A DNA stretch of 64,000 bases from Streptomyces djakartensis (GTDB lineage: Bacteria; Actinomycetota; Actinomycetes; Streptomycetales; Streptomycetaceae): NCBI RefSeq assembly GCF_014651075.1, contig NZ_BMWE01000017.1:1-64000 (forward strand), in the 5' to 3' direction. The notes under the pieces were generated by a model that was not told the DNA's origin, ran no database searches, and was given only the letters and a program-made list of their open reading frames with translations. Positions 1-64,000 of this stretch are shown piece after piece. Numbering within the stretch: the stretch's first letter is position 1; every line of letters begins with the position of its first letter. Position numbers and translations under genes: made by a program.

Positions 1-194
1 CGCCCGGCTTCGTCGAGGTCGTGGTAGAAGAGGCACGCCGTCCCCCGGTAGAAGGCGAAGGCCGAGGCCGCCATCTTCCGGAACTTCACGCGGAACGCGG
101 CCGGGTCGGCGGCCAGGAGCTCGCCGAAGGCGGTGTCGAAGACGGCGAGGATCTCCTCACCGCGGTGCTCGTCGTCGAGCTGCGGGAACGACAT
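1..194 (-). CDS. DUF2252-family protein, N-terminal fragment (cut by window edge)
   Basis: Only the first 64 codons are present; the gene runs off the left edge. It reads from an ATG whose first base is 194 and begins MSFPQLDDEHRGEEIL. The segment FRKMAASAFAFYRGTA resembles the conserved RM-x2-SPFAFxRG segment near the start of DUF2252 proteins, which have a kinase-like fold and no firmly assigned reaction. It is divergent from dnaE with about 226 nt between the two starts. The family call rests on this short N-terminal segment alone. Confidence 0.6.
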   Translation of the reverse strand, partial: MSFPQLDDEHRGEEILAVFDTAFGELLAADPAAFRVKFRKMAASAFAFYRGTACLFYHDLDEAG

Positions 195-420
195 CGCTGG
201 GTGCCTCCTGGTGCGTGCGTCTGGCTTCATCGGGGGGACGGCGGGTCCGCCCTCCGCACAACGTGCGGCGGTCCGCGGGAGTGCCCGCGATCCCCGCCCG
301 AAGGTACGCGGGTCACGCGCCCTGGTGTCACCGTCGCGGCATAGACTTCGACGCTGTCCCCCAGACTGTCCGCAGCCTGCCGGGCCCCATTCGTCGTATG
401 TTTTCTCTGGAGGCCGCCGC
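195..420. promoter_or_regulatory. Divergent intergenic region upstream of dnaE
   Basis: No gene here. Possible dnaE -10 hexamers are TAGACT at 342-347 and TATGTT at 397-402; neither has a convincing -35. A short inverted repeat (CCGCAC-AAC-GTGCGG, 254-268) lies nearer the DUF2252 gene. GGAGG at 408-412, eight nt before ATG 421, sets the dnaE start. Confidence 0.35.
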
Positions 421-3400
421 ATGTCGAAGCCGCCGTTCACGCACCTGCACGTCCACACCCAGTACTCGCTGCTGGACGGTGCCGCGCGGCTGAAGGACAT
501 GTTCAACGCGTGCAACGAGATGGGCATGACGCACATCGCCATGTCCGACCACGGCAACCTCCACGGGGCGTACGACTTCTTCCACTCCGCGCAGAAGGCC
601 GGGGTCACCCCGATCATCGGCATCGAGGCGTACGTCGCGCCCGAGTCCCGCCGCAACAAGCGCAAGATCCAGTGGGGCCAGCCGCACCAGAAGCGGGACG
701 ACGTCTCCGGTTCCGGTGGTTACACCCACAAGACGATGTGGGCCGTGAACAAGACCGGTCTGCACAACCTCTTCCGGCTGTCCTCGGACGCGTACGCCGA
801 GGGCTGGCTGCAGAAGTGGCCCCGGATGGACAAGGAGACCATCGCCAAGTGGTCCGAGGGCATCGTCGCCTCCACCGGCTGCCCCTCCGGCGAGGTCCAG
901 ACCCGGCTCCGCCTCGGTCACTTCGACGAGGCCCTGAAGGCCGCCGCCGACTACCAGGACATCTTCGGCAAGGACCGCTACTTCCTGGAGCTGATGGACC
1001 ACGGCATCGAGATCGAGCACCGGGTCCGCGACGGCCTGCTGGACATCGCCAAGAAGCTCGGCATCCCCCCGCTGGTCACCAACGACTCCCACTACACCTA
1101 CTCGCACGAGGCGAGCGCCCACGACGCCCTGCTGTGCATCCAGACCGGCAAGAACCTCTCCGACCCGGACCGCTTCAGGTTCGACGGCACCGGCTACTAC
1201 CTGAAGTCCACGGACGAGATGTACGCCATCGACTCCTCGGACGCCTGGCAGGAGGGCTGCGCCAACACCCGGCTGATCGCCGAGATGGTCGACACCACGG
1301 GCATGTTCGAAAAGCGCGACCTGATGCCCAAGTTCGACATCCCGGACGGGTACACCGAGGTCAGCTGGTTCCGCGAGGAGACCATGCGCGGCATGCACCG
1401 CCGCTTCCCGGACGGCATCCCGGACGACCGCATGAAGCAGGTCGAGTACGAGATGGACACCATCATCTCGATGGGCTTCCCGGGCTACTTCCTCGTGGTC
1501 GCCGACTTCATCATGTGGGCCAAGAAGCAGGGCATCGCGGTCGGCCCCGGCCGTGGTTCCGCGGCCGGCTCGATCGTCGCCTACGCCCTCGGCATCACCG
1601 ACCTCGACCCCATCCCGCACGGCCTGATCTTCGAGCGGTTCCTCAACCCCGAGCGCATCTCCATGCCCGATGTCGACATCGACTTCGACGAGCGCCGGCG
1701 CGTCGAGGTGATCCGGTACGTGACCGAGAAGTACGGCGCCGACAAGGTCGCCATGATCGGCACGTACGGCACCATCAAGGCCAAGAACGCGATCAAGGAC
1801 TCGGCGCGCGTGCTGGGCTACCCGTACGCGATGGGTGACCGCCTCACCAAGGCCATGCCCGCCGACGTCCTCGGCAAGGGCATCAACCTGGACGGCATCA
1901 CCAACCCCGAGCACCCCCGGTACTCGGAGGCCGGCGAGATCCGGGCGATGTACGAGAACGAGCCGGACGTGAAGAAGGTCATCGACACCGCCAAGGGCGT
2001 CGAGGGCCTGGTCCGGCAGATGGGCGTGCACGCCGCCGGCGTGATCATGTCCAGCGAGACCATCACCGACCACGTGCCCGTCTGGGTCAGGCACACCGAC
2101 GGCGTGACCATCACGCAGTGGGATTACCCGAGCTGTGAGTCGCTCGGCCTGCTGAAGATGGACTTCCTGGGTCTTCGCAACCTGACGATCATGGACGACG
2201 CCGTCAAGATGGTGAAGTCCAACAAGGGGATCGACGTCGATCTCCTGAGCCTCCCGCTCGACGACCCCACGACCTTCGAACTGCTCCAGCGCGGCGACAC
2301 CCTCGGCGTCTTCCAGTTCGACGGCGGACCCATGCGCTCCCTGCTCCGGCTGATGAAGCCGGACAACTTCGAAGACATCTCCGCCGTGTCAGCCCTGTAC
2401 CGCCCGGGCCCCATGGGCATGAACTCCCACACCAACTACGCGCTGCGCAAGAACGGCCAGCAGGAGATCACGCCCATCCACCCCGAGCTGGAGGAGCCGC
2501 TCAGGGAGGTCCTGGACGTCACCTACGGCCTGATCGTCTACCAGGAGCAGGTGCAGAAGGCCGCCCAGATCATCGCCGGCTACTCGCTCGGCGAGGCCGA
2601 CATCCTCCGCCGCGTGATGGGCAAGAAGAAGCCCGAGGAACTGGCGAAGAACTTCGTCCTCTTCCAGGAGGGCGCCCGCAAGAAGGGCTACAGCGACGAG
2701 GCCATCCAGGCGCTCTGGGACGTGCTGGTCCCCTTCGCCGGCTACGCCTTCAACAAGGCCCACTCCGCCGCGTACGGACTCGTCTCGTACTGGACGGCGT
2801 ACCTCAAGGCGAACCATCCCGCCGAGTACATGGCCGCGCTGCTGACCTCCGTGAAGGACGACAAGGACAAGTCGGCCGTCTACCTCAACGAGTGCCGCCG
2901 CATGGGCATCAAGGTGCTCCCGCCGGACGTCAACGAGTCGATGTCCAACTTCGCCGCCCAGGGCGACGACGTGATCCTCTTCGGCCTCTCCGCCGTCCGC
3001 AACGTCGGTACGAACGTCGTCGAGTCGATCATCAGGTGCCGCAAGGCCAAGGGGAAGTACGTCTCCTTCCCGGACTACCTGGACAAGGTGGAGGCGGTGG
3101 TCTGCAACAAGCGCACCACCGAATCGCTGATCAAGGCCGGGGCCTTCGACGCCATGGGCCACACCCGCAAGGGCCTGACCGCGCAGTACGAGCCGATGAT
3201 CGACAACGTGGTCGCCGTCAAGCGCAAGGAGGCCGAGGGCCAGTTCGACCTCTTCGGCGGCATGGGCGAGGAGGAGAGCAGCGAGCCCGGCTTCGGCCTC
3301 GACGTGCAGTTCACCGACGAGGAATGGGACAAGACCTATCTGCTCGCCCAGGAGCGGGAGATGCTCGGTCTGTACGTCTCCGATCACCCGCTGTTCGGCC

Positions 3401-3960
3401 TTGAGCACATCCTGTCCGACAAGGCCGACGCCGGTATCTCCCAGCTGACCGGTGGTGACTATTCCGACGGATCCGTGGTGACCATCGGCGGCATCATCTC
3501 TGGCCTGCAGCGCAAGATGACCAAGCAGGGCAACGCCTGGGCCATCGCCACCGTCGAGGACCTCGCCGGCTCGATCGAGTGCATGTTCTTCCCCGCGACC
3601 TACCAGCTCGTCTCGACCCAACTCGTCGAGGACGCCGTGGTGTTCGTCAAGGGCCGGCTCGACAAGCGCGAGGACGTGCCGCGGCTCGTCGCGATGGAAC
3701 TGATGGTGCCGGACCTGTCCAACGCGGGCACCAACGCGCCCGTGATCCTCACCATCCCGGCCACCCGGGTGACCCCGCCGCTGGTCAGCCGCCTCGGCGA
3801 GGTCCTCAGCCACCACAAGGGTGACAGCGAGGTCCGGATCAAGCTCCAGGGACCGACGAAGACGACCGTGCTCCGCCTCGACCGGCACCGTGTGAAGGCG
3901 GATCCGGCGCTCTTCGGTGACCTGAAGGTGCTGCTGGGCCCCGCCTGCCTGGCGGGCTGA
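421..3960 (+). CDS. dnaE: DNA polymerase III alpha subunit, replicative
   Basis: Catalytic subunit of the replicative DNA polymerase. The product is 1179 aa, the usual size of actinobacterial DnaE1. An N-terminal PHP domain starts at residue 3 (FTHLHVHTQYSLLDG). The polymerase core holds GPGRGSAAGS and the catalytic PDVDIDF at residues 416-422, with Asp417, Asp419 and Asp421 in the metal-binding positions. A helix-hairpin-helix and OB-fold region follow (GGIISGLQRKMTKQGNAWA). The frame is open far upstream to 133, but the N-terminus matches the family only from ATG 421, which has a good GGAGG. It is transcribed alone; a strong hairpin follows the stop. The length and PHP N-terminus fit replicative DnaE1 better than the mutagenic DnaE2. 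Confidence 0.97.
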   Translation: MSKPPFTHLHVHTQYSLLDGAARLKDMFNACNEMGMTHIAMSDHGNLHGAYDFFHSAQKAGVTPIIGIEAYVAPESRRNKRKIQWGQPHQKRDDVSGSGGYTHKTMWAVNKTGLHNLFRLSSDAYAEGWLQKWPRMDKETIAKWSEGIVASTGCPSGEVQTRLRLGHFDEALKAAADYQDIFGKDRYFLELMDHGIEIEHRVRDGLLDIAKKLGIPPLVTNDSHYTYSHEASAHDALLCIQTGKNLSDPDRFRFDGTGYYLKSTDEMYAIDSSDAWQEGCANTRLIAEMVDTTGMFEKRDLMPKFDIPDGYTEVSWFREETMRGMHRRFPDGIPDDRMKQVEYEMDTIISMGFPGYFLVVADFIMWAKKQGIAVGPGRGSAAGSIVAYALGITDLDPIPHGLIFERFLNPERISMPDVDIDFDERRRVEVIRYVTEKYGADKVAMIGTYGTIKAKNAIKDSARVLGYPYAMGDRLTKAMPADVLGKGINLDGITNPEHPRYSEAGEIRAMYENEPDVKKVIDTAKGVEGLVRQMGVHAAGVIMSSETITDHVPVWVRHTDGVTITQWDYPSCESLGLLKMDFLGLRNLTIMDDAVKMVKSNKGIDVDLLSLPLDDPTTFELLQRGDTLGVFQFDGGPMRSLLRLMKPDNFEDISAVSALYRPGPMGMNSHTNYALRKNGQQEITPIHPELEEPLREVLDVTYGLIVYQEQVQKAAQIIAGYSLGEADILRRVMGKKKPEELAKNFVLFQEGARKKGYSDEAIQALWDVLVPFAGYAFNKAHSAAYGLVSYWTAYLKANHPAEYMAALLTSVKDDKDKSAVYLNECRRMGIKVLPPDVNESMSNFAAQGDDVILFGLSAVRNVGTNVVESIIRCRKAKGKYVSFPDYLDKVEAVVCNKRTTESLIKAGAFDAMGHTRKGLTAQYEPMIDNVVAVKRKEAEGQFDLFGGMGEEESSEPGFGLDVQFTDEEWDKTYLLAQEREMLGLYVSDHPLFGLEHILSDKADAGISQLTGGDYSDGSVVTIGGIISGLQRKMTKQGNAWAIATVEDLAGSIECMFFPATYQLVSTQLVEDAVVFVKGRLDKREDVPRLVAMELMVPDLSNAGTNAPVILTIPATRVTPPLVSRLGEVLSHHKGDSEVRIKLQGPTKTTVLRLDRHRVKADPALFGDLKVLLGPACLAG

Positions 3961-3991
3961 CCCAGGACCCCTGAGGGCACTCGACGCGCGT

Positions 3992-4023
3992 GAGGGGCGT
4001 ACCCGGCACCGGGTACGCCCCTC
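3992..4023. terminator. Bidirectional hairpin terminator after dnaE
   Basis: Perfect 14-bp stem (3992-4005 with 4010-4023) and a 4-nt loop GCAC, with no U-tract on either side. It lies between the 3' ends of dnaE and the convergent small gene at 4060-4224, so it probably serves both. Confidence 0.8.
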
Positions 4024-4059
4024 GGTGTGTCCGGGTCCCGACGACCCGTCACGCGGATG

Positions 4060-4224
4060 TCAGTTGTGGCCGAAGCTGCGCTTCCGCTTGCGGGACGCCA
4101 CGTCGCCGGGGGTCATCTCGGCCTCCTGCTGGGGCTCCGCCTCGGCCGCGGGGCGGCGGTCCGCCCGCTGGCCACGCTCGGTGGGACGCTGCTGCTTACG
4201 GTCACGGTTCTTGTTCTTGGCCAT
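4060..4224 (-). CDS. Small highly charged protein, 54 aa, unknown function
   Basis: Starts at ATG 4224 behind a clear AGGAGG. The product starts MAKNKNRDRKQQRP and ends KRKRSFGHN: both ends are Lys/Arg-rich, the middle is Glu/Gln-rich, and there is no hydrophobic segment, so it is probably disordered and cytoplasmic. The frame is open further upstream, but the Shine-Dalgarno sequence marks this start. It is convergent with dnaE and divergent from the NYN gene. A nucleic-acid-binding role is possible from the charge but is only a guess. Confidence 0.7.
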   Translation of the reverse strand: MAKNKNRDRKQQRPTERGQRADRRPAAEAEPQQEAEMTPGDVASRKRKRSFGHN

Positions 4225-4446
4225 GGTGATGCCTCCTGTGGGGGATCTAGGGGCCAGGGCCGGGACCAGATTCACACAGGCCGACATCGATCGCATGTCG
4301 GACAATTACCGTGCGTGACAGGATTGGTCGCGCCGGGAACCTCCGAAACGCCACGCCGAAGATCGAGTTCCGGCCGTTAACCTCCGCGCCGTCGGGCAGA
4401 CTCGAAGCAAGCCCGAAACAAACCTCCTGGGAAGAGGGTGAGTCGC
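4225..4446. promoter_or_regulatory. Divergent promoter region of the small basic protein and NYN genes
   Basis: Contains an inverted repeat CCGACAT-N7-ATGTCGG (4281-4301) followed at once by an AT-richer patch GACAATTACC (4301-4310). No confident -35/-10 pair was found on either strand. The palindrome is a candidate operator for one or both genes. Confidence 0.35.
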
Positions 4447-5658
4447 GTGGACCGCTGCATCGTCCTGGTGGACGCCGGGTATCTGCTGGGAGCCGCGGCG
4501 AGCCTCCTCGCCGGGGAGCCCTCACGGTCCCGTATCACCGTCGACCACACGGCCCTCATCCAGGGCCTGCGCGAACGCGCCGAGTCCGACACCCAGCAGC
4601 CGCTGCTGCGGATCTACTGGTTCGACGGCGCCCCCGACCGCGTTCCGCAGCCCGAGCACCGCAGGCTGCGCGTGATGCCCCGGGTCACCGTCCGGCTCGG
4701 GGCGCTGACCCGCAGCGACGGCCGCTGGGCGCAGAAGGGCGTGGACGCGGCGATGCACGCCGAGCTCACCGAACTGGCCCGCAACCGCGCCTGCTCCGAC
4801 ATCGTCCTCGTCACCGGCGACGGGGACCTGCTGCCCGGCATGATGGCCGCCAAGGAACACGGTGTCGCCGTCCACCTGTGGGCCGTCCAGGCCGCCGACG
4901 GGGACTACAACCAGTCCGAGGACCTGGTCGCGGAGGCCGACGAGCGGCGCGTCCTGGACCGTGCGTGGATCACCAAGGCCGTCCGCGCCAGGGAGTACAC
5001 CGGCGTGTGCGCCCCGCAGTCCGCGTCCCGGCCGGAGATCGCCGCGATCCTCTCCGCGCCGCTGCCCGACTCCTCCCTCGCCGCCGCGGCCGAACGGCCC
5101 GCCCCGCAGCCCCCGCATCCGGCGGCCGGCCCCGGGCAGAACGGCACGGAGGAACGGGTGCCCGCCGCCAAAGGGGTCCCCACGCCCAAGGACCTGGCCG
5201 CCCTGCGTGCCCCCGGCACCCAGCACACCCAGCATCCCGCCTCCGCCACCCTGCGCTGGTCCTCAGACAAGGGCTGGGTCGACCGGCCCGCGCCCGAGCC
5301 CCCCGAGGCCGCCTCGATGCCGACGCTCGCCCAGCTGACCACGGCCGAGCAGCGGTGGGCCGACCGCGAGGAGGACATCACCACGGTCGGCGGCGACCCC
5401 TTCGAGGTGGGGCAGGTCTTCGCCCGGCGCTGGGTCGAGCGCCTGGGCGACCAGAGCCATCTGCAGAAACTGTCCGGGATGTACCCGCGCATCCCGCACC
5501 GCGTGGACGGGGAGCTGCTGCGCTACGCCGCCCGCTTCGGCCTGCTCGCCCACAAGGACGACCAGATCGACGAGCGGGACCGCTACGCCATCCGGGCCGG
5601 CTTCTGGAAGGAGATCGGCGTGCGCACGGGCGTGGAGCACGCACCCGTCGCCGACTGA
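4447..5658 (+). CDS. NYN-domain (PIN-like) protein with C-terminal extra domain
   Basis: 403 aa. The N-terminal third is a NYN/LabA-type PIN-like fold: CIVLVDAGYLL (Asp9), then WAQKGVDAAM, then IVLVTGDGDLLPGM, giving the spaced acidic residues typical of this metal-dependent RNase family. A Pro/Ala-rich linker follows. The last 80-90 residues (FEVGQVFARRWVERL to the end) are helical and resemble a winged-helix or LOTUS-like module, suggesting RNA binding. Start choice: GTG 4447 has AGAGGG about eight nt upstream; GTG 4438 in the same frame has no such spacing. RNase activity is inferred from the family only. Confidence 0.75.
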   Translation: MDRCIVLVDAGYLLGAAASLLAGEPSRSRITVDHTALIQGLRERAESDTQQPLLRIYWFDGAPDRVPQPEHRRLRVMPRVTVRLGALTRSDGRWAQKGVDAAMHAELTELARNRACSDIVLVTGDGDLLPGMMAAKEHGVAVHLWAVQAADGDYNQSEDLVAEADERRVLDRAWITKAVRAREYTGVCAPQSASRPEIAAILSAPLPDSSLAAAAERPAPQPPHPAAGPGQNGTEERVPAAKGVPTPKDLAALRAPGTQHTQHPASATLRWSSDKGWVDRPAPEPPEAASMPTLAQLTTAEQRWADREEDITTVGGDPFEVGQVFARRWVERLGDQSHLQKLSGMYPRIPHRVDGELLRYAARFGLLAHKDDQIDERDRYAIRAGFWKEIGVRTGVEHAPVAD

Positions 5659-5722
5659 GATCGTGGCCGTCGGATTTGCCGCCCAGGACCGACCCGGGAG
5701 CGGACCGGGGCGCCCGACCCCG

Positions 5723-5728
5723 TAGTCT
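5723..5728 (+). promoter_or_regulatory. -10 TAGTCT of an apparently leaderless gene
   Basis: TAGTCT ends eight nt before GTG 5737 and there is no Shine-Dalgarno between, so the transcript probably starts at or next to the start codon. Confidence 0.5.
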
Positions 5729-5736
5729 CGTCCCTT

Positions 5737-6756
5737 GTGAGTAAGCGCGCGGCACAGGCATTTCGGCACGATGGTGACGTCGTGTGCGCGGTGCGCGGGC
5801 TGACCAAGACCTATCCGGCGGTCCGGGGCCGGCGCGGCGCGCCCGGCACACCCGAGGTCCGGGCCACGGACGACGTGACGCTGGACATCCGCCGCGGTGA
5901 GATCTTCGGCCTGCTCGGGCCGAACGGCGCCGGCAAGTCCACCCTCGTACGCCAGCTCACCGGGCTGATGCGGCCCGATGCCGGCCGAGTGGAGATCCTC
6001 GGGCACGACATCGTGCGCCACCCCGAGCGGGCCGCGCGGATCCTCGCCTACCTCGGCCAGGAGTCGACCGCCCTGGACGAGCTGACCGTGTCGCTCGCCG
6101 CCGAGACCACCGGGCGGCTGCGCGGCCTGGACGTACGGCAGGCGCGGGCCGAGCGCGACGAGGTGCTCGACGAGCTCGGGCTCGCGGCGCTCGCCGGGCG
6201 GCCGCTGAAGAAGCTCTCGGGGGGCCAGCGGCGCCTGGCGTGCTTCGCCGCGGCGCTGGTGGGGGAGCGGCCGCTGCTGGTGCTGGACGAGCCGACCACC
6301 GGTATGGACCCGGTGGCGCGGCGGGCCGTGTGGTCGGCGGTCGACCGGCGGCGGGCCGAGCGCGGCACGACCGTGCTGCTCGTCACCCACAACGTCATCG
6401 AGGCCGAGACCGTGCTGGACCGGGTGGCCGTCCTCGACCGGGGGCGGGTCATCGCCTGCGACACGCCCGGCGGGCTCAAGGAGCAGGTGGCCGGTGAGGT
6501 GCGGGTGGACCTGGTGTGGCGGGACGCGGCGCCGCTGCACGTCCCCGAGGTGGCCGCGCTGCGGGACCGAGTCGTGGAGTCGGGCCGCCGCTGGACGCTC
6601 CGGCTGGGGCCCGAGGAGGCCCGGGCGGTCGTCGCGACCGTCACCGGAGGCGCCGCCTTCGCCGCCCTGGACGACTTCACGCTGACCACGCCGAGCCTGG
6701 AGGACGTGTACCTGGCCCTGGGCGGTGCCGTGCGGCAGGGGCTGGTGAAGGCGTGA
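5737..6756 (+). CDS. ABC transporter ATP-binding protein (ABC-2 export type)
   Basis: 339 aa. Nucleotide-binding subunit of an ABC-2 type exporter, the DrrA/CcmA-like class. Visible motifs: Walker A GPNGAGKST, signature KLSGGQRRLACF, Walker B PLLVLDEPTTGMDP and an H-loop LLVTHN. The C-terminal 100 residues form the accessory region usual for this class. The permease follows at 6833-7654, 76 nt downstream, and is the likely partner. The substrate cannot be read from the sequence. The start is GTG 5737, supported by the -10 position rather than by a ribosome site. Confidence 0.9.
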   Translation: MSKRAAQAFRHDGDVVCAVRGLTKTYPAVRGRRGAPGTPEVRATDDVTLDIRRGEIFGLLGPNGAGKSTLVRQLTGLMRPDAGRVEILGHDIVRHPERAARILAYLGQESTALDELTVSLAAETTGRLRGLDVRQARAERDEVLDELGLAALAGRPLKKLSGGQRRLACFAAALVGERPLLVLDEPTTGMDPVARRAVWSAVDRRRAERGTTVLLVTHNVIEAETVLDRVAVLDRGRVIACDTPGGLKEQVAGEVRVDLVWRDAAPLHVPEVAALRDRVVESGRRWTLRLGPEEARAVVATVTGGAAFAALDDFTLTTPSLEDVYLALGGAVRQGLVKA

Positions 6757-6832
6757 GAAACCCTTTGAGCGCGCGGGCCGCCGCGTACGTACCGACTGCC
6801 GCAGTGGACCCGACGAAGGGGAGCAGCACGAC

Positions 6833-7654
6833 GTGAGTGTCGTACCCGCCGATGTCCTGCCGGGCAGCGCCCTGGCCGCTGAGGAGCCCGCGGCCGGCGC
6901 GGCCGAGCTCGGACCTCGCGCGCGGTTGTGGCCGTCGCTGGCGGCCGTGTACCGGGCGCAGTTGTCCCGGGCACGGGTGGCGCGGATCCCGCTGCTGTTC
7001 GTGGCGACGTTCCAGTCGATCGGGATCATGGTCCTGATGCGCGGCGTGGTGGACGACGGGGCGGAGGCCCAGGCGGTCGTCGCCGGGTCGTCGGTCCTGG
7101 TGGTCGCCTTCGTCGCGCTGAACCTCCTCGCCCAGTACTTCGGGCAGCTGCGGGCCAGCGGCGGACTCGACCACTACGCGACCCTGCCGGTGCCGCCCGC
7201 GGCGGTGGTGCTGGGCGCGGCGGGCGCGTACGCGTCGTTCACCGTGCCGGGGACCGTCGTGACGGCGGTGTTCGGCTGTGTGCTGTTCGGGCTGCCGCTG
7301 GCTCATCTCTGGATCCTCGTGGCGGTGATCCCGCTCGCGGGTGCCGCGCTCGCCGGCCTTGGAGCGGCGCTGGGGCTGCTCGCGCCCCGGCCGGAGCTGG
7401 CCACGCTGCTCGGTCAGCTGGGCATGTCCGCGGCGCTGCTGCTGGGTGTGCTGCCGGCGGACCGGATGCCGGAGATCGTGCGTTTCGCGCGGGATCTGCT
7501 GCCGTCGACGTACGGCGTCGAGGCCTTCGCCCGGACGTTCGGGGCTGATCCCGACTGGGCCTTCGTCCTGGGGGATCTCGCCGTGTGCGCCGTCGTGGGC
7601 GTCGTCTCGCTGGCCGTGGCGACCTGGGCGTACCGCCGGGCGGCCGTCCGGTGA
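6833..7654 (+). CDS. ABC-2 type transporter permease
   Basis: 273 aa. Membrane subunit paired with the ATPase just upstream. After a cytoplasmic N-terminus of about 40 residues there are about six hydrophobic segments (for example IPLLFVATFQSIGIMVL and VVLGAAGAYASFTVPGTVV), the layout of ABC-2 permeases. GTG 6833 has GGGGAG about ten nt upstream. A gene for a DUF2567 membrane protein follows after 56 nt with its own putative promoter. Confidence 0.85.
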   Translation: MSVVPADVLPGSALAAEEPAAGAAELGPRARLWPSLAAVYRAQLSRARVARIPLLFVATFQSIGIMVLMRGVVDDGAEAQAVVAGSSVLVVAFVALNLLAQYFGQLRASGGLDHYATLPVPPAAVVLGAAGAYASFTVPGTVVTAVFGCVLFGLPLAHLWILVAVIPLAGAALAGLGAALGLLAPRPELATLLGQLGMSAALLLGVLPADRMPEIVRFARDLLPSTYGVEAFARTFGADPDWAFVLGDLAVCAVVGVVSLAVATWAYRRAAVR

Positions 7655-7698
7655 GCGGGGAGGGATCGTCCGGTGACGCGGAGCACAGGCGGGCCTGG

Positions 7699-7704
7699 CA
7701 CGAT
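7699..7704 (+). promoter_or_regulatory. -10-like CACGAT before the DUF2567 gene
   Basis: CACGAT ends six nt before GTG 7711, matching the leaderless spacing seen repeatedly in this window. A GGCAGG directly abuts the GTG and is too close to act as a normal ribosome site. Confidence 0.4.
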
Positions 7705-7710
7705 GGCAGG

Positions 7711-8439
7711 GTGACCGCACCACTGACTCCGCCACCGCCCCCGCACGACCGTTCCGCACAGGATGCGTGGCAGCCGCCGGACGCCGGGTCCGCGGCGCAC
7801 GGGCCCCAGGCCCGGGGGACTCAGGTTCCCGGGTCCCAGCATGCCGGGTACGCCGGGCACGGCTGGTACGGACAGGACGGGCCCGGGATGAAGACGGAAG
7901 TACGGGAGGCCGCCGTGATCTCGGTGGCCGTGGCGCTCGGCGGGGTGCTGCTCGGGGTGCTGTGGTGGTGGCTCGCGCCGCACGTGCCGCTGGTCGGTGA
8001 CGTCGTGGACGGCGACTGGGTCGTCTTCCTCAAGGACACCGAGGGCGAGCAGGCGGTCGGGGTCGACGGGACGTTCACCATGCTCGGGCTGGGGTTCGGG
8101 GCCGTCAGCGCTCTGGTCGTCTTTCTGCTGCGGCGGCGCGGGGGTGTGCCGCTGGTGGTGGGGCTGGCCGTCGGGGGACTGCTCGGGTCGTTGCTGGCCT
8201 GGCGGGTCGGGGTGTGGCTCGGGCCCGCGGAGGATGTGGTCGCGCGGGCGAGGGAAGTGGGGCGGGGCGTGACGTTCTCCGCGCCGCTGCGGCTGGGGGC
8301 GAAGGGGGCGTTGCTGGCCTGGCCGCTTGCCGCGCTGGTGCTGCATCTCGGGCTCACGGCGTTGTTCGGGCCGCGGGATCCGGAACCGGAGTATCCGGAG
8401 TATGGGGACGGGGCGTATCAGGGGCCGTCTGTTTCGTAG
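7711..8439 (+). CDS. DUF2567-like integral membrane protein
   Basis: 242 aa. The first 55-60 residues are Pro/Gly/His-rich and probably disordered, starting VTAPLTPPPPPHDRS. The remainder has four hydrophobic segments, beginning at AAVISVAVALGGVLLGVLWW, with a polar loop (DWVVFLKDTEGEQAVGVDG) between the first two. This layout matches actinobacterial DUF2567 proteins, whose function is unknown. A shorter form from ATG 7888 (MKTEVREAAV) is possible. It sits behind an ABC-2 pair, but the putative -10 argues for separate transcription. Confidence 0.65.
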   Translation: MTAPLTPPPPPHDRSAQDAWQPPDAGSAAHGPQARGTQVPGSQHAGYAGHGWYGQDGPGMKTEVREAAVISVAVALGGVLLGVLWWWLAPHVPLVGDVVDGDWVVFLKDTEGEQAVGVDGTFTMLGLGFGAVSALVVFLLRRRGGVPLVVGLAVGGLLGSLLAWRVGVWLGPAEDVVARAREVGRGVTFSAPLRLGAKGALLAWPLAALVLHLGLTALFGPRDPEPEYPEYGDGAYQGPSVS

Positions 8440-8497
8440 GTGCTCGGCGTTCTTGCCGGGGCGGGGCTGTGCGCAACCCGGCGCTGCGGGGTGCCTC

Positions 8498-8602
8498 CCC
8501 CAAGCTCTCGGCTTCGCTCGAGCAGGGGGCACCTCCATCGCCCACCCGTGCCGCCCCGAGCGGCACGACTGCCCGCAGCTCGGCTGACACGGCCGATAAG
8601 CG
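8498..8602. repeat. Copy A of an imperfect tandem intergenic repeat
   Basis: Begins with 32 nt (8498-8529) found again without change 133 nt downstream. The block has C-run/G-run ends around an AGCTCTCGGCTTCGCTCGAG core and can fold into a hairpin. The end (8565-8602) matches the end of copy B imperfectly. The core resembles a sequence I recall as widely dispersed between Streptomyces genes. Confidence 0.75.
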
Positions 8603-8630
8603 AGCCGCGGGGTGCCGCTGCGCCCGCCCT

Positions 8631-8719
8631 CCCCAAGCTCTCGGCTTCGCTCGAGCAGGGGGACCCCCATGGCCCCAGCGGACGATTGCCCGCAGCTCAG
8701 CCGACGCGCCCGATGGGCG
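8631..8719. repeat. Copy B of the tandem repeat, running into the 3' end of ybaK
   Basis: The 32-nt block 8631-8662 is identical to 8498-8529. The following section to 8719 matches copy A with substitutions and overlaps the stop codon and last few codons of ybaK (stop at 8697-8699). As a hairpin at the end of a minus-strand gene it may also help termination. Confidence 0.75.
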
Positions 8720-9200
8720 CCAGGACCGCCTCGGTCAGTTTCGCCAGGTCCTGCGGGGACAGCTCCACCTCCAAGCCCCTGCGGCCCGCCGAGACGCAGA
8801 TGGTCGGGTGGGAGGACGCCGAGGCGTCGAGGACCGTCGGGAGCTTCTTGCGCTGGCCCAGGGGGGAGATGCCGCCGCGGACGTAACCCGTGGTGCGTTC
8901 CGCCAGGGCCGGGTCGGCCATCGTCGCGCGTTTGCCGCCGACCGCCGACGCCAGGGCCTTCAGGTCGAGTTGGCCCGCGACCGGGACCACCGCCACCGTC
9001 AGCGTGCCGTCGACGTCGGCGACCAGTGTCTTGAAGACGCGGTCCGGGGAGACGCCCATCGCCTCGGCCGCCTCCTCGCCGTAGGAGGGGTGGGCGGGGT
9101 CGTGGTCGTAGGAGTGGACCGTGAACTCCACGCCCGCGGTCGTCAGCGCGACCGTCGCGGGCGTGCCGCCGCCCTGCTGCTTCTTCGGCTTCTTCGCCAT
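8697..9200 (-). CDS. ybaK: YbaK/EbsC-type aminoacyl-tRNA deacylase
   Basis: 167 aa, the full length of YbaK. Family members hydrolyse mischarged tRNA, typically Cys-tRNA(Pro), in trans. Visible family features: FKTLVADVDG with the conserved Lys, the GYVRGGISPLGQRKKLPTVL segment typical of YbaK, and the C-terminal VSAGRRGLEVELSPQDL. A Lys/Gln-rich stretch precedes the domain. ATG 9200 lies 11 nt after the stop of the LON-domain gene, so the two are probably co-transcribed. The last codons fall within repeat copy B. Confidence 0.9.
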   Translation of the reverse strand: MAKKPKKQQGGGTPATVALTTAGVEFTVHSYDHDPAHPSYGEEAAEAMGVSPDRVFKTLVADVDGTLTVAVVPVAGQLDLKALASAVGGKRATMADPALAERTTGYVRGGISPLGQRKKLPTVLDASASSHPTICVSAGRRGLEVELSPQDLAKLTEAVLAPIGRVG

Positions 9201-9211
9201 CCCCGCCCGTT

Positions 9212-9952
9212 TCAGTTGAGGCTCGTCGGGCCGCGCGTCAGGTCCGACGACGGCAACGACGGCAGACTACGGATGATGGCCGTCTCGGAGCGAAGGAGTT
9301 TCAGCTCGTCGCGCAGGCGGGAGGCCGTGTCGGGCGCCTGGAGCAGGCGTTGCTTGGTCGGGGTGTCCAGCATCATCGCCGCGGCCACCAGGTAGGAGAC
9401 CACGCCCGGCTCGTCGGGCAGGTCGGCGCCGGTCGTCAGGGACCGTTCCCGCGCGCCCGCCAGCCGCTTCTGGTACTGGCGGAAGGACCGCAGCACCCCC
9501 TCCGCCAACGGCGCCGCCTCGTCGCCGGGTTCCTCCTCCAGCGTCTCCAGCTCGGCCGTCAGGAAGGGACCCGACGCGTCGACCGACAGCAGCTTCACCC
9601 GGGTGGTGCCGGTCGCCAGCACCTCGAAGGAGCCGTCGGTGCGCTCCCGGATCGTCGCCGCGTCGGCCACGCAGCCGATCCTGTGGAACGACGCGGCCGG
9701 GTCCGGGCCGAAACCGGCTGCGGCCCCCCGCTCGGGCAGGGCCGTCGGGTCGGGCATGCCGGGGGCGCTGGGGGCCACCTCGTGGCCGTCGCGGATCGCC
9801 ACGACGGCGAACCGGCGCGGCTCGTCCTCCGGCGTCTTCAGCAGTTCGCGCATCATGGCGCGATACCGCTCCTCGAAGACGTTGAGCGGGAGCACGAGCC
9901 CCGGGAACAGCACGGAGTTCAGGGGGAAGAGCGGGAGCCGGACGGTGGTCAC
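9212..9952 (-). CDS. LON substrate-binding domain protein (no protease domain)
   Basis: 246 aa. Starts VTTVRLPLFPLNSVLFPG and contains LPLNVFEERYRAMM, the signature of the PUA-like N-terminal domain of Lon. The AAA+ and Ser/Lys protease parts are absent, as in many stand-alone homologues. The C-terminal half is helical. The function of such stand-alone proteins is not settled; peptide or protein binding is assumed. GTG 9952 follows a TAGGCT by eight nt with no Shine-Dalgarno. Downstream ybaK is 11 nt away. Confidence 0.85.
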   Translation of the reverse strand: MTTVRLPLFPLNSVLFPGLVLPLNVFEERYRAMMRELLKTPEDEPRRFAVVAIRDGHEVAPSAPGMPDPTALPERGAAAGFGPDPAASFHRIGCVADAATIRERTDGSFEVLATGTTRVKLLSVDASGPFLTAELETLEEEPGDEAAPLAEGVLRSFRQYQKRLAGARERSLTTGADLPDEPGVVSYLVAAAMMLDTPTKQRLLQAPDTASRLRDELKLLRSETAIIRSLPSLPSSDLTRGPTSLN

Positions 9953-9960
9953 GACGCAAA

Positions 9961-9966
9961 AGCCTA
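9961..9966 (-). promoter_or_regulatory. -10 TAGGCT of the LON-domain gene, made partly from the upstream stop codon
   Basis: On the minus strand TAGGCT ends eight nt before GTG 9952. Its TAG is also the stop codon of the preceding gene (9964-9966). Confidence 0.5.
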
Positions 9967-10983
9967 ATGGTCGCCCGAGCGGACTCGTCCGCCCCGTTCA
10001 CTCCGTGGATGCCCGGAGGGCCGGCCGGCCGCCCGCAGCCGGATGTCGTCACGGACGCGCAGGAAGTGGCCGAGCGGATCGTCCGACGCGCGGTCCCAGG
10101 GGAACGAGGTGGCGTACGGGCCGTTCAGGCGCAGCTGCTCCTGGGCGTCCGCCCAGCGTTCCAGGCACACCAGGACGAAGATGAGCAGGTTGCGCATCCG
10201 GGCGGGCCAGGGGTCGGCCGCCGGCAGCCGCGGTGACAGCGCGATCGCCCGGTCGGCGGCCGCGTCCAGCCGCTCGCGCGGCACCTCGGGCCCGCAGCCG
10301 TCGGTGAGGTAGCCGAAGGCCGCCCGCAGCGGGAGGGCCTGGACGAGGGCGTCGGCGGGCGCGTCCTGCGCGGCCCGGTCGGCGAAGTCGAAGCACTCGT
10401 GGTGTGAGCCGTGCCAGGAGGAGGCCAGGTAGCGCAGGGCCGCCACATGGCAGCCGTAGTGGTGCGGGGCGCGGCGTACGGCCGCCGCCCAGAGCTCCTC
10501 GAAGTACTTGTGCCCGGCCTGTCCGCCCCGGGCGTGGTCGAGCGCGAGCCGCCACGGCACCGGGTCCCGCCGGTCGCCCCGGGCCGCCGCCGTGATCAGC
10601 GGGGTCACCTCGCGCAGCGCCTCGGCCCGGGCCGGCGACCGCCAGGCTCCGTCCACCGCCAGCTGGGCCGCGACCAGAGTCGCGTCCGGGTCCTTCGGCG
10701 TGGTGGCGAGCCAGGCGTCCAGCCACTCGGGACGCGAGCGCGCGAAGGCGGCCAGCCGGGTCACGTACCGGTCGCGCCGCTCCCACTCGGCGGCCGCGCG
10801 CGTGGCGTGGAGCAGCCCGGCGGCCGGTCCGTGGTCGCCGCGGGCGGCGGCCACCAGCGCGGGGCTCAGCCGTGCGTCGGGCGCGTCGAGCAGCACCTCG
10901 TCGTCGGCGTTCGGGCCGCCGACGAGGTGGGAGGCGGTCCTGGTGATCCGGCCGGCGCGGATGAAGGGCAGCTGCAGAGCCAT
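9964..10983 (-). CDS. Conserved protein of unknown function, helical-repeat-like
   Basis: 339 aa from ATG 10983 (MALQLPFIRAGRITRTASHL). Not recognised. The body is Ala/Leu/Arg-rich with regularly spaced Trp and aromatic residues (for example WLDAWLATTPKDPDATLVAAQLAV, ERWADAQEQL), as in TPR-like helical hairpins. No signal peptide or membrane segment. The start is uncertain: the frame is open to 11106, another ATG lies at 10995, and neither has a clear ribosome site. Its TAG stop forms part of the promoter of the next gene, 11 nt away. Confidence 0.6.
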   Translation of the reverse strand: MALQLPFIRAGRITRTASHLVGGPNADDEVLLDAPDARLSPALVAAARGDHGPAAGLLHATRAAAEWERRDRYVTRLAAFARSRPEWLDAWLATTPKDPDATLVAAQLAVDGAWRSPARAEALREVTPLITAAARGDRRDPVPWRLALDHARGGQAGHKYFEELWAAAVRRAPHHYGCHVAALRYLASSWHGSHHECFDFADRAAQDAPADALVQALPLRAAFGYLTDGCGPEVPRERLDAAADRAIALSPRLPAADPWPARMRNLLIFVLVCLERWADAQEQLRLNGPYATSFPWDRASDDPLGHFLRVRDDIRLRAAGRPSGHPRSERGGRVRSGDH

Positions 10984-11145
10984 GGTGCCGACCATTGAAA
11001 GACCGCTGGTCACGAGGGCGCCAGTAGGTTCATGGAACTCGCGGAAAGTTGTACGGCGCGTGGTCAAGAGGAGGCAAAGGTGTGCCAGTTCCACAACGCT
11101 GGTCACACCGGCATCAGGGGCAGCGCGAAGCGGACGCCGCCGCCG

Positions 11146-12723
11146 TCAATTGCGCCGCAGCAGCCGGGTCGCCCCGGCGGCCACGGTCGTCGCCAGGATC
11201 CAGCCCAGCAGGATCATCGCCGTCGCCAGCCACTGCCAGCCCCCGCGCAGCTGCCAGAACCCCACCTGGCCCAGGTCTATGACCGGCAGCAGCAGATCGA
11301 GGGTGAACAGGGCGGGGTTCCACTCCGGATGCTCACCCTGCTTCATCGGCGGATGGCCGGCCTGCGCGAAGGCGAGCGAGCCCGCCGCCCACAGCACCGC
11401 CATCCACACCGCGGCCCGGCCCGGCCGGTACCCGTAGGCGACCGTCCAGTCCTGGGCGTAGCCCCACAGCTTGGCGGCCGGCGGAAGGCTCTCCCGGTGC
11501 CGGCGCTGCTTGGCCAGCAGCACCTCACGGGCGTCCTCGTCCTCCCCGCCGGCCCGCAGTACGGCCGCGAGCCGCTCATAGGGCTCCGGGTTGTACTCGG
11601 CGGTCGCCGCCGCCACCCAGTCCAGCCGCTCGGCCAGCGGGAACGGGCCGCGCGGAACGAGGTTCTCGTAGGTGAAGCCGCCCATGTGAAGCCGCCCCGG
11701 GCCGGGCCAGGCGTCCGCCCGGTCCATCAGGTTGATGATCTTCGCCCCCGACAGCACCACCTGCCCGCGGGCCGGCTGTTCCCCGAGGAACCGCAGCTCC
11801 GGCGTCTGCATCCGGCGCATCGACAGTTCCTGGTCCTCCGTGAGGGTGAACCGGGCCCGCTCGAAGTCGACCGCGTCACCGAAGCGCCCGTCGTCCAGCC
11901 GGACCCCGCCCTCGCACTCGAACCGCTGGATGCGCGTGCCCTGCGCCGGGGTCATACCGCTCATCGCCTGGGCGCCGACGCCCGCCGGAGTCAGATACAG
12001 GCTGCGCCCGACGGTCAGCTGCGGGGCGTTCAGCGCGAGCCGCGCGTAGGGGTTGGCCAGCCGGGCACCACGCAGACTCAGCGACACGCCGATCGTGGCG
12101 GCGCGCAGACTCAGCTCGCCGTGCGACTCCAGCAGCTCCGCCTGTAAGTCCTGGCCGACGGTCAGGCCGTCCGCGGCCACCGACCGGCCGCTGCGGTCCC
12201 GGTGCACGACCGCCTGGTTCAGCATCAGGTCCGTGCCTATCTGCGCGTCGGTGAGCCGGATGCCGCGATGGAAGCGGCAGCGCGGCAGATGCAGATCGCC
12301 CTCGGTCTGCACCCGGGCCGCCTCCAGTCGCGGCACCGAGCAGTCCACCATCCGCAGGGTCGTGAAGCGGGCCTCCGGAAGCAGCACGTCCTGCTCGAAA
12401 CGGCACTGCCGCATCTCGGCGTACGGCACCACCGTGCCGCCCGCGAGGTCCAGCGAGCCGCTGACCCGCACACCGGCCAGCTTCAGCGAGGACACCCGGC
12501 CGGCCAGGGCGGGCGGGCCGTCGAGGAGCAGCCAGCAGACGATCCGGGCCCGCACGGTCCGCTCCTCGCCCCACGGGTGACCCCCGTGCGGATCGTCGAC
12601 CACCGGGTCGCCGCTGCTCAGGTCGTACACGCTGCCGTTGCGGAAGGCCTGCCACATGCCGGCCTCGGCCGCGGTCAGGTCCCCGGGCGGTTCCCCGGCG
12701 CGCACGCCGGCCCCCTCGGTCAC
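11146..12723 (-). CDS. Repeat-fold protein with C-terminal membrane anchor, unknown function
   Basis: 525 aa from GTG 12723, which has a purine-rich GGAGGAAGGAAG upstream. Residues from about 70 to 360 are a run of short hydrophobic beta-like turns (for example VSGSLDLAGGTVV, EGDLHLPRCRFHRGIRL, GVSLSLRGARL), suggesting a pentapeptide-like or beta-helix solenoid. Three hydrophobic segments follow near the C-terminus (VWMAVLWAAGSLAFAQA, FTLDLLLPVIDLGQV, WLATAMILLGWILATTVAAG). Streptomyces homologues are sometimes labelled membrane-associated oxidoreductases, but I see no nucleotide- or metal-binding motif supporting that. Divergent from hisD. Confidence 0.65.
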   Translation of the reverse strand: MTEGAGVRAGEPPGDLTAAEAGMWQAFRNGSVYDLSSGDPVVDDPHGGHPWGEERTVRARIVCWLLLDGPPALAGRVSSLKLAGVRVSGSLDLAGGTVVPYAEMRQCRFEQDVLLPEARFTTLRMVDCSVPRLEAARVQTEGDLHLPRCRFHRGIRLTDAQIGTDLMLNQAVVHRDRSGRSVAADGLTVGQDLQAELLESHGELSLRAATIGVSLSLRGARLANPYARLALNAPQLTVGRSLYLTPAGVGAQAMSGMTPAQGTRIQRFECEGGVRLDDGRFGDAVDFERARFTLTEDQELSMRRMQTPELRFLGEQPARGQVVLSGAKIINLMDRADAWPGPGRLHMGGFTYENLVPRGPFPLAERLDWVAAATAEYNPEPYERLAAVLRAGGEDEDAREVLLAKQRRHRESLPPAAKLWGYAQDWTVAYGYRPGRAAVWMAVLWAAGSLAFAQAGHPPMKQGEHPEWNPALFTLDLLLPVIDLGQVGFWQLRGGWQWLATAMILLGWILATTVAAGATRLLRRN

Positions 12724-12829
12724 GTCTCTTCCTTCCTCCTCCGGTACTCGCGGGTAAAGCTCCTCGTACAACCGTTCATGCCCGTTGAGTGACGCCGCGA
12801 ACGCGAAACGTGAAGGGGATCTTCCAGGC

Positions 12830-12858
12830 TTGCGCGGTGTGCCGTATCAGCCATTGAT
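12830..12858 (+). promoter_or_regulatory. Candidate his operon promoter
   Basis: TTGCGC (12830-12835) and ATTGAT (12853-12858) are separated by 17 nt, giving a predicted start near 12865 and a leader of about 37 nt before hisD. Confidence 0.4.
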
Positions 12859-12861
12859 ACG
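12843..12861. promoter_or_regulatory. Operator-like palindrome over the his -10
   Basis: Perfect inverted repeat CGTATCA-N5-TGATACG. It covers the candidate -10 of the his operon and lies between hisD and the divergent gene at 11146-12723. Confidence 0.5.
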
Positions 12862-12901
12862 TGCGGACGGCGCGCAATTCGGGTCTGAGAGAATTGAGCA
12901 C

Positions 12902-14227
12902 GTGATCTCCCGAATCGATCTGCGCGGCGACGCCCTTCCCGAGGGCCCCGCCCTGCGCGACCTGCTGCCCCGAGCCGAGTTCGACGTAGCGGCCGCCCTG
13001 GAGAAGGTGCGTCCGATCTGCGAGGACGTGCATCATCGGGGCGACGCGGCGCTGATCGACGCGGCCGAGCGGTTCGACGGGGTCAGGCTGGACCAGGTGC
13101 GGGTGCCGGCCGCCGCGCTCACCCGTGCCCTGGAGGAACTCGACCCGGCCGTGCGCGCGGCCCTGGAGGAGTCGATCCGGCGCGCCCGGACCGTCCACCG
13201 CGAGCAGCGCCGCGGCACGCACACCACCCAGGTCGTGCCCGGCGGCTCCGTGACCGAGAAGTGGGTTCCGGTCCAGCGTGTCGGGCTCTACGCGCCCGGC
13301 GGCCGGTCGGTGTACCCGTCCTCCGTGATCATGAACGTGGTGCCGGCGCAGGAGGCCGGCGTCGAGTCCATCGCGCTCGCCTCGCCGGCCCAGGCCGAAT
13401 GCGAGGGCCTGCCGCACCCCACGATCCTCGCCGCCTGCGCCCTGCTCGGCGTCGACGAGGTGTACGCGGCCGGAGGCGCCACGGCCGTCGCGATGTTCGC
13501 CTACGGGACCGAGTCCTGCGCGCCGGCCAACATGGTCACCGGCCCCGGCAACATCTGGGTCGCCGCCGCCAAGCGCTACTTCACCGGCAGGATCGGCATC
13601 GACGCCGAGGCCGGCCCGACCGAGATCGCGGTCCTCGCCGACGACACGGCCGACCCGGTGCACGTCGCCTCCGACCTGATCAGCCAGGCCGAGCACGACC
13701 CGCTGGCCGCCGCCGTCCTGGTCACCGACTCCGCCGACCTCGCGGACGCCGTCGAGAAGGAGCTGGCACCGCAGGTCGCCGCCACCAAGCACGTCGACGA
13801 CCGGATCGTCCCCGCCCTGTCCGGCAAGCAGTCCGCGATCGTGCTGGTCGACGGCATCGAGGAGGGCCTGAAGGTGGTCGACGCGTACGGCGCCGAGCAC
13901 CTGGAGATCCAGACCGCCGACGCCACCGCCGTGGCCGACCGGGTCAGGAACGCCGGCGCGATCTTCATCGGCCCCTGGGCGCCCGTGTCGCTGGGCGACT
14001 ACGCGGCCGGGTCCAACCACGTCCTGCCGACCGGCGGCTGCGCGTGCCACTCCTCCGGCCTGTCCGTCCAGTCCTTCCTGCGCGGCATCCACATCGTCGA
14101 CTACACGCGGGAGGCGCTGGCCGACGTCGCGCACCACGTGGTGACGCTCGCCGAGGCGGAGGACCTGCCGGCCCACGGCGCGGCGATCAAGGCGAGGTTC
14201 GACTGGAAGGTTCCCCAGGGCAAGTGA
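12902..14227 (+). CDS. hisD: Histidinol dehydrogenase
   Basis: 441 aa. Zn-dependent, NAD-linked oxidation of L-histidinol to L-histidine, the last two steps of histidine synthesis; cytoplasmic. Visible family segments: [44 protein letters not shown] and [10 protein letters not shown], which carry the catalytic and zinc ligands. GTG 12902 gives the usual family length; the open frame reaches back to 12785 but that part does not resemble HisD. First gene of an eight-gene operon; its TGA overlaps the hisC start (GTGA). Confidence 0.97.
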
Positions 14228-15336
14228 GCGACGTACGCATCGACGATCTCCCCGTACGGGACGAGCTGCGCGGCAAGTCCCCCTACGGCGCGCCCCAGCT
14301 GGACGTCCCCGTTCGGCTGAACACCAACGAGAACCCCTACCCGCTGCCCGAGCCGCTGGTCGAGCGCATCGCCGAGCGGGTCCGTGAGGCGGCCCGCGAC
14401 CTCAACCGCTACCCGGACCGGGACGCGGTCGAGCTGCGCACCCAGCTGGCGAAGTACCTGACCGACACCTCCGGCTACCAGGTCGGGCTGGCGAACGTCT
14501 GGGCGGCCAACGGTTCCAACGAGGTCATCCAGCAGCTGCTGCAGACCTTCGGCGGGCCGGGCCGCACGGCGATCGGCTTCGAGCCGTCGTACTCCATGCA
14601 CGGGCTCATCGCGCGCGGCACCGGCACGGGCTGGATCTCCGGCCCCCGCGGCGACGACTTCTCGATCGACCTCGCCGCCGCGGAGAAGGCCATCGCCGAG
14701 AACCGGCCGGACGTCGTCTTCGTCACCACCCCGAACAACCCCACGGGCAACGCCGTGCCGCGTGAGACGGTCCTCGCGCTGTATGACGCCGCCCAGGCGG
14801 CCAAGCCGTCGATGGTGGTGGTCGACGAGGCGTACATCGAGTTCAGCCACGGCGACTCGCTGCTGCCGCTGCTTCAGGGGCGCCCGAACCTCGTCATCTC
14901 CCGCACCATGTCCAAGGCGTTCGGCGCGGCGGGCCTGCGCCTCGGCTACCTCGCCGCGCACCCGGCCGTCGTCGACGCCGTCCAGCTGGTCCGGCTGCCC
15001 TACCACCTGTCGGCGGTCACCCAGGCGACCGCCCTGGCCGCCCTGGAGCACACCGGCACGCTGCTGGGCTACGTCGAGCAGCTCAAGGCCGAGCGGGACC
15101 GCCTGGTCACCGAACTGCGCGCGACCGGCTACGAGGTCGTCGAGTCCGACGCCAACTTCGTGCAGTTCGGCCGGTTCGAGGACGCGCACACGGCCTGGCG
15201 GAAGATCCTCGACCACGGCGTGCTGGTCCGGGACAACGGCATCCCCGGGTGGCTGCGGGTGTCCGCCGGAACCCCCGAAGAGAACGACGCGTTCCTGGAC
15301 GCGGTACGTGCACTGAAGAAGGAGCAGAGTTCATGA
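14224..15336 (+). CDS. hisC: Histidinol-phosphate aminotransferase
   Basis: 370 aa, PLP-dependent class I/II fold. Converts imidazole acetol-phosphate to histidinol phosphate with glutamate. The Schiff-base lysine is Lys231 in [29 protein letters not shown] near the start and TTPNNPTGN are also typical. GTG 14224 overlaps the hisD stop by 4 nt and the TGA overlaps the hisB start, so translation is probably coupled. Confidence 0.97.
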
Positions 15337-15926
15337 GCCGCACCGGACGCGTGGAGCGGACGACCAAGGAGACCTCGGTCCTCGTCGAGATCGGCCTCGA
15401 CGGCACCGGCAAGACGGAGATCTCCACCGGCGTCGGCTTCTACGACCACATGCTCGACCAGCTCGGCCGGCACGGTCTGTTCGACCTGACCGTGAAGACC
15501 GAGGGCGATCTGCACATCGACTCGCACCACACCATCGAGGACACCGCCCTCGCCCTCGGCGCCGCCTTCAGGCAGGCCCTCGGCGACAAGGTCGGCATCT
15601 ACCGCTTCGGCAACTGCACGGTCCCGCTGGACGAGTCCCTCGCCCAGGTCACCGTCGACCTGTCCGGCCGCCCCTACCTCGTGCACACCGAGCCCGAGAA
15701 GATGGCGCCGATGATCGGCGAGTACGACACCACCATGACGCGGCACATCCTGGAGTCCTTCGTGGCCCAGGCCCAGATCGCGCTGCACGTGCACGTGCCC
15801 TACGGGCGCAACGCCCACCACATCGTGGAATGCCAGTTCAAGGCCCTGGCCCGGGCCCTGCGTTACGCGTCCGAGCGCGACCCGCGCGCGGCCGGCATCC
15901 TCCCGTCCACGAAGGGCGCCCTGTGA
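15333..15926 (+). CDS. hisB: Imidazoleglycerol-phosphate dehydratase
   Basis: 197 aa, monofunctional (no phosphatase domain). Removes water from imidazoleglycerol phosphate in step six. The two-manganese site is marked by [27 protein letters not shown] and [23 protein letters not shown] 15333 has AAGGAG upstream within the end of hisC and overlaps its stop (ATGA). The next gene starts at GTG 15923, again by a 4-nt overlap. Confidence 0.97.
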
Positions 15927-16087
15927 ACGGCATCTCGACCCTGCTGATCGTCGTCGGCCTGTTCCTGGCCGGGGGGATCTACTCGTTCGTCAAGCAGAAG
16001 ATGCCCAAGGGCCTGATCGTGCTGCTGTCCATCGCTGCGGCCATGTGCCTGGCGGCCGGTGTCCTGAGGCTGGAGGTGTGGAATTGA
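15923..16087 (+). CDS. Small two-helix membrane protein inside the his operon
   Basis: 54 aa, starting [20 protein letters not shown]. Two hydrophobic helices (about residues 5-20 and 30-48) are joined by a short basic turn (FVKQKMPKG), predicting a hairpin with both ends on one side of the membrane. It overlaps hisB (GTGA) and hisH (TTGA) by 4 nt each, which strongly supports translation. I do not recognise a catalytic motif. Its place in the middle of a cytoplasmic pathway is unexplained. Confidence 0.8.
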
Positions 16088-16746
16088 GCGCCCCTGAGAA
16101 GACATCGAAGAAGCAGAAGACGGTAGTGGTCTTCGACTACGGCTTCGGCAACGTCCGCTCCGCCGAGCGCGCCCTCGCCCGCTCGGGAGCCGACGTCGAG
16201 ATCACGCGTGACTACGACAAGGCCATGAACGCCGACGGGCTGCTCGTGCCGGGCGTGGGTGCCTTCGCCTCCTGCATGACCGGCCTGCGCGAGGCGCGCG
16301 GCGACTGGATCGTCGACCGCCGGCTCTCCGGCGGCCGCCCGGTCATGGGCATCTGCGTCGGCATGCAGATCCTCTTCGCGCGCGGCATCGAGCACGGCGT
16401 GGAGAGCGAGGGCCTCGACGAGTGGCCCGGCTCCGTCGAGCCGCTGCAGGCCGAGGTCGTGCCCCACATGGGCTGGAACACCGTGGACGCGGCGCCCGGC
16501 TCACAGCTGTTCGCCGGCCTGGACGCGGACGCCCGCTTCTACTTCGTGCACTCCTACGCCGTCCACGACTGGTCGCTTGAGACGCACAACCCGGCGATGG
16601 AGGCCCCCAAGGTCACCTGGTCCACGCACGGCAAGCCGTTCGTCGCCGCCGTCGAGAACGGCGCCCTGTGGGCCACGCAGTTCCACCCCGAGAAGTCCGG
16701 CGACGCCGGAGCCCAGCTCCTCACCAACTGGATCGGAACACTGTGA
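16084..16746 (+). CDS. hisH: Imidazole glycerol phosphate synthase, glutaminase subunit
   Basis: 220 aa class I glutamine amidotransferase. Supplies ammonia to HisF to form IGP and AICAR. The catalytic triad is visible: Cys91 in GICVGMQ, and His201 and Glu203 in FHPEKSG. Start choice: TTG 16084 has GGAGG seven nt upstream and makes the same 4-nt overlap as the other genes of the operon. An upstream GTG (16078) is too close to the GGAGG. The first dozen residues ([12 protein letters not shown]) precede the domain. Partner hisF lies three genes downstream. Confidence 0.95.
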
Positions 16747-17468
16747 GCAAGCTCGAACTCCTCCCCGCCGTCGACGTCCGTGACGGCCAGGCGGTCCGCC
16801 TGGTGCACGGCGAGTCCGGTACGGAGACCTCCTACGGCTCGCCGCTGGACGCCGCCCTCGCCTGGCAGCGCTCCGGCGCCGAGTGGCTGCACCTGGTCGA
16901 CCTGGACGCCGCGTTCGGCACCGGCGACAACCGCGAGCTGATCGCCGAGGTCGCAAGGGCGATGGACATCAAGGTGGAGCTCTCCGGCGGGATCCGCGAC
17001 GACGACACCCTCGCCGCCGCCCTCGCCACCGGCTGCACCCGGGTGAACCTCGGCACGGCCGCCCTGGAGACCCCCGAGTGGGTCGCCAAGGTCATCGCCG
17101 AGCACGGCGACAAGATCGCGGTCGGTCTCGACGTCCGCGGCACCACCCTGCGCGGCCGCGGCTGGACCCGGGACGGCGGCGACCTCTACGAGACGCTGGA
17201 GCGCCTCGACAAGGAGGGCTGCGCCCGCTACGTCGTCACGGACATCGCCAAGGACGGCACGCTCCAGGGCCCGAACCTGGAACTGCTGAAGAACGTCTGC
17301 GCCGCCACCGACCGCCCGGTCGTGGCCTCCGGCGGCGTGTCCTCGCTGGACGACCTCCGGGCCATCGCCGCCCTCGTCCCCCTCGGTGTCGAGGGCGCGA
17401 TCGTAGGGAAGGCGCTGTACGCGAAAGCGTTCACCCTCGAGGAAGCCTTGGAGGCTGTGTCGTCATGA
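16743..17468 (+). CDS. priA: PriA, bifunctional HisA/TrpF isomerase
   Basis: 241 aa TIM barrel. In actinobacteria this enzyme isomerises both ProFAR (histidine) and phosphoribosyl anthranilate (tryptophan) by Amadori rearrangement. Asp11 ([10 protein letters not shown]), Arg19 and Asp130 (AVGLDVRG) occupy the positions known to matter in S. coelicolor PriA. No trpF gene exists elsewhere in the window although trpC, trpB and trpA do, which fits the dual role. GTG 16743 overlaps the hisH stop; the TGA overlaps the next start (ATGA). Confidence 0.95.
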
Positions 17469-17869
17469 CGTCGGAAGCCGTGCGGCGGGTGCAGAGCGGA
17501 AGTCCCTGGGAAGAGTCCTTCGGTTTTGCACGTGCCGTCGCGGCGGGCGACCACGTGCTGGTGGCGGGCACCACGTCCTTCAAGGGCAGCGTGCTGTACG
17601 GGGAGGGCGACCCGTACGAGCAGGCGAAGGTGGCCTTCTCCAGCGCACTCGACGCGATCGCCGAGTTCGGGCTCGGACCCGGAGCGGTGATCCGTACGCG
17701 TATGTACCTGGCACACGCGCGTGACCTCGAAGAGGTGGGCCGCGCCCACAAGGAACTGTTCGACACCGCGCGCCCGGTCGCGACCTTCCTGGTGGTGGAC
17801 GGGTTCATCGACCCGCGCGTGCTGGTGTCCGTGGAAATAGAAGCATTCAGAGGAGCCGTGACCACATGA
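17465..17869 (+). CDS. RidA/YjgF-family protein of the his operon
   Basis: 134 aa. RidA proteins are trimeric and many hydrolyse reactive enamine/imine intermediates formed by PLP enzymes. Here [19 protein letters not shown] and the C-terminal [26 protein letters not shown] fit the fold. It deviates from canonical RidA in parts, so the substrate may differ. Translation is coupled on both sides by ATGA overlaps with priA and hisF, tying it to histidine synthesis. Confidence 0.85.
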
Positions 17870-18621
17870 CCCTGGCGGTCCGAGTCATCCCCTGCCTGGA
17901 CGTGGACAACGGCCGGGTCGTCAAGGGCGTCAACTTCCAGAACCTGCGCGACGCGGGCGACCCCGTCGAGATGGCCAAGGTGTACGACGCCGAGGGCGCC
18001 GACGAGCTGACGTTCCTGGACATCACCGCCTCGTCGGGCGACCGCGAGACCACCTACGACGTGGTGCGCCGCACCGCCGAGCAGGTGTTCATCCCGCTCA
18101 CCGTCGGCGGCGGCGTCCGCACCCCCGAGGACGTCGACAAGCTGCTGCGGGCCGGCGCGGACAAGGTCGGCGTCAACACGGCCGCGATCGCCCGCCCCGA
18201 GCTGATCCGTGAGATCGCCGAACGCTTCGGCCGCCAGGTCCTGGTCCTCTCGGTGGACGCCCGCCGCACCGAGTCGGGCTCCTTCGAGGTCACCACCCAC
18301 GGCGGCCGTCGCGGTACCGGCATCGACGCCGTCGAGTGGGCACACCGGGCCGCCGAGCTGGGCGCCGGCGAGATCCTGCTCAACTCGATGGACGCGGACG
18401 GCACCAAGGACGGCTACGACCTCGAGATGATCCGGGCGGTACGCAAACACGTCACCGTCCCTGTCATCGCCTCGGGCGGCGCGGGCAGGCTGTCCCACTT
18501 CCCCCCGGCCATCGACGCGGGCGCGGACGCGGTGCTCGCGGCGTCGGTGTTCCACTTCGGGGACCTGCGGATCGGCCAGGTCAAGGAGACGCTGCGGGAG
18601 GCCGGGCATCCCGTGAGGTGA
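17866..18621 (+). CDS. hisF: Imidazole glycerol phosphate synthase, cyclase subunit
   Basis: 251 aa TIM barrel. Uses ammonia channelled from HisH to convert PRFAR to IGP and [20 protein letters not shown] holds the first catalytic Asp; the second is in [16 protein letters not shown] and ASGGAGRL form phosphate sites. Last gene of the overlapping series. A weak stem of seven bp (18601-18607 with 18623-18629) overlaps its stop; the next gene is convergent. Confidence 0.97.
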
Positions 18622-18635
18622 CGCCCGGCCCCGGC

Positions 18636-19271
18636 TCAGATCCCCAGCTGCTTCGTCTCGTGCAGCTTCGTGATCGCGTCCTCGTCGCCGTCCAGGTCCA
18701 CCTTGGCCTGGCTCTGCCGGCCGTACGAGAACAGCACCAGCTCGGACGGCTCGCCGGTCACCGTCACCACCGGCGTGCCGCGATGGGCGACCACCGTCTG
18801 GCCGTCCGGGCGGCGCAGCACCAGGCCCGTCGGGACGCCCCGGCCCATCAGGCGGGCGGTGCGCTCCAGCCGGGACCACAGGGCGTCCTGGAACACCGGG
18901 TCGAGCTCGCGCGGGGACCAGTCCGGCTGGGCGCGGCGGACGTCCTCCGTGTGGACGTAGAACTCGATGATGTTCGACGCCTCGTCCACCGGCTTGAGCG
19001 AGAAGGGCGAGAAGCGGGGCGGGCCCGTACGGATCAGCTGGATCAGCTCCTCGTACGGCTTGTCCGTGTACTCCGCCATCACCCGGTCCAGACGCGGCGC
19101 CAGCTGCTTGATCAGCATCCCGCCGGCGGCGTCCGGGCGTCGCTCACGCACCACCACGTGCGCGGCGAGGTCCCGGGTCGTCCAGCCCTCGCACAGAGTG
19201 GGCGCGTCCGAGCCCGCGGTCTCCAACAGGTCGGCGAGGAGAAGTCGTTCACGCTTGGCATGGGTCGACAT
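18636..19271 (-). CDS. TIGR03085-family protein (DinB/maleylpyruvate isomerase-like fold)
   Basis: 211 aa. Starts [20 protein letters not shown] and carries [25 protein letters not shown], the metal-binding helical bundle pattern of the family (one His in the first helix pair, another in [12 protein letters not shown]). No substrate is established; mycothiol-related chemistry is a family-level possibility only. ATG 19271 lies six nt after a TAGGCT, so the mRNA is probably leaderless. Convergent with hisF, 14 nt away. Confidence 0.8.
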
Positions 19272-19277
19272 GCGGCC

Positions 19278-19283
19278 AGCCTA
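19278..19283 (-). promoter_or_regulatory. -10 TAGGCT of the TIGR03085 gene
   Basis: Minus-strand TAGGCT ends six nt before ATG 19271; no ribosome site lies between. Confidence 0.5.
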
Positions 19284-19341
19284 CGGCCGCGTGCCGGGTC
19301 CGCACAGTGGACACTCCACCTGGCCGGTCAGTGGCGCGCGG

Positions 19342-19347
19342 CACAAT
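19342..19347 (+). promoter_or_regulatory. -10 CACAAT of hisI
   Basis: CACAAT ends seven nt before ATG 19355. The same hexamer and spacing recur at 22406 and 47040. Confidence 0.45.
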
Positions 19348-19354
19348 GGTCGGC

Positions 19355-19750
19355 ATGACCAGCATGTCCCCCCGGCACAGCCGCCTCGCCCCGGAGATCG
19401 CCGCCCGCCTCAAGCGCAGCGCCGACGGTCTCCTGCCCGCCATCGCCCAGCAGTACGACACCGGAGAGGTGCTGATGCTCGGCTGGATGGACGACGAGGC
19501 GCTGCACCGCACCCTGACCACCGGCCGCTGCACGTACTGGTCACGCAGCCGCCAGGAGTACTGGGTCAAGGGAGACACCTCCGGCCACTTCCAGCGGGTC
19601 AGGTCCGTCGCCCTCGACTGCGACGCCGACACCGTCCTGGTGAAGGTCGACCAGGTCGGCGCCGCCTGCCACACGGGAGCCCGCACCTGCTTCGACGCGG
19701 ACGTGCTCTTCGAGGACGGCGGCTCCGACGCCGCCACGACGGATCGGTGA
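19355..19750 (+). CDS. hisI: Phosphoribosyl-AMP cyclohydrolase
   Basis: 131 aa, cyclohydrolase domain only (no HisE fusion). Opens the purine ring of PR-AMP in step three of histidine synthesis. [20 protein letters not shown] and the metal-binding [20 protein letters not shown] with RTCF are diagnostic. It is detached from the main his operon and sits directly before trpE. ATG 19355 fits the leaderless spacing; ATG 19364 is a possible alternative. Confidence 0.95.
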
Positions 19751-19761
19751 GGCCGGCCGCC

Positions 19762-21243
19762 ATGGACCTCGAGACGTTCCGCAAGCTCGCCACCGACCGG
19801 CGGGTCATCCCGGTCACCCGCAAGCTCCTCGCCGACGGCGACACCCCGGTCGCGCTCTACCGCAAGCTCGCCGCCGAGCGCCCCGGCACCTTCCTGCTGG
19901 AGTCCGCGGAGAACGGCCGCTCGTGGTCCCGCTACTCGTTCGTGGGTGTCCGCAGCGCCGCCACGCTGACCGAGCGCGACGGGCAGGCGCACTGGCTCGG
20001 CACCCCGCCCGTCGGCGTCCCCGTCGACGGTGACCCCCTCGCCGCGCTGCGCGCCACCGTCGAGGCCCTGCACACCCCCCACCACGACGGCCTGCCGCCC
20101 TTCACCGGCGGCATGGTCGGCTACCTCGGCTACGACATCGTCCGCCGCCTGGAGAAGATCGGCCCCGGCGAGCGCGACGACCTGAGACTGCCCGAGCTGA
20201 CCATGCTCCTGACCAGCGACCTCGCCGTCATGGACCACTGGGAGGGCTCGGTCCTGCTGATCGCCAACGCGATCAACCACAACGACCTGGACACGGGCGT
20301 CGACGAGGCCTACGCCGACGCCGTCGCCCGCCTCGACGCCATGCAGGCCGACCTGTCCCGCGCGGTGGCCCAGCCCCCGGCGGCGCTCCCGCCCTCCGAG
20401 CTCCCCGACCACACGGTCCTGTGGGGAGGCCCCGACTTCCAGGAGGCCGTCGAGGACATCAAGGAGCGCATCCGGGCCGGCGAGGCCTTCCAGGTGGTCC
20501 CCTCCCAGCGTTTCGAGACCCCGTGCACGGCGAGCGCCCTGGACGTCTACCGGGTCCTGAGGACGACCAACCCGTCGCCGTACATGTACCTGTTCCGCTT
20601 CGACGGCTTCGACGTCGTCGGCTCCTCGCCCGAGGCCCTGGTCAAGGTCGAGGACGGCCGGGCCATGGTCCACCCCATCGCCGGTACCCGCTGGCGCGGC
20701 GCCACCCCGCAGGAGGACCAGGCCCTCGCCGAGGAACTGCTCGCCGACCCCAAGGAGCGCGCCGAGCACCTCATGCTCGTCGACCTGGGCCGCAACGACC
20801 TGGGGCGGGTCTGCGAGCCCGGCTCCGTCGAGGTCGTCGACTTCATGTCCGTCGAGCGGTACTCGCACGTCATGCACATCGTCTCGACGGTCACCGGCCG
20901 TGTCGCCCCCGGCCGCACGGCCTTCGACGTGCTGACCGCCTGTTTCCCGGCCGGCACCCTCTCCGGCGCCCCGAAGCCCCGGGCCATGCAGATCATCGAC
21001 GAACTCGAACCGTCCCGCCGCGGGCTGTACGGCGGCTGCGTCGGCTACCTCGACTTCGCCGGCGACTCCGACACCGCCATCGCCATCCGCACCGCCCTGC
21101 TCCGCGACGGCACCGCGTATGTGCAGGCCGGCGCGGGCATCGTCGCCGACTCCGACCCGGTCGCCGAGGACACCGAGTGCCGCAACAAGGCCGCGGCGGT
21201 CCTGCGCGCCGTGCACACGGCGAACCGGCTGGGCAAGGCTTGA
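19762..21243 (+). CDS. trpE: Anthranilate synthase component I
   Basis: 493 aa. Forms anthranilate from chorismate with ammonia from the glutaminase subunit, whose gene is not in this window. The N-terminal [16 protein letters not shown] matches the Trp feedback region; RTNPSPYMY-like ([14 protein letters not shown]), [20 protein letters not shown] and [13 protein letters not shown] are chorismate-binding motifs. The start is ATG 19762 or GTG 19747; the latter would overlap hisI by 4 nt (GTGA). No Trp-rich leader peptide was found upstream. A strong hairpin follows the stop. Confidence 0.95.
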
Positions 21244-21256
21244 GGGAACCGTGAGA

Positions 21257-21288
21257 CGAACCCCGGGTGACGGTTCGCCCGGGGTTCG
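21257..21288 (+). terminator. Hairpin after trpE
   Basis: Perfect 11-bp stem CGAACCCCGGG (21257-21267) with 21278-21288 and a 10-nt loop, 14 nt after the trpE stop and just before the -10 of the next gene. Confidence 0.65.
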
Positions 21289-21291
21289 AGC

Positions 21292-21297
21292 GATAGT
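21292..21297 (+). promoter_or_regulatory. -10 GATAGT of the Trp-region membrane protein
   Basis: GATAGT ends seven nt before GTG 21305, with no ribosome site between. Confidence 0.45.
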
Positions 21298-21304
21298 GGG
21301 GTAC

Positions 21305-21937
21305 GTGACTGCCGTACCTCCCTCCCGTTCCGAAGCCGCCGGATCCGCCCGGGCCGGCCGCCTGAGCCTCGCCGTGGCCCTCCTCGCCGGCGCGCTCGGC
21401 GCGGCCGTGGCGCTGCTCGCCACCCGGCAGCGCTGGGCGGAGGGCACCGCGACGGTGGCCGGCGGCGCCTTCCCCCTGACCGCCAAGGGCAGCGACGTCA
21501 CGGGCGTCCCTGCGGCGCTCGCCGTCGTGGGCCTCGCCGCGCTCGTCGCCGTCTTCGCCGTCCGCCGAGCCGGCCGCGTCGTCGTGGCCGCGCTGCTGGC
21601 GCTGACCGGCGCGGGCACCGTCGCCGCCGCCCTGATCGGCGCCTTCGACGGCTCCGCCCTCGACGAGAAGGCCGCGGAGGCCTCCGGTGACACCTCCGCC
21701 TCCGTGGAAGCCCTCAGCCACACCGCCTGGCCGTTCGTCGCGGCCGCCGGCGGCCTGCTGCTCCTCCTGGCCGGGCTGCTCGCCCTGCGCTACGGCCGGC
21801 TGTGGCCCGCGATGTCCGGCCGTTACGAGAGGGACGGCGCGCCCAGGCCGCGCCGCGAGGCGCCCGCCGTCGACCCGGACCGGCCCGAGGACCTGTGGAA
21901 GGCGCTGGACCGGGGCGAGGACCCGACCGGGGCCTGA
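21305..21937 (+). CDS. Trp-region conserved membrane protein (TIGR02234)
   Basis: 210 aa from GTG 21305 (VTAVPPSRSEAAGS). Four hydrophobic segments: LSLAVALLAGALGAAVALLA, a loop with RQRWAEG, then two close helices (ALAVVGLAALVAVFAV and VVVAALLALTGAGTVAAAL), and WPFVAAAGGLLLLLAGLL after a polar loop. The tail is charged and Pro-rich. The family is defined by position between trpE and trpC in actinobacteria; its function is unknown. A link with tryptophan synthesis or uptake is inferred from location only. Confidence 0.8.
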   Translation: MTAVPPSRSEAAGSARAGRLSLAVALLAGALGAAVALLATRQRWAEGTATVAGGAFPLTAKGSDVTGVPAALAVVGLAALVAVFAVRRAGRVVVAALLALTGAGTVAAALIGAFDGSALDEKAAEASGDTSASVEALSHTAWPFVAAAGGLLLLLAGLLALRYGRLWPAMSGRYERDGAPRPRREAPAVDPDRPEDLWKALDRGEDPTGA

Positions 21938-22017
21938 GGGAACCTTTCACCGGGCCCGTCCGGAGTCGCGGGGACACCCGAGGCGCACCCCCGCTCACCG
22001 CTCACGCGCGGGTGCGG

Positions 22018-22023
22018 GACAAT
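22018..22023 (+). promoter_or_regulatory. -10-like GACAAT before the HGxxPAAW gene
   Basis: GACAAT lies about 50 nt before ATG 22073. Unlike its neighbours this gene has a leader with a proper GAGGAG. Confidence 0.35.
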
Positions 22024-22072
22024 GGGCGCGAGCGTCCTGCTCAGACACGCACACAGCAACGAGGAGCAAGCA

Positions 22073-22324
22073 ATGGCGGGCAGCAGCCACGGTCACACCC
22101 CGGCCGCCTGGACCGGTGTCACGATCGCCTTCATCGGTTTCTGCGTCGCGGGCGCGTTCATGGTGATGGACCAGCCGGTGGGCTTCTGGGCGGGCATGGT
22201 GGTCGTGCTGCTCGGCGGTGTCGTCGGCGGCATCATGCGGATGATGGGCCTGGGCCAGCCCAAGGACCTGCACCAGCCGCACCAGATGACGGGCGACCGC
22301 GAGCCGGCGCGCGCCGAGGGCTGA
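22073..22324 (+). CDS. HGxxPAAW-family small membrane protein
   Basis: 83 aa from ATG 22073, with GAGGAG well placed upstream. The name-giving motif HGHTPAAW is at residues 6-13, followed by two membrane helices (VTIAFIGFCVAGAFMVM and FWAGMVVVLLGGVVGGIM) and a polar tail. The family occurs in actinobacterial trp regions; function unknown. A two-part hairpin terminator follows. Confidence 0.85.
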   Translation: MAGSSHGHTPAAWTGVTIAFIGFCVAGAFMVMDQPVGFWAGMVVVLLGGVVGGIMRMMGLGQPKDLHQPHQMTGDREPARAEG

Positions 22325-22354
22325 CCCCCGGCAGGAACACCGCGTTGTCGCACA

Positions 22355-22390
22355 AGGGGCGGCCGGCACTCGGGTGCCGGGACCGCCCCT
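22355..22390 (+). terminator. Hairpin after the HGxxPAAW gene
   Basis: Outer stem AGGGGCGG/CCGCCCCT (8 bp) and inner stem CGGCAC/GTGCCG (6 bp) with a small interior bulge, 30 nt after the stop. Confidence 0.65.
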
Positions 22391-22405
22391 CACGCGTGTG
22401 CGGGG

Positions 22406-22411
22406 CACAAT
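22406..22411 (+). promoter_or_regulatory. -10 CACAAT of the DUF2752 gene
   Basis: CACAAT ends seven nt before GTG 22419. An in-frame ATG (22410) overlaps the hexamer and is therefore unlikely to be the start. Confidence 0.45.
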
Positions 22412-22418
22412 GCCTGGC

Positions 22419-22844
22419 GTGAACGCCGACAACCCAAGGACGACGCGGAGCGTCCCCGGTCGCCTGGCCGTCCCCGCCGGGGTGGCCGCGGCCGTCGCCG
22501 CCGCCTTCGCCTACGTGGGCGCGGTGGACCCGAACGAACCCGGCCACTATCCCGCCTGCCCGCTCCTGCGGTACACGGGCCTGTACTGCCCCGGCTGCGG
22601 CGGACTGCGCAGCGCGCACGCGTTCGTCCACGGCGACCTCCCGGCGGCGCTGCACGCCAACGCGCTCGCCGTCCTCGGCTATCTGGCCTTCGCCGTGTTC
22701 TGGACCGTATGGGTGGTCCACGCGGTCCGCGGGCGCCCGCTGCGGATCGACCCCCGCCCGGGGCTGGTGTGGAGCCTGGGCGCGTTGCTGCTGGTCTTCA
22801 CGGTTGTCCGGAACCTGCAGTTCGGCGGCTGGCTCCACCCTTGA
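22419..22844 (+). CDS. DUF2752 membrane protein
   Basis: 141 aa. Hallmark segment CPLLRYTGLYCPGCGGLRS with three Cys, then helices LALGYLAFAVFWTVWVV-like (AVLGYLAFAVFWTVWVVHAV) and VWSLGALLLVFTVVRNL. An N-terminal helix covers the Ala/Val-rich region near residue 18. The conserved Cys-x-x-Cys could bind a metal or be redox active; function unknown. It is the last of three small membrane genes between trpE and trpC. Confidence 0.85.
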   Translation: MNADNPRTTRSVPGRLAVPAGVAAAVAAAFAYVGAVDPNEPGHYPACPLLRYTGLYCPGCGGLRSAHAFVHGDLPAALHANALAVLGYLAFAVFWTVWVVHAVRGRPLRIDPRPGLVWSLGALLLVFTVVRNLQFGGWLHP

Positions 22845-22984
22845 TCCACGGGCGGACTGTCCAGGTTCCGGGACCGCCGTCAACCGGATGCGGGGCCTAC
22901 GCCCCGCTGCGGATACCATCGCAGTGACCATCGGTTTTCGATCGGTCGCTGGAACTGTCAAGAGTCTGGAAGGGGGCCGCTCGC
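22845..22984 (+). promoter_or_regulatory. trpC upstream region: hairpins and candidate -10
   Basis: GCGGGGC-ctac-GCCCCGC (22890-22907) is a 7-bp hairpin that may end DUF2752 transcription. TACCAT (22914-22919) is a possible -10. A second small hairpin with one bulged base (22927-22946) would then lie in the trpC leader. No leader peptide rich in Trp was found. GGAAGGGGG precedes the trpC start. Confidence 0.35.
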
Positions 22985-23794
22985 GTGAGTGTGCTCGACG
23001 AGATCATCGACGGAGTCCGTGCCGACCTCGCGGAGCGGCAGGCGCGCGTCAGCCTCGACGAGCTCAAGGAGCGAGCGGCGAAGGCTCCCGCCGCCAAGGA
23101 CGGCGCGGCCGCACTGCGCGGCGACGGCGTCAAGGTGATCTGCGAGGTCAAGCGCTCCAGCCCCTCCAAGGGGGCGCTGGCCGCCATCGCCGACCCGGCC
23201 GGTCTCGCCGCCGACTACGAGGCGGGCGGCGCGGCCGTCATCTCCGTGCTCACCGAACAGCGCCGGTTCGGCGGCTCGCTCGCCGACCTGGAGGCCGTCC
23301 GCGCCCGCGTGGACATCCCGGTCCTGCGCAAGGACTTCATCGTCACGTCGTACCAGCTGTGGGAGGCCCGGGCCTACGGCGCCGACGTGGTCCTGCTGAT
23401 CGTCGCCGCCCTCGAGCAGCCCGCCCTGGAGTCCCTCATCGAGCGCGCCGAGTCCATCGGGCTCACACCGCTCGTCGAGGTGCACGACGAGGACGAGGTG
23501 GAGCGCGCGGTCGACGCGGGCGCCCGCGTGATCGGTGTCAACGCGCGCAACCTCAAGACCCTCGAGGTCGACCGCGGCACCTTCGAGCGCGTGGCACCGG
23601 AGATCCCCGGCCACATCATCAAGATCGCCGAGTCCGGCGTCCGCGGCCCCCACGACCTCATCGCCTACGCCAACGCCGGCGCCGACGCGGTGCTGGTCGG
23701 CGAGTCCCTGGTCACCGGCAAGGACCCCAAGACGGCGGTGGCCGACCTGGTGGCGGCAGGAGAACACCCCGCGATCCGGCACGGCCGGAGCTGA
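22985..23794 (+). CDS. trpC: Indole-3-glycerol phosphate synthase
   Basis: 269 aa TIM barrel; closes the indole ring from Cd[19 protein letters not shown] holds the catalytic Glu and Lys, [12 protein letters not shown] the second Lys, and [13 protein letters not shown] and IAESGV complete the site. GTG 22985 has GGAAGGGGG upstream. Monofunctional, with no fused TrpF, consistent with PriA supplying that step. trpM, trpB and trpA follow. Confidence 0.96.
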
Positions 23795-23802
23795 TCACCC
23801 GA

Positions 23803-23808
23803 TAGGCT
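23803..23808 (+). promoter_or_regulatory. -10 TAGGCT of trpM
   Basis: TAGGCT ends seven nt before ATG 23816, with no ribosome site. It implies that trpM, and possibly trpBA, have a promoter inside the trp cluster. Confidence 0.5.
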
Positions 23809-23815
23809 TGCCCCG

Positions 23816-23983
23816 ATGACTCTCACCATGACGACCGTGGACCGGTACGCCCGCCTCGCGCGCGGCTGCCGCCCCCGCGGCTGCCGTGCCCCCGCCCGCC
23901 GGGTCCACGGCCGCCGGGTCCGCTACGTCATCGGTGACGAGCCCGGGCAGGTCAACGGCATGCGATGGCAGCGCGCCCGTTAG
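23816..23983 (+). CDS. trpM: TrpM-like small Arg-rich protein between trpC and trpB
   Basis: 55 aa: starts MTLTMTTVDRYARLARGCRP and ends GQVNGMRWQRAR. It matches by position, size and very high Arg content the trpM (formerly trpX) gene of the S. coelicolor trpCMBA cluster, described as modulating tryptophan synthesis and development. No known fold is apparent; Cys18 and Cys23 are notable. ATG 23816 sits seven nt after a TAGGCT. The TAG stop is supplied by a dispersed intergenic repeat, so the C-terminus may differ from that in other strains. The symbol rests mainly on position. Confidence 0.65.
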   Translation: MTLTMTTVDRYARLARGCRPRGCRAPARRVHGRRVRYVIGDEPGQVNGMRWQRAR

Positions 23984-24028
23984 GGGCGCGGGGAACTGCG
24001 CGATCAGCCACACGCGGCTCGCAGCCCA
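23979..24028. repeat. Dispersed Streptomyces intergenic repeat after trpM
   Basis: Sequence around TTAGGGGCGCGGGGAACTGC followed by GCGATCAGCCACACG. This matches, from memory, a short element found in many Streptomyces intergenic regions. It supplies the trpM stop codon and lies in the trpM-trpB gap. Confidence 0.6.
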
Positions 24029-24091
24029 CATCGACACCCCGCCCCCACGGCGATTAGTGATCAACACACACACTCACCGTGAGGTATCCGC

Positions 24092-25378
24092 ATGCCCAGC
24101 CAGTTCTTCATCCCCGACCCCGAGGGTCAGACACCCAGCCCCGAAGGCTACTTCGGGGCGTTCGGCGGCAAGTTCATTCCGGAGGCCCTCGTCGCCGCCG
24201 TCGACGAGGTCGCAGTCGAGTACGACAAGGCCAAGCACGACCCGGAGTTCGCCAGGGAACTCGACGACCTCCTGGTCAACTACACCGGCCGCCCGTCGGC
24301 GCTCACCGAAGTGCCCCGGTTCGCCGAGCACGCCGGAGGCGCCCGCGTCTTCCTCAAGCGCGAGGACCTCAACCACACCGGCTCCCACAAGATCAACAAC
24401 GTCCTCGGCCAGGCCCTGCTCACCAAGCGCATGGGCAAGACCCGCGTCATCGCCGAGACGGGCGCCGGCCAGCACGGCGTCGCCACGGCCACGGCCTGCG
24501 CGCTCTTCGGCCTCGACTGCACCATCTACATGGGCGAGATCGACACCCGGCGCCAGGCTCTGAACGTCGCCCGCATGCGCATGCTCGGCGCCGAGGTCAT
24601 CGCCGTGAAGTCCGGCAGCCGCACGCTCAAGGACGCCATCAACGAGGCCTTCCGCGACTGGGTCGCCAACGTCGACCACACTCACTACCTCTTCGGCACC
24701 GTCGCCGGCCCGCACCCCTTCCCGGCCATGGTCCGCGACTTCCACCGCGTCATCGGCGTGGAGACCCGCCGCCAGCTCGTGGAGCGCGCCGGACGCCTCC
24801 CCGACGCGGCCGTCGCCTGCGTCGGCGGAGGCTCCAACGCCATCGGCCTCTTCCACGCCTTCATCCCCGACGAGTCCGTCCGCCTCATCGGCTGCGAACC
24901 CGCGGGCCACGGCGTGGAGACCGGTGAGCACGCCGCGACCCTCACCGCCGGTGAGCCCGGCATCCTGCACGGCTCCCGCAGTTACGTCCTGCAGGACGAG
25001 GAGGGCCAGATCACCGAGCCGTATTCGATCTCGGCCGGCCTGGACTACCCGGGCATCGGCCCGGAGCACTCCTACCTGAAGGACTCCGGCCGCGGTGAGT
25101 ACCGCGCGGTCACCGACGACGCGGCCATGCAGGCCCTGCGCCTGCTGTCCCGCACCGAGGGCATCATCCCGGCCATCGAGAGCGCCCACGCCCTGGCCGG
25201 CGCCCTCGAGGTCGGCAGGGAGCTGGGCGAGGACGGGCTGATCGTGGTCAACCTCTCCGGCCGCGGCGACAAGGACATGGACACCGCCGCCCGCTACTTC
25301 GGCCTCTACGACACCGACGCCGAGGTCGCCGCCGACGCGGACGCCGGCACCGCCGAGATCGAGGGAGACGCCAAGTGA
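24092..25378 (+). CDS. trpB: Tryptophan synthase beta chain
   Basis: 428 aa PLP enzyme; condenses indole with serine. The PLP lysine is Lys100 in [23 protein letters not shown] and [10 protein letters not shown] bind the cofactor. The ACG-rich tail after residue 405 ([14 protein letters not shown]) is a short acidic extension. ATG 24092 has GTGAGG upstream. The stop overlaps the trpA start (GTGA), giving the coupling expected for subunits of one complex. Confidence 0.97.
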
Positions 25379-26193
25379 GCGGCAACATCCAGCTGCTGAC
25401 GGACACCCTCGCCACGGCGAAGTCCGAAGGGCGCTCCGCCCTCATCGCGTACCTCCCGGCCGGATTCCCGACCGTGGACGGCGGCATCGAGGCGATCAAG
25501 GCCGTCCTGGACGGCGGCGCCGACGTCGTCGAGGTCGGCCTGCCGCACAGCGACCCCGTCCTCGACGGCCCCGTCATCCAGACCGCCGACGACATCGCCC
25601 TGCGTGGCGGCGTGAAGATCGCCGACGTGATGCGCACGGTCCGCGAGGCACACGCGGCCACCGGCAAGCCCGTCCTCGTCATGACGTACTGGAACCCCAT
25701 CGACCGCTACGGCGTCGAGCGGTTCACCGCCGAGCTCGCCGAGGCGGGCGGCGCCGGGTGCATCCTGCCCGACCTGCCCGTGCAGGAATCCGCGCTGTGG
25801 CGGGAACACGCCGAGAAGCACGGCCTCGCCACCGTCTTCGTGGTCGCGCCCAGCAGCAGGGACGAGCGGCTCGCGCGGATCACCGCGGCGGGCAGCGGCT
25901 TCGTGTACGCGGCCTCCCTGATGGGTGTCACGGGCACCCGTGCGTCGGTCAGCTCGCAGGCCGAGGACCTGGTGGGACGCACCCGGGCCACGGGTACGGA
26001 CCTGCCGGTCTGCGTCGGGCTCGGCGTCTCCGACGCCACCCAGGCCGCCGAGGTCGCCGGATTCGCCGACGGCGTGATCGTCGGCTCGGCCTTCGTCAAG
26101 GCGATGCTGGACGCGCCGGACGACGCGGCCGGTGTCGAGGCCGTCCGCGCCCTGGCGGGCGACCTCGCGAAGGGCGTGCGCCGGCAGGCGTGA
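25375..26193 (+). CDS. trpA: Tryptophan synthase alpha chain
   Basis: 272 aa TIM barrel; cleaves indole-3-glycerol phosphate and passes indole to TrpB. Catalytic Glu53 and Asp64 lie in [15 protein letters not shown]; the usual G-x-P-F-S-D reads GLPHSD here. The flexible loop [14 protein letters not shown] is present. GTG 25375 overlaps the trpB stop. A strong hairpin at 26238 ends the trp cluster. Confidence 0.97.
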
Positions 26194-26237
26194 CGAACCG
26201 GAAGTCATACCGGTCGCTCGTACGGGTGGACCTGGGG

Positions 26238-26264
26238 CCGGGGAGGCGCGGTGCGCCTCCCCGG
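26238..26264 (+). terminator. Hairpin between trpA and the DsbA-like gene
   Basis: Perfect 12-bp stem CCGGGGAGGCGC / GCGCCTCCCCGG with a 3-nt loop, followed by TTCGTTT. It is 44 nt after trpA and ends only 14 nt before the next start codon. Confidence 0.75.
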
Positions 26265-26278
26265 TTCGTTTCCGGGGT

Positions 26279-27079
26279 GTGAGCGAGAAGAACCATGAGG
26301 CAAAGCGCACCGCCCGTGAGCGGCTGGCGGTCGAGCGCGAGAAGCAGAAGTCCGCGGAGAAGCGCCGGCGCGCGATGATCGTGGGCGGGGCCGTCGTCGC
26401 CGTCCTGGGGCTCGCGGCGGTGATCGGCGTCGTCGCAGCCAACGCCGGAAAGGACGACGGCAGCGAGGCGTCGGGCCCGGTCGTGGCCCCCTCGGGAGCG
26501 CAGGGCAAGGACGGCCTCGCCATCCCCGTCGGCAAGGACAGCGCCAGGTCCACGCTCACGGTGTGGGAGGACTTCCGCTGCCCGGCCTGCAGGTCCTTCG
26601 AGACGGCGTACCGGCCGGTGATCCACGAGCTGACCGAAGCCGGACAGCTCAAGGCCGAGTACCACCTGGTCACCCTCATCGACGGCAACATGCGCGGCAC
26701 CGGCTCCCGCAACGCGGCCAACGCCGCGGCCTGCGCCCAGGACGCGGGGAAGTTCTCCGCGTACCACGACGTGCTCTTCGACAACCAGCCCCCGGAGGTC
26801 GACGACGCCTACGCCGACACCGGCAAGCTGATCGATCTGGCCGGCAAGGTCGACGGCCTGGACAGCCCCGCCTTCCGCCAGTGTGTCGAGAAGGGCACGC
26901 ACAACGGCTGGGTCGACAAGTCCCACCAGGCCTTCGGCAAGGGCGGCTTCTCGGGCACGCCGACCGTGCTGCTCGACGGCGAGAACATCTACCAGGACCG
27001 CACGATGACCCCGGCGAAGCTGAAGAAGATGGTGCAGGAGAAGGACAAACAGCGGAACAAGGCGCAGAACAAGGGGTAA
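26279..27079 (+). CDS. DsbA-like membrane-anchored thioredoxin-fold protein
   Basis: 266 aa from GTG 26279. A basic, helical N-terminus (residues 1-32) precedes one membrane helix (about 34-54, MIVGGAVVAVLGLAAVIGVV), so the catalytic domain should face outside. The redox site is Cys101-Pro-Ala-Cys104 in DFRCPACRSF, and the cis-Pro loop is GFSGTPTVLLDG. This is the DSBA/thioredoxin_4 group, which makes or reshuffles disulfides in exported proteins. Lgt, another envelope protein-maturation enzyme, is the next gene. Translation start and promoter are unclear because a terminator-like hairpin ends 14 nt upstream. Confidence 0.85.
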   Translation: MSEKNHEAKRTARERLAVEREKQKSAEKRRRAMIVGGAVVAVLGLAAVIGVVAANAGKDDGSEASGPVVAPSGAQGKDGLAIPVGKDSARSTLTVWEDFRCPACRSFETAYRPVIHELTEAGQLKAEYHLVTLIDGNMRGTGSRNAANAAACAQDAGKFSAYHDVLFDNQPPEVDDAYADTGKLIDLAGKVDGLDSPAFRQCVEKGTHNGWVDKSHQAFGKGGFSGTPTVLLDGENIYQDRTMTPAKLKKMVQEKDKQRNKAQNKG

Positions 27080-27147
27080 CAACCCTTCTCACGCGCCCGT
27101 TATGGACCCGTAGCCGGGCTGCCTGCCGCGGCCCTGGTCCGGCACGG

Positions 27148-27153
27148 TAGCGT
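27148..27153 (+). promoter_or_regulatory. -10-like TAGCGT of lgt
   Basis: TAGCGT ends ten nt before ATG 27164. No ribosome site is apparent, so the leader is very short or absent. Confidence 0.4.
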
Positions 27154-27163
27154 CGACCTTGCC

Positions 27164-28138
27164 ATGGAACTTGCCTACATTCCCAGCCCGTCGCGCGGGG
27201 TGCTGTACCTCGGTCCCATTCCGCTGCGCGGCTACGCGTTCTGCATCATCATCGGCGTCTTCGTTGCCGTATGGCTCGGCAACAAGCGCTGGATCGCCCG
27301 TGGCGGGCGGGCCGGCACGGTGGCCGACATCGCTGTCTGGGCCGTGCCCTTCGGCCTGGTCGGCGGCCGGCTCTACCACGTGATCACGGACTACGAGCTG
27401 TACTTCAGCGAGGGCCGCGACTGGGTGGACGCCTTCAAGATCTGGGAGGGCGGCCTCGGCATCTGGGGCGCGATCGCGCTGGGCGCGCTGGGCGCCTGGA
27501 TCGGCTGCCGGCGCCGGGGCATCCCGATGCCGGCGTACGCCGACGCCGTCGCGCCGGGCATCGCCCTCGCGCAGGCACTCGGCCGCTGGGGCAACTGGTT
27601 CAACCAGGAGCTGTACGGCAAGCCCACCGACCTGCCGTGGGCCCTGGAGATCACGTCCTCCGCCGACGGGCGGGTTCCGGGCACGTACCACCCGACGTTC
27701 CTGTACGAGTCACTGTGGTGCGTCGGTGTCGCGCTGCTGGTCATCTGGGCGGACCGCCGCTTCCGGCTGGGCCACGGCCGGGCGTTCGCGCTCTACGTCG
27801 CCGCGTACTGCGCGGGCCGGGCCTGGATCGAGTACATGCGTGTCGACGACGCCCACCACATCCTGGGGCTGCGGCTCAACGTGTGGACGGCGATCTTCGT
27901 CTTCCTGCTCGCGGTCACGTACCTCGTACTGTCGGCGAAGAAGCGCCCGGGCCGGGAGGCCGTGGTGGAGCCCGCCGTCCCCGGCGGCGAGACCGCCGCG
28001 GCCGACAAGGGCGACGGTGAGAGCAACGCCGGCGACGAGAGCAAGTCCGACAGCGAGCCCGGCGCCGGCACCGAAGGCGAGGACGGCGACGCCGACGACG
28101 ACTCCAAGAACGAGGCCGGGTCGGCGAAGAAGACCTGA
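27164..28138 (+). CDS. lgt: Prolipoprotein diacylglyceryl transferase
   Basis: 324 aa polytopic membrane enzyme. Transfers diacylglycerol to the lipobox Cys of prelipoproteins. The Lgt signature GRWGNWFNQELYG and the early RGYAF and GGRLYHVI segments are present, with about seven membrane helices. After residue 265 there is a tail of about 60 residues rich in Glu, Asp and Ser (SDSEPGAGTEGEDGDADDDS), longer than in most bacteria but common in actinobacteria. A strong terminator follows. Confidence 0.95.
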   Translation: MELAYIPSPSRGVLYLGPIPLRGYAFCIIIGVFVAVWLGNKRWIARGGRAGTVADIAVWAVPFGLVGGRLYHVITDYELYFSEGRDWVDAFKIWEGGLGIWGAIALGALGAWIGCRRRGIPMPAYADAVAPGIALAQALGRWGNWFNQELYGKPTDLPWALEITSSADGRVPGTYHPTFLYESLWCVGVALLVIWADRRFRLGHGRAFALYVAAYCAGRAWIEYMRVDDAHHILGLRLNVWTAIFVFLLAVTYLVLSAKKRPGREAVVEPAVPGGETAAADKGDGESNAGDESKSDSEPGAGTEGEDGDADDDSKNEAGSAKKT

Positions 28139-28156
28139 CGATCAGCGGCACGACAC

Positions 28157-28190
28157 CGAGGGGCGCCCGGAACGATCCGGGCGCCCCTCG
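28157..28190 (+). terminator. Terminator after lgt
   Basis: Perfect 14-bp stem CGAGGGGCGCCCGG (28157-28170) with 28177-28190 and a 6-nt loop, 18 nt after the stop. Confidence 0.85.
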
Positions 28191-28210
28191 GCACGTTGAG
28201 CGGCAAAACC

Positions 28211-28229
28211 GCAGGTTAGCCCAGCCTTT
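28211..28229. promoter_or_regulatory. Candidate iron box (DmdR/IdeR type) upstream of the VIT gene
   Basis: GCAGGTTAGCCCAGCCTTT matches the 19-nt DtxR/IdeR-class consensus TTAGGTTAGGCTAACCTAA at 12 of 19 positions, including AGGTTAG and CCT. It lies about 100 nt before a putative Fe/Mn transporter gene. Confidence 0.4.
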
Positions 28230-28329
28230 CCTTGCTGGCGGGAACGGAATTCGCGGCGTAGTTTGGCTGTTGTAAAAGTCTGGAACTTGTCCAAGAAGCC
28301 GTTCCGGCAGCGGGAAGTGGGGAGCCTTC

Positions 28330-29061
28330 ATGGCCATCATCGAAACCGAGGCGACGCTGCACGAGGCGCACCGGGACAACCACACCCACCGGGACGTGAA
28401 CGGCGGCTGGCTGCGCCCCGCGGTGTTCGGTGCGATGGACGGCCTCGTCTCCAATCTCGCACTGATGACCGGCGTGGCCGGCGGAGCGGTCAGTCAGCAC
28501 ACCATCGTGCTGAGCGGGCTCGCGGGGCTGGCCGCCGGCGCCTTCTCCATGGCCGCGGGCGAGTACACCTCGGTCGCCTCGCAACGCGAGCTCGTCGAGG
28601 CCGAGCTGGACGTGGAGCGGCGTGAGCTCCGCAAGCATCCGAAGGACGAGGAGGCCGAGCTCGCCGCGCTCTACCGGGCGAGAGGGGTCGAGCCGAAGCT
28701 GGCCGACGAGGTCGCCCGGCAGCTGTCGAAGGATCCCGAGCAGGCGCTGGAGATCCACGCCCGGGAGGAGCTGGGTATCGATCCCGGGGATCTGCCCTCG
28801 CCCACCGTGGCCGCGGTGTCGAGCTTCGGCTCCTTCGCGCTGGGCGCGCTGGTGCCCGTACTGCCGTACCTGCTGGGTGCGAGCAGCCTCTGGGCGGCCG
28901 TGCTGCCGGCGCTGCTCGGGCTCTTCCTGTGCGGTGCGGTGGTGGCCAGGGTGACGGCACGCACCTGGTGGTACAGCGGCCTGCGGCAGCTGTACCTGGG
29001 AGGCGCGGCGGCCGGTGTGACGTACGCCCTGGGGACTTTGTTCGGAACGGCCGTAGGATAG
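28330..29061 (+). CDS. VIT1/CCC1-family iron/manganese transporter
   Basis: 243 aa. Family members move Fe2+ or Mn2+ out of the cytosol. Helix 1 region VFGAMDGLVSNLALMTGVAG and helix 2 AGAFSMAAGEYTSVASQREL are diagnostic; a charged cytoplasmic segment (residues 85-150, rich in Glu and Arg) forms the metal-binding part, and three helices follow. ATG 28330 is preceded by a purine-rich GGAAGTGGGGAG. The candidate iron box upstream suggests control by iron. Confidence 0.88.
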   Translation: MAIIETEATLHEAHRDNHTHRDVNGGWLRPAVFGAMDGLVSNLALMTGVAGGAVSQHTIVLSGLAGLAAGAFSMAAGEYTSVASQRELVEAELDVERRELRKHPKDEEAELAALYRARGVEPKLADEVARQLSKDPEQALEIHAREELGIDPGDLPSPTVAAVSSFGSFALGALVPVLPYLLGASSLWAAVLPALLGLFLCGAVVARVTARTWWYSGLRQLYLGGAAAGVTYALGTLFGTAVG

Positions 29062-29072
29062 CTCGGCTTGCG

Positions 29073-29094
29073 TTTATGCGCTCGGCCGCATAAA
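29073..29094. terminator. AT-rich hairpin after the VIT gene
   Basis: TTTATGCG-N6-CGCATAAA, a perfect 8-bp stem 12 nt after the stop. Unusually AT-rich for this genome. Confidence 0.55.
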
Positions 29095-29099
29095 TAGCC

Positions 29100-29126
29100 G
29101 TTACTCGCTGGTTTCAGACGCATGAC
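29100..29126 (-). promoter_or_regulatory. GlnR-box-like site, distal
   Basis: On the minus strand: GTCAT-n6-GAAAC-n6-GTAAC, which fits the Streptomyces GlnR pattern gTnAc-n6-GaAAc-n6-GtnAC except for one end base. Confidence 0.5.
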
Positions 29127-29352
29127 CACCGGGCATGAGCCGTAAGCGCTGTGGGCAATGAGGCTCGCCGCGCACCTCGGCGGGGTGGGCGAAGGCGCCC
29201 TACCCGCCCCCGGGCCGACGAAGGACGATCTCACCCGATCGTTCCACGTGGCCCCCCATAGCCTCCACTGCTGGCGCGGAACCCCTGCCGCGAACCCGCA
29301 GTGTCCGCATGTTGGAACGGATTATCCCGGTTCCCGAGAACCGCTCCATCAT

Positions 29353-29379
29353 GTAACCTGCACGAAATTTTGCGATCAC
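29353..29379 (+). promoter_or_regulatory. GlnR-box-like site, proximal to gltB
   Basis: GTAAC-n6-GAAAT-n6-ATCAC. The first two elements fit the GlnR half-sites with one mismatch; the third is weaker. It ends 62 nt before the gltB start. Confidence 0.45.
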
Positions 29380-29441
29380 GCGAGGGCCAGCGTCGTCCCT
29401 CGGCACTTTGCATATGCCACATGACGACGACGGGAGAGCCG

Positions 29442-34041
<4,600 letters not shown>

Positions 34042-34049
<8 letters not shown>

Positions 34050-35505
34050 CCCGAAGGGCTTCCTGAACCACGGGCGCGAGGTCGCCAGGTCCCGCCCCGT
34101 CGAGGAGCGCGTCAAGGACTGGAACGAGGTCTACGTCCCCGGCTCCCTGCTGCCGATCATCAGCAAGCAGGCCAGCCGCTGCATGGACTGCGGCATCCCG
34201 TTCTGCCACAACGGCTGCCCGCTCGGGAACCTCATCCCCGAGTGGAACGACTACGCCTACCGCGAGGACTGGGCCGCCGCCTCCGAGCGCCTGCACGCGA
34301 CCAACAACTTCCCGGAGTTCACGGGCCGCCTGTGCCCCGCCCCGTGCGAGTCGGCGTGCGTGCTCGGCATCAACCAGCCGCCGGTCACCATCAAGAACGT
34401 CGAGGTCTCGATCATCGACAAGGCGTGGGAGACCGGGGACGTCGCCCCGCAGATCCCGGAGCGCCTGTCCGGCAAGACCGTCGCGGTCGTCGGATCGGGC
34501 CCGGCCGGTCTCGCCGCCGCCCAGCAGCTGACCCGCGCCGGCCACACCGTCGCCGTCTACGAGCGCGCGGACCGCATCGGAGGCCTCCTCCGCTACGGCA
34601 TCCCCGAATTCAAGATGGAGAAGCGGCACATCAACCGCCGTATCGAGCAGATGCGCGCGGAGGGCACCCGCTTCCGCACGGGCATCGAGATCGGCCGCGA
34701 TCTGAAGGCCACGGACCTGAAGAAGCGCTACGACGCGGTCGTCCTGGCCGTCGGCGCGACCACGGCCCGGGACCTGCCGGTGCCCGGCCGCGAGCTCAAG
34801 GGCATCTACCAGGCCATGGAGTACCTGCCCCTGTCCAACAAGGTGCAGGAGGGCGACTTCGTGGCGCCCCCGATCTCGGCCGAGGGCAAGCACGTCGTGG
34901 TCATCGGCGGCGGCGACACCGGCGCGGACTGCGTGGGCACCGCCCACCGCCAGGGCGCGGCCTCCGTCACGCAGCTGGAGATCATGCCCCGCCCGAACGA
35001 CGAGCGGCACCCGGTCAACCAGCCGTGGCCGACCTTCCCCATGCTGTACAAGGTCACCTCGGCTCACGAGGAGGGCGGCGAGCGCGTCTACTCGGTGTCG
35101 ACGACCCACTTCGAGGGCGACGAGGACGGCAACGTCCAGTGGCTGCACCTCACCGAGGTGGAGTTCATCGACGGCAAGCTGACCCCGAAGCCGGGCTCCG
35201 AGCGCAAGATCCCCGCCCAGCTGGTCACCCTCGCCATGGGCTTCACCGGCACCGACCGCGAGAACGGCCTCGTGGAGCAGTTCGGCCTGGAGCTCGACGA
35301 GCGCGGCAACATCGCCCGCGACGGCGACTACCAGACCAACGTGCCGGGCGTGTTCGTCGCCGGTGACGCGGGCCGCGGCCAGTCGCTCATCGTGTGGGCG
35401 ATCGCGGAGGGCCGTTCGGCGGCGCGCGGGGTGGACCGCCACCTCACGGGCGCCAGCGAGCTGCCGGCGCCGATCAAGCCGACGGACCGTGCGCTGATGG
35501 TCTGA
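34042..35505 (+). CDS. gltD: Glutamate synthase small subunit
   Basis: 487 aa flavoprotein that feeds electrons from NADPH to GltB. N-terminal Cys clusters for Fe-S centres: [17 protein letters not shown] and [12 protein letters not shown]. The FAD site is [18 protein letters not shown], the NADPH site [13 protein letters not shown], and the C-terminal FAD contact [17 protein letters not shown] 34042 overlaps gltB by 8 nt (frame change), which favours coupled synthesis of the complex. A long-loop terminator separates it from the convergent ABC genes. Confidence 0.97.
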
Positions 35506-35550
35506 CCGGCACCCCTATAGACGTCCCGCACAACGGCGTGCGGAACACTG

Positions 35551-35597
35551 ACAGCGCCTGCCCCACAGTCCCCGACCGGACGCCGGGCAGGCGCTGT
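35551..35597. terminator. Bidirectional terminator between gltD and the FtsX-type ABC genes
   Basis: Perfect 13-bp stem ACAGCGCCTGCCC (35551-35563) with 35585-35597 and a 21-nt loop, between two convergent genes. Confidence 0.7.
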
Positions 35598-35606
35598 CGC
35601 ACGTCC

Positions 35607-36581
35607 TCAGCCGGTCCCGGTCCCGTTCCCGTTCACGTCGGGCCACACCTGGATGTGGTCCTCCTCCAGTTCCAGCAGCACCCGGTCCCGCATGTCCAGG
35701 GCGGTGGTGTACTCGGCCGGCAGCTGGAGGCGGCCCGCGCGGTCGAGCATCGCGTACTCACGGGCCACCACGGACTCCTGGCCCCTGTCGTCGACCTCGG
35801 TGCGGCGCAGGACCTCCGTCGAGGTGCGGCCGTCACGGATCGCGACCGTGCGGCGGACCTCGCCGGCGACCGCCTGGTCGTGGGTGACGACGACGATCGT
35901 CGTGCCGAGCTCCTCGTTGGCCCGGCGGAACGCGGCGAAGACCTGCTGCCCGGTCGCCGAGTCCAGCTCGCCGGTCGGCTCGTCGGCGAGCAGGACGGCG
36001 GGGGAGTTGGCGAGGGCGACGGCGATCGCGACGCGCTGCTGCTGCCCGCCGGACATCGCTCGCGGACGCCGGTCCCGGCAGTCGGCGACCCCGAGCAGGC
36101 CCAGCAGTTCCTCCGCCCGTCCGGCCCGTTCCCGCCGCGGGCGGCCCGCCAGCTGCAGCGGCAGGGCGACGTTCTGCGCCGCCGTCAGATACGGCAGCAG
36201 GTTGCGGGCCGTCTGCTGCCAGACGAAGCCGACCACCTCACGCCGGTACCGCAGCCGGGCCTTCGCGTCCATCGTCAGCAGGTCGCGGCCCGCCACCCTC
36301 GCGGCGCCCGCGGTCGGGACGTCCAGGCCCGCGAGGATGTTCATCAACGTCGACTTGCCGCTGCCGGACGCCCCCACCAGGGCCATCAACTCGCCCTCCC
36401 GGACCAGGAGATCCAGGCCCTGGAGCGCCTGCACCTCCACGGCGTCCCCGCCCCCGCGCCTGGCGAAGATCCGCACCAGCCGGTCGCAGGCGATCAGCGC
36501 GTCGTGCCCGTACGCCGGCCGGTCGCGGTGCCGCGCCGCCCGCCGCTCCAGCTCCGCCAGCGACCGAGTCGTACCGCTCAT
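35607..36581 (-). CDS. ABC transporter ATPase with C-terminal AbrB-like domain
   Basis: 324 aa from ATG 36581 (CAGGAGA upstream). The ATPase resembles the MacB/LolD class: Walker A GASGSGKST (70-78), Q-loop VGFVWQQTA, signature AMSGGQQQRVAIA, Walker B AVLLADEPTGELD and VVVTHDQ. From about residue 274 a further segment reads REYAMLDRAGRLQLPAEYTT, continuing ALDMRDRVLLELEEDHIQV. It has the D-x2-GR-x2-(I/L)P pattern of an AbrB/SpoVT swapped-hairpin domain, not part of a standard ATPase. Start overlaps the upstream permease stop (ATGA). Likely partners are the two FtsX permeases just upstream. The tail could be a dimerisation or DNA-binding element. Confidence 0.88.
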   Translation of the reverse strand: MSGTTRSLAELERRAARHRDRPAYGHDALIACDRLVRIFARRGGGDAVEVQALQGLDLLVREGELMALVGASGSGKSTLMNILAGLDVPTAGAARVAGRDLLTMDAKARLRYRREVVGFVWQQTARNLLPYLTAAQNVALPLQLAGRPRRERAGRAEELLGLLGVADCRDRRPRAMSGGQQQRVAIAVALANSPAVLLADEPTGELDSATGQQVFAAFRRANEELGTTIVVVTHDQAVAGEVRRTVAIRDGRTSTEVLRRTEVDDRGQESVVAREYAMLDRAGRLQLPAEYTTALDMRDRVLLELEEDHIQVWPDVNGNGTGTG

Positions 36582-39316
36582 CGCATGTCTCCTGCCCTGA
36601 GGTGAGTGACCGGTGTCCGACGGCCCGCCCACCATGCCTGCGCGACGGCCACCGCCCCCGCCAGCAGCACCGCGCACGCGGCGGGCAGGGCCAGTGACCA
36701 CACGTCGGCCCGCAGCACGGCGGCTCCCGGCCCCACGGTGCCGGACGCGTCGGCGAGGGCGAGCCGGTCCAGGTCGATGCCGGGGGCGAGCAGCCCCACC
36801 GTGGCCCAGCCGACGGCCATCCCGCCGCCGGCCGCGAGCAGCGCCAGGGGCAGTGCCTCCAGACCGAGCAGATTTCGCCCCTGGCGGGTCGTCAGGCCCA
36901 GGGTGCGCAGCCGGGCCAGCAGCGCGGCCCGCTCCGGCGCGGACCGCAGCATGCCGAGCACCACGGCGAGCAGGGCGTATCCCGCGCCCGCGGCGACGGC
37001 CCAGACGTAGATCCGTTCGGCGCCGGACTGCGACGGCGAGTCCGACAGCGCCGCGCGTTCCTCGGCGCGCAGCGTCACCGAGACATCCGGTCCGGCGCCA
37101 CGCACGGCCGCCCGCAGCGCCTTCGCGTCGAGCCCGGCACCGGTCGCCAGCAGGATCGCGGGACCGCCGAAGCCCTTCAGGCCCGCCGCGTCGACCAGCA
37201 GGAACTCACCATCGGGGACGGCCGGGGTGCGGGAGCGCACGGTGGTGATCCGCACGGTGACGGCACCGCCGTCCGTCCAGATCCTGCGCGGCGACCGCCC
37301 GAGCCGCTCGGCGACCCCGGGGGAGGCGACAGCGTCCAGCACCCCGCCCCCGGTCCCCAGCCGCTCGGGCGCGAACCCCCCGAGCCCCGTCCGCCGGGCC
37401 AGCCCCGCGTAGGTGTCCGGCTCCACCCCGACCACCGTCAGCGACCTCCTGTCGTCGGACGCGCGCTCCGACGCGAACCCGATCCCCACCGCCGTGACCT
37501 GCCGCACGCCCGCCACATCCCGTACCGCCCGCGCCAGCCCGGCCGGGAGCGGGGCGCCGTCGGTCGTCTCGATCCGCGCGTCCGCACCCGTCTCAAGCAG
37601 CGCCACCCGGTCCCGGGCGTCCGCCACGCCCGTCAGCACGGACCCGCCGAACGCGGCCGTAGTCAGGGCCGTCAGCAGGGCGAGCAGCGGGAGCGTGGCG
37701 ACCGCCGCCGGTGAGCGGCCCGCGCGGGCCAGCGACAGGAACCCGACCACGCCGCGCAGTCGCCCGGCCGGACCCGCGGCCCACCGCAGGGGCAGCGGGT
37801 ACAGCCGCACCAGCAGCAGGGCGGCGACCAGCCCGACGAGCACCGGGGCGGCGCTCACCAGCAGATCGCCCGCACCACCGTCCGTACCGCGGCGGCGCAG
37901 CGCCGCCACCGAGCCGGCGGCCAGCGCCAGCAGGGTCAGTTCGGCGACCGCGCGGCGGCCGCCGGGTCTGGCGTGGGCGAGGTCGTCGCGCTCCTGGTGC
38001 GCCCGCGGCCGGCGATGCGCCACCACGGCGCGCACCGGCAGCACGGCACAGGCGAGCAGGGCCACGGCACCCGCCCCGAGTACGGAGGACAGCGACCGGG
38101 CCCCCTCCACGGCGAACACCGCGAGCAGCAGACCGCCGGCCGCGGCGGGCACCGCCGGAACGGCGCTCTCGGCCAGCAGCCGCCCGGCGATGCCGCCGAG
38201 GGAGCCGCCCCGGGCGCGCAGCAGGGCGAGTTCGGCGTAGCGGCGGGCGGCGGCCAGAGAACCGCTCATGACCAGGACGATCACGGCGACCGTGGCGATC
38301 CCGAAGGCCGCGACGGCGACCACGGGCGTGATCGCCTCACGCGTCTCCGTATAGGCGCCGACGACCTGCTCCAGGCCGGTGGACAACTGCGCCGTCGGAC
38401 CGGCGGCTCCCCGCATCCGCACCAGCCCCGGCCCGTCCTCGAGGGACGCGACCGCCTCGACGAGCGCCGGGGCGTCCGCCGCGGTGAGCCGCCCCGTCGC
38501 GGGCGCGAACCGCCAGTACCTCTCCGGCTCGCCCTGGCCGCCCAGCAGCGCCGGGGCGGCCCCGGGCGCCAGCAGCACGCCCGCCTCCCAGTAGTACCGC
38601 GGCGGACGGGCGTTGGTGCTCGCCAGGGCCGGTGTACGCAGGACCGGCTCAGCGGACCAGTAACTGCCCTGCGGATGCCGGGGTTCGAGGACGCCGGTGA
38701 TCCGCACGGTCAGCGGGCCGTCCGGGAAGCCGGCCAGGGTGAGCGTGGACCCGGCCCGCAGCCGCAATGTGCGGGCGGTCTCGGCGGTCACGGCGCCTTC
38801 CACCGCCCGCGTCTCCATGGTCACCGAGGTGCCGGCGGTGGGCAGCCGGCCCTCCCGCACGGTGGCGTGGCCGGCCGCACCCGACTGCGCGAGCAGGGTG
38901 AAGCGGGGCGGCAGTCCGTCCGGCCGGGGCAGCGCCGCGTCCAGGCCCTCCAGGCTCTGCCCGGTCCGCAGCCCGTACGCCGACTCGGCCGGGTCCGCCC
39001 GCAGCGGCTCGGGCAGCAGTGCTCGCGCCGTGCCGCCGACCGCCGCGAGCGCCTCCGGCCGCACCGCGTCCGCACGCGCCTCGTCCGGCTGTTCGAGACC
39101 GGGCCGCGGCGCCCTCAGCTCCAGCACCGTGGACTCGGGGGCGGCGGTGGCGACGGACACGCGCAGCCCCTCCGTCTCGTACGCCTCGACGGCCCGGGGC
39201 AGGACGGCCACGAGAAACGCCGTGACCAGGACCAGCGCCCCGAACGCGACAGCGGACCAGGGCGCGGCCCGCAGCCGGGTCCGCACCCAGGGCGCGCCCC
39301 GAGTGTTGCGCGGCAT
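36578..39316 (-). CDS. Large FtsX-family permease, 912 aa
   Basis: Membrane subunit of a MacB/FtsX-type transporter. One N-terminal helix (SAVAFGALVLVTAFLVAVLP) is followed by a large extracytoplasmic domain of about 290 residues. A cluster of helices near residue 335 (VVAVAAFGIATVAVIVLVMS) follows, then further helices, a second large outer domain and a final group of three. The duplicated FtsX layout with two outer domains is larger than the usual 400 aa of MacB. ATG 39316 has GGGAGAGG upstream and is 1 nt after the stop of the first permease. No substrate is evident. Confidence 0.88.
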   Translation of the reverse strand: MPRNTRGAPWVRTRLRAAPWSAVAFGALVLVTAFLVAVLPRAVEAYETEGLRVSVATAAPESTVLELRAPRPGLEQPDEARADAVRPEALAAVGGTARALLPEPLRADPAESAYGLRTGQSLEGLDAALPRPDGLPPRFTLLAQSGAAGHATVREGRLPTAGTSVTMETRAVEGAVTAETARTLRLRAGSTLTLAGFPDGPLTVRITGVLEPRHPQGSYWSAEPVLRTPALASTNARPPRYYWEAGVLLAPGAAPALLGGQGEPERYWRFAPATGRLTAADAPALVEAVASLEDGPGLVRMRGAAGPTAQLSTGLEQVVGAYTETREAITPVVAVAAFGIATVAVIVLVMSGSLAAARRYAELALLRARGGSLGGIAGRLLAESAVPAVPAAAGGLLLAVFAVEGARSLSSVLGAGAVALLACAVLPVRAVVAHRRPRAHQERDDLAHARPGGRRAVAELTLLALAAGSVAALRRRGTDGGAGDLLVSAAPVLVGLVAALLLVRLYPLPLRWAAGPAGRLRGVVGFLSLARAGRSPAAVATLPLLALLTALTTAAFGGSVLTGVADARDRVALLETGADARIETTDGAPLPAGLARAVRDVAGVRQVTAVGIGFASERASDDRRSLTVVGVEPDTYAGLARRTGLGGFAPERLGTGGGVLDAVASPGVAERLGRSPRRIWTDGGAVTVRITTVRSRTPAVPDGEFLLVDAAGLKGFGGPAILLATGAGLDAKALRAAVRGAGPDVSVTLRAEERAALSDSPSQSGAERIYVWAVAAGAGYALLAVVLGMLRSAPERAALLARLRTLGLTTRQGRNLLGLEALPLALLAAGGGMAVGWATVGLLAPGIDLDRLALADASGTVGPGAAVLRADVWSLALPAACAVLLAGAVAVAQAWWAGRRTPVTHLRAGDMR

Positions 39317-39317
39317 G

Positions 39318-42300
39318 TCAGTCCTCTCCCTGATGGCGGAGCGCGGCCGCCGGCTCCGCCCGGCGCAGCGCCGACGCGGCGGTGATCAGCAGCAGCGGGG
39401 CGGCCACCCCCACGAGAAGCAGAACCACCCGGGACACCGGCAGTTCGACGAGCACGGGCGGAACCGGCCGTGCGGCACCGGAGGTCAGCACGATCAGCGG
39501 CACGACGGCCCGGGCCAGCAGGGTGCCGAGGCCGAGCCCGGCGAGCAGACCGGCACCGATCAGCAGACTCTGCTCGGTCGCGACCAGCCGGGCGAGATCC
39601 CGGCGGGGCGTGCCCAGAGCACGCAGCACCGCGAACTCCGCGGACCGCTCCCGCCGCGCACCGGCGGCGCTCACCGCGAAACCCCCGGCGGCGAGGGCCA
39701 CGGCGGCCACGGTCACCGCCGTCAACGCCGAGCGCGGCCCGGCGCCGAGCGGATCCCGCAGCAGCTCGGCCGCGGTCTCGTCCCGCACCAGCACCTGCTG
39801 AGGCTGCAGGTCCGGGCGCGTCCGCAGCGCGGCGGCGACCTCGGCGGCCTTGCCGGGGGAGGCGTCCAGCCACCACTCGGTGGGGGCGAGCGGCGCGCTG
39901 CCCCGCTGGGCCAGCACGGCTTCGACGGCCCGCAGATCGAGCAGCAGCGCTCCACCTGTCATGGTCTCACCGGCCAGGTCGGTGGCGGTGGTGGGCAGTT
40001 CCTCGGCCGACCGCACGATCCGCACCCGCAGCTGTTCCCCGGACAGCGGTACGTCGACGGTGTCGCCCGGCTCGGCCCCCGCCGCCCGCAGGAAGTCTCG
40101 CGTGGCGACGGCGTTGAGGGTCCTCGGAGCCTCGGCCCCGGCGGTGTCGACGCGGACGGTGCAGGTCTGAGCCGATCCGTATGCCTCGCCGCTGTCGGAG
40201 CCGGTGCCGTACGACACGGCCGGCGGCGCGCTCCCCGACGCGGCGGGTTCCACGGCCCCACGGGCGACGACCTCGCCGTTCTTCGTCACGGTCCGGCCGC
40301 CCCGCCACCGTGTCCCGGCGGGCACCGGCACGGTCCGCGCGAAGCCGTCGCGGCCGGCGGCGAGCAGCCGCTCGACGGTGAACCGGTGGCGTTCGGCGCG
40401 GCCGGTGGGGGAGGTGTCGTCGAGCTGCAGTCCGGTCAGCCGCAACGGCCCGGCCGGGGCGGCGCGGCGGCCCGTCGCCGTCACGTCCAGCCCGAACGTG
40501 ATCCGGTGGACCCGGCCGTCCACCGGGACGTTCCCGGCGCCCAGCCGGTACGCGATGCCGTACCGGTCCTCGACGACCGCGGTCAGCGCGGGTGAACGGC
40601 CGGACGGGGAGCGCCCCGACCGGGCCTGCTCGTCCCTGATCCGCACGTCGAGGGCGAGCCGCCGCGTGTCCTCGGGGAGCCGCACGGCCCGGTCCCGGTC
40701 CGGAGCGGGCGGCGCCAGTGCCCGCAGCAGCTCCGCCGGGGGTTCGCCGGCGAGATCGCCGCGCATCCGCATCCCGTCCCCGACGCGGGCCGTGTCCAGG
40801 GCGAGGACCGTCGCCTGCCGTTCCCCGGAGAGGCCCACGGCCGCGCGGTGCGCGGGAGCGGCCTCCCGGACCCCGGGCAGCGCCGCGTAGAGACCGGTCT
40901 GCCCGGGGCTCCCGGGCCGGTAGTCGAGGACCCGGACCGACGCGCCCGTCCGGAAGTCGGCCTGGTCGCCCTGCGACCGGTCCCAGGACGCGCCGTGCCC
41001 GATCGCCAGCATCCCGGTCGCCACCGCGACGACCAGCAGCAGCACCGGACCGGCCCCGGCGAGCGGGCGCCGGCTGAACTGCCATCCGGCCAGCGCCGCG
41101 GGCAGCCCGCGCCCGCTCGCGGACCGCCGCTCGGCGAGCCGGGCCGCGAGCGGCAGCAGACGCAGCGTCAGCACCGTGCCCGCCAGCAGCGCCAGCGCGG
41201 GTGCCACGACCAGCAGCGGATCGATGCCCAGCCGGCCGGCCCGGTCCCGGCTCAGCACCCCGCCGCCGGTCGCGTCGGTCTGCCGGCCGAGCTGCCAGTA
41301 CGCCACGCCCGCGATCAGCAGCAGCGCCCCATCGGCTCCGGCGCGCACGGGCGCCGCCGACGTCGCGGCCCGGACCCGCCGCAGCCGCACCGGCGTGCCC
41401 GCCGTCGCCAGCGCGGGCGCCACCACCGCCACCGCGCAGGCCACCGCCGCCCCGCCCGCGACCAGCCAGACCTGGGCCGCCGGGACGACGCCGAGCCGCA
41501 GTCCGATCCGGTCGAGCGAGGACCACCGGGCGAGCAGCCGGGCCAGCGGGCCGGACAGCAGCGCGGCACAGACGGCGGCCGGTACGGCCAGCAGCAGCGC
41601 CTCCAGCGCGGCCAGTGCCGCGATCCGGCCGCGCGAGCCGCCCCTGGCCCGCAGCAGCTCGGTCTCGCCCGCCCGCTCGCCGGCCAGCAGCCTGGCCACC
41701 AGCAGCAGCGCGTACCCGGCGAGCAGCACCAGCTGCACGGAGACGATCAGCAGGGTGGACCGGGACACCAGCAGGGCCCGCTCGGTCCGGTCGAGCACCT
41801 CGGGCAGCCTGGTGCGCACGTCCGCGCCGCCCCCGAGCTCCGGGGCCTCACGCAGCGACTCGGCCGCGCGCACCGCCGCCGCGCGGAGCCCGCCGATGCC
41901 GTCGGTGGTCAAGGTGCGGTAGTCGGCGGTCGCCACCCAGCCGGTGCCGTCCGCGGAGGTGCGGCCGGAGGCCAGCACCGACGCGTCGGCCAGCAGCGGC
42001 CCGTACGTGGTGAAGTCGACGGTGCGCACGCCATGGCCGCCGAGGGCGTCCGCCTGCCAGTAGGGATCAAAGCTGTCGGCCGCCCGGTACACGCCGGTCA
42101 CCCGCACCCGGAGCGGCTCGTCGCCCAGCCGGTCGGTGAGCGTGAGCCGCGCTCCGGGCCGCAGCCCCAGCCGGCCGGCGGCCGCCTCGGGCAGGGCGAC
42201 GGGCACGGCGGCGGTGCGGTCCGCCGGGGCCGGGCCCGGCAGGCTGCCCGAGACCAGCCTGATCCGCGACCGGTCGAGGGCCGCGAAGTGCGTGAGGTCG

Positions 42301-42650
42301 GGCTGCCCGGCGCGGGCGTCGGCGTCCTGGAGGGAACGGGGCAGCGCGTACGGCCCGGACCGCTCCAGCCTCCGCACGGTCACCGGCAGTCCGCCGAACG
42401 CCTCCCGCGCCCCGCGCGCCACGGCCCGCTGCGCCGCCTCCCGGTCCTCTCCGGAGACGTCCGCCTCGACGAGCAGGGCGGTGGAGCCGGCGGCCCGGCC
42501 GCTGAGGGCACCGCGCAGCGCCGTGTCGCCGACGGAGCCGGAGAAGGCCGCGAGTGCGGCGAGTACCGAGGTGGTCAGCAGTACGGCGAGCAGGGCCGCG
42601 GTGAGCAGCAGCCGATGCGCGCGTGCGCGCAGCAGCAGTAAGCCCGTCAC
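39318..42650 (-). CDS. Large FtsX-family permease, 1110 aa
   Basis: First gene of the minus-strand ABC operon. Same plan as its neighbour: N-terminal helix LLLTAALLAVLLTTSVLAALA, a large outer domain, helices from SRSTLLIVSVQLVLLAGYALLL, a second outer domain with VVEDRYGIAYRLGAGNVPVDG, and a final helix group including VVLLLVGVAAPLLLITAASAL. FtsX segments such as EFAVLRALGTPRRDLARLVATEQ are clear. GTG 42650 has GGGGAAAGA upstream. Together with the 912-aa permease it probably forms a heterodimer driven by the ATPase at 35607-36581. Confidence 0.88.
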   Translation of the reverse strand: MTGLLLLRARAHRLLLTAALLAVLLTTSVLAALAAFSGSVGDTALRGALSGRAAGSTALLVEADVSGEDREAAQRAVARGAREAFGGLPVTVRRLERSGPYALPRSLQDADARAGQPDLTHFAALDRSRIRLVSGSLPGPAPADRTAAVPVALPEAAAGRLGLRPGARLTLTDRLGDEPLRVRVTGVYRAADSFDPYWQADALGGHGVRTVDFTTYGPLLADASVLASGRTSADGTGWVATADYRTLTTDGIGGLRAAAVRAAESLREAPELGGGADVRTRLPEVLDRTERALLVSRSTLLIVSVQLVLLAGYALLLVARLLAGERAGETELLRARGGSRGRIAALAALEALLLAVPAAVCAALLSGPLARLLARWSSLDRIGLRLGVVPAAQVWLVAGGAAVACAVAVVAPALATAGTPVRLRRVRAATSAAPVRAGADGALLLIAGVAYWQLGRQTDATGGGVLSRDRAGRLGIDPLLVVAPALALLAGTVLTLRLLPLAARLAERRSASGRGLPAALAGWQFSRRPLAGAGPVLLLVVAVATGMLAIGHGASWDRSQGDQADFRTGASVRVLDYRPGSPGQTGLYAALPGVREAAPAHRAAVGLSGERQATVLALDTARVGDGMRMRGDLAGEPPAELLRALAPPAPDRDRAVRLPEDTRRLALDVRIRDEQARSGRSPSGRSPALTAVVEDRYGIAYRLGAGNVPVDGRVHRITFGLDVTATGRRAAPAGPLRLTGLQLDDTSPTGRAERHRFTVERLLAAGRDGFARTVPVPAGTRWRGGRTVTKNGEVVARGAVEPAASGSAPPAVSYGTGSDSGEAYGSAQTCTVRVDTAGAEAPRTLNAVATRDFLRAAGAEPGDTVDVPLSGEQLRVRIVRSAEELPTTATDLAGETMTGGALLLDLRAVEAVLAQRGSAPLAPTEWWLDASPGKAAEVAAALRTRPDLQPQQVLVRDETAAELLRDPLGAGPRSALTAVTVAAVALAAGGFAVSAAGARRERSAEFAVLRALGTPRRDLARLVATEQSLLIGAGLLAGLGLGTLLARAVVPLIVLTSGAARPVPPVLVELPVSRVVLLLVGVAAPLLLITAASALRRAEPAAALRHQGED

Positions 42651-42749
42651 TCTTTCCCCACCCGTCGGCCCAGCCGTTTCCCCAACCCCGCATGAATATC
42701 ACGGAGTTACCGGCCCGGCACATGAGTTCGAGCGCCGGTCGTCCAGCTC

Positions 42750-42777
42750 TTGACCTTCCCGACCGGTTCCGTATGGG
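42750..42777 (+). promoter_or_regulatory. Candidate promoter of the divergent ABC ATPase gene
   Basis: TTGACC (42750-42755), 16 nt, TATGGG (42772-42777), placing the transcript start at about 42784, next to ATG 42786; a leaderless or near-leaderless arrangement. Confidence 0.45.
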
Positions 42778-42785
42778 ATGCGGTG

Positions 42786-43517
42786 ATGACCGAGAACACC
42801 AGCCCGGGATCCGGTGCCGCCCTCGCCGGCGACGCGTCCGGCGAGGAGATGCTGCGGGTGGAGGACGTCCACCACTCCTACGGCACGGGCGCCGGGGCCG
42901 TGCACGCGCTGCGCGGGGCCTCCTTCTCCGTGCGGCGCGGTGAACTGGTCGCCCTCAGGGGCCGTTCGGGCTCCGGCAAGACGACGCTGCTGCACATGAT
43001 CGGCGGCCTCGACTCGCCGCAGGCCGGCCGTGTCGTCGTCGACGGCACCGACCTGTCGGCGCTGAGCGAGAGCGAACTGCTGGAACTGCGCCGCGACCGG
43101 ATCGGCTTCGTCTTCCAGTCCTTCGGGCTCATCCCCATCCTCACGGCCGCCGAGAACGTGGGCGTGCCGCTGCGGCTGCGCCGCGCCGAGCCGCGTGACC
43201 GCGAGGAGCGGGTGGCGCTGCTGCTGGCCCTGGTGGGTCTAGCCGGACACGAGGCGCAGCGGCCCGCCGAGCTCTCCGGCGGTCAGCGGCAGCGGGTCGC
43301 CATCGCCCGGGCCCTCGCCAACCGCCCGGCCCTGCTGCTCGCCGACGAGCCGACGGGCCAGCTGGACGCGGCCACCGCTCTGGCGGTGATGGAACTGCTG
43401 CGGGCCGTGGTCCGCAGCGAGGGCGTCACGGCCCTCGTCGCCACCCACGACCCCCAACTCCTCGGCCTGGCCGACCGGGTGCTGGAACTGAGCGACGGAG
43501 TGGTCGTCGAGGCGTGA
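42786..43517 (+). CDS. ABC transporter ATPase, MacB/LolD class
   Basis: 243 aa. Walker A GRSGSGKTT, Q-loop GFVFQSFGLIP, signature ELSGGQRQRVAIA, Walker B ALLLADEPTGQLD and LVATHD. This class works with FtsX-like permeases. It lies divergent from the two large FtsX permeases and has no permease of its own on the plus strand, so it may be a second ATPase for them. No C-terminal AbrB-like tail. Start ATG 42786 is preferred; GTG 42783 is an alternative. Confidence 0.9.
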   Translation: MTENTSPGSGAALAGDASGEEMLRVEDVHHSYGTGAGAVHALRGASFSVRRGELVALRGRSGSGKTTLLHMIGGLDSPQAGRVVVDGTDLSALSESELLELRRDRIGFVFQSFGLIPILTAAENVGVPLRLRRAEPRDREERVALLLALVGLAGHEAQRPAELSGGQRQRVAIARALANRPALLLADEPTGQLDAATALAVMELLRAVVRSEGVTALVATHDPQLLGLADRVLELSDGVVVEA

Positions 43518-43523
43518 AAGGCT
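43518..43523 (+). promoter_or_regulatory. -10-like AAGGCT before the VWA gene
   Basis: AAGGCT ends seven nt before ATG 43531, the spacing of other apparently leaderless genes here. It overlaps the stop region of the preceding ATPase gene. Confidence 0.35.
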
Positions 43524-43530
43524 GTCGGCC

Positions 43531-44265
43531 ATGGCCGCGATCAGTCTGAGCAAGGTCCAGCAGACCGCTCCCGCGCTGGTGAACCTCTACAAGAGCGCCG
43601 GCGTGTCCCTCGCCGAGCACGGCCTCGACGGGCTGCGCACCGCCGTCTACCTCGTGATCGACCACTCCGGCTCGATGCGGCCGTACTACAAGGACGGCAG
43701 CGTGCAGGCGCTGGCCGACCGGGTGCTCGGGCTGTCGGCGCACCTGGACGACGACGGCACCGTGCCGGTCGTGTTCTTCTCCACCGGTGTCGACGCCGAG
43801 ACCGAGATCGCCCTGGCCGGCCATCAAGGGCGGATCGACCGGATCGCCGCCGGGCTCGGCCACATGGGGAAGACCAGCTACCACCTGGCGATGGACGCCG
43901 TCATCGACCACTACCTGGACAGCGGGTCCCGGGATCCCGCCCTGGTCGTCTTCCAGACCGACGGCGGGCCCAGCAGCAGACCCGCCGCGGAACGGTACCT
44001 GTGCAAGGCCGCGAAGCTGCCCCTGTTCTGGCAGTTCATCGGCTTCGGCGACCCGGGCGGCAAGCAGTTCGACTTCCTGCGGGGGCTCGACGAGCTGGCC
44101 GTACCGGAGAAGCGGATCGTCGACAACGCCGGGTTCTTCCCCGCGGGTGAAAATCCTCGGAGCGTGCCGGACGAGGAGCTGTACGACCGGCTGGTGGGGG
44201 AGTTCCCGAGGTGGCTGGTGGCCGCCAGGGCCCGGGGGATCGTGCCCGGCCCCGAGGACCGCTGA
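43531..44265 (+). CDS. von Willebrand factor A domain protein, TerF-like
   Basis: 244 aa. Starts MAAISLSKVQQTAPALVNLY, close to the VWA proteins of the tellurium-resistance (Ter) group. The metal-ion-dependent adhesion site is present as Asp44-x-Ser46-x-Ser48 in VIDHSGSM, with the later Asp in FQTDGGPS. No other ter gene lies nearby. No signal peptide, so cytoplasmic. It is 13 nt after the ATPase gene; co-transcription is possible. The actual role is unknown. Confidence 0.85.
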   Translation: MAAISLSKVQQTAPALVNLYKSAGVSLAEHGLDGLRTAVYLVIDHSGSMRPYYKDGSVQALADRVLGLSAHLDDDGTVPVVFFSTGVDAETEIALAGHQGRIDRIAAGLGHMGKTSYHLAMDAVIDHYLDSGSRDPALVVFQTDGGPSSRPAAERYLCKAAKLPLFWQFIGFGDPGGKQFDFLRGLDELAVPEKRIVDNAGFFPAGENPRSVPDEELYDRLVGEFPRWLVAARARGIVPGPEDR

Positions 44266-44374
44266 GACGCCGCTCGCCCTCAACCCGCCCCTTGGCCCAG
44301 CTGGCTGTCGCCCCGTTTGCGCCCTGGCCGCGCCGTGCCACGCTGGGAAGGATCCCACGGGGAGGCGACGACGC

Positions 44375-46030
44375 ATGGGCGACGACGGCGCACGCCGGGT
44401 GTACGGGACGGGTTCCGCTCACCGCAGGCCCCCGGCCGGCAAGGGTGAGAAGCTCGCGGACTGGGCGGACGGGCGGCTGGGCCTCTACGCCCTGGCCAGG
44501 GCCAACATGCGCAAGGTCTTCCCGGACCACTGGTCGTTCATGCTGGGCGAGGTCACCCTCTACAGCTTCGTCGTCCTGATCCTCACCGGCGTCTACCTCA
44601 CCCTCTTCTTCGAACCGAGCATGCAGGAGGTCGTCTACGACGGCTCCTACACGGAACTCAACGGCGTGCTCATGTCCAAGGCGTTCGAGTCCACGCTGGA
44701 CATCAGTTTCGACGTGCGTGGCGGGCTGCTGATCCGGCAGATCCACCACTGGGCGGCGCTCGTCTTCATCACCGGCATGCTGGTGCACATGATGCGGGTG
44801 TTCTTCACGGGAGCCTTCCGCAAGCCGCGCGAACTCAACTGGGTGTTCGGCTGGACGCTGCTGATGCTCGGCATCATCACCGGCCTGACCGGCTACTCCC
44901 TCCCCGACGACCTGCTGTCCGGGACCGGCATCCGCTTCGCGCAGGGCGCGATCCTGTCGATCCCGATCGTCGGGACCTACCTGTCGTTCTTCCTCTTCGG
45001 CGGGGAGTTCCCGGGCGAGGACATCATCTCGCGGCTGTACCCCGTCCACATCCTGCTGCTGCCCGGGCTCATGCTGGGCCTGGTGACGGCCCACCTGATC
45101 CTGGTCTTCTACCACAAGCACACCCAGTTCCCGGGCCCCGGACGCAAGGAGCGGTCGGTCGTCGGGATGCCCTTCCTGCCGGTCTACCTGGCCAAGGCCG
45201 GCGGATTCTTCTTCCTCGTCTTCGGGGTCCTGACGGTGATGGGCGCCCTCGCCCAGATCAACCCCGTGTGGGCCTTCGGCCCCTACCGCCCCGACCTGGT
45301 CACCACCGGTGCCCAGCCCGACTGGTACCTCGGCTTCTCCGAGGGCCTGATCCGGGTGATGCCGGGATGGGAGATCAACCTCTGGGGCCACACGCTGGTG
45401 CTCGGCGTGTTCATCCCCTTCTCGCTGTTCCCGCTGATCCTGCTCGCCATCGGCGTCTACCCGTTCGTCGAGGCGTGGATCACCGGCGACAGACGCGAGC
45501 ACCACATCCTGGACCGGCCCCGCAACGCGCCCGTGCGCACCGGCCTGGGCGTGGCCTGGCTGACCCTGTACGCGGTGCTGCTCATCGGCGGCGGCAACGA
45601 CATCGTGGCCACGCATCTCCACCTGTCCATCAACGTGATCACCTGGTTCGTGCGGATCGGCGTGTTCGTGCTGCCGGTCGCCGCCTTCGTCGTCACCAAG
45701 AAGATCTGCATGGGGCTCCAGCGCCGCGACCGTGCCAAGGTGCTGCACGGCAGGGAGACCGGCACCGTCAAACGGCTGCCCACCGGCGAGTACACCGAGG
45801 TGCACGAGCCCCTGTCGCAGGATCAGCTGTTCACCCTCACCCAGCACGAGCAGAACCCGCCGTACGAGATCGGACCCGTGGTCGACGCGCACGGCGTGCG
45901 CCGCAGGGTCAAGCGCTCCGAGCGGCTGCGCGCCCGGCTCGCGAAGGCCATGTTCGGGCCCGACGCGCGGATCGAGAAGCCGACGGTGGAGGAGTACCGG
46001 GAGATCACCAGCGGCGATCACCGGCACTGA
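44375..46030 (+). CDS. Cytochrome b (QcrB-type) paralogue, stand-alone
   Basis: 551 aa. Core subunit of an actinobacterial bc complex: heme-ligand helices RQIHHWAALVFITGMLVHMM and the VHILLLPGLMLGLVTAHLIL pair of His, and the quinol-site motif as PDWY (AQPDWYLGFSEGLI). About eight or nine membrane helices, then a long cytoplasmic C-terminus (residues 445-551). Start ATG 44375 has GGAGG nine nt upstream. qcrA and qcrC, expected beside a housekeeping qcrB, are absent, so this is probably a second copy. Partner subunits would have to come from elsewhere. Confidence 0.9.
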   Translation: MGDDGARRVYGTGSAHRRPPAGKGEKLADWADGRLGLYALARANMRKVFPDHWSFMLGEVTLYSFVVLILTGVYLTLFFEPSMQEVVYDGSYTELNGVLMSKAFESTLDISFDVRGGLLIRQIHHWAALVFITGMLVHMMRVFFTGAFRKPRELNWVFGWTLLMLGIITGLTGYSLPDDLLSGTGIRFAQGAILSIPIVGTYLSFFLFGGEFPGEDIISRLYPVHILLLPGLMLGLVTAHLILVFYHKHTQFPGPGRKERSVVGMPFLPVYLAKAGGFFFLVFGVLTVMGALAQINPVWAFGPYRPDLVTTGAQPDWYLGFSEGLIRVMPGWEINLWGHTLVLGVFIPFSLFPLILLAIGVYPFVEAWITGDRREHHILDRPRNAPVRTGLGVAWLTLYAVLLIGGGNDIVATHLHLSINVITWFVRIGVFVLPVAAFVVTKKICMGLQRRDRAKVLHGRETGTVKRLPTGEYTEVHEPLSQDQLFTLTQHEQNPPYEIGPVVDAHGVRRRVKRSERLRARLAKAMFGPDARIEKPTVEEYREITSGDHRH

Positions 46031-46043
46031 ACGCGCCGGCCGC

Positions 46044-46931
46044 TCAGGTGTCGCACTCCAGCACGCTCCGGCACAGCGCACACCGCGCACGGACCCGCCC
46101 GCTGACCGGCACCCTGATCCGCTGATGACAGGTCGGGCAGGGAAACGACACCCGCAGCCGCCCGCCCCCGTCCGGAGAGAACCGGTAGCGCACCCCCGGC
46201 TGCGGCGGTCCGGCCGGGGCGTGCCGCCGGTCCCGTGCGTAGCGGCGCCGCCCGGCCCATCCCGCCGCCGTCAGCGGCGGCTCCTGCCCGTCGCGGCGGG
46301 CCAGCGTCATGCCCTTGACGTACGCCGTGTAAGCCTGGGGGCTGGTGAACCACAGCGAGGGGTCCTCCCCGAAGACCAGCGCGCGCTTGGCCAGCACGTA
46401 CCCGAACTCCTCCGGCGTCAGATACCCCAGTTTCTGCGACGACGCCCCGTGCTCCCGGTACGCGTCCAGCAGCAGCCAGCCGGCGCCCAGGTACGTCGTC
46501 GCCGTGTCCGTCAGGATCTCGTTGTCCCTCACGCCGGGGAACGACAGGTCCAGGCGGTGCAGATACACGTGCGCCACCTCGTGGGCCAGGGCCGCCCCGA
46601 TGTCCCGCCGATGCGTACGGAACCGGTCGTTCAGCTCCACGAAGTACTCCGGCCCGGCCGCGAGCTCGACGCTCGCCGCGTGCCGCATCTCCCGGAAGCT
46701 CACGATCAGCCGGGCGTCCGGCAGCCGGAAGTGCCGCACCAGCTCGCGCGCCACCCGCTGCGCCCCCAGATACAGGTCGTCGGTGTCGCAGAACGCCACG
46801 TCGGCGGGGAGCACACTGGTCCCGAACGTCTGGATCGTGTCCCAGGACAGCCGCCTGTACAGCGCCGTGACGGCGGCCCGCACCGTCTCCAGATGCGGGT
46901 AGCCGTGCTCGACCGGCCCGTCGTTCGCCAC
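46044..46931 (-). CDS. Putative zinc metallopeptidase with C-terminal zinc ribbon
   Basis: 295 aa from GTG 46931. The active-site motif is His117-Glu118-x-x-His121 in LAHEVAHVYLHRLDL. A following acidic residue in DNEILTDTATTYLG could be the third ligand. The C-terminus has Cys265-x2-Cys268 and Cys284-x2-Cys287 (CPTC...CALC), a zinc ribbon. No signal or membrane helix, so intracellular. I do not recognise a named family. Convergent with the cytochrome b gene 13 nt away, divergent from the GNAT gene. Confidence 0.75.
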   Translation of the reverse strand: MANDGPVEHGYPHLETVRAAVTALYRRLSWDTIQTFGTSVLPADVAFCDTDDLYLGAQRVARELVRHFRLPDARLIVSFREMRHAASVELAAGPEYFVELNDRFRTHRRDIGAALAHEVAHVYLHRLDLSFPGVRDNEILTDTATTYLGAGWLLLDAYREHGASSQKLGYLTPEEFGYVLAKRALVFGEDPSLWFTSPQAYTAYVKGMTLARRDGQEPPLTAAGWAGRRRYARDRRHAPAGPPQPGVRYRFSPDGGGRLRVSFPCPTCHQRIRVPVSGRVRARCALCRSVLECDT

Positions 46932-46964
46932 GCCTCACCCCCAAGACGCCCAGAACCCGGTTCC

Positions 46965-46970
46965 ACTCTA
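46965..46970 (-). promoter_or_regulatory. -10 TAGAGT of the metallopeptidase gene
   Basis: Minus-strand TAGAGT, about 34 nt before GTG 46931, leaving a short leader with GGGGTGAGG as ribosome site. Confidence 0.4.
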
Positions 46971-47039
46971 CGGAAGTGTGACGGCCACGGGACCGTGCCG
47001 CGGCCGCGAAAACCGGTCGTGGCCGCCCGCCGCCGCTGG

Positions 47040-47045
47040 CACAAT
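47040..47045 (+). promoter_or_regulatory. -10 CACAAT of the GNAT gene
   Basis: CACAAT ends seven nt before GTG 47053, with no ribosome site. Confidence 0.45.
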
Positions 47046-47052
47046 CCGTGCC

Positions 47053-47505
47053 GTGACCAGCGAACAGCGCTCCGTCGCCGCCCGGCTCCGGGTGGACGGC
47101 CAGGACGACGAACTGGAAAAGCGGCTCGACGAGGAGCTGACCGCCTTCAACACCGCCGCCGCCGGCGGGGCCACCACCGAACCCCTCTCGGTCCGCATCA
47201 CCGACGAGAGCGGCGATCTGATCGGCGGCCTGACCGCCTGGACCTGGGGCACCCTGTGCTCCGTCGACCTGCTCTGGGTGCGTGAGGACCAGCGGCACGC
47301 CGGCTGGGGCAGCCGGCTGATGCGCGCGGCGGAGACCGAGGCCGTCCGGCGCGGCTGCACCGACATGATCGTCTCCACCTACAGCTTCCAGGCGCCCGGC
47401 TTCTACCCGAGGCTCGGGTACCGGGAAAGCGGCCGCGTCCAGGGCGTGCCCGGCGGGCACGAGGACGTCTGCTTCCACAAGCGCCTGAGCCCCGCCGAGT
47501 CGTGA
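47053..47505 (+). CDS. GNAT-family N-acetyltransferase
   Basis: 150 aa. Acetyl-CoA binding loop RHAGWGSRLMRAAE (the Q/RxxGxG/A-type motif) and the terminal YSFQAPGFYPRLGYRESGRV are typical of GNAT enzymes. The acceptor is not predictable. GTG 47053 is chosen from the leaderless spacing; the open frame reaches to 46978. Chorismate mutase follows after 45 nt with its own putative -10. Confidence 0.85.
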   Translation: MTSEQRSVAARLRVDGQDDELEKRLDEELTAFNTAAAGGATTEPLSVRITDESGDLIGGLTAWTWGTLCSVDLLWVREDQRHAGWGSRLMRAAETEAVRRGCTDMIVSTYSFQAPGFYPRLGYRESGRVQGVPGGHEDVCFHKRLSPAES

Positions 47506-47536
47506 GACACCCCGCGGACGCCGGGCGCCCTCCCCG

Positions 47537-47542
47537 TAGGCT
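47537..47542 (+). promoter_or_regulatory. -10 TAGGCT of the chorismate mutase gene
   Basis: TAGGCT ends eight nt before ATG 47551. Confidence 0.5.
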
Positions 47543-47550
47543 GACGCTCC

Positions 47551-47901
47551 ATGACCACCAGCAACACCGGAACCGGTGACGTCGACCCCGCCGTCCGCGA
47601 GGAACTCGCCCGGCTGCGCGACAGCATCGACAACATCGACGCCGCCGTCGTCCACATGCTCGCCGAGCGCTTCAAGTGCACCCAGCAGGTCGGCCACCTC
47701 AAGGCCGAGCACCAGCTGCCACCCGCCGACCCGGCCCGCGAGGCCCGCCAGATCGCCCGGCTGCGCGCGCTCGCCGAGGACGCCAAACTTGACCCGGCCT
47801 TCGCCGAGAAGTTCCTGAACTTCATCGTCGCCGAGGTCATCCGCCACCACGAGCGCATCGCCGAGGAGGCACTCAACGGCACCGCGCCGGGCCACGACTG
47901 A
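47551..47901 (+). CDS. Chorismate mutase (AroQ type), small form
   Basis: 116 aa all-helical domain; converts chorismate to prephenate for Phe/Tyr synthesis. ELARLRDSIDNIDAAVVHML and LAERFKCTQQVGHLKAEHQL match the AroQ pattern, with the active-site Arg and Lys residues in place, and LNFIVAEVIRHHERIAEE ends the fold. Small actinobacterial forms need a partner enzyme for full activity; that is family knowledge and not visible here. Confidence 0.9.
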   Translation: MTTSNTGTGDVDPAVREELARLRDSIDNIDAAVVHMLAERFKCTQQVGHLKAEHQLPPADPAREARQIARLRALAEDAKLDPAFAEKFLNFIVAEVIRHHERIAEEALNGTAPGHD

Positions 47902-48042
47902 CGGCGCGCGAGCTCCCGCAGGGGGAGTGACACCACGGCGCGCGCGGGGCATGCTGCGCTGTGCACAGCATGTCAGCTGACGAGCACTGCGCGTCAGTGT
48001 CCCGGACTACTCTGGTCCTCCACGAGGGAGGGGCGTCGGGCC
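47902..48042. promoter_or_regulatory. Region upstream of the orphan receiver gene
   Basis: Contains the inverted repeat CATGCTG-N9-CAGCATG (47950-47972) and a possible -10 TACTCT shortly before GAGGGAGGGG, which serves as ribosome site for ATG 48043. Confidence 0.35.
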
Positions 48043-48594
48043 ATGCCGTCGGATACCAGGATCCTCATCGTCGACGACCACGAGGACACGCTGTACGCGC
48101 TGGAGAGCGCACTGGCCCCGCTGGGCTACCTGCTCGGCCGGGCCACCAGCGGCGACGAGGCACTCAAACAGGTGCTACGCGGCCAGGTCGGCCTGCTCCT
48201 GCTCGACGTGCGCATGCCAGGCGTCAGCGGCCTGGAGGTCGTGCGCTACATGCGGCGCGTCGAACAGACCCAGCACATCCCGGTGATCCTGCTCACCGGA
48301 TTCGGCGCCGACCACGAACTGACCACCGCCGCCTTCGGCCTCGGCGTCGCCGACCTCGTCCTGAAACCCGTGGACCCCTGGGCCCTGCGCACCAAGGTCC
48401 GCTACCTCTTCGACGCGCGCCGGCGCCACCTCGCCCTGGAACGAGAGGTGCGCCGCCTGCGCGCCGTCGTCCAGGAGCACGAAGGCACCGACGCGGACCC
48501 CGCGCGCCCCTCCCTGATGCCTCCCGGCACGCGGGTACCACCCCCGCGACCCATGGGGGCGCACGCCGGGGAACTGGAAAAAGACCGTACGTAG
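48043..48594 (+). CDS. Single-domain response regulator (receiver plus short tail)
   Basis: 183 aa. CheY-like receiver: acidic pair Asp11-Asp12 in ILIVDDHED, phospho-acceptor Asp55 in LLLLDVRMPG, the switch Thr in ILLTGFG and Lys in LVLKPVDP. After residue 125 there is only a charged helix and a Pro-rich tail, no DNA-binding or enzymatic domain. No histidine kinase gene lies nearby, so partner and output are unknown. Confidence 0.88.
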   Translation: MPSDTRILIVDDHEDTLYALESALAPLGYLLGRATSGDEALKQVLRGQVGLLLLDVRMPGVSGLEVVRYMRRVEQTQHIPVILLTGFGADHELTTAAFGLGVADLVLKPVDPWALRTKVRYLFDARRRHLALEREVRRLRAVVQEHEGTDADPARPSLMPPGTRVPPPRPMGAHAGELEKDRT

Positions 48595-48648
48595 AGCGGA
48601 CATCGGGCGCATACCGATCCGCCTCTGTGCCTCGCCGGTGCCATCAGG

Positions 48649-48654
48649 CAGCAT
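48649..48654 (+). promoter_or_regulatory. -10-like CAGCAT before pepN
   Basis: CAGCAT ends seven nt before ATG 48662. Without it the start could equally be ATG 48653. Confidence 0.35.
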
Positions 48655-48661
48655 GTCCTTC

Positions 48662-51160
48662 ATGTCCGTACTGACGCGCGACGAAGCGCAGACCCGAGCA
48701 GAGCTCCTCGACGTCACCCGCTACGCCATCGAACTCGACCTGACCACCGGCGCGGAGACCTTCGACTCCCGCACCCTGATCAGGTTCAGCGCCCGCGCGC
48801 ACGCGGACACCTTCGTCGAGATCAAGCCGGCCGAACTGCGCTCCGTCACCCTCGACGGACAACCCCTGGACCCCGAAACCCTCGAAGACAACCGGCTGCC
48901 CCTGAAGAACCTCACCGCCGGCGAGCACGAACTGCGCGTCCACGCGCGGATGCGCTACTCCCGCACCGGCGAGGGCATGCACCGCTTCACCGACCCCACC
49001 GACGGCGAAACCTACGTCTACACCCAGCTGTTCATGGACGACGTCCAGCGCGTCTTCGCCGCCTTCGACCAGCCCGACCTGAAGGCCGTCTTCGAACTGG
49101 CCGTGAAAGCACCGGAAGGCTGGACCGTCCTCGCCAACGGCATCACCGAACACACCGGCGACGGCCTCTGGAAGGCCGCCGCCACCCCCCTCATCTCCAC
49201 CTACCTCGTCGCCGTCGCCGCCGGCCCCTGGCACTCGGTGCGCACCGAACACCGCGGCCTGCCCTTCGGACTGCACTGCCGCCGCTCCCTCGCCCCCCAC
49301 CTTGACGAGGACGCCGACGAAATCCTCGACGTCACCCGCGCCTGCTTCGACCGCTACCACGAGAAGTTCGACGAGCCCTACCCGTTCGACTCCTACGACC
49401 AGGCCTTCGTCCCCGAGTTCAACGCGGGCGCCATGGAGAACCCCGGACTGGTCACCTTCCGCGACGAGTTCGTCTACCGCTCCGCCGTCACCGACACCGA
49501 GCGGCAGACCCGCGCCATGGTCATCGCCCACGAGATGGCCCACATGTGGTTCGGCGACCTCGTCACCCTCAAGTGGTGGGACGACATCTGGCTGAACGAG
49601 TCCTTCGCCGAGTACATGGGCTACCAGACCCTCACCGAAGCCACCCGCTTCCGCGACACCTGGACCGACTTCGGCATCAACCGCAAGGCCTGGGGCTACG
49701 ACGCCGACCAGCGCCCCTCCACCCACCCCGTGGCCCCCGAGGCCGTCGACGACACCGCCGCCGCACTGATGAACTTCGACGGCATCTCCTACGCCAAGGG
49801 CGCGAGCGCGCTGCGTCAACTGGTCGCCTGGCTCGGTGAGGAGGACTTCCTCGCCGGCATCAACACCCACTTCGCCCGCCACAGGTTCGCCAACGCCACC
49901 CTCGCCGACTTCATCGACTCCCTCGCCGGCGCCACCACACGCGACGTGCCCGCCTGGGCCGACGCCTGGCTGCGCACCACCGGCGTCGACACCCTCACCC
50001 CGCACGTCGCCCCCGGCGACCACGGCACCTGCGCCCTCACCGTCGACCGCGCAGGCAGCCGCCCCCACCACATCGCCGCCGGCCTGTACGACCGCGACCT
50101 CGGCGACGACGGCGGACACCTCGTCCTGCGCGAACGCCTCGACCTGGACCTGCCGCGGACCACAGCCCACCCCATCGGCAAGCGCCCCGCCCTGCTCCTC
50201 CTCAACGACGGCGACCTCAGCTACGCCAAGGTCCGCTTCGACCCGGAATCCTTCGAAACCGTCCGCAAGGACCTGTCCGGCCTCCCCGAACCCCTCACCC
50301 GGGCCGTCGTCTGGAACGCCCTGCGCGACGCCGTCCGGGACGGCGAACTGGCACCCGCCGCCTACCTGGAGACCGCCCGGGCCCATCTCCCGCTGGAGAC
50401 GGACCTCGCCATCGTCCAAGGCGTGCTCGCCTTCGCGGCCACACACATCGCCGACCGCTACGTCACGCCCGAGGAGCGGCCCGCCGCCCTCGCCACCCTC
50501 ACCGAACTGTGCCGGGACCTCATCCGCCGCACCGAGGACGGCGACAACCCCGGCCTGCGCCTGATCGCCGTACGCCACCGCATCGACGTCGCGGCCCACC
50601 CCGACACCATCGCCGCCTGGCTCGCCGACGGCACCGTGCCGGGCGGCCCCGAACTCGACCCCGAGCTGCGCTGGCGCGTCCTCGCCCGGCTCGCCGTCCT
50701 CGGCGCCACCGACGAGGCAGCCATCACCGCCGAACTGGAACGCGACCCGAGCGCCACCGGCCAGGAGGGCGCCGCCCGCTGCCGGGCCGCCCTGCCCGAC
50801 CCGGAGGGCAAGGCGCGCGCCTGGCAGTCGATGTTCGACTCCGACGACCTGTCCGCCTACCTGTTCACCGCCACCGCCCAGGGCTTCTGGCAGCCCGAAC
50901 AGGCCGACCTGGTACGCGCGTACGTACCGCGCTACTACACCGACGCGGTCACCGTCGCCGACCGCCGGGGCCCCGCCATCGCCGTCGCCGTCGGCCACGA
51001 CGCCTTCCCCGCCCACGCCGTCGACGCCGAGAACCTCCGACTCGGCGAGGAGTGCCTGCGCGACGCCGCGCCGATCCCCGCGCTCCGCCGCAAGCTCACC
51101 GACCAACTCGACGACCTGGCACGGGCCCTGCGAGTGCAGCGGGGCCCGCGGGAGGACTGA
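48662..51160 (+). CDS. pepN: Aminopeptidase N (M1 family)
   Basis: 832 aa zinc aminopeptidase, cytoplasmic. Exopeptidase motif GAMEN at 256-260; zinc site His290-Glu291-x-x-His294 with Glu313 as third ligand (NESFAEY). The C-terminal half is the helical ERAP1-like domain. Start ATG 48662 (MSVLTRDEAQTRAELL) fits the family start and a -10 seven nt upstream. It stands alone: the orphan receiver precedes it and a long gap follows. Confidence 0.95.
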   Translation: MSVLTRDEAQTRAELLDVTRYAIELDLTTGAETFDSRTLIRFSARAHADTFVEIKPAELRSVTLDGQPLDPETLEDNRLPLKNLTAGEHELRVHARMRYSRTGEGMHRFTDPTDGETYVYTQLFMDDVQRVFAAFDQPDLKAVFELAVKAPEGWTVLANGITEHTGDGLWKAAATPLISTYLVAVAAGPWHSVRTEHRGLPFGLHCRRSLAPHLDEDADEILDVTRACFDRYHEKFDEPYPFDSYDQAFVPEFNAGAMENPGLVTFRDEFVYRSAVTDTERQTRAMVIAHEMAHMWFGDLVTLKWWDDIWLNESFAEYMGYQTLTEATRFRDTWTDFGINRKAWGYDADQRPSTHPVAPEAVDDTAAALMNFDGISYAKGASALRQLVAWLGEEDFLAGINTHFARHRFANATLADFIDSLAGATTRDVPAWADAWLRTTGVDTLTPHVAPGDHGTCALTVDRAGSRPHHIAAGLYDRDLGDDGGHLVLRERLDLDLPRTTAHPIGKRPALLLLNDGDLSYAKVRFDPESFETVRKDLSGLPEPLTRAVVWNALRDAVRDGELAPAAYLETARAHLPLETDLAIVQGVLAFAATHIADRYVTPEERPAALATLTELCRDLIRRTEDGDNPGLRLIAVRHRIDVAAHPDTIAAWLADGTVPGGPELDPELRWRVLARLAVLGATDEAAITAELERDPSATGQEGAARCRAALPDPEGKARAWQSMFDSDDLSAYLFTATAQGFWQPEQADLVRAYVPRYYTDAVTVADRRGPAIAVAVGHDAFPAHAVDAENLRLGEECLRDAAPIPALRRKLTDQLDDLARALRVQRGPRED

Positions 51161-51587
51161 GGCGCGGCAAGGGCTCGTCACCTGTCCCGTCCCCTCGCCG
51201 GCGGGCCGGGCCGGCGGCCCCTGTCCGCGGGCCGGCAGGCTGTTCCCGCCAAGACGGGCGGGCGGTGAGTGTTCCCCCGGCCTCCGGGCGCGGTCCGCCG
51301 CGACGAGGCGGGCCGGAGCCCATCCCCACGTACCCCGCCGGGGGCGCCTGCTGAGGCCGTCCGCCGCCCGGTCGGCACGCCGCCGCAGAGCGCGGTCACC
51401 GTCCGGGAGAGCACCGACCACCCTGCCCGCCCCCGCGCGGACCGGGGCGAGGACCGGGCGGACGACGTAGCGGGACGACAGCCCGCCCCGCGGGTTCCGG
51501 CAGGTTCCCCCGCACGGAGGTACCTCATGCCCCATCCGGTCGTTGGGCTATCCGGGCGCGCCGCCCCAGCGCCCCGGAGGACAGCCC
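51161..51587 (+). promoter_or_regulatory. 427-nt gap between pepN and the siderophore-type pair
   Basis: No supported gene, although one frame stays open throughout. A 7-bp hairpin CGCCGGC-N7-GCCGGCG (51196-51216) may end pepN. TTGGGCTATCC (51543-51553) is a weak iron-box candidate (9 of 11 core positions of TTAGGCTAACC), and GGAGG (51577-51581) is the ribosome site of the decarboxylase gene. Confidence 0.4.
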
Positions 51588-52982
51588 ATGAGCACGCCGC
51601 CCCTCGCCTCAGGCCCCCAAGGCCCGTCCGCCCTGCGGCCGTTGCTGCACACCGTGCTCACAGCGCTCGACACCGGCGCCAGGGCACGGGGCGGGCCGCT
51701 GCCGGCGGGCGGGCCGGACGCGGTCGCGGCGCGGATACGGGAGACGGTGGGGGAGATCCTGCCCGGCCAGGGAGACCCGCACGCCCTGCACACCCTGGTC
51801 CACGCCTTCGCCGAGACCGCGGCCGACCCGGCCCACCCCCTGTGCGCCGCCCACCTCCACTGCCCGCCCCTCGCCCTCGCCACAGCCGCCGACCTCGCGG
51901 CCTGCGCCCTCAACCCGTCCCTCGACTCGTGGGACCAAGCACCGGGGGCCTCGGAGCTGGAGGCCCTCGTGACGGCCGCACTGGCCGAAGAGGTCTACCC
52001 GCACAGCGCGACAGCCGGCTCCCTGATCACCACCGGCGGCACCGAGGCCAACCAACTCGCCCTCCTCCTCGCACGGGAGACGTACGGCGGGACCGTGCGG
52101 CTCATGTGCGGGACGAACGCCCACCACTCGCTGGCCCGGGCCGCCTGGCTGCTCGGCCTGCCCGAGCCCCTCGTGCTCCCCGCGCCGGCCGGCCGCCTCG
52201 ACCCGGCCGCGCTGGACGAGGCACTCACCCGCACACCCGGCCCGCTGCTCGTCGCCGCCACCGCAGGCACCACCGACGCCGGGCTCATCGACCCCCTGCC
52301 ACAGATCGCCGACCGCTGCACCGCCCACGGCGCCCGCCTGCACATCGACGCCGCCTACGGCGGAGGCCTCCTCCTCAGCGACCGCCACCGCCCCCGGCTC
52401 ACCGGCCTCGACACCGCCGACACCGTCACCCTCGACCTGCACAAACTCGGCTGGCAGCCGGTCGCCGCAGGCCTCCTCGCCGTCAGAAACTCCCAGGACC
52501 TCACCGCCCTGCGCCACCGCGCCGACTACCTGAACGCCGCCGACGACACCGAAGCGGGCCTGCCCGACCTGCTCGGCCGGTCCCTGCGCACCACGCGCCG
52601 CCCCGACGTCCTCAAACTCGCCGTCACCCTCAAGACGCTCGGACGCGGCGGCCTCGGCGCGCTCGTCGACCAGGTGTGCGCCCACGCCCGCCAGTTCGCC
52701 CGGCTCGTCCACGAGCACCCCGGCTTCGAACTCCACTCCCCACCGGCCATCAGCACCGTCCTCTTCCGGCCCACCGACGCCACCGACGACACCGTGGCCG
52801 CCGTACGCCGCGCGCTCCTCACCGACGGGCACGCCGTCCTCGGCCGGGCCCGCCTCGACGGCCGGCTCTGGCTCAAGGCCACCCTCCTCAACCCCGCCAC
52901 CGGCCCCGACGACCTGGCCGCCCTGCTGCACCTCGTCGCAGCGAGGCAAGCGACACTCGCGGAAGGAAACACCCCCCGATGA
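51588..52982 (+). CDS. PLP-dependent amino-acid decarboxylase (siderophore/diamine type)
   Basis: 464 aa, group II decarboxylase fold, similar in layout to DesA (lysine decarboxylase of desferrioxamine synthesis) and 2,4-diaminobutyrate decarboxylase. PLP lysine is Lys286 in LDLHKLGWQP; SLITTGGTEANQLALLLAR and HIDAAYGGG are the cofactor segments. ATG 51588 has GGAGG six nt upstream. The stop overlaps the next start (ATGA). The likely product, by analogy with the paired hydroxylase, is a diamine such as cadaverine or putrescine; the substrate is not proven. Confidence 0.88.
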   Translation: MSTPPLASGPQGPSALRPLLHTVLTALDTGARARGGPLPAGGPDAVAARIRETVGEILPGQGDPHALHTLVHAFAETAADPAHPLCAAHLHCPPLALATAADLAACALNPSLDSWDQAPGASELEALVTAALAEEVYPHSATAGSLITTGGTEANQLALLLARETYGGTVRLMCGTNAHHSLARAAWLLGLPEPLVLPAPAGRLDPAALDEALTRTPGPLLVAATAGTTDAGLIDPLPQIADRCTAHGARLHIDAAYGGGLLLSDRHRPRLTGLDTADTVTLDLHKLGWQPVAAGLLAVRNSQDLTALRHRADYLNAADDTEAGLPDLLGRSLRTTRRPDVLKLAVTLKTLGRGGLGALVDQVCAHARQFARLVHEHPGFELHSPPAISTVLFRPTDATDDTVAAVRRALLTDGHAVLGRARLDGRLWLKATLLNPATGPDDLAALLHLVAARQATLAEGNTPR

Positions 52983-54415
52983 ACGCCCCCACCCCCGGCC
53001 CCACCCCGCAACCCCACCCGCACCACGAGCCCCACGCCCCCCGAGACCTCGTCGGCATCGGCATCGGCCCCGCCAACCTCTCCCTCGCCGCGCTCGCCCA
53101 CCCGCTCCGCGAACTCGACACCGCCTTCTACGAGCAGCGCCCCGCCTTCGGATGGCACTCCGGCCTGCTCATCGACGGCGCCACCATCCAGGTCCCGTTC
53201 CTCGCCGACCTGGTGACCCTCGCCGACCCCACCAGCCACTGGAGCTTCCTCAACTGGCTCAGATCCCACGAGCGGCTCTTCCCCTTCTACTTCGCCGAAC
53301 GCTTCCACATCCAGCGCGCCCAGTACGACGCCTACTGCCGCTGGGTCTGCGAGAACCTCCCCGGCCTCCACTTCGGCCACCAGGTCGACGCCGTCCGCTG
53401 GAACCCCGAACGCGACGTCTTCGAGGTCGACTTCACCCAGCTCGGCACCGACGGAGAAGCCGAGGCCCTCGGCCGCACCCACACGCGGAACGTCGTCCTC
53501 GGCATCGGCACCGAGCCCCACGTCCCGGACCCCCTCAAGCCCCTCGTCCAAGCCCCCGGCGTGCCCGTCCTGCACGCCGCCGACTACCTCGGCCACCGCG
53601 CCGCCCTCCTCGCCGCCGAGCACGTCACGGTCGTCGGCATCGGGCAGTCCGGCGCCGAGATCTTCCTCGACCTGCTGCGGGGCAGACCCGCCGGCCGCGA
53701 GAAACTCCACTGGCTCGGCCGCACCGAGGCCTTCGCGCCCATGGAGTACTCCAAACTCGGCCTGGAGCACTTCACCCCCGACCACACCCGCTACTTCCAC
53801 GCCCTGCCCGAGCCCACCCGCGACCGCCTGGTCGCCGGCCAGTGGCAGCTCCACAAGGGCATCGACGCCGCCACCATCGCCGCCATCCACGACGAGCTCT
53901 ACCGCCGCACCCTGCACGGCGGCTGGCCCGACGCCGTCCTCACCCCCGGCGTCCGGGTACGCACCGCCGGCCGCGTCGCCACCACCAAGGTGGAACTGCA
54001 CCTGGAACACGGCCCGCAGAACAGCCGCTCCCGCCTCACCACCGACGCCGTCGTCCTGGCCACCGGCTACCGCGAGCGCCCCCTCGACCGCATCCTCGCC
54101 GGCCTCGACCCCTACATGCGCCGCGACAACCGCGAACGCCCCCGCGTCGACGAGGACCACCGCCTCGTCCTCGACCCGTCCGTCACCGGCACGGTCTACG
54201 TCCAGAACGCCGAGACCCACACCCACGGCATCGGCACCCCGGACCTCGGCCTCACCGCCTGGCGCAGCGCGCTCATCCTCAACTCCCTGACCGGCCGCGA
54301 GGCGTACGCGCTGCCGCGCCGAACCGCCTTCACCACCTTCGGCCTGACCCGGCCGCAGCAGGTACCGCCACCCCGCGAGGCACCGGTCCTGACCCCGCTC
54401 GTCGACCGAAGGTGA
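52979..54415 (+). CDS. L-lysine/ornithine (diamine) N-monooxygenase
   Basis: 478 aa flavin N-hydroxylase of the hydroxamate-siderophore type. FAD site GIGIGPANLSLAAL, NADPH site TVVGIGQSGAEIFLDLL, and the ATGY element in VVLATGYRERPLDRIL. A Pro/His-rich stretch of about 22 residues precedes the fold. ATG 52979 overlaps the decarboxylase stop by 4 nt, so the two are co-expressed. Together they could make N-hydroxy-diamine, but no acyltransferase or NIS synthetase (desC/desD types) follows. The next gene is convergent, 13 nt away. Confidence 0.9.
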   Translation: MNAPTPGPTPQPHPHHEPHAPRDLVGIGIGPANLSLAALAHPLRELDTAFYEQRPAFGWHSGLLIDGATIQVPFLADLVTLADPTSHWSFLNWLRSHERLFPFYFAERFHIQRAQYDAYCRWVCENLPGLHFGHQVDAVRWNPERDVFEVDFTQLGTDGEAEALGRTHTRNVVLGIGTEPHVPDPLKPLVQAPGVPVLHAADYLGHRAALLAAEHVTVVGIGQSGAEIFLDLLRGRPAGREKLHWLGRTEAFAPMEYSKLGLEHFTPDHTRYFHALPEPTRDRLVAGQWQLHKGIDAATIAAIHDELYRRTLHGGWPDAVLTPGVRVRTAGRVATTKVELHLEHGPQNSRSRLTTDAVVLATGYRERPLDRILAGLDPYMRRDNRERPRVDEDHRLVLDPSVTGTVYVQNAETHTHGIGTPDLGLTAWRSALILNSLTGREAYALPRRTAFTTFGLTRPQQVPPPREAPVLTPLVDRR

Positions 54416-54428
54416 CAAAGCCCCGGGC

Positions 54429-56237
54429 TCAGAAGACGGGCGCACCGTCCCGCGTGAGCCGCCAGTCCACCGCGGCGAACCCGGCCGGATCGATCGACCC
54501 CTTCGCCTTCACCCAGGCGATCATGGTGTTGCGGATCTCCTCCGAGTTGGACCACAGCAGCCGGGCAGCGGCGACATGCGGGAAGTTCCCGCCGCCGTTG
54601 GCCCGGTAGTTGTTCACCGCGAACACGAACTTCGCGTCGTCCGCGAGCGGCTGCCCCTCGAACCGCACGTTCGTCACCCGCGAACCAGCCGGCTTGGCGA
54701 TGTCGATCTCGTACTGCAGCCCGCTCACCACGTCGTAGTTGTAGTCCGGCGTGCCGTTCGCGTTGGTCAGCTTCGCCGGGTCCACCGCGGCACCCGGCGC
54801 CGTCTGCACGAAGTAGTTCGCCGAGTACTCCAGGTACGCCTTCATCTGCGCACCCGTCATCAGCCGCGCCTCCAGCGTGTTCTCGAAGACGTACAGGCCC
54901 GCCACGTCCCGGATCGTCACCGCGCCCGCCGGGATCCTGGCCGACCGCGAGAAGCACGCGGCCTGCGACAGCACCGGCAGCGCGGCGTACTCGGTGCCCG
55001 CCAGGGCCTGCTTCACCGTGTCCGCCTGGATGTGGTTGATCAGGTCGATGATCGGCACGTCCCGGTACGGCGCCTCGGCCGACGTCATCTCCGCCGCGTT
55101 GGTGCCGATGACCTGGTTGACGTACGCCACGACCTTCCGGTGCTCGTCGGAGAGCAGCTGCGTGATCTTCGAGTCCTCCTCCACCGTGTTGGAGTTGAGA
55201 ACCTTCGCGCCCACCTTCTCGACCTGCCAGCAGCCCTTCGCCCAGACCAGCTCGAAGTCGAACAGCGTCAGCCGCTGCCCCCACTTCAGCGGCTCCGACA
55301 GCACGACCCGCTTGCCGGTCTTCTTGTTGGTCACGAAGTACTCGGGGATCTCCGTGTGCGCGTGCCCGACCAGGATCGCGTCGATGCCCGGCACCTGCTC
55401 GGCCACCAGCCCCGCCGCGTTCTCGATGTACGGCAACTGGTCACCGTAGGACGACGTCCCCGACGAACCGCTGTGCGCCGAGACGATCACGACGTCCGCG
55501 CCCATCGACCGCAGCTTCGGAACCCACTTCGCCGCCTGCTCCTCCAGACCCGGGAACGTCATCCTCCCCTGCACGTTCGCCTTGTCCCAGATCGCGATCC
55601 CCGGGTTGGTCAGACCCAGCACCGCCACCTTCACGTCCCGCCCGTGCGGCGTGCGCAGCCGGTGCATGCTGTACGGCGCGAACGCCGGCCGCAGCGTCTG
55701 CGCGTCCAGCGCGTTCGCGCCCAGCAGCGGGAAACGGCACTGCTGCTCGAACTTCCGCAGCACCGGAATGCCGTAGTTGAACTCGTGGTTGCCGAGCGCC
55801 GCCGCGTCGTACTCCATGGCGTTCATCGCCTGCGCCATCGGATGCACCGGACCGCCCTCGGCGGTGATCGGGTCGACCTTGGCGTAGTAGTACGACAATT
55901 GCGTGCCCTGGATGGTGTCGCCCGCGTCGATCAGCAGCGTGTTGCGGCGGCCCTTCTCCGCACGGACCCGGTTCACCAGCGTCGAGACCTTCGCGAGGCC
56001 GACGTCGTTGTGGTCCTTGTCGTCGAACTCCCTGTCCGTGAAGTAGTCCCAGTTGAAGACGTTGCCATGCAGGTCCGTCGTCCCCATCACGGTGAACGCG
56101 TACCGCTTCGCGCCCTCTTCGGCGGTGCCGCTCTCCTCGGCCGCCCGAGCACCCGGCGCCGAGACCGCACCGGCCAGCGCCACCCCCGCCCCGGTCACGG
56201 CGGACTTCTCCAGGAACTTCCGGCGGTTCAACGGCAT
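54429..56237 (-). CDS. Tat-exported metallophosphatase / 5'-nucleotidase
   Basis: 602 aa. N-terminal twin-arginine signal LNRRKFLEKSA with a hydrophobic part and probable cleavage near residue 32 (GARAA), so the protein is secreted or wall-linked. The calcineurin-like metal site reads GTTDLHGN (Asp55, His57), DAGDTIQG, GNHEFNYG and GHAHTEIP. The second half is the 5'-nucleotidase C-terminal domain. It may also act as a 2',3'-cyclic nucleotidase. ATG 56237 has GAGGAGAG upstream. Convergent with the monooxygenase; a direct repeat lies upstream. Confidence 0.93.
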   Translation of the reverse strand: MPLNRRKFLEKSAVTGAGVALAGAVSAPGARAAEESGTAEEGAKRYAFTVMGTTDLHGNVFNWDYFTDREFDDKDHNDVGLAKVSTLVNRVRAEKGRRNTLLIDAGDTIQGTQLSYYYAKVDPITAEGGPVHPMAQAMNAMEYDAAALGNHEFNYGIPVLRKFEQQCRFPLLGANALDAQTLRPAFAPYSMHRLRTPHGRDVKVAVLGLTNPGIAIWDKANVQGRMTFPGLEEQAAKWVPKLRSMGADVVIVSAHSGSSGTSSYGDQLPYIENAAGLVAEQVPGIDAILVGHAHTEIPEYFVTNKKTGKRVVLSEPLKWGQRLTLFDFELVWAKGCWQVEKVGAKVLNSNTVEEDSKITQLLSDEHRKVVAYVNQVIGTNAAEMTSAEAPYRDVPIIDLINHIQADTVKQALAGTEYAALPVLSQAACFSRSARIPAGAVTIRDVAGLYVFENTLEARLMTGAQMKAYLEYSANYFVQTAPGAAVDPAKLTNANGTPDYNYDVVSGLQYEIDIAKPAGSRVTNVRFEGQPLADDAKFVFAVNNYRANGGGNFPHVAAARLLWSNSEEIRNTMIAWVKAKGSIDPAGFAAVDWRLTRDGAPVF

Positions 56238-56267
56238 GGCTGACTCTCCTCGCGGAATCTGTGAACG

Positions 56268-56292
56268 ACGCGCGTAGATAACGCGCGTAGAT
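56268..56292. repeat. Direct repeat upstream of the 5'-nucleotidase gene
   Basis: ACGCGCGTAGAT occurs twice (56268-56279 and 56281-56292), 13 nt apart start to start, 31-55 nt before the start codon of the minus-strand gene. A candidate regulator site. Confidence 0.6.
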
Positions 56293-56387
56293 TCTGACCC
56301 GCACATGACCGGCAGCAACAGCCCCCAAGGGTTGCGATTAGATGACTCGAGTCGCCCCTTCCACACCTGCGACCAGCCAAGACATGA

Positions 56388-56393
56388 CAGAGT
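56388..56393 (+). promoter_or_regulatory. -10-like CAGAGT of the SIMPL gene
   Basis: CAGAGT ends seven nt before ATG 56401, matching the leaderless spacing; the hexamer is weak. Confidence 0.35.
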
Positions 56394-56400
56394 GGGACGT

Positions 56401-57123
56401 ATGACCGCGCCCACCGGAGATGCCGCCCAACCCGCCGTCCCCTACGGCACACCAGACGCCCCACGCATCGCCGTCCGCGGCGAGGCCCACCTCGAAGTCG
56501 ACCCCGAGATCGCCCGCATCGGCATCACCATCGCCGCCCGCGGCCGCGACCGCCGCTCCGCCCTCGACGACCTCACCCGCCGCAACGCCTCCGTCCTCGA
56601 CCTCGTCAAGTCCTACGGCGACGCCGTGGAACGCCTGGAGACCGGCGCCTTCTCCATCACCCCCGAACTCGTCAAGCACGGCCGGGGCGAACGCGTCCGC
56701 ACCTACCAGGGCAGCGTCCATGTCACCGCCGAACTCACCGACTTCACCGCCCTCGGCGAACTCACCACCCGCCTCGCCGACCTCGAACTCACCCGCCTCG
56801 ACGGCCCCTGGTGGGCCCTGCGCCCCGACTCACCGGCCCACCGCGAAGCCCGCAAGAAGGCCGTCGGAGAAGCCGTCCAGCGCGCCCGTGAATACGCCGA
56901 GGCACTCGGCACCAGCCTCGCCGCCCTCGTCGAACTCGCCGACATCGGCGCCGAGAACACCCCGCCGGCCTTCCCCCAGCCCCCCGGCGGCCGCATGCGC
57001 TCCGCGGCCTTCGCCGGCGCCGCCGAGAACGCCACCGCGGCCCCCCTCGACCTCGAACCCCAGCGCCAGTACGTCCACGCCCAGATCAACGCCCGCTTCA
57101 CGATGGTGCCGCCGCGGTTGTAG
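56401..57123 (+). CDS. SIMPL-domain (DUF541) protein
   Basis: 240 aa. The domain starts at about residue 18 (PRIAVRGEAHLEVDPEIARI) and contains the repeated beta-helix units of DUF541. The tail PPGGRMRSAAFAGAAENATA and the final QYVHAQINARFTMV are typical. No signal peptide is visible, although many family members are periplasmic. Function unknown. An AT-richer gap with an ATCGAA repeat array separates it from pyk. Confidence 0.85.
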   Translation: MTAPTGDAAQPAVPYGTPDAPRIAVRGEAHLEVDPEIARIGITIAARGRDRRSALDDLTRRNASVLDLVKSYGDAVERLETGAFSITPELVKHGRGERVRTYQGSVHVTAELTDFTALGELTTRLADLELTRLDGPWWALRPDSPAHREARKKAVGEAVQRAREYAEALGTSLAALVELADIGAENTPPAFPQPPGGRMRSAAFAGAAENATAAPLDLEPQRQYVHAQINARFTMVPPRL

Positions 57124-57153
57124 CGCGGAGCGAAAACGCGAACGAATTCCCCG

Positions 57154-57191
57154 ATCGAATACTCAATCGAACCCAATCGAATGCTCATCGG
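57154..57191. repeat. ATCGAA repeat array upstream of pyk
   Basis: ATCGAA at 57154, 57166 and 57176 and ATCGGA at 57187, spaced 12, 10 and 11 nt, roughly one helical turn. The outer ends CCGAT and ATCGG are also inverted. Candidate binding site of a cooperative regulator. Confidence 0.55.
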
Positions 57192-57288
57192 AGCGCCCGG
57201 CCGCACAATTCAACACTTGTCCATAACGCTTCATGCAAAGTCTGTTGTGTAGTCACGCGCGGCCAACTCTCTACCCGCCGGTAACTCA

Positions 57289-57294
57289 TAGGGT
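57289..57294 (+). promoter_or_regulatory. -10 TAGGGT of pyk
   Basis: TAGGGT ends seven nt before ATG 57302; the spacer CACCCCC contains no ribosome site. Confidence 0.5.
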
Positions 57295-57301
57295 CACCCC
57301 C

Positions 57302-58738
57302 ATGCGCCGAGCCAAAATCGTCTGCACACTGGGCCCCGCCACCGACTCGTACGACCAGATCAAAGGCCTGGTCGACGCCGGAATGGACATCGCCCGACTC
57401 AACCTCAGCCACGGCGACCACGCCGAACACGAGGAGCGATACCACCGGGTCCGAAAGGCCGCCGACGAAACCGGCCGCAGCGTCGGCACCCTCGCCGACC
57501 TTCAAGGCCCGAAAATCCGGCTCGGCCGCTTCACCGAAGGCCCCGTACTCCTTGAACGCGGCGACACCTTCACCATCACCGTCGAAGAAGGCATCGAAGG
57601 CGACGGCCACATGTGCGGCACCACCTACGCCGGCCTCGCCACCGACGTCACCACCGGCGAACGCATCCTCGTCGACGACGGCAAGGTCTGCCTCGAAGTC
57701 ACCGACATCGACGGCCCCCGCGTCCACACCACCGTCATCGAGGGCGGCATCATCTCCGACCACAAAGGCCTCAACCTCCCCGGCGTCGCCCTCTCCGTCC
57801 CCGCCCTCTCCAAAAAAGACGAAGACGACCTCCGCTGGGCCCTGCACACCGGCTTCGACGCCATCGCCCTCTCCTTCGTCCGCACCGGCCGCGACATCCA
57901 CGACGTCCACCGCATCATGGACGAAGAAGGCCGCCGCCTCCCCGTCATCGCCAAAGTCGAGAAACCACACGCCGTCGAGAACATCGACGACATCGTCGCC
58001 GCCTTCGACGGCATCATGGTCGCCCGCGGAGACCTCGGCGTCGAAATGCCCCTCGAGCAGGTCCCCATCGTCCAAAAACGCGCCATCAAACTGGCGAAAC
58101 GCAACGCCAAACCCGTCATCGTCGCCACCCAGATGCTCGACTCGATGATCGACAACGCGCGCCCCACCCGAGCCGAGGCCTCCGACGTCGCCAACGCCGT
58201 CATCGACGGCACCGACGCGGTCATGCTCTCCGGCGAGACCAGCGTCGGCAAACACCCGATCGACACCGTTCGCACCATGGCCCGCATCATCGAAGCCTCC
58301 GAGGAAGACATCCTCACCAAAGGCCTCCCCCCACTCACCGAACACAACAAACCCCGCACCCAGGGCGGCGCCGTGGCCCGAGCCGCCGCCGAAATCGGCG
58401 ACTTCCTCGACGCCCGCTTCCTCGTCGCCTTCACCCAGTCCGGCGACACCGCCCGCCGCCTCTCCCGCTACCGCTCCCCGATCCCCCTCCTCGCCTTCAC
58501 CCCCGACCAGGCCACCCGCTCCCAGCTCAGCCTCACCTGGGGCGTGGAAACCTTCCTCGGCCCCCGCGTCGACTCCACGGACGCCATGGTCTCCCAGGTC
58601 GACGAACTGCTGCTCCGCTACGGCCGCTGCCGCCCGGGCGACACGGTCGTCATCACGGCGGGCTCCCCGCCCGGCGTCTCGGGCTCGACGAACATGGTCC
58701 GGGTCCACCACATCGGCGAGGACGACGTCCCGAGGTAA
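57302..58738 (+). CDS. pyk: Pyruvate kinase
   Basis: 478 aa. Converts PEP and ADP to pyruvate and ATP. MRRAKIVCTLGPATDS at the N-terminus, the MARLNLSHG-type segment (DIARLNLSHGDHAEH), the metal/PEP site PVIAKVEKPHAVENID with VARGDLGVE, and ATQMLDSMI are all present. The C-terminal allosteric domain is complete (QSGDTARRLSRYRSPIPLLA). Codon use differs from neighbours in having many AAA and GAA codons. Transcription is probably leaderless from 57302. Confidence 0.96.
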   Translation: MRRAKIVCTLGPATDSYDQIKGLVDAGMDIARLNLSHGDHAEHEERYHRVRKAADETGRSVGTLADLQGPKIRLGRFTEGPVLLERGDTFTITVEEGIEGDGHMCGTTYAGLATDVTTGERILVDDGKVCLEVTDIDGPRVHTTVIEGGIISDHKGLNLPGVALSVPALSKKDEDDLRWALHTGFDAIALSFVRTGRDIHDVHRIMDEEGRRLPVIAKVEKPHAVENIDDIVAAFDGIMVARGDLGVEMPLEQVPIVQKRAIKLAKRNAKPVIVATQMLDSMIDNARPTRAEASDVANAVIDGTDAVMLSGETSVGKHPIDTVRTMARIIEASEEDILTKGLPPLTEHNKPRTQGGAVARAAAEIGDFLDARFLVAFTQSGDTARRLSRYRSPIPLLAFTPDQATRSQLSLTWGVETFLGPRVDSTDAMVSQVDELLLRYGRCRPGDTVVITAGSPPGVSGSTNMVRVHHIGEDDVPR

Positions 58739-58742
58739 GGCA

Positions 58743-59531
58743 TCAGTACTTGGGCCCGACGTGGGCGTCCATGAGGGCTACGGAGGCCTTGCGGGCCACG
58801 GAGATGTTGAACGGGTTGCCGCCGCGGGTGCAGTGCGTCCACTCGACACCGAGCTTGTCCAGGGTGCCGGTGTACAGCCGCCGGATGTCCTCGGAGACGT
58901 TGGTGAAGAAGTACCGGGGATACTCGTAGCGCTTGCGCTCGCCGGCGACCATCCGGGTCGTCCAGTTCGTGATCCGGCAGCCGTCGGAGTGGATGAGCCC
59001 CCGGACGAACTCCCAGGGGTGGGCATCGACGATGGCCTGCTGCCAGGGTTCGAGCACGATCCGGCGCTCGTGTCTCTTGCCGGGGCCGTGCTGGGGGAAG
59101 AGGCAGTGCAGGTGCTTCGAGTAGACCTTCACATTGCGGCAGCCGGTCTTGCGGACGCGGCAGACCGAGTTGTCGGGGAACACCGCACGCATGGCCCGCT
59201 CACAGTCGTCCATGAGCCCGGGCCATGACTCCGTACAGGTGATCATGAGGTTGGGTACGTGGTGCGCGGAGTAGTGGCTGATATGGCCGTCGCCCAGATA
59301 GAGCCCGAGCAAGTAGGCGTAGGCGGGCTCGTCGAGTTCGCGCCCGTCGCATCGGGGGCACTTCGGATCATGCCTGCCGGGACACTCGCCGCGTGTGGCC
59401 CGGTCCAGGTGTTTCCAGTAGCCGACCGTTCCCAGCGGCACATTCAGGCTGCGGGCCACGTCCGCGTTCTTCGTACCCCCGCGCAGCAGGGTCAGCGCCT
59501 TCTGTCGCACTTCAGTGCCATGAATGTTCAT
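58743..59531 (-). CDS. HTH protein with two LAGLIDADG-like motifs
   Basis: 262 aa from ATG 59531. Residues 6-45 look like a helix-turn-helix (KALTLLRGGTKNADVARSLN then VPLGTVGYWKHL). A four-Cys cluster CPGRHDPKCPRC with a preceding ECPG follows. Two LAGLIDADG-like motifs lie about 100 residues apart: YLLGLYLGDG (73-82) and EFVRGLIHSDG (174-184), each with the catalytic-position Asp, as in monomeric homing endonucleases. Streptomyces homologues may be labelled transcriptional regulators. It is downstream of tRNA-Leu on the same strand and convergent with pyk (4 nt gap). No intron or intein is visible in its neighbours. Confidence 0.82.
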   Translation of the reverse strand: MNIHGTEVRQKALTLLRGGTKNADVARSLNVPLGTVGYWKHLDRATRGECPGRHDPKCPRCDGRELDEPAYAYLLGLYLGDGHISHYSAHHVPNLMITCTESWPGLMDDCERAMRAVFPDNSVCRVRKTGCRNVKVYSKHLHCLFPQHGPGKRHERRIVLEPWQQAIVDAHPWEFVRGLIHSDGCRITNWTTRMVAGERKRYEYPRYFFTNVSEDIRRLYTGTLDKLGVEWTHCTRGGNPFNISVARKASVALMDAHVGPKY

Positions 59532-59569
59532 GCGACTACTGTGAGTCACCGAGGGGGACTGGGGGCAGC

Positions 59570-59606
59570 AAAAAGCGGAGAACCACGCGATCGTGATCCT
59601 CCGCTT
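59570..59606 (-). terminator. Rho-independent terminator of tRNA-Leu
   Basis: Minus-strand stem AAGCGGAG/CTCCGCTT (8 bp) followed by a T run, one of the few U-tract terminators in the window. It ends about 39 nt before the start of the LAGLIDADG gene. Confidence 0.7.
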
Positions 59607-59613
59607 CCGGCCA

Positions 59614-59700
59614 TGGTGCCCGGTGTGGGATTCGAACCCACATGCCCAAAGGGCACGGCATTTTGAGTGCCGCGAGTCTGACCAGTTCCTCCAACCGGGC
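59614..59700 (-). tRNA. tRNA-Leu, anticodon CAA
   Basis: 87 nt including an encoded CCA. Acceptor GCCCGGT pairs with ACCGGGC. The anticodon stem CGGCA/TGCCG encloses the loop CTCAAAA, giving anticodon CAA for UUG. A class II variable arm TGCCC-TTT-GGGCA and a T arm GTGGG-TTCGAAT-CCCAC are present. It reads right to left. Confidence 0.96.
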
Positions 59701-59720
59701 AGGTCGGGTGACCGACCAGA

Positions 59721-59726
59721 AGTGTA
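59721..59726 (-). promoter_or_regulatory. -10 TACACT of tRNA-Leu
   Basis: Minus-strand TACACT, about 20 nt before the tRNA 5' end. A small inverted repeat GGTCGG-gtga-CCGACC (59702-59717) lies between. The -35 is not clear. Confidence 0.4.
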
Positions 59727-59801
59727 CCGGTTCACTGCGGACCCTTGCTGCTAGGTACGCTCTTGGGAGCAGTACCGGCCTGCCCCTACCAAGGAGCCCA
59801 C

Positions 59802-60458
59802 GTGAGCGCCCCCGAGTCGCCCCAGCCCGTTGACGTGCCTGATGACGACAAGTCGCACGTGCCTCCGATGACGACGCGGGTCGTCATCGCCGAGGACGAG
59901 GCCCTGATCCGGCTCGATCTCAAGGAGATGCTGGAGGAGGAGGGCTACACCGTCGTCGGTGAGGCCGGTGACGGCGAGCAGGCCGTCGAGCTGGCCCGTG
60001 AGCACCGGCCCGACCTGGTGATCCTGGATGTGAAGATGCCGAAGCTGGATGGCATCTCCGCGGCCGAGAAGATCGCCGAGGAGAGCATCGCGCCGGTGCT
60101 GATGCTGACCGCGTTCTCGCAGCGTGATCTGGTGGAGCGGGCGCGGGACGCCGGTGCGATGGCGTATCTGGTGAAGCCGTTCAGCAAGACGGATGTGGTG
60201 CCGGCGATCGAGATGGCCGTGTCGCGCTTCACGGAGCTGAAGGAGCTGGAGAAGGAGGTCGCGGACCTCACGCTCCGGCTGGAGACGCGGAAGCTGGTGG
60301 ATCGTGCGAAGTCGATCCTGCAGACGGAGTACGGGCTGAGCGAGCCGGCCGCTTTCCGGTGGATTCAGAAGACGTCCATGGACCGCCGTATGTCGATGCA
60401 GCAGGTCGCGGAGGCGGTCATTCAGGACGCTGAGGAGAAGAAGGCCGACAAGGGCTGA
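59802..60458 (+). CDS. pdtaR: ANTAR-domain response regulator
   Basis: 218 aa. Receiver with Asp31-type acidic pair in VVIAEDEALIRLDL, phospho-acceptor Asp76 in LVILDVKMPKLDG, and LVKPF. The C-terminal ANTAR domain (LVDRAKSILQTEYGLSEPAA and FRWIQKTSMDRRMSM) binds two-hexaloop RNA hairpins in antitermination. It corresponds to the actinobacterial PdtaR, partner of a PdtaS kinase encoded elsewhere. Start GTG 59802 has AAGGAG. The first 22 residues are a Pro/Asp-rich extension. Confidence 0.92.
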   Translation: MSAPESPQPVDVPDDDKSHVPPMTTRVVIAEDEALIRLDLKEMLEEEGYTVVGEAGDGEQAVELAREHRPDLVILDVKMPKLDGISAAEKIAEESIAPVLMLTAFSQRDLVERARDAGAMAYLVKPFSKTDVVPAIEMAVSRFTELKELEKEVADLTLRLETRKLVDRAKSILQTEYGLSEPAAFRWIQKTSMDRRMSMQQVAEAVIQDAEEKKADKG

Positions 60459-60464
60459 GAAGCA

Positions 60465-60514
60465 GCACACGAAGAGGCCCGCCCCTCAGCCAGGGGGCGG
60501 GCCTCTTCGTGTGC
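60465..60514. terminator. Bidirectional terminator between pdtaR and livF
   Basis: Perfect 21-bp stem (60465-60485 with 60494-60514) and an 8-nt loop, between two convergent genes. Confidence 0.9.
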
Positions 60515-60530
60515 GGATATGGGCGGGGGC

Positions 60531-61247
60531 TCAGTCCTCGCCGAGGTAGGCCTTGCGGACCGACTCGTCGGTCAGCAGGTCCTGCCCGGTGCCGGAGAGG
60601 ACGATGTTGCCGACCTCCATGACGTGGCCGTGGTCGGCGAGGGACAGCGCGGCCTGGGCGTTCTGCTCGACGAGCAGGATGGTGGTGCCGCGTGACTTGA
60701 GCTCGGAGATCGTCGCCATGATCTTCTGCATCATGATCGGGGAGAGGCCCATGGAGGGCTCGTCGAGCATGAGCAGTTTGGGCTGGGACATCAGGGCGCG
60801 GCCCATGGCGAGCATCTGCTGTTCTCCGCCCGACAGGGTTCCGGCCGCCTGCTTGCGGCGTTCGCCGAGGATGGGGAAGAGGTCGTAGGCGCGCTGGATG
60901 TCCTTCTCGATGCCTTCTTTGTCCTTGCGGAGGAACGCTCCGAGTTGGAGGTTTTCCGCAATGGTGAGGCGGGGGAAGATGTGCCGGCCTTCGGGGGAGT
61001 GGGCGAGGCCGAGGGCGACGATCTTGTGGGCGGGGACGCCGTTCAGCGGCTTGCCGTCGAAGACGATCTTCCCGGACGTCGGCTTGAGCAGGCCGGAGAG
61101 GGTGCGCAGGGTGGTCGTCTTGCCGGCGCCGTTGGTGCCGATGAGGGTGATGACCTGGCCGGCTTCGACGCTGAAGGAGATGCCCTTGACGGCTTCGATC
61201 TTGCCGTAGGAGACCCGGAGGTCTTCGACCTCGAGGAGTGCGGTCAC
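60531..61247 (-). CDS. livF: Branched-chain amino-acid ABC transporter ATPase LivF
   Basis: 238 aa. Walker A GTNGAGKTT, signature TLSGGEQQMLAMG, Walker B PKLLMLDEPSMGLSP and the terminal LLVEQNAQ typical of LivF. Works with LivG and the LivH/LivM permeases to import Leu, Ile and Val. GTG 61247 overlaps the livG stop (GTGA). Last gene of the minus-strand liv operon. Confidence 0.95.
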   Translation of the reverse strand: MTALLEVEDLRVSYGKIEAVKGISFSVEAGQVITLIGTNGAGKTTTLRTLSGLLKPTSGKIVFDGKPLNGVPAHKIVALGLAHSPEGRHIFPRLTIAENLQLGAFLRKDKEGIEKDIQRAYDLFPILGERRKQAAGTLSGGEQQMLAMGRALMSQPKLLMLDEPSMGLSPIMMQKIMATISELKSRGTTILLVEQNAQAALSLADHGHVMEVGNIVLSGTGQDLLTDESVRKAYLGED

Positions 61248-62125
61248 TTGGCTTCTCCCTTGGTGCTGCTGGTGGTGCTGGTCGCGTCGGCGGCGGCTTC
61301 GGCGGCCTCGACCTCGGCGGCTTCGGCTTCGCCGGGGTCGCCTTCGAAGGGTTCGCCGAGGTAGGCGGCGACGACGCGTTCGTCGGCCTGGACGATCTCG
61401 GGGGTGCCTTCGACGAGCTTTTCGCCCTGGACGAGGACGGCGACGCGGTCGCTGAGGTTGAAGACGAAGCGCATGTCGTGCTCGATGAGGAGGACGGCGA
61501 TGCCCTTGTCGCGGATGGCGAAGACGAGTTCTTCGGTCGTCCGGGTCTCCTGGGGGTTCATGCCGGCGGTGGGTTCGTCCAGCAGCAGCAGGCCCGGTTC
61601 GCTGGCCAGTGCCCGTGCGATCTCCAGCTTGCGCTGTTCGCCGTAGGGCAGGTTGCGGGCGAGGTGGTCGCGCTTGTGGGCGAGGCCGATGAACTCGAGG
61701 AGTTCCATGGCGCGTTCTTCGCTGGCGCGTTCGGCCTTCTTGAAGCCGGGGCCGCGCAGGAGGGCGGACCAGAGGCCTTCCTTGGTGCGGGTGTGGCGGC
61801 CGACGAGGACGTTTTCCAGGACCGTCATGTTGGAGAACAGGCGGATGTTCTGGAAGGTGCGGGCGATGCCGGCCTGGGTGACCAGGTGGGGCTTGGGCGG
61901 GAGGACGGTGCCCTTGTAGGAGACAGTGCCTTCGGTGGGGACGTACAGGCCGGTGAGGCAGTTGAAGAAGGTGGTCTTGCCGGCGCCGTTGGGTCCGATG
62001 AGTCCGACGATCTCGCCGGCGTTGACCGTGAAGTCGACGGAGCGTACGGCGGTGAGGCCGCCGAAGCGCATGGTGACGTCGCGGGCTTCGAGTACAGGTG
62101 TGGGCTGTGTGGTCATCGTGGTCAT
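61244..62125 (-). CDS. livG: Branched-chain amino-acid ABC transporter ATPase LivG
   Basis: 293 aa. Walker A GPNGAGKTT, the long Q-loop region IARTFQNIRLFSNMTVLENV, signature LPYGEQRKLEIARAL (LSGGQ replaced by PYGEQ as usual in LivG), Walker B GLLLLDEPTAGMNP and LLIEHDM. A Glu/Ala-rich tail of about 40 residues after the domain (GEAEAAEVEAAEAAADATST) is longer than average. ATG 62125 overlaps the livM stop (ATGA); a second ATG at 62116 is possible. Confidence 0.95.
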   Translation of the reverse strand: MTTMTTQPTPVLEARDVTMRFGGLTAVRSVDFTVNAGEIVGLIGPNGAGKTTFFNCLTGLYVPTEGTVSYKGTVLPPKPHLVTQAGIARTFQNIRLFSNMTVLENVLVGRHTRTKEGLWSALLRGPGFKKAERASEERAMELLEFIGLAHKRDHLARNLPYGEQRKLEIARALASEPGLLLLDEPTAGMNPQETRTTEELVFAIRDKGIAVLLIEHDMRFVFNLSDRVAVLVQGEKLVEGTPEIVQADERVVAAYLGEPFEGDPGEAEAAEVEAAEAAADATSTTSSTKGEAK

Positions 62126-63933
62126 GCCCCCGCCTTGGTGACGGCCGGTTCGTCGGTCAGCGTGGTCTGTTTGGGTACGTCGAGTTGGCCGGTCTCGTGG
62201 AATTCGAGCTGGCGCCGGCGGTTGGCGATGATGCCTTCGGGGCGGAAGCGCATCAGGAGGATGAGTGCGATGCCGAAGGCGAGGAGCGACTTCTCCTGGA
62301 GGAAGACGAGCTTCTCGGGGAGCAGGTAGAGCAGGGCGGCGCCGAGGAGCGGGCCGGCGACCGTGCCCATGCCGCCGAGGACGACCGCGGCCAGGAGGAA
62401 CGCGGAGTTGGGCGGGGTGGAGCCGGCGAACTGGTACGGCGTGGGGACGACGCTGTAGGTGACGTGGGCGCTGACGGTGCCGGCGAGTCCGGCGAGGGAG
62501 GCGCCGAGGGCGAAGGCGACGAGTTTGACGCGGAAGCCGTTGATGCCCATGGCGGTGGCGGCGGTCTCGTCCTCGCGGATGGCGATCCAGGAGCGGCCGA
62601 TGCGGGAGTCCGCGGCCCTCGTGTAGACGAGGACGACGATGGCCATGATGAGGACCATCAGGAGGTAGTAGTTGGCGAAGCGGCCGAGGGTGATTCCGCC
62701 GATGTCGTGGGGTTGTCCGAGGTTGAATCCGAAGAGGTTCAGGTCGGGGATGGAGGGGATGCCGTTGGGGCCGTTGGTGACGTCGGGTCCGGACTGGCCG
62801 TCCATGTTGTTGACGGCGATGCGGAAGATCTCTCCGAAGCCGAGGGTGACGATGGCGAGGTAGTCGCCGCGCAGCCGCAGGGTGGGGGCGCCGATGAGGA
62901 CGCCGAAGACCAGGGAGGCGGCGGCGCCGGTCAGGGCGGAGGCCCAGAACGGCAGGTGGACGCCGGAGATGGTGGAGAACTCGGAGCCGGAGACGAGGGC
63001 GGCGGTGTAGGCGCCGACGCCGAGGAAGGCGACGTATCCGAGGTCGAGGAGTCCGGCGAGGCCGACGACGATGTTGAGGCCGAGGGCGACGGTCCCGAAG
63101 ATCAGGATGTTGACGCCGATGTTGGCGTAGTGGTCGTCGGTCTGGGTGAAGGGGAAGGCGATGGCCGCGGCGAAGCCCATGGCGAGGGTGAGGCTGCGGT
63201 TGGCGGCGACGAGCGCGGAGAAGCGGTCGAGGAGGCCGGCGGTGTGGGCGGCCCACATGGCGAAGACGACGACGAAGAGGTAGCCGATGAAGAGTTCGCC
63301 GTACTCGGTGTCGATGCCGTAGGTGAAGACGCCGAGGCCGATGATGGTGACGACGGTGATGATGGCCCGCTGGATCCAGGGTGCGGTGGCCTGGGCGGCG
63401 GGGATGCGGTCGGGCTTGGCGACGTAGGCCTTGAGGGCTTCCTTGGTGCCGTCGGTGCCGGTGCGCTCCTGGGGGAGGGCGAAGGCGCCGATGACGGGCA
63501 GGAGGGAGGCGATGGCCGCGATCCAGCCGCCGGGTTCGAGGTTGACGATGCCGCCGAGTTCGACGCTGATGGCGATGACGGTGAACCAGGTGACGGTGAA
63601 TCCGCCGAGTGCGCTCAGGGTGAGGGGTGCGTTGTTGCGGGCGGGCAGCAGCCAGCCGAGGCCGCGGACGCCGTACGAGGCGAGGGCGAACAGGGTGGTG
63701 AGGACGCCGGCGGTGAAGGTCAGCCACTGAAGGCCGCCGGGGTAGCCGTTGATGGTGAGGTCGCCGGGGAACTGGTCGGTCCAGGTCCAGGCGAGGTAGG
63801 CGGAGGCCGTGGTGGCGATGCCGCCGGCGAGGACCAGGGCGCGGGCGGCCGTGGCGGGCAGCGGTATGAGGCCGCGCGGTGCGGGCGGGGTGGGGGCGGC
63901 GTCCGGTGCGGGGGTCTTGGTCGTCTCGGTCAT
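62122..63933 (-). CDS. livM: Branched-chain amino-acid ABC permease LivM, long form
   Basis: 603 aa. The C-terminal 330-340 residues are the normal LivM permease: LGLNIVVGLAGLLDLGYVAFLGVGAY and the cytoplasmic coupling segment RIGRSWIAIREDETAATAMG. The first 250 residues add about five extra hydrophobic segments after a Pro-rich start, not present in enterobacterial LivM but seen in actinobacteria. ATG 63933. The stop overlaps livG; livH ends 4 nt before its start. Confidence 0.93.
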   Translation of the reverse strand: MTETTKTPAPDAAPTPPAPRGLIPLPATAARALVLAGGIATTASAYLAWTWTDQFPGDLTINGYPGGLQWLTFTAGVLTTLFALASYGVRGLGWLLPARNNAPLTLSALGGFTVTWFTVIAISVELGGIVNLEPGGWIAAIASLLPVIGAFALPQERTGTDGTKEALKAYVAKPDRIPAAQATAPWIQRAIITVVTIIGLGVFTYGIDTEYGELFIGYLFVVVFAMWAAHTAGLLDRFSALVAANRSLTLAMGFAAAIAFPFTQTDDHYANIGVNILIFGTVALGLNIVVGLAGLLDLGYVAFLGVGAYTAALVSGSEFSTISGVHLPFWASALTGAAASLVFGVLIGAPTLRLRGDYLAIVTLGFGEIFRIAVNNMDGQSGPDVTNGPNGIPSIPDLNLFGFNLGQPHDIGGITLGRFANYYLLMVLIMAIVVLVYTRAADSRIGRSWIAIREDETAATAMGINGFRVKLVAFALGASLAGLAGTVSAHVTYSVVPTPYQFAGSTPPNSAFLLAAVVLGGMGTVAGPLLGAALLYLLPEKLVFLQEKSLLAFGIALILLMRFRPEGIIANRRRQLEFHETGQLDVPKQTTLTDEPAVTKAGA

Positions 63934-63937
63934 GTGA

Positions 63938-64000
63938 TCACGCCCTGTCCGCGACGCGCTCGCCGAGCAGGCCCTGGGGCCGGAACAGCAGCACGAGGAT
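63938..64000 (-). CDS. livH: LivH permease, last 20 residues (cut by window edge)
   Basis: Only the C-terminus remains: ILVLLFRPQGLLGERVADRA then stop. The FRPQGL(L/F)GE ending is typical of LivH/LivM permeases, and the position before livM identifies livH. The gene continues beyond the right edge. Confidence 0.8.
   Translation of the reverse strand: MLVLLFRPQGLLGERVADRA

Follow-up and report, generated by a model that had tools for sequence, protein, structure and literature searches.

We find that an ABC transporter ATPase of the MacB/LolD type, here called T, carries behind a linker a conserved C-terminal tail that belongs to the AbrB/MazE/MraZ superfamily, and that T has a conserved companion in a second, tail-less ATPase, U, which is often encoded at a distant locus. 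The reading we prefer, and to which we give about an even chance of being correct, is that the tail acts as a dimerising tether between T subunits of a machine made of T, U and two giant permeases. The 64-kb stretch of DNA analysed (the window) is a portion of a 7.67-Mb genome in 109 contigs; the closest named loci are from Streptomyces, with T identities of 90-92% (L149, L151 and L173).

T (35607..36581, minus strand) is a protein of 324 residues that matches Pfam ABC_tran at E 7e-32. It stands in an operon-like row on the minus strand, behind permease A (39318..42650, 1110 aa) and permease B (36578..39316, 912 aa), and its start and the stop of permease B share 4 nt. Both permeases are FtsX-like, with two matching stretches each; permease A lies above the Pfam FtsX cut-off (E 6e-17), whereas the neighbouring permease B is a weak match below it (E 0.0027). 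U (42786..43517, plus strand, 243 aa) diverges from this row. On the other side of T, a perfect 14-nt inverted repeat with a loop of 21 nt (35550..35598) lies before a convergent gene that we take to be gltD-like, and is probably a two-way terminator between the two genes.

Residues 25-252 of T form an ATPase core of the MacB/LolD kind in which Walker A, the Q loop, an SGGQ signature, Walker B and the H loop can all be read by eye. MacB and LolD are the top NCBIfam models for T, both below their own cut-offs, and both are also found among its PDB relatives. The linker (residues 253-273; 35763..35825, minus strand) leads to the tail (residues 274-316, about 43 residues; 35634..35762, minus strand), and the end of the protein, residues 316-324, is without conservation. 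The initial annotation had placed an AbrB-like domain at 35640-35762, a segment that does encode residues 274-314 on the minus strand, and had rightly said that the ATPase at 42786 lacks it, as judged by both sequence and Pfam. A role in anti-phage defence was considered and rejected: in PADLOC, T and U have matches of ATPase type and the permeases have none, and phage families give a single weak match (E 0.07).

We assign the tail to the AbrB/MazE/MraZ superfamily because Pfam, PDB profile and predicted-structure comparisons, each of them weak, agree with one another and are together convincing. The sole Pfam family named in the tail region is MraZ (PF02381), at E 0.0046 for the whole protein and E 0.00056 for the last 78 residues, both below the curated 23-bit gathering cut-off (17.3 bits for T and 20.3-21.3 bits for the tail alone). 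This match is a single stretch without two tandem repeats, residues 279-316 aligning with positions 10-47 of the 72 in the profile. For the same last 78 residues, the NCBIfam models give E 0.01 for MraZ and E 0.15 for AbrB. All 35 tails of alignment A3 match Pfam MraZ at E ≤ 1 (best E 7.4e-6); of ten tail fragments rescored against this model one exceeds the cut-off (24.3 bits) and nine score 12.9-21.5 bits, and among ten full-length orthologues MraZ is seen at E ≤ 0.01 in three, always below the cut-off. Since the tail falls below profile cut-offs in those full-length proteins that were tested, routine annotation would probably describe them as plain ABC ATPases. A six-frame search of this 7.67-Mb Streptomyces-like genome with the MraZ model gave two matches, the better being the tail of T itself (E 0.008, against 0.06), and no MraZ above the Pfam cut-off.

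Searches starting from the tail lead to the same families. Among 177,635 PDB sequences the A3 tail profile has four hits up to E 10: a single MraZ and three AbrB (E 0.48-1.0). Scored with a tail profile, six MraZ-type frames and one MazE-type frame reach 17-23 bits, compared with a maximum of 5.7 for 100 column shuffles; these frames had been found with a tail profile and so are not independent targets. Likewise, hhalign aligns the tails to six MraZ second repeats with a probability of 97% over 38 columns, the six proteins having been retrieved with a tail profile. In the phylum genomes, tail profile A1 returned not only T proteins but also a MazE-type frame and MraZ-type frames, the latter aligned through the second repeat. 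Three of these frames were Pfam-checked, and the weak matches comprise seven MraZ-type frames (two Pfam-checked) and one MazE-type frame (L202). The last is an antitoxin-like frame of 125 aa in a genome (G572) that also carries a T gene. A further weak match (L193) was left unassigned, and two others, L194 (read as an SRP-receptor-like GTPase) and L196 (an unrelated enzyme), were rejected as chance. On these comparisons the tail has significant sequence similarity to the swapped-hairpin superfamily, and by sequence it lies closest to MraZ, in the second repeat, and not to AbrB. That repeat and the tail share a D-x2-GR-x2-(L/I)P motif, a helix, and a strand pair ending in D-H-x3-W; MraZ, however, is a soluble protein of two repeats, whereas T has one half-repeat attached to an ABC ATPase. 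The closeness to AbrB, SpoVT and MazE proposed initially thus holds for the superfamily but not for the nearest relative.

Modelled in isolation (58 residues), the tail is predicted to form a strand pair, a helix and a second strand pair, the kind of fold that the initial annotation had expected, although at low confidence (mean pLDDT 64.5). The full-length AF2 model of T is mostly confident in the ATPase, and the tail has values of 36-51 pLDDT per ten residues, so we take no geometry from that model. The best Foldseek matches of the isolated-tail model are AbrB, MazE, SpoVT, histone-like (Sso7c4 type) and VapB structures, with a best E of 0.11 and none at E ≤ 0.001, and the first unrelated entry appears at rank 21. 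A structure list ordered by Z contains 23 entries at Z ≥ 2 (4.6-2.0, none ≥ 5), of AbrB/SpoVT/MazE/VapB/MraZ type, and the best match of this low-confidence model (Z 4.6, rmsd 2.9, 51 aligned) is in the range where the tool warns of common arrangements. Two of the fold-match entries (C68 and C56) and the histone-like protein we presume to be members of the swapped-hairpin superfamily. The AbrB N-domain, SpoVT, MazE and VapB, as the top fold matches, resemble the predicted tail in the order of their elements and in length.

The tail is as well conserved as the enzyme that carries it. Across 43 orthologues the mean column conservation is 0.84 for the tail (274-315), 0.82 for the ATPase core (25-252), 0.69 for the linker (260-273) and 0.21 for the end (316-324), and the tail is thus conserved beyond a linker, as had been suggested for comparison. 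The linker, measured from IRDGR to the Y of EYA, is 18-24 residues long in 69 rows, with residues 253-259 mostly conserved and 260-273 less so. Eighteen tail residues are invariant in the 43 orthologues (E275, Y276, A277, D280-R284, which read DRAGR, Q286, P288, L295, R300, V301, L305, E306, D308, H309 and P314), and eleven in 26 more diverse tails (E275, D280, R281, G283, R284, Q286, P288, L295, R300, V301 and D308). The GR and the P of the LP to which attention had first been drawn are therefore invariant in both sets.

In overlapping genome samples, the tail query has matches in 64 of the 101 family-level genomes, in 121 of 197 at order level and in 55 of 296 at class level (20 of 114 genera), and the tail profile matches 21 of 296 genomes of the phylum, about half of these being MraZ-type, MazE-type or chance. 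Named genera among the best 80 of at least 575 relatives are Streptomyces, Actinacidiphila, Micromonospora, Actinoplanes, Dactylosporangium, Janibacter, Phycicoccus, Georgenia, Demequina, Actinotalea and Actinoallomurus. A close orthologue of T is absent from 20 tail-negative relatives, in which the best ATPase matches reach 43-52% to T (one of these genomes has no match at E 1e-45), as against 83-84% in two tail-positive controls; the tail and T are gained and lost together. We compared 90 ATPases from 46 hand-picked loci in a midpoint-rooted tree that omits matches below 180 aa and has long branches for L191 and L189/L190. All 36 typical T rows fall into a single clade (100/98), which is joined by deeper tailed rows with divergent tails from genomes G555, G569 and G758 (39 rows, 94/79). 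Next to them in the tree stand the U-like ATPases (38 rows, 96/84; 88/74 for T and U combined), whose branch, compared by eye, is a mirror image of the T branch. The tail is present in all intact T lineages examined. In one genome a tail-query match is split over two frames (G012:C1:3073042-3073262) and is likely a broken extra copy of T.

The association of U with T, which the initial annotation did not notice, extends well beyond the window. Among 197 genomes, counted as if related genomes were independent and with 14 candidates scored per genome in the U census, 117 have both T and U, four T only (these were rechecked), three U only and 73 neither. U is found at 68-91% identity in 20 of 20 T-positive genomes tested, including those Streptomyces in which it is not near T, and in none of 20 T-negative ones, four of which have matches of 51-53% that we take to be paralogues. 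In 13 of the 20 T-positive genomes U is remote from T: in 8 it is on a different contig, and in 5 a distance of 0.7 Mb or more separates the two. Of 100 fetched loci, 37 have U no more than 500 bp downstream of T (31 on the same strand and 6 on the opposite one), 4 have the upstream, divergent arrangement of the window, and 58 have no U in the fetched stretch; one locus (L095), in which the T match is split, was set aside as having no T. U is present at all 15 named loci outside Streptomycetaceae. Copy numbers of T and U are often 2:1 (for example in G102, G103, G105-G107, G083 and G089). Two genomes (G109 and G111) show an unusual expansion to six T and six U each, with every U adjoining a T.

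A strict rule that T never occurs without U was discarded, being broken by G268, with an apparently intact T and no U, and by G157, with U and no T. The other three of the four T-only genomes have a damaged T: G205 contains fragments of T and U, G253 lacks about residues 104-172, and G258 has lost the tail. G120 and G237 were counted as U-only on a match of 59%, which is possibly a paralogue. At L229, L230 and L231 the T genes are decaying (fragments, an internal gap and a lost tail) in genomes without an intact U. Six orphan-U loci of Streptomyces (L205-L210, around 7.4-8.3 kb) contain no giant-permease match. The neighbours of U at L205 are presumably KdpD/KdpE-like two-component genes, and most of L206-L210 have an ORF of similar size beside U. 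Since what is apparently the same site is occupied in G130 by T, U and two ORFs (940 and 1096 codons), whereas G119 has there just the final third of a T next to U, an orphan U seems to be the leftover of a lost second module, kept for a T elsewhere. In a Micromonosporaceae metagenome bin (L180:9275-10993), T, tail and U are found in one frame of 572 aa; as support for a T-U partnership this is a single bin in which an assembly error is also possible, and an in-frame GTG ahead of U could be a second start.

From these observations we propose a single envelope machine of the MacB/LolD/FtsX kind, in which T and U would be the two motor subunits powered by ATP and which would also contain the two giant FtsX-type permeases. 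T would bear a single swapped-hairpin (AbrB/MraZ-type) half-barrel on its linker and, because one barrel needs two such halves, the tail would most likely join two T subunits. Such a tether might hold a T:T pair together under one permease. Alternatively, if T pairs with U, a 1:1 motor would have one tail, the tether would act between two machines, and two T:U-permease units would be tied into a twin complex. The more specific proposal, of an envelope machine common among actinobacteria in which T and U are an obligate pair and two such motors are bridged through the MraZ/AbrB half-barrel that T has captured, giving a twin transporter with its two giant permeases working in step, we consider rather doubtful. 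Points against a tether are the low-confidence tail models, the exceptions G268 and G157, the frequent 2:1 ratio of T to U, and the 58 of 100 loci without U nearby.

The ATPase core and the FtsX-type permeases are shared with the MacB/LolD/YbbA/BceA-type ATPases (type VII and relatives), which differ in that here two different ATPases travel together and the permeases reach 912 and 1110 aa. The alignments of the 28 PDB sequences listed at E ≤ 1e-40 all stop short of the tail. A functional analogy is offered by the C-terminal extension of MlaF and the C-terminal domains of MetN, likewise C-terminal additions, proposed to hold or control the ATPase dimer (PMC7367683). MlaF that has lost this extension is reported not to function, and to recover for the most part when given a GCN4 dimeriser (PMC7367683). 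The tail of T would assemble or regulate its machine in much this manner, although the MlaF strap is about 25 residues long and no test here shows kinship between the two. In the open-access literature, surveyed by titles and abstract openings, we found no description of an ATPase with such a tail, and InterPro or Gene3D may already hold the architecture. If a membrane motor makes use of a fold of the transcription-factor type, this would reveal a new means of assembling or controlling ABC ATPases, and the T-U pairing provides a genetic handle on an actinobacterial machine.

The tail might instead be a docking site, forming a mixed barrel with, or being bound by, a soluble AbrB/MazE-type protein or regulator that switches the motor, by analogy with the binding of toxins by MazE-type halves. 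AbrB/MazE folds bind proteins in addition to DNA, the fold matches include MazEF and VapBC complexes, and the eleven residues invariant in the diverse tails, including E275, Q286, R300 and D308, perhaps exceed what a barrel core needs. The genes that recur beside T at 38 loci, as seen with a rough gene caller, are however U and the large permeases rather than a small partner, and we regard docking as unlikely.

A second alternative, that the tail still binds DNA and that the motor or a released T reports the state of transport to a promoter in the manner of MraZ or AbrB, has clearly less to recommend it. MraZ and AbrB are DNA-binding regulators, MraZ being described as a repressor (PMC8475190), and the lack of a genomic MraZ above the Pfam cut-off leaves room for a substitute. 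The reported DNA contacts of AbrB are R8, R15, R23 and R24 (PMC4022651). In the 43 T tails the position of R15, aligned with R284 of T, is Arg in all, that of R8 is Ala in all, and those of R23 and R24 are Arg in 7 and 4, this set being a trait of the DNA-binding members of the superfamily and not of the fold. D280 is also invariant. Retention of R15 is no proof of DNA binding, because AbrB R15A is reported still to bind DNA, with an altered oligomer state (PMC4022651). The second strand pair of the tail is acidic, unlike that of AbrB, and the tail core has a mean net charge of -2.9 in 35 tails and -1.7 in the 26 more diverse ones, but the charge is a weak argument against DNA binding, MraZ second repeats also having 0 to -4. 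The absence of the D-x2-GR signature from the tails of G555 and G569 also speaks against a DNA-reading role. A candidate site, the direct repeat TTTCCCCA(C/A)CC upstream of permease A, was rejected, being recognisable by eye in only one of eleven relatives, the closest (L173), and T is probably part of a membrane complex. Because R8, R23 and R24 of AbrB are not conserved in the T tails, dimerisation is favoured over DNA binding on present sequence evidence; the tail would then derive from a regulator of the MraZ/AbrB type and have since lost its reading of DNA.

We give equally little credence to the idea that an old fusion left the tail behind as a remnant that serves folding or stability and has no task of its own. 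Very divergent tails are indeed kept in the lineages of G555/G569 and of G758, but the tail core is conserved like the ATPase core, and its 18 and 11 invariant residues speak against mere persistence. Convergence, in which a beta-rich extension of the ATPase merely resembles AbrB, is the least credible explanation, since different routes give the same superfamily and hhalign reaches 97% with MraZ second repeats (themselves retrieved by a tail profile), against which stand the sub-threshold scores of the full-length proteins and of nine of ten tail fragments, the Foldseek E of 0.11 and the Z of 4.6.

In the deep lineage of G555 and G569 (T loci L189 and L190) the tail is kept with GPTGS replacing DRAGR. 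The signature has thereby lost its D and R, and these tails constitute a natural test of the purpose of the signature.
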